A DNA stretch of 9,673 bases, taken from the NCBI GenBank assembly GCA_016200125.1, contig JACQFK010000489.1, forward strand, positions 1-9,673, given 5' to 3'. Under the pieces are notes generated by a model. It worked only from the letters and a program-made list of their open reading frames with translations. It was not told the DNA's origin and searched no databases. The translations under genes and the position numbers were made by a program. Numbering within the stretch: the first letter of the stretch is position 1; each line of letters starts with the position of its first letter. The stretch comes from Planctomycetota bacterium. GTDB lineage: Bacteria > Planctomycetota > MHYJ01 > JACPRB01. Below, in pieces: positions 1-9,673 of the stretch.

Positions 1-660
1 CCCTCGCCCGTCATCCAGTCGTTCTTCGTGGACGAGGACCTGAAGGCGAAGCTGCGCCTCGACGCCGTCATCACGCTCGTCGACGCGCACCACATCTGGC
101 AGCACCTGGAGGAGAACCGCGAGGCGCGGGAGCAGATCGCCTACGGCGACGTCGTCCTGCTCAACAAGACCGACCTGGCGAGCGCCGACGAGCTCGACCG
201 CCTCGAGAAGGAAGTCCGCGAGCTCAACATCCTGGCGAAGATCTACCGCACCAAGGACGCCGACATCGCCCTCGACAAGATCCTCGACGTCGGCGCCTTC
301 GACCTCAGCCGCCGCCTCGAGGTGTCGCCCGGCCTGATGACGGCCGACGAGCATCACCGCCACTCCGACATCCACTCGGTCTCGATCCGACAGACGGGCG
401 CGCTCGACGGCAAGAAATTCAACGCCTGGCTCGGCAAGCTGCTGATGAGCCGCGGCACAGACATCTTCCGCATGAAGGGGATCGTCGAGGTCCAGGGCGA
501 GGCGCGCCGCGTCGTCTTCCAGGGCGTGCACATGATGTTCGACGGCCGCCCCGACCGCCCCTGGCAGGACGGCGAGGACCGCTCGGCGATTCTCGTCTTC
601 ATCGGCCGCAACCTGCCCGAGCAGGAGCTGCGCGACGGCCTCAAGTCCTGCCTGGCTTAG
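1..660 (+). CDS. CobW/COG0523 family metal-chaperone GTPase, 3' part
   Basis: The reading frame is open from base 1 and ends at TAG 658-660, so the 5' part, including the Walker A motif, lies outside the window. A GTG at base 28 is only an internal Val: the residues before it (PSPVIQSFF) continue the family sequence, which typically reads like PAPVIQTFFVDEDL. Visible G-domain parts are the VDAHH stretch (about 103-117) and the guanine-specificity motif NKTD (163-174). A linker with a His-rich segment (EHHRHSDIH, about 349-375) follows, then a CobW C-terminal domain ending in GRNLPEQEL and a short tail. Proteins of this family are cytoplasmic GTPases that insert or deliver metals (zinc, cobalt and others) to client enzymes. 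The metal and client cannot be told here. The gene converges on the nitrate block and is probably not part of it. Confidence 0.9.
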   Translation, partial: PSPVIQSFFVDEDLKAKLRLDAVITLVDAHHIWQHLEENREAREQIAYGDVVLLNKTDLASADELDRLEKEVRELNILAKIYRTKDADIALDKILDVGAFDLSRRLEVSPGLMTADEHHRHSDIHSVSIRQTGALDGKKFNAWLGKLLMSRGTDIFRMKGIVEVQGEARRVVFQGVHMMFDGRPDRPWQDGEDRSAILVFIGRNLPEQELRDGLKSCLA

Positions 661-679
661 AGAGAGCAACCCGGTGATC

Positions 680-799
680 GGCCACAGAGTCACGGAGCCA
701 CAGAGCAGTCTTTTTCAGTCGTTCCCCCTTCCCCCAGAGGGACGGGAAAGGGGGGAATCCATGAGTGCGGCTTCTCCGTGTCTCGGTGCCTCTGTGGCC
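680..799. repeat. Inverted intergenic repeat built of CACNGAGN octamers
   Basis: The gap between the convergent CobW and porin genes holds a long inverted repeat. The left arm has three tandem octamers (683-690, 691-698, 699-706), each of the form CACNGAGN. The right arm has three more in opposite orientation (789-796, 781-788, 773-780). Arms 680-705 and 774-799 pair at 22 of 26 positions, and the outer 10 bp pair perfectly. An inner region of C-runs and G-runs (722-733 against 744-757) can also pair, so the whole could fold into one long hairpin on either strand. Similar CACAGAG-type palindromes occur between genes in many environmental bacterial genomes. A role as bidirectional terminator between convergent genes is plausible, but there is no classical hairpin-plus-T-tract at its ends. 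Confidence 0.8.
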
Positions 800-822
800 A
801 ATTGTGGATTTGCTCGGTTTTT

Positions 823-2199
823 CTAGAAGTCGACCGTCATCTGCAGGAAGAACCAGTCCAGGTCCACGTCGGTGCCGATCGGCGCCGCCGTCTTGCGGAT
901 GAACTCCCCCGCGACGACGTGCGACCAGCCGCCCCAGAATTTCACGTACTTGCCGACCGCGACCTTCGCGTGGAAGTCGAACTCCGTGCCGATCTTCCGC
1001 GAAGAGGCCCCCGTCGGGTCGGTCCGCAGAGCCGCGCCCGGGTCGTTGTACCAGGAGTCCCGGGCCTGGGCGAGCCAGAAGGCGAACGCATCCAGGTGGA
1101 GCGAGACCGTGTCCGTCGGGGCGACCTTCAGATAGACCGACAGGGACTTTGAATTCTTGAAGCCGAAGACGTCGGCGTAGCCCTGGTAGGCGTGGAAGAA
1201 GGGGAACAGCGGATCGAAGGTGCCGTGCGTCCCGTTTGCGGGCGTTCGGTCGCCGCTGGCGTAGGCGTACTCGAGGCCGATCCGGGGCTTCCAGGCCAGG
1301 TCGAGCGCGTAGGCCAGCGTCGCGGCATAGGCGTAGGCCTGGATCCGATCCTGCGACAGATGGCCGCCCTGCGTCATCGCCTCGAGCGTCCACTCGAATC
1401 CGAGGTCCTTGCCCTTGACCCGCGCCCCGAAGGTGTGGTCGATCAGGTCGCCGACGCCGCCCAGCTCGTCCGCGAAGGAGTTGTCCTGGAACTCGCGGAA
1501 GAAGGCGTAGAGGTCGAATTCGTGGTCGGCCACGCCCACGTAGGAGAAGTAGACCCCCATGAAATCCTGGTCCTCGGCGGCCCCGTTCGCGCCGGTGGGC
1601 GCCGGGGAGAAGACCGGCGGCGCCGGCGGCGAGGGGGTCAGCGGGTCGCGGATCACGGTGTAGAAGGCCTCGATCCACCAGTCTTTCGGGGCGTAGCGGA
1701 CCTTTGCGCCGTCCCAGGCGCGGGCCACGTTGTGCCAGTCGAGCGGACTGATCAGGCGCTGGTCGCCGTACGACATTTCAAAGCGGCCGGCCCTGATCGA
1801 CAGCGGCTCGCCGAGCAGGTTGCGGATCTCGGCGTACCCCTGGTGGAGGTCGAGGTTTCGCTCGTCGGTCAGGAGGTTGGCTTCCTGGCCCCAGCTCCGC
1901 TGGTCCTGGGGCTGCACGAACACGTCGATGTCGTCCGTTACGCTGAACTTCAGATTCAGGCGGATGCGGGTGAGAAAGACGTCGTCGGACCGGGTCGCCG
2001 CGGCGGTGTTGAAGTATGCCGTGGGATCCCGGTATTCGCCGCGGATCCGGATCTGACCGCCCAGCGTGACCTGCTTGACGAGCGACTTGAACAGCGTCTC
2101 CTCCTGGGGGACCGGCGCGGGCGTCGCCGGCGGCGGCTTTTCCTGGAGGGCGCCCAGTGCGGACGACAGGATCAGGCCGAACGACAGCAGGATGTTCAT
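823..2199 (-). CDS. Alginate-export-family outer-membrane porin
   Basis: The protein has 458 aa, a normal length for the family. A signal peptide occupies residues 1 to about 18 (hydrophobic LLSFGLILSSALGA), then a short Pro-rich segment (21-31) precedes the barrel. Family marks are RIRGEYRD (51-58), alternating strands such as FLTRIRLNLKFSV, and the RAGRFEMSYGDQR segment (136-148) with SPLDWHNVARAWDG. These recall the alginate_exp domain (Pfam PF13372, from memory). The chain ends in Phe, the usual beta-barrel assembly signal. The ATG at 2199 has GGAG seven bases upstream. The gene lies 45 bases after the NrtD-like ATPase, so it is probably the last gene of the nrt operon. From context I infer an outer-membrane channel for nitrate/nitrite; family members are not all alginate porins. 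A TATAAG at 2218-2223 (minus) could hint at an extra promoter, but I see no convincing -35. Confidence 0.85.
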   Translation of the reverse strand: MNILLSFGLILSSALGALQEKPPPATPAPVPQEETLFKSLVKQVTLGGQIRIRGEYRDPTAYFNTAAATRSDDVFLTRIRLNLKFSVTDDIDVFVQPQDQRSWGQEANLLTDERNLDLHQGYAEIRNLLGEPLSIRAGRFEMSYGDQRLISPLDWHNVARAWDGAKVRYAPKDWWIEAFYTVIRDPLTPSPPAPPVFSPAPTGANGAAEDQDFMGVYFSYVGVADHEFDLYAFFREFQDNSFADELGGVGDLIDHTFGARVKGKDLGFEWTLEAMTQGGHLSQDRIQAYAYAATLAYALDLAWKPRIGLEYAYASGDRTPANGTHGTFDPLFPFFHAYQGYADVFGFKNSKSLSVYLKVAPTDTVSLHLDAFAFWLAQARDSWYNDPGAALRTDPTGASSRKIGTEFDFHAKVAVGKYVKFWGGWSHVVAGEFIRKTAAPIGTDVDLDWFFLQMTVDF

Positions 2200-2244
2200 A
2201 GAGTATCTCCCTTTCTCTCTTATAGTTGAATGACCGGGTTCGGA

Positions 2245-3108
2245 CTACGGATTGCCGGTGGTCACGGGACTCCGGACGAGAGGCAGGATTCCCTCCCCTT
2301 CCGACTCCTGGGCCTGAGGATCCGGCTTGTCGCGCTGTCCCTGGCTCTCCAGGAAGCCGATCAGCTGCCCGCGCAGCCGGTAGTAGTCGGGATGCTCGAG
2401 GACCTCCTTCCGGTCCCGCGGGCGGGCGAAGGGGACGTGCAGGACGGCGCCGAGCGTCGCCGCCGGCCCGCTGGTCATCATCGCGACGCGGTCCGACAGG
2501 AACAGCGCCTCGTCCACGTCGTGGGTCACCATGAGCGCGGTCTTCCGGTCCTGCGCCCAGAGGTCGATCAGCACCTGCTGGAGCTCGAGGCGCGTCAGCG
2601 AATCGAGCATGCCGAAGGGCTCGTCGAGCAGGAGCATCTTGGGATCGAGCGCGAAGGCGCGGGCGAGCCCCACCCGCTGGCGCATGCCGGCGGAGAGTTC
2701 GGCGGGCTTCTTGTGGATGGCTTCCCCCAGGCCGACGAGCGTCAGGTACCGCTCGGCGATCAGCCGCCGCCGCGTCGTGGATTCGTCCCGCTTGACCTCC
2801 TCGACGCCGATCAGCACGTTCTCGAGCGCGGTCATCCACGGGAACAGGCAGGGCGCCTGGAAAACCACCCCGCGGTCGGGTCCCGGTCCGTCGATCTCGC
2901 GGCCCGCGAGGATGATGCCGCCGCTTGTCTTGTCATTGAGTCCGGCGACCATCGACAGGACCGTCGACTTGCCGCAGCCCGAGTGGCCGATCAGGCAGAC
3001 GAACTCGCCCTCGTGGATCTTGAGATTGAAGTCGCGGACGATCACGGCCTCTCCCGCCGGGGTCTTGTACGACTTGTGGATGTTCCAGATCTCCAGGTAG
3101 CTGTTCAT
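2245..3108 (-). CDS. nrtD: Nitrate ABC transporter ATPase, NrtD-like
   Basis: This 287-aa ABC ATPase has Walker [10 protein letters not shown] (41-49), Q-loop Gln84, signature LSAGM (138-142), Walker B MLLLDEP (158-164) and switch His196 in MVTHDVDE. The region after the core ([21 protein letters not shown]) matches the nitrate/bicarbonate (NrtD/CmpD) subfamily and makes other taurine/nitrate-type imports less likely. The signature has Ala where LSGGM is usual. The start ATG (3108) overlaps the stop of the upstream ATPase as ATGA, so the two are translationally coupled and likely form a heterodimer on the cytoplasmic face of NrtB. The C-terminal about 30 residues ([14 protein letters not shown] and on) are a low-complexity tail. 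Nitrate rather than bicarbonate is inferred from the neighbouring NarK and NrtS genes. Confidence 0.88.
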
Positions 3109-3911
3109 CGTCCCACGCTCTCCAGCATCGCCCGGCGGCGGCTTCCCCGCTCGAGAAGGAACTCCAGGATCCCGTTGCGGACTTCCTTGAAGCGGGGATC
3201 GTGGTTGAGCGCCTTCCGCTCCCGCGGCCGGGGCATGTCCACGGTCACCGACGGGCCAAGGGTGGCCCCGGGACCGGGGGTCATCGCGATGATGCGGTCC
3301 GCCAGGAGCACGCCCTCGTCCACGTCGTTGGTGATGAGGATCACGGTCTTGCGCTCTTCCTCCCAGATGCGCTCGATCTCGTCCTGCAGCGTGGCCCGCG
3401 TGAGGGCGTCGAGCGCCCCGAGCGGCTCGTCCATGAGCAGGATCTCGGGCTCCATCGCCAGCGCCCGCGCCACGGCGACGCGCTGGCGCATGCCGCCCGA
3501 CAGTTCGTGGGGCTTCCTGCTCCCCGCGGCGGCGAGCTTGACCATCTTCACGTACTTCTCCACATGCTCGCGGCGCCGCGCGGCCGGCCAGGCCGAGAAG
3601 GCCTGGTCCACGCCGAGGGCGACATTCTCGCGGACCGTCATCCAGGGGAGGAGCGAGTAGTTCTGGAACACGACGGCCCGCTCGCGGCCCGGTTCCGTGA
3701 CCGGCTTGCCGTCGAGAAGAACGCTTCCCGAGTCCGGCGCGAGCAGACCGGCGAGGATGGAGATGAGCGTCGTCTTGCCGGAGCCCGAGAAGCCGACGAT
3801 GGAGACGAACTCGCCTCGCTCGATGGACAGGTCGATGCCGCCCAGGACCTCGCTCCGCCGGCCGGCGGGCCCGAAGCCCTTCCGCACGCCCTTCAGCTCG
3901 AGAAGCGCCAT
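3105..3911 (-). CDS. nrtC: Nitrate ABC transporter ATPase, NrtC-like, without the C-terminal sensor domain
   Basis: This 268-aa ATPase has Walker [10 protein letters not shown] (40-48), Q-loop Gln83, signature LSGGM (137-141), Walker B ILLMDEP (157-163) and the post-core segment [22 protein letters not shown] typical of NrtC/CmpC. At the switch position the sequence is ITNDVDEG, so Asn195 replaces the usual His. I believe ITNDVDE occurs in other NrtC-like proteins, but cannot check. Cyanobacterial NrtC carries an additional NrtA-like C-terminal domain involved in ammonium inhibition. It is absent here, because the stop comes just after [10 protein letters not shown]. The frame stays open far upstream, but the start is ATG 3911: it shares its A with the permease stop (TGATG), and the protein begins MALLELKGV as expected. 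Confidence 0.87.
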
Positions 3912-4735
3912 CAGGCCACCTTGAAGCGGGCTTCGGCCAGGCTCATCATCCGGTCCAGCACGAAGCCGACCACGCCGATCGTCCCGATGCAAAGGATGAT
4001 GTGCTCGTAGATCAGGCTGTTGTACTCCTGCCAGAGGAAGCCGCCGACGCCGGGCGTGCCCGTGAGCATCTCGACCGCGACGATGACGAGCCACGCGATG
4101 CCGAGGCTCAGCCGGAACCCGGTGAACATGCAGGGAAGCGTCGCAGGCAGCAGGACCTTGAACAGCGTCTTGGCGCGCGAGAGCCGCAGGACGCGGGCGA
4201 CGTTCAGGTAGTCCTGCGGGATGGCGCGGACCCCGAGCGCGGTGTTGAGGACGGTGGGCCACATCGCGCAGATCGCGATCGTGAAGATCGCCGCGGGCTG
4301 CGACTTGCCGAAGATCACGAGGCCCAGCGGCAGCCAGGCCAGGGGCGAAACAGGCCGGAGGATCTGGATGATGGGATCGAAGGTCTTCGTGAAGAGCTTG
4401 GATAGCCCCAGCCAGAAGCCCAGCGGGGTTCCGATCAGGATCGCCAGCGAGTACCCCTTGGCCACCAGGACCAGCGAGTACCAGGTGAAGCGGAGGATTC
4501 CCTGGTCGAGCTCCCCCCGCTTCTCGAAAGGCGAAAGCACATAGGGCCGGCTCGTCTCCCAGGTCTTCAGGGGCGAGGGGAGGTTCTTCGACAGCGTCGC
4601 GCTCGTGATCGCCCAGAGGACGAAGATGACGCCGATGCCCGCCAGCGGAAGCAGCAGGACGTCCCAGCGAAACGTCGTGCGGATCTTTTTCCACGCAGAC
4701 GGGCCGCCGCCGCTCCGCGGTGCCTCAATCTCCAT
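3911..4735 (-). CDS. nrtB: Nitrate ABC transporter permease, NrtB-like
   Basis: This 274-aa inner-membrane protein has a first membrane segment at about 26-44 and a BPD_transp_1 core from about 85 to the end. The EAA loop that docks the ATPases is at about 175-200 ([20 protein letters not shown] and following). [14 protein letters not shown] (130-143) and the end segment [12 protein letters not shown] are typical of the nitrate/taurine permease group. Length is normal for NrtB. The ATG at 4735 lies 11 bases inside the end of nrtS, and its own stop overlaps the start of the NrtC-like ATPase by one base, so expression is coupled along the operon. It forms the membrane channel through which NrtA-bound anion is passed inward. 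Confidence 0.9.
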
Positions 4736-4976
4736 CGTTGCCTCCCCGATGCTCCTGCACCCAGGTCGCCGCCGCCGACACCAGCACGAGCGCGAAGCCC
4801 ACCACGGGCGACAGTATCGACTTCGCGATCACGGTCATCCTCAGGTCCCCTCTCCACCAGGCGTCGCCCTGGTGGATCGCCGCCTGGAGCAGCCCCACCG
4901 TCAGGCCGAGCTTCAGCGCCCGCCTCCAGACGGACCCCTGGGTCATCGCCCCGGCCCAGCGCGCCCTGCGGTTCAT
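4725..4976 (-). CDS. nrtS: Small two-helix nitrate/nitrite transporter, NrtS-like
   Basis: This 83-aa protein begins MNRRARWAG and ends EHRGGNDGD. It has two hydrophobic segments: about 20-35 (ALKLGLTVGLLQAAI) and about 52-72 (KSILSPVVGFALVLVSAAATW). They are joined by HQGDAWWRGDLRM. The layout RALK..L.VG.L...I.QGD.W, a short loop and a second helix matches my memory of NrtS, the small nitrate/nitrite transporter described first in marine Synechococcus, with single-gene relatives in other bacteria. The start at 4976 is two bases after the nrtA stop (TAG CC ATG), with GAAGGGA upstream; Met11 is a less likely start. The end overlaps nrtB by 11 bases. Location inside the ABC operon supports a role in nitrate movement. 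Assignment rests on recalled motif similarity, so another small membrane family is possible. Confidence 0.65.
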   Translation of the reverse strand: MNRRARWAGAMTQGSVWRRALKLGLTVGLLQAAIHQGDAWWRGDLRMTVIAKSILSPVVGFALVLVSAAATWVQEHRGGNDGD

Positions 4977-4978
4977 GG

Positions 4979-6253
4979 CTATCCCTTCACGCTCCCCACC
5001 GCGAAGCTCCGGGCATGCTCCTCGGGCTTCGCGGGATCGAAGACGGCGCCGTCGAAGAACTTCTCCGGCTCCGAGTTCGGCCCGCCGTGCGCGGCCCCGA
5101 TCTCCTTCATCGCCTCCTCGTAGAGATCCGCCCGCATGACCTGCCGGGCGACGCCCGCGTAATCCGGAGCCTCGTCCAGCATGCCCCAGCGCCGGTACTG
5201 GGTCATGAACCAGATCGCGTACTTGGCCTGCGGGTAGTTGCAGTTGCGGTCGTGGAAGATCATGTAGTTCGGATCCTTCTTCGTCCGGCCGTCGCCGAAG
5301 TCGTAGTCGCCCAGCATCCGCCCCTGGATGATCTCCTTCGGGCAGTTGATGTAGGTGGGGCGCGAGACGATCTCCGCCTGCTCGGGCCGGTTCTCCATCT
5401 GGTCGAGCCAGACGCTCGCCTCGTGGAGCGCCTTGAGGACCGCCTTCACCGTCTTGGGGTTCTTCTCCGCGAACTCGGCCGTGAAGGCGCAGACCTTCTC
5501 CGGGTGGTCCTTCCACATGTCCTGGGTGTTGAGCGACGTGAAGCCGATGTCGTCCGCGATGGAGCGGGCGTTCCAGGGCTCGCCCACGCAGAAGCCGTCC
5601 ATCTTTCCGATCTTCATGTTGGCCACCATCTGCGGGGGCGGGATCGTGATGAGCGCGACGTCCTTGTCCGGATGGATGCCCCCCGCCCCCAGGTAGTAGC
5701 GCATCCACATCGCGTGGGTGCCGGGGGGGAAGGTCATCGCGAAGGTCATGGGCGTCCCCTTCGCCTTCGCCTCGTCGACCAGCGGCTTGAGGGCCTTGGG
5801 ATCGGCCTGGACTTTGCCCTTGAGCGCCTTGGCGAGCGTGATCGACTGGCCGTTGCGGTTGAGGATCCAGGGCGCGATCATCGGCTTCTTGGGCGATCCC
5901 AGGAGGCCCAGGGTGGAGGCCAGCGGCATGCCGATCAGCATGTGGGTGCCCTGGATGTCGCCGTTCGAGAGCGCGTCGCGGATCGCCGCCCAGCTGGCGC
6001 CCTTGCTGACCGTCGAATGGATGCCGTACTTCTTGAAGAAGCCCTTCTCGTGGGCGATCACGATCGGCGAACAGTCGGTCAGCGCGATCATGCCGAACTT
6101 GAGGTCCTTCGTTTCCGGGCCGTCATTCGGCGAGAGGGTCCCCGCGGCCGTCGCCGGAGGCTCCGACTTCGACTCGCAGCCGCCCAGCAGGGCCGCTCCC
6201 GCGGCGGACGCCGACGCCCGGACGAAGTCCCGCCTTCCCCAGAGTGCCTTCAT
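4979..6253 (-). CDS. nrtA: NrtA-like nitrate-binding Tat lipoprotein
   Basis: This 424-aa solute-binding protein starts with a Tat signal (GRRDFVR, 6-12), a hydrophobic stretch and a lipobox LLGGC, so it should be exported folded and anchored through Cys26. A linker of about 25 residues (27-50) precedes the binding fold. NrtA family marks are SWAAIRD (87-93), NRNGQS (132-137), GTHAMWMRYYLGAGG (178-192), PPPQMVANMKIG (205-216) and FCVGEPWN (221-228). By eye, Trp88, Gln136, His180 and Lys253 fall where nitrate ligands of Synechocystis NrtA lie. CmpA (bicarbonate) shares most motifs, but the NarK and NrtS neighbours favour nitrate/nitrite. The start ATG 6253 overlaps the stop of the 63-aa gene as ATGA, and a longer open frame upstream is not needed. 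The Tat and lipobox signals argue against the cytosolic sensor NasS. Confidence 0.9.
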   Translation of the reverse strand: MKALWGRRDFVRASASAAGAALLGGCESKSEPPATAAGTLSPNDGPETKDLKFGMIALTDCSPIVIAHEKGFFKKYGIHSTVSKGASWAAIRDALSNGDIQGTHMLIGMPLASTLGLLGSPKKPMIAPWILNRNGQSITLAKALKGKVQADPKALKPLVDEAKAKGTPMTFAMTFPPGTHAMWMRYYLGAGGIHPDKDVALITIPPPQMVANMKIGKMDGFCVGEPWNARSIADDIGFTSLNTQDMWKDHPEKVCAFTAEFAEKNPKTVKAVLKALHEASVWLDQMENRPEQAEIVSRPTYINCPKEIIQGRMLGDYDFGDGRTKKDPNYMIFHDRNCNYPQAKYAIWFMTQYRRWGMLDEAPDYAGVARQVMRADLYEEAMKEIGAAHGGPNSEPEKFFDGAVFDPAKPEEHARSFAVGSVKG

Positions 6254-6441
6254 CGATGCTTCTCCTCTCGCGACGCGAAGATCGCCTGCAGAGGACGCTC
6301 CTCGGCCGAGGGGCCCTGCAGGCAGAGAAAGAGGACGAACTGGAGCAGCGCCTCGACCACGATCACGATGAGTGCGACGAAGAGGACCTCCTGCCAGTCG
6401 GTCCCCGACGATCCGCGCTGTTCCGCCGCCCGTCCGTCCAT
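6250..6441 (-). CDS. 63-aa single-span membrane protein, first gene of the nrt operon, family unknown
   Basis: ATG 6441 has GGAG nine bases upstream, only about ten bases after the attenuator T-tract. The 63-aa product has a polar N-terminus (MDGRAAEQRGSSGTD), one strongly hydrophobic helix at about 18-41 (EVLFVALIVIVVEALLQFVL and following) with a Glu inside it, and a charged tail with SAEERP and SREEKHR. Its TGA overlaps the nrtA start as ATGA, a translational coupling that supports it as a real gene. I do not recognise the family. Possible roles are a membrane partner of the transporter, a regulator of its activity, or a short ORF whose translation opens the nrtA start. Frame choice and coupling are seen; function is unknown. 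Confidence 0.7.
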   Translation of the reverse strand: MDGRAAEQRGSSGTDWQEVLFVALIVIVVEALLQFVLFLCLQGPSAEERPLQAIFASREEKHR

Positions 6442-6450
6442 GACTTCGCT

Positions 6451-6490
6451 CCAAAGAAAAAGCCGGCATTCCTTCCCGGAATGCCGGCTT
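6451..6490 (-). terminator. Intrinsic terminator/attenuator before the nrt operon
   Basis: A perfect 13-bp stem (6460-6472 with 6478-6490) with a 5-base loop is followed on the minus strand by TTTTTCTTT (down to 6452). The A-rich side is toward the nrt genes, so it terminates minus-strand transcription only. It lies 53 bases after the narK stop and 10 bases before the start of the 63-aa gene. It could simply end narK transcription, but the near-identical copy before narK points to a regulated attenuator. Confidence 0.85.
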
Positions 6491-6513
6491 GAGTCCGTGT
6501 TGGCTCCGTGCCG
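6491..6513 (-). promoter_or_regulatory. Conserved leader element upstream of the nrt attenuator
   Basis: On the minus strand the 23 bases starting CGGCACGGAGCCAACACG and ending ACTC precede the terminator stem without a gap. They match the element before narK (7832-7854) at all but one position. The element can form a small GGC-ACGGA-GCC hairpin. Its first CGGC could instead pair with GCCG in the 5' arm of the terminator, giving a possible antiterminator. No sigma-54 site is visible immediately upstream, so transcription may arrive by read-through from narK or from a promoter I cannot see. Confidence 0.6.
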
Positions 6514-6542
6514 ACCGAGTCGCCCGCCGCTCCTGGCTCAGC

Positions 6543-7778
6543 TCATTCGTTCCCCGCCGCCGCCGGGGCCGCGCTCATGGCCGCCGCCGGGGTCTCGGGC
6601 AAGAGCGATTCGAGCCACTTCCGGCGCTGGATCATAAGGACCGCCGTGCAGGCGGCGCCGGCCAGCGCGAGCAGGAGGAAGCCCGTCGCAAAGCTTCCCG
6701 TCGATCCCTTGAGCAGCCCCAGCACGTTGGGCAGGAGGAAGCCTCCCAGCCCGCCCGCCGCGCCGATCAGGCCCGTGGCGACGCCGATCTCCTTCCGGAA
6801 TCGCTGGGGGACCAGCTGGAACACCGAGCCGTTCCCCAGGCCGAGCGTTCCCATGGCGGCGATGATCAGCGGCATCGCGACCGCCAGCGGCGGCAGCAGC
6901 GCCATTCCCGCCAGGCAGCAGGCGCTGAAGGCCAGGAGGACGGTCAGCACCCGCACGCCACCGAACTTGTCCGAGAGGAAGCCGCCGACGGGGCGCATGA
7001 AGCTCCCCGAGAAGACGCAGAGCGCCGCCAGCGTGCCGGCGGCGACCTTCGAAACGCCGTACTGGTCGTGGAAGAAGATGACGAGGAAGCTCGCGAGTCC
7101 CACGAAGCCGCCGAAGGTGAAGCTGTAGAGCAGGCTGAACCAGCCCGTGTCGCGCTCCCGCAGGATCGCGAAGTAGGCCTTGAGCGGCTTCGGGGCGGGC
7201 TGGCTCGGGCTCTCCTTGGCGAACAGGACGAAAAGTGCCAGCACGACGGAGACGGGGATCAGCGCCAGTCCGAACACGGCGTGCCATCCGAAGGCTTCGG
7301 CCAGGCGAGGCGCGAAGAGCGCCGCCAGCACCGTGCCGCTGTTGCCGGCGCCCGCGATGCCCATCGCCAGCCCCTGGTGCTCCGCCGGATACCAGCGGCT
7401 CGCCAACGGCAGCGCCACCGCGAAGCTGCCGCCCGCGATGCCCAGCAGGAAGCCCAGCCCCAGGACCTGGGAGAAGTCCGCGCCCCCCTTCCAGGCCCAG
7501 AGGAGCGGCAGGAGGATCAGGAGCTGCCCCAGGATCCCCGTCTTCTTGGGGCCGATGCGGTCGACGAGCAGGCCCATCGGCAGCCTGGCCAGCGATCCGC
7601 CCAGGATCGGCAGCGCCGCCATGAGCCCCTTCTGCGCCGGACTGAGGTTGAAGTCCTTCGAGATGTAGACCCCGAGGACGCCCAGGAGGACCCAGACCAT
7701 GAAGCTCACGTCAAAGTACAGGAAGGACATCAACAGGGTCGGCCAGTGTCCGCTCCGGGTGAAGGCTTTCAGCTGCAT
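6543..7778 (-). CDS. narK: NarK/NasA-type nitrate/nitrite MFS transporter
   Basis: This 411-aa, 12-helix inner-membrane carrier belongs to the nitrate/nitrite porter (NNP) family. Visible signatures are GIAGAGNSG (140-148) in TM5 and GLIGAAGGLGG (336-346) in TM11. Two membrane Arg that fit the anion-binding pair of NarK are Arg65 (GGSLARLPMG) and Arg262 (FMRPVGGF). LGNGSVFQLVP (314-324) is also family-like. The frame opens at a TTG at 7799, but the start is ATG 7778: GAGGGGAG lies just before it and the TTG falls in the terminator T-tract. Its length and single 12-TM unit suit an assimilatory NasA-like or a NarK2-like carrier; uptake versus nitrate/nitrite exchange cannot be told. The C-terminus is an Ala/Pro-rich tail. 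Confidence 0.92.
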   Translation of the reverse strand: MQLKAFTRSGHWPTLLMSFLYFDVSFMVWVLLGVLGVYISKDFNLSPAQKGLMAALPILGGSLARLPMGLLVDRIGPKKTGILGQLLILLPLLWAWKGGADFSQVLGLGFLLGIAGGSFAVALPLASRWYPAEHQGLAMGIAGAGNSGTVLAALFAPRLAEAFGWHAVFGLALIPVSVVLALFVLFAKESPSQPAPKPLKAYFAILRERDTGWFSLLYSFTFGGFVGLASFLVIFFHDQYGVSKVAAGTLAALCVFSGSFMRPVGGFLSDKFGGVRVLTVLLAFSACCLAGMALLPPLAVAMPLIIAAMGTLGLGNGSVFQLVPQRFRKEIGVATGLIGAAGGLGGFLLPNVLGLLKGSTGSFATGFLLLALAGAACTAVLMIQRRKWLESLLPETPAAAMSAAPAAAGNE

Positions 7779-7792
7779 CTCTCCCCTCGCTT

Positions 7793-7831
7793 GAAACAAA
7801 AAAGCCGGCAGTCCTTTCGGATTGCCGGCTT
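7793..7831 (-). terminator. Intrinsic terminator/attenuator in the narK leader
   Basis: A 13-position stem (7802-7814 with 7819-7831) with one A-C mismatch on the minus strand and a GAAA tetraloop is followed by TTTTTTGTTT. It sits between a promoter and the narK ribosome-binding site, ending about 15 bases before the ATG. It would stop transcription before narK unless relieved. It shares its outer nine base pairs and upstream element with the terminator at 6451-6490. Confidence 0.87.
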
Positions 7832-7857
7832 GAGTTCGTGTTGGCTCCGTGCCGCTG
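7832..7857 (-). promoter_or_regulatory. Conserved 5' leader element of narK
   Basis: Minus-strand bases 7854 to 7832 repeat the nrt leader element with a single change (A for G near the end). The predicted sigma-54 transcription start (about 7857-7856) falls two to three bases before it, so it would be the very 5' end of the narK mRNA. It can form the same short GGC-ACGGA-GCC hairpin. A GC-GGC stretch can alternatively pair, with a bulge, to GCCGGC of the terminator arm. It is a candidate binding site for an RNA-binding antiterminator. Confidence 0.6.
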
Positions 7858-7868
7858 GGAGGACAAGC

Positions 7869-7883
7869 GCAAGCGCCGTGCCA
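7869..7883 (-). promoter_or_regulatory. Sigma-54 (RpoN) -24/-12 promoter for narK
   Basis: The minus strand reads TGGCAC-GGCGC-TTGC (7883 to 7869), matching the consensus TGGCACG-N4-TTGC at every fixed base. GG is at -24 and GC at -12 with the required spacing; only the following W position (G here) departs. Start of transcription is expected near 7857, giving a 5' UTR of about 79 bases. Sigma-54 promoters need an enhancer-binding activator such as NtrC, which fits nitrogen-limitation control. Confidence 0.78.
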
Positions 7884-7890
7884 GAGCCGC

Positions 7891-7922
7891 TCCCCTGCTC
7901 CTGCGCTAGAGATGAGCGGGGA
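7891..7922 (-). repeat. Inverted repeat just upstream of the sigma-54 promoter
   Basis: Bases 7891-7900 (TCCCCTGCTC) and 7914-7922 (GAGCGGGGA) are complementary over nine pairs with one bulged base and a 13-base loop. It lies between the tetratricopeptide-like gene stop and the narK promoter, ending eight bases from the -24 element. There is no T-tract, so it is a poor intrinsic terminator. It may aid 3' end formation of the upstream gene or be a protein-binding site. No GCAC-N-GTGC NtrC-type site was seen in this gap. Confidence 0.4.
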
Positions 7923-7970
7923 AGGTACCGTCCTGTAGGAACGATCCTGAAGCCCTACCCCAGGGAACTC

Positions 7971-9673
7971 CTAGCGTTGTGGGGCGACGACCGCGCGGAC
8001 CTGGTCGCGCAGCTCGACGAACTTGTCCTGCCAGCCGAACTTCCCCTCGTCGAAGGCGGGGGCGTTGCGCTGCAGGTTCGTCAGGATCGCGTCGACGGTC
8101 TGGATATCCCTTCCCTCGCCCCGCTCGAAAAGGGTCCGGAGCGTCAGGTAGCGGGCGACCCACCAGGGCTCCGACCCCTTCGCCGTGATGTCCAGGAGCT
8201 GGTTGAAGACGTTGTAGGCATTCGTGTATTGGAACTTCTGCCCGGCCTTGCCGAGCTGGAAGAGCGAGTGGCCGTACTCGTAGTAGACTCTCGCCAGCCA
8301 TCCCTTCTCCTTCAGCACCGCGGGGATGAGCGCCCCGGCCGGAGTCAGCAGCCCCTGCTTCTTGAAGACCTTCTCGCAGAGCAGCTTCGACTTGTCCCAG
8401 TCGCCCGAGAATCCGAAGCACCACACCAGGAGCGTCGATGCGACGTCCGCATCCTTCTCCGAAAGGCCGGCGTCCTGCAGCAGCCGCTCGCGGGCCTGCG
8501 CCGCGTCCTTCCAGATCGCCGGGTCCGCCAGCGGCTTGCCCTTCAGATCGATCGCCGACGCGACCTTGACGTCCAGGCCGTTCAGCGTCCGCGCTGCCCG
8601 GTAGAGGCCGTCGGCGACCGTCTGGATCTCCGCCGTCGCCAGCGACAGGCCGCCCGAATGCTCCAGCCAGAAGCGGTAGTAGCGGGCCGACTTCGCCAGG
8701 TCGGATTCCTCCAGCCGGTACCCGACCCTGCGGCAGGCGCGCAGCGTCGGGATCGCGTCGGGCAGCTGCTTCATCATCTGGTCGACCCGCGCCGCGGCGC
8801 CCTCGACGTCCTTCAGGGCGAGCAGGGCCAGGACCTCCGCTTCCCAGAGCCGCCCCTGCATCGGGCTGTCCTGCGGCAGCAGGGCCGAGCACTTCTCGAG
8901 ATACCCGAGGGAGTCCTTCGGATGGTTCAGCAGCTCGTGCAGCCCGAGCAGCGCGAGCTCGTGATAGGCCGTGAACAGCAGCCGAGGGTTCACCTTGTGG
9001 GGCAGGACCCGCTTGAGCGCCGTCTCGGCCAGCGTGACCTGCTTCACCAGCTCGTCGCGGAGCCCGGCCGCGCCGCGCGCCTTCTCCCAGCGCTGCTCGG
9101 CGTCGATCCGGTAGCAGTGCCCCGCCGAGACCATCGCGTCGTCGAAGACCTCGCAGGCTTCGTCGACCTGGATGAAGCGGTCGGCGGCGGCCTTGAACTG
9201 TCCCTTGCGCTCGTGGGCTTCCGCGCGCAGGAACTCGAGGAAGGACTTCGCCTCCCCCTGCAGTCCAAGCCGCTCGATCTCGTCGAGCAGCTTCTCCATC
9301 TGCTCCTCGTCCTTCTTGTCCCCCGTCGCGGCGCTGACCCGGCTGAGGGAGCGGACCGCCTCGAAGGCCGCCCGCTTCGCCAGCTCGTGGGCCGGGTACC
9401 TGCGGAACACGTCCTGGAAGGCGACGGCGGCTTCGGCGTCCTGCTTGAGCGCCCGGAAGCACTCGCCCCGCTTGTAGGCCGCGACCGGCTCGACCTTCGC
9501 CCGGTCCGCCGCCGTGGCGCAGAGCTCCACGCCGCGCCGCAGATCGATGAGCGCCTCGCGGTATTCGCCGCGCTCGATGAGGCCGTCGGCCACGATCATG
9601 ATCCGCTCGGGCGTGGCGTTGGATCCCGACATCCACTTGCGGACGCTGGCGCGCGCCGTCCGGCCCGCCGCCC
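7971..9673 (-). CDS. Tetratricopeptide-like helical repeat protein, N-terminus outside the window
   Basis: The frame runs from TAG (7973-7971) to the window edge. An ATG at 9632 is present, but no ribosome-binding site precedes it (CGCAAGTGG), and the frame stays open for 13 more codons (AAGRTARASVRKW), so I treat the gene as 5'-truncated. The 567 residues seen are helical, with TPR-like pairs: ADGLIERGEYREALIDLRRG, YKRGECFRALKQDAEAAVAF, AEAHERKGQFKAAADRFIQV, and later YYEYGHSLFQLGKAGQKF and YNVFNQLLDI. Such scaffolds mediate protein contacts. No catalytic motif or membrane helix is visible, and any export signal would be outside the window. It shares strand with narK but is separated by 192 bases with their own promoter, so a link to nitrate uptake is not shown. 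Confidence 0.75.
   Translation of the reverse strand, partial: AAGRTARASVRKWMSGSNATPERIMIVADGLIERGEYREALIDLRRGVELCATAADRAKVEPVAAYKRGECFRALKQDAEAAVAFQDVFRRYPAHELAKRAAFEAVRSLSRVSAATGDKKDEEQMEKLLDEIERLGLQGEAKSFLEFLRAEAHERKGQFKAAADRFIQVDEACEVFDDAMVSAGHCYRIDAEQRWEKARGAAGLRDELVKQVTLAETALKRVLPHKVNPRLLFTAYHELALLGLHELLNHPKDSLGYLEKCSALLPQDSPMQGRLWEAEVLALLALKDVEGAAARVDQMMKQLPDAIPTLRACRRVGYRLEESDLAKSARYYRFWLEHSGGLSLATAEIQTVADGLYRAARTLNGLDVKVASAIDLKGKPLADPAIWKDAAQARERLLQDAGLSEKDADVASTLLVWCFGFSGDWDKSKLLCEKVFKKQGLLTPAGALIPAVLKEKGWLARVYYEYGHSLFQLGKAGQKFQYTNAYNVFNQLLDITAKGSEPWWVARYLTLRTLFERGEGRDIQTVDAILTNLQRNAPAFDEGKFGWQDKFVELRDQVRAVVAPQR

Follow-up and report, generated by a model that had tools for sequence, protein, structure and literature searches.

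A stretch of 9,673 nt from a Planctomycetota bacterium (the window) carries two related leaders, one before the nitrate/nitrite transporter gene narK and one before the nrt operon, which probably act as conditional attenuators of transcription within a regulon for nitrate assimilation. Each leader joins a conserved 29-nt element to an intrinsic terminator. All five strong copies of this arrangement lie upstream of nitrate-assimilation genes (narK twice, nrt, nirB and a Rieske/nitrite-reductase fusion). They come from three organisms, that of the window and two whose genomes are referred to here as G216 and G296, the latter two belonging to one class.

According to gene calls and Pfam, the minus strand of the window encodes a TPR protein, narK, the nrt operon and an alginate-export-type porin (2199-823). 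Of 47 hits to the TPR protein, four come with an organism name, and all four of these are Planctomycetota. The narK gene (6543..7778, within an ORF from 7799) matches Pfam MFS_1 and reaches 306 bits with TIGR00886, slightly below the cut-off of 311.7. It is followed by a 63-aa ORF with a hydrophobic stretch (6250..6441), which overlaps the start of nrtA by ATGA; this ORF had no NCBIfam match and in Pfam matched DUF4577 alone, below cut-off. The nrtA-like gene for a nitrate-binding protein (4979..6253, Pfam NMT1_2) has relatives named nitrate/nitrite transport binding protein, and the permease and two ATPases of the operon span 2245..4735 (BPD_transp_1 and ABC_tran twice). A second small ORF with a hydrophobic stretch is located at about 4976-4725, so that two such ORFs flank nrtA; a small membrane-type ORF is also found 5' of narK in G216 (L108, about 15080-15281). 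On the opposite strand from the nitrate genes, positions 1-660 encode the C-terminal part of a CobW-type protein, the rest being cut off by the contig end. A match to snoU89 (Rfam) inside nrtA (5782-5732, minus strand; E 0.0047, below the gathering score) is probably an artefact.

The narK copy of the element occupies 7826..7854 of the minus strand, at +4 of the predicted transcription start (covariance model match 7860-7794, 86.6 bits, for what is a training sequence). Its terminator stem at 7802..7831, obtained by folding and by the covariance model, runs into a T-tract extending to 7794. The nrt copy (6485..6513, minus strand; match 6519-6452, 87.3 bits, likewise a training sequence) starts 29 nt past the narK stop codon, and its stem at 6460..6490, found by folding, the covariance model and a terminator scan, is followed by a T-tract to about 6453. 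The original prediction, made from the sequence alone, had placed both leaders correctly: from CGGCACGG to TCC they align without gaps over 36 bases and differ at two positions (GAACTC/GGACTC and AATCC/ATTCC), and each has a terminator hairpin and T-tract. Its statement that each terminator stands just before the start codon of a nitrate-transport gene applies to narK, with the ATG corrected to 7778, but not to nrtA itself: the ATG behind the second leader, at 6441, is that of the 63-aa ORF, and the leader thus precedes the nrt operon as a whole. The T-tracts end 15 nt (narK) and 11 nt (nrt) before the respective ATG.

With z scores of -3.9 and -4.5, the leaders, taken as 68 and 70 nt, fold better than any of 200 shuffled versions, owing to the terminators. 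Longer stretches are less clear, the 143-nt narK region being equalled by 17 and the 95-nt nrt region by one of 200 shuffles. The 17-mer GGCACGGAGCCAACACG has its two sites in the window and none further at up to three mismatches, and two such matches arose in only one of 200 shuffles. A generic terminator scan reported six sites in the window, compared with a shuffle mean of 4.1; the nrt-leader terminator is among them, the narK-leader terminator, whose stem contains an A/C mismatch, is not. Searching the window against Rfam at E values up to 5 gave seven matches, none over its gathering score and none in either leader.

Searching 392 Planctomycetota genomes for the TPR protein gave a single match, in G296. 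When 23 genomes of the G296 class were scanned with a pattern, the element turned up ahead of narK in G296 and, in G216, ahead of the Rieske/nitrite-reductase fusion. The latter gene (L108:7094-10801, plus strand) encodes 1,235 aa with two Rieske domains, nitrite/sulphite reductase halves, and rubredoxin-like and NAD(P)H reductase domains. A covariance model built from these two copies and those of the window (R1) detected a copy outside its training set in G296, ahead of a nirB gene of full length, downstream of which a nasA-type gene begins. This copy scored 52.6 bits, whereas the next-best match among the 23 genomes had 29.7 bits. Among the weaker matches, those at 27.2 and 24.2 bits were read, and both are terminators at gene ends. 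In the former (L136:640-760, G296), GAACCTCAAGCC precedes the stem of a terminator before an mreB-like gene and resembles the element in part. The search of relatives thus added three copies to those of the window, all before nitrate-assimilation genes, and in neither G216 nor G296 does the element follow many unrelated genes in the role of a simple terminator, the distribution that the original prediction had named as speaking against regulated attenuation.

A five-copy model (R2) at E 1e-5 matched two of the 392 Planctomycetota genomes, both already known (G216 and G296), as well as five of 337 Verrucomicrobiota and two of 329 Myxococcota genomes; all seven matches in these 666 genomes are terminators without the element. 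The R2 searches used stricter filters, with only 13-15 candidates scored per genome, so that weak copies may escape. With up to three mismatches allowed, the 17-mer occurs at 12 places in 80 GTDB loci that surround relatives of nrtA (NrtA 67-81% identical), and by eye none of these places then shows the ACTCAAGCC-terminator part; the analysis covered the upstream regions of 34 of these loci. At up to two mismatches, the 17-mer is found at 12 places in eight of the 23 class genomes, two of them being the leaders, and a reversed control pattern gives scattered matches too. The exact element pattern did not occur in viral contigs. Within the genomes searched, the element therefore appears limited to one Planctomycetota class and the window. 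Not every narK is accompanied by it: the G216 gene, far along an operon, lacks a separate leader, as do the narK relatives in the genomes G227 and G305 (47% and 40% identical). NrtA was found in neither G216 nor G296, in a search without positive control.

By sequence comparison, the conservation centres on the element. The copies are 91% identical within the 29 nt, compared with 29% in the 60 nt upstream and 46% in the next 12 nt, and across the five copies the element is conserved almost throughout. The original prediction had suggested that the conserved element pairs with the terminator arm as an antiterminator. Such a hairpin, built from the pairings CGGC/GCCG and GAG/CTC around an internal loop ACG/AA and with a 10-nt apical loop, can form in all five copies and is mutually exclusive with the terminator. 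The isolated element favours this hairpin, with a probability of 0.65-0.99 for the inner pair of its outer helix; in the G296 narK copy an alternative fold draws level with it. The antiterminator hairpin is nevertheless a proposal, because its pairs never vary among the five copies, so that covariation is absent, and because its stability is within the shuffle range (z -0.1 to -2.0). The terminator, in turn, is preserved despite two-sided changes at three pairs, a result reached by 35 of 500 shuffles. A further small hairpin, GGC[ACGGA]GCC, competes with the antiterminator hairpin and has no overlap with the terminator.

The invariance of the internal-loop bases and the nearly full-length conservation of the 29 nt would also fit an element that is itself a very small ligand-sensing RNA, responding to nitrate, nitrite or a nitrogen metabolite; a large sensor would not fit the leader. 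Glutamine-sensing RNAs exist. Since the element is very small for an aptamer and the leaders lack any Rfam match at E values up to 5, we regard this as highly improbable.

The only match in the window to a strict sigma54 promoter pattern (TGGCA[CT]N5TTGC; 0.005 expected per window in Markov-shuffled sequence) is TGGCACGGCGCTTGC at 7869..7883 on the minus strand, with a predicted start at about 7857. Both narK leaders, in the window and in G296, lie behind a TGGCAC-N5-TTGC match, and their element begins at about +4/+6 of the predicted start. As this start would lie 3-5 nt upstream of the element, the narK terminator is predicted to be inside narK's own transcript. Given the predicted start, the narK leaders have no space for an upstream hairpin or a leader peptide. 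On the same assumption, the window narK leader contains no ATG, GTG or TTG between start and terminator; the G296 narK copy contains a TTG that is not kept in the other copies. In G296, another strict sigma54 match (L107:8297, plus strand) is located upstream of the gene for an alginate-export-type porin in the vicinity of narK. The nir leaders of G216 and G296 begin some 40 nt downstream of a 65-aa orphan gene that is itself behind a sigma54 match. A gene for a GAF-sigma54 activator is found nearby in G296 and, judged by eye, in G216 too.

This placement bears on another explanation, namely that the leaders are plain terminators without regulation, similar by descent or chance. Terminators with a partly similar approach do exist, as the site before the mreB-like gene illustrates, but a position right behind sigma54 matches, conservation beyond the stem and the association with nitrate genes in five of five cases speak against this explanation, which we consider quite unlikely. 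Regulated attenuation, as originally proposed, is well supported on comparative grounds by the same association and by the promoter matches before the narK copies; the lack of covariation in the antiterminator pairs counts against it. Default termination with factor-dependent read-through is the economical reading, because a promoter directly before a terminator is useless unless termination is conditional, and because the conserved bases sit upstream of the terminator apex.

For this attenuation we propose the following course, in which antitermination, its signal and its factor are what we infer. RNA polymerase would start narK at the predicted sigma54 promoter and transcribe the element within the first 35 or so nucleotides. 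By default, it would stop at the terminator. Under inducing conditions, a factor acting in trans would hold the element in the CGGC/GCCG plus GAG/CTC hairpin, which would take the 5' arm of the terminator and thereby permit read-through. The factor would most likely be a protein that binds RNA and responds to nitrate/nitrite or to nitrogen status. The nrt copy would act as an internal attenuator, i.e. a second checkpoint in the same transcript for polymerases that have passed narK.

Proteins with an ANTAR domain are candidates for such a factor. ANTAR targets are paired hairpins whose hexaloops carry A1 and G4, as described in PMC3369931, PMC7496416 and PMC8934654. No AnnGnn hexaloop is common to the five leaders, and four of them have none at all on at least three pairs; the L108 leader of G216 has two, neither conserved in the other four. 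The same scan scored the control sequences, finding GGC[AAAGGC]GCC once in each glnA leader (G216 and G296) and two hexaloops in L029. The leaders are thus, by their sequences, not canonical ANTAR targets, which bears out the doubt expressed from the start about fitting a double hexaloop hairpin. In L029 itself, a gammaproteobacterial leader with two AnnGnn hexaloops lies between an ANTAR gene and nrtA, which is an arrangement of the NasT type.

Both leader-bearing genomes other than that of the window, G216 and G296, nonetheless have an ANTAR gene over cut-off, a check that the original prediction had proposed. None of 14 control genomes was positive, but the genomes of the NasT-type loci L015 and L029 matched. 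Only 38 of the 392 Planctomycetota genomes have such a gene, so that the chance of finding it in two of two leader genomes would be about 0.009, by an arithmetic that ignores kinship. In both genomes the sole ANTAR protein found is a REC-ANTAR adjoining glnA, with the REC-ANTAR gene, a HisKA_2 kinase and glnA in a row (L106:4837-7381 and approximately L105:4445-7000, both minus strand); the domains were profile-tested in G296 and read from the sequence in G216. Among 35 ANTAR loci checked crudely by motif, only L100 and L101, which belong to these two genomes, showed the kinase and the glnA signature together. In both genomes, glnA has a short leader in which GGC[AAAGGC]GCC overlaps a terminator. 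The response regulator encoded close to the nir cluster of G296 was rejected as an ANTAR protein, being REC-DUF4388.

It is conceivable, if on balance rather unlikely, that the REC-ANTAR protein reads the C[ACGGA]G loop of the small hairpin, or the element in some other way, and so prevents termination. Though this loop has five bases, it combines A at position 1 and G at position 4 with a C:G closing pair, and C, A1, G4 and G are invariant in the five copies. G227 and G305, whose narK genes are without the leader, are also without ANTAR. The hexaloop scan argues against such a target, as does the small hairpin itself, which loses one pair in the nirB copy, misses the terminator and reaches a probability of 0 to 0.35 in the isolated element. 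In Bradyrhizobium, a clear NasT hairpin is missing from most NasT-dependent genes according to PMC6759348, and an unusual or indirect ANTAR role is therefore possible. A survey of sigma54 reports predicted sigma54 promoters on ANTAR genes mainly of beta- and gammaproteobacteria (PMC12316311). A non-canonical ANTAR reader would specify, not replace, the attenuator reading.

Alternatively, a non-ANTAR factor may bind the element, for example the product of the orphan gene between the sigma54-type site and the nir attenuator (65 aa, L131:1801-1604, minus strand; 63 aa, L108:6782-6973, plus strand). Lying 5' of the nir leader in both genomes, this gene would yield its product before read-through. 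The protein belongs to no known family, however, and is not encoded beside the window leaders, and its AlphaFold model is weak (mean pLDDT 71, pTM 0.36). We think a non-ANTAR factor of this kind improbable. The orphan has four matches in the databases; as one of them has the query's own sequence, this leaves three relatives. One of the four probably lies on the same contig as the NrtA relative P0118, the listed length being 52,629 in both cases. A fold search returned 19 matches up to E 10, with no solved structure at E 0.001.

In the BglG/SacY/LicT systems, a hairpin of about 29 nt with an internal loop overlaps the 5' arm of a terminator. The proposed antiterminator hairpin would resemble these targets by architecture, in hairpin size, internal loop and terminator overlap, but a CAT_RBD protein was found in neither G216 nor G296, while the control matched in four of 14; a system of this kind (RAT) was accordingly rejected.

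The attenuator reading has its closest functional parallels in known nitrate and ethanolamine systems. As in Klebsiella oxytoca nasF, the parallel drawn originally, Ntr-regulated initiation would be combined with a terminator before nitrate-assimilation genes that a factor relieves (PMC5424462, PMC7496416). This logic of nitrogen-regulated initiation plus antitermination holds, but the dual hexaloop does not: NasR, a NIT-ANTAR protein whose gene belongs to the Klebsiella system, binds two A1/G4 hexaloop hairpins, whereas no such hexaloop is shared by the present leaders and no NasR-type gene was seen here. The NasS-NasT leaders of Paracoccus, Bradyrhizobium and Azotobacter likewise place terminators before nitrate and nitrite genes (PMC5424462, PMC6759348); the present leaders differ by having no hexaloop pair and no NasS-NasT pair near them. 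One regulator serving several attenuators along one pathway, with a REC-ANTAR protein and a kinase, is found in Enterococcus eut/EutV (PMC3369931, PMC8934654), there with dual hexaloops and for ethanolamine. A leader such as ours was not found for Planctomycetota in the open-access literature searched, subscription papers being mostly outside its coverage.

Whether the element constitutes a new 29-nt antiterminator class for a Planctomycetota nitrate regulon, with a non-hexaloop reader and alongside a separate hexaloop ANTAR-type glnA switch, seems to us finely balanced, leaning slightly to the negative. If it does, ANTAR proteins must recognise more than hexaloops, unless there is a different antiterminator, a question that a leader of about 65 nt makes testable in vitro with RNA polymerase and the two candidate proteins. 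The two-step control of nitrate genes, by sigma54 at initiation and then by antitermination, would then reach an uncultured class of Planctomycetota, by way of a different RNA element.
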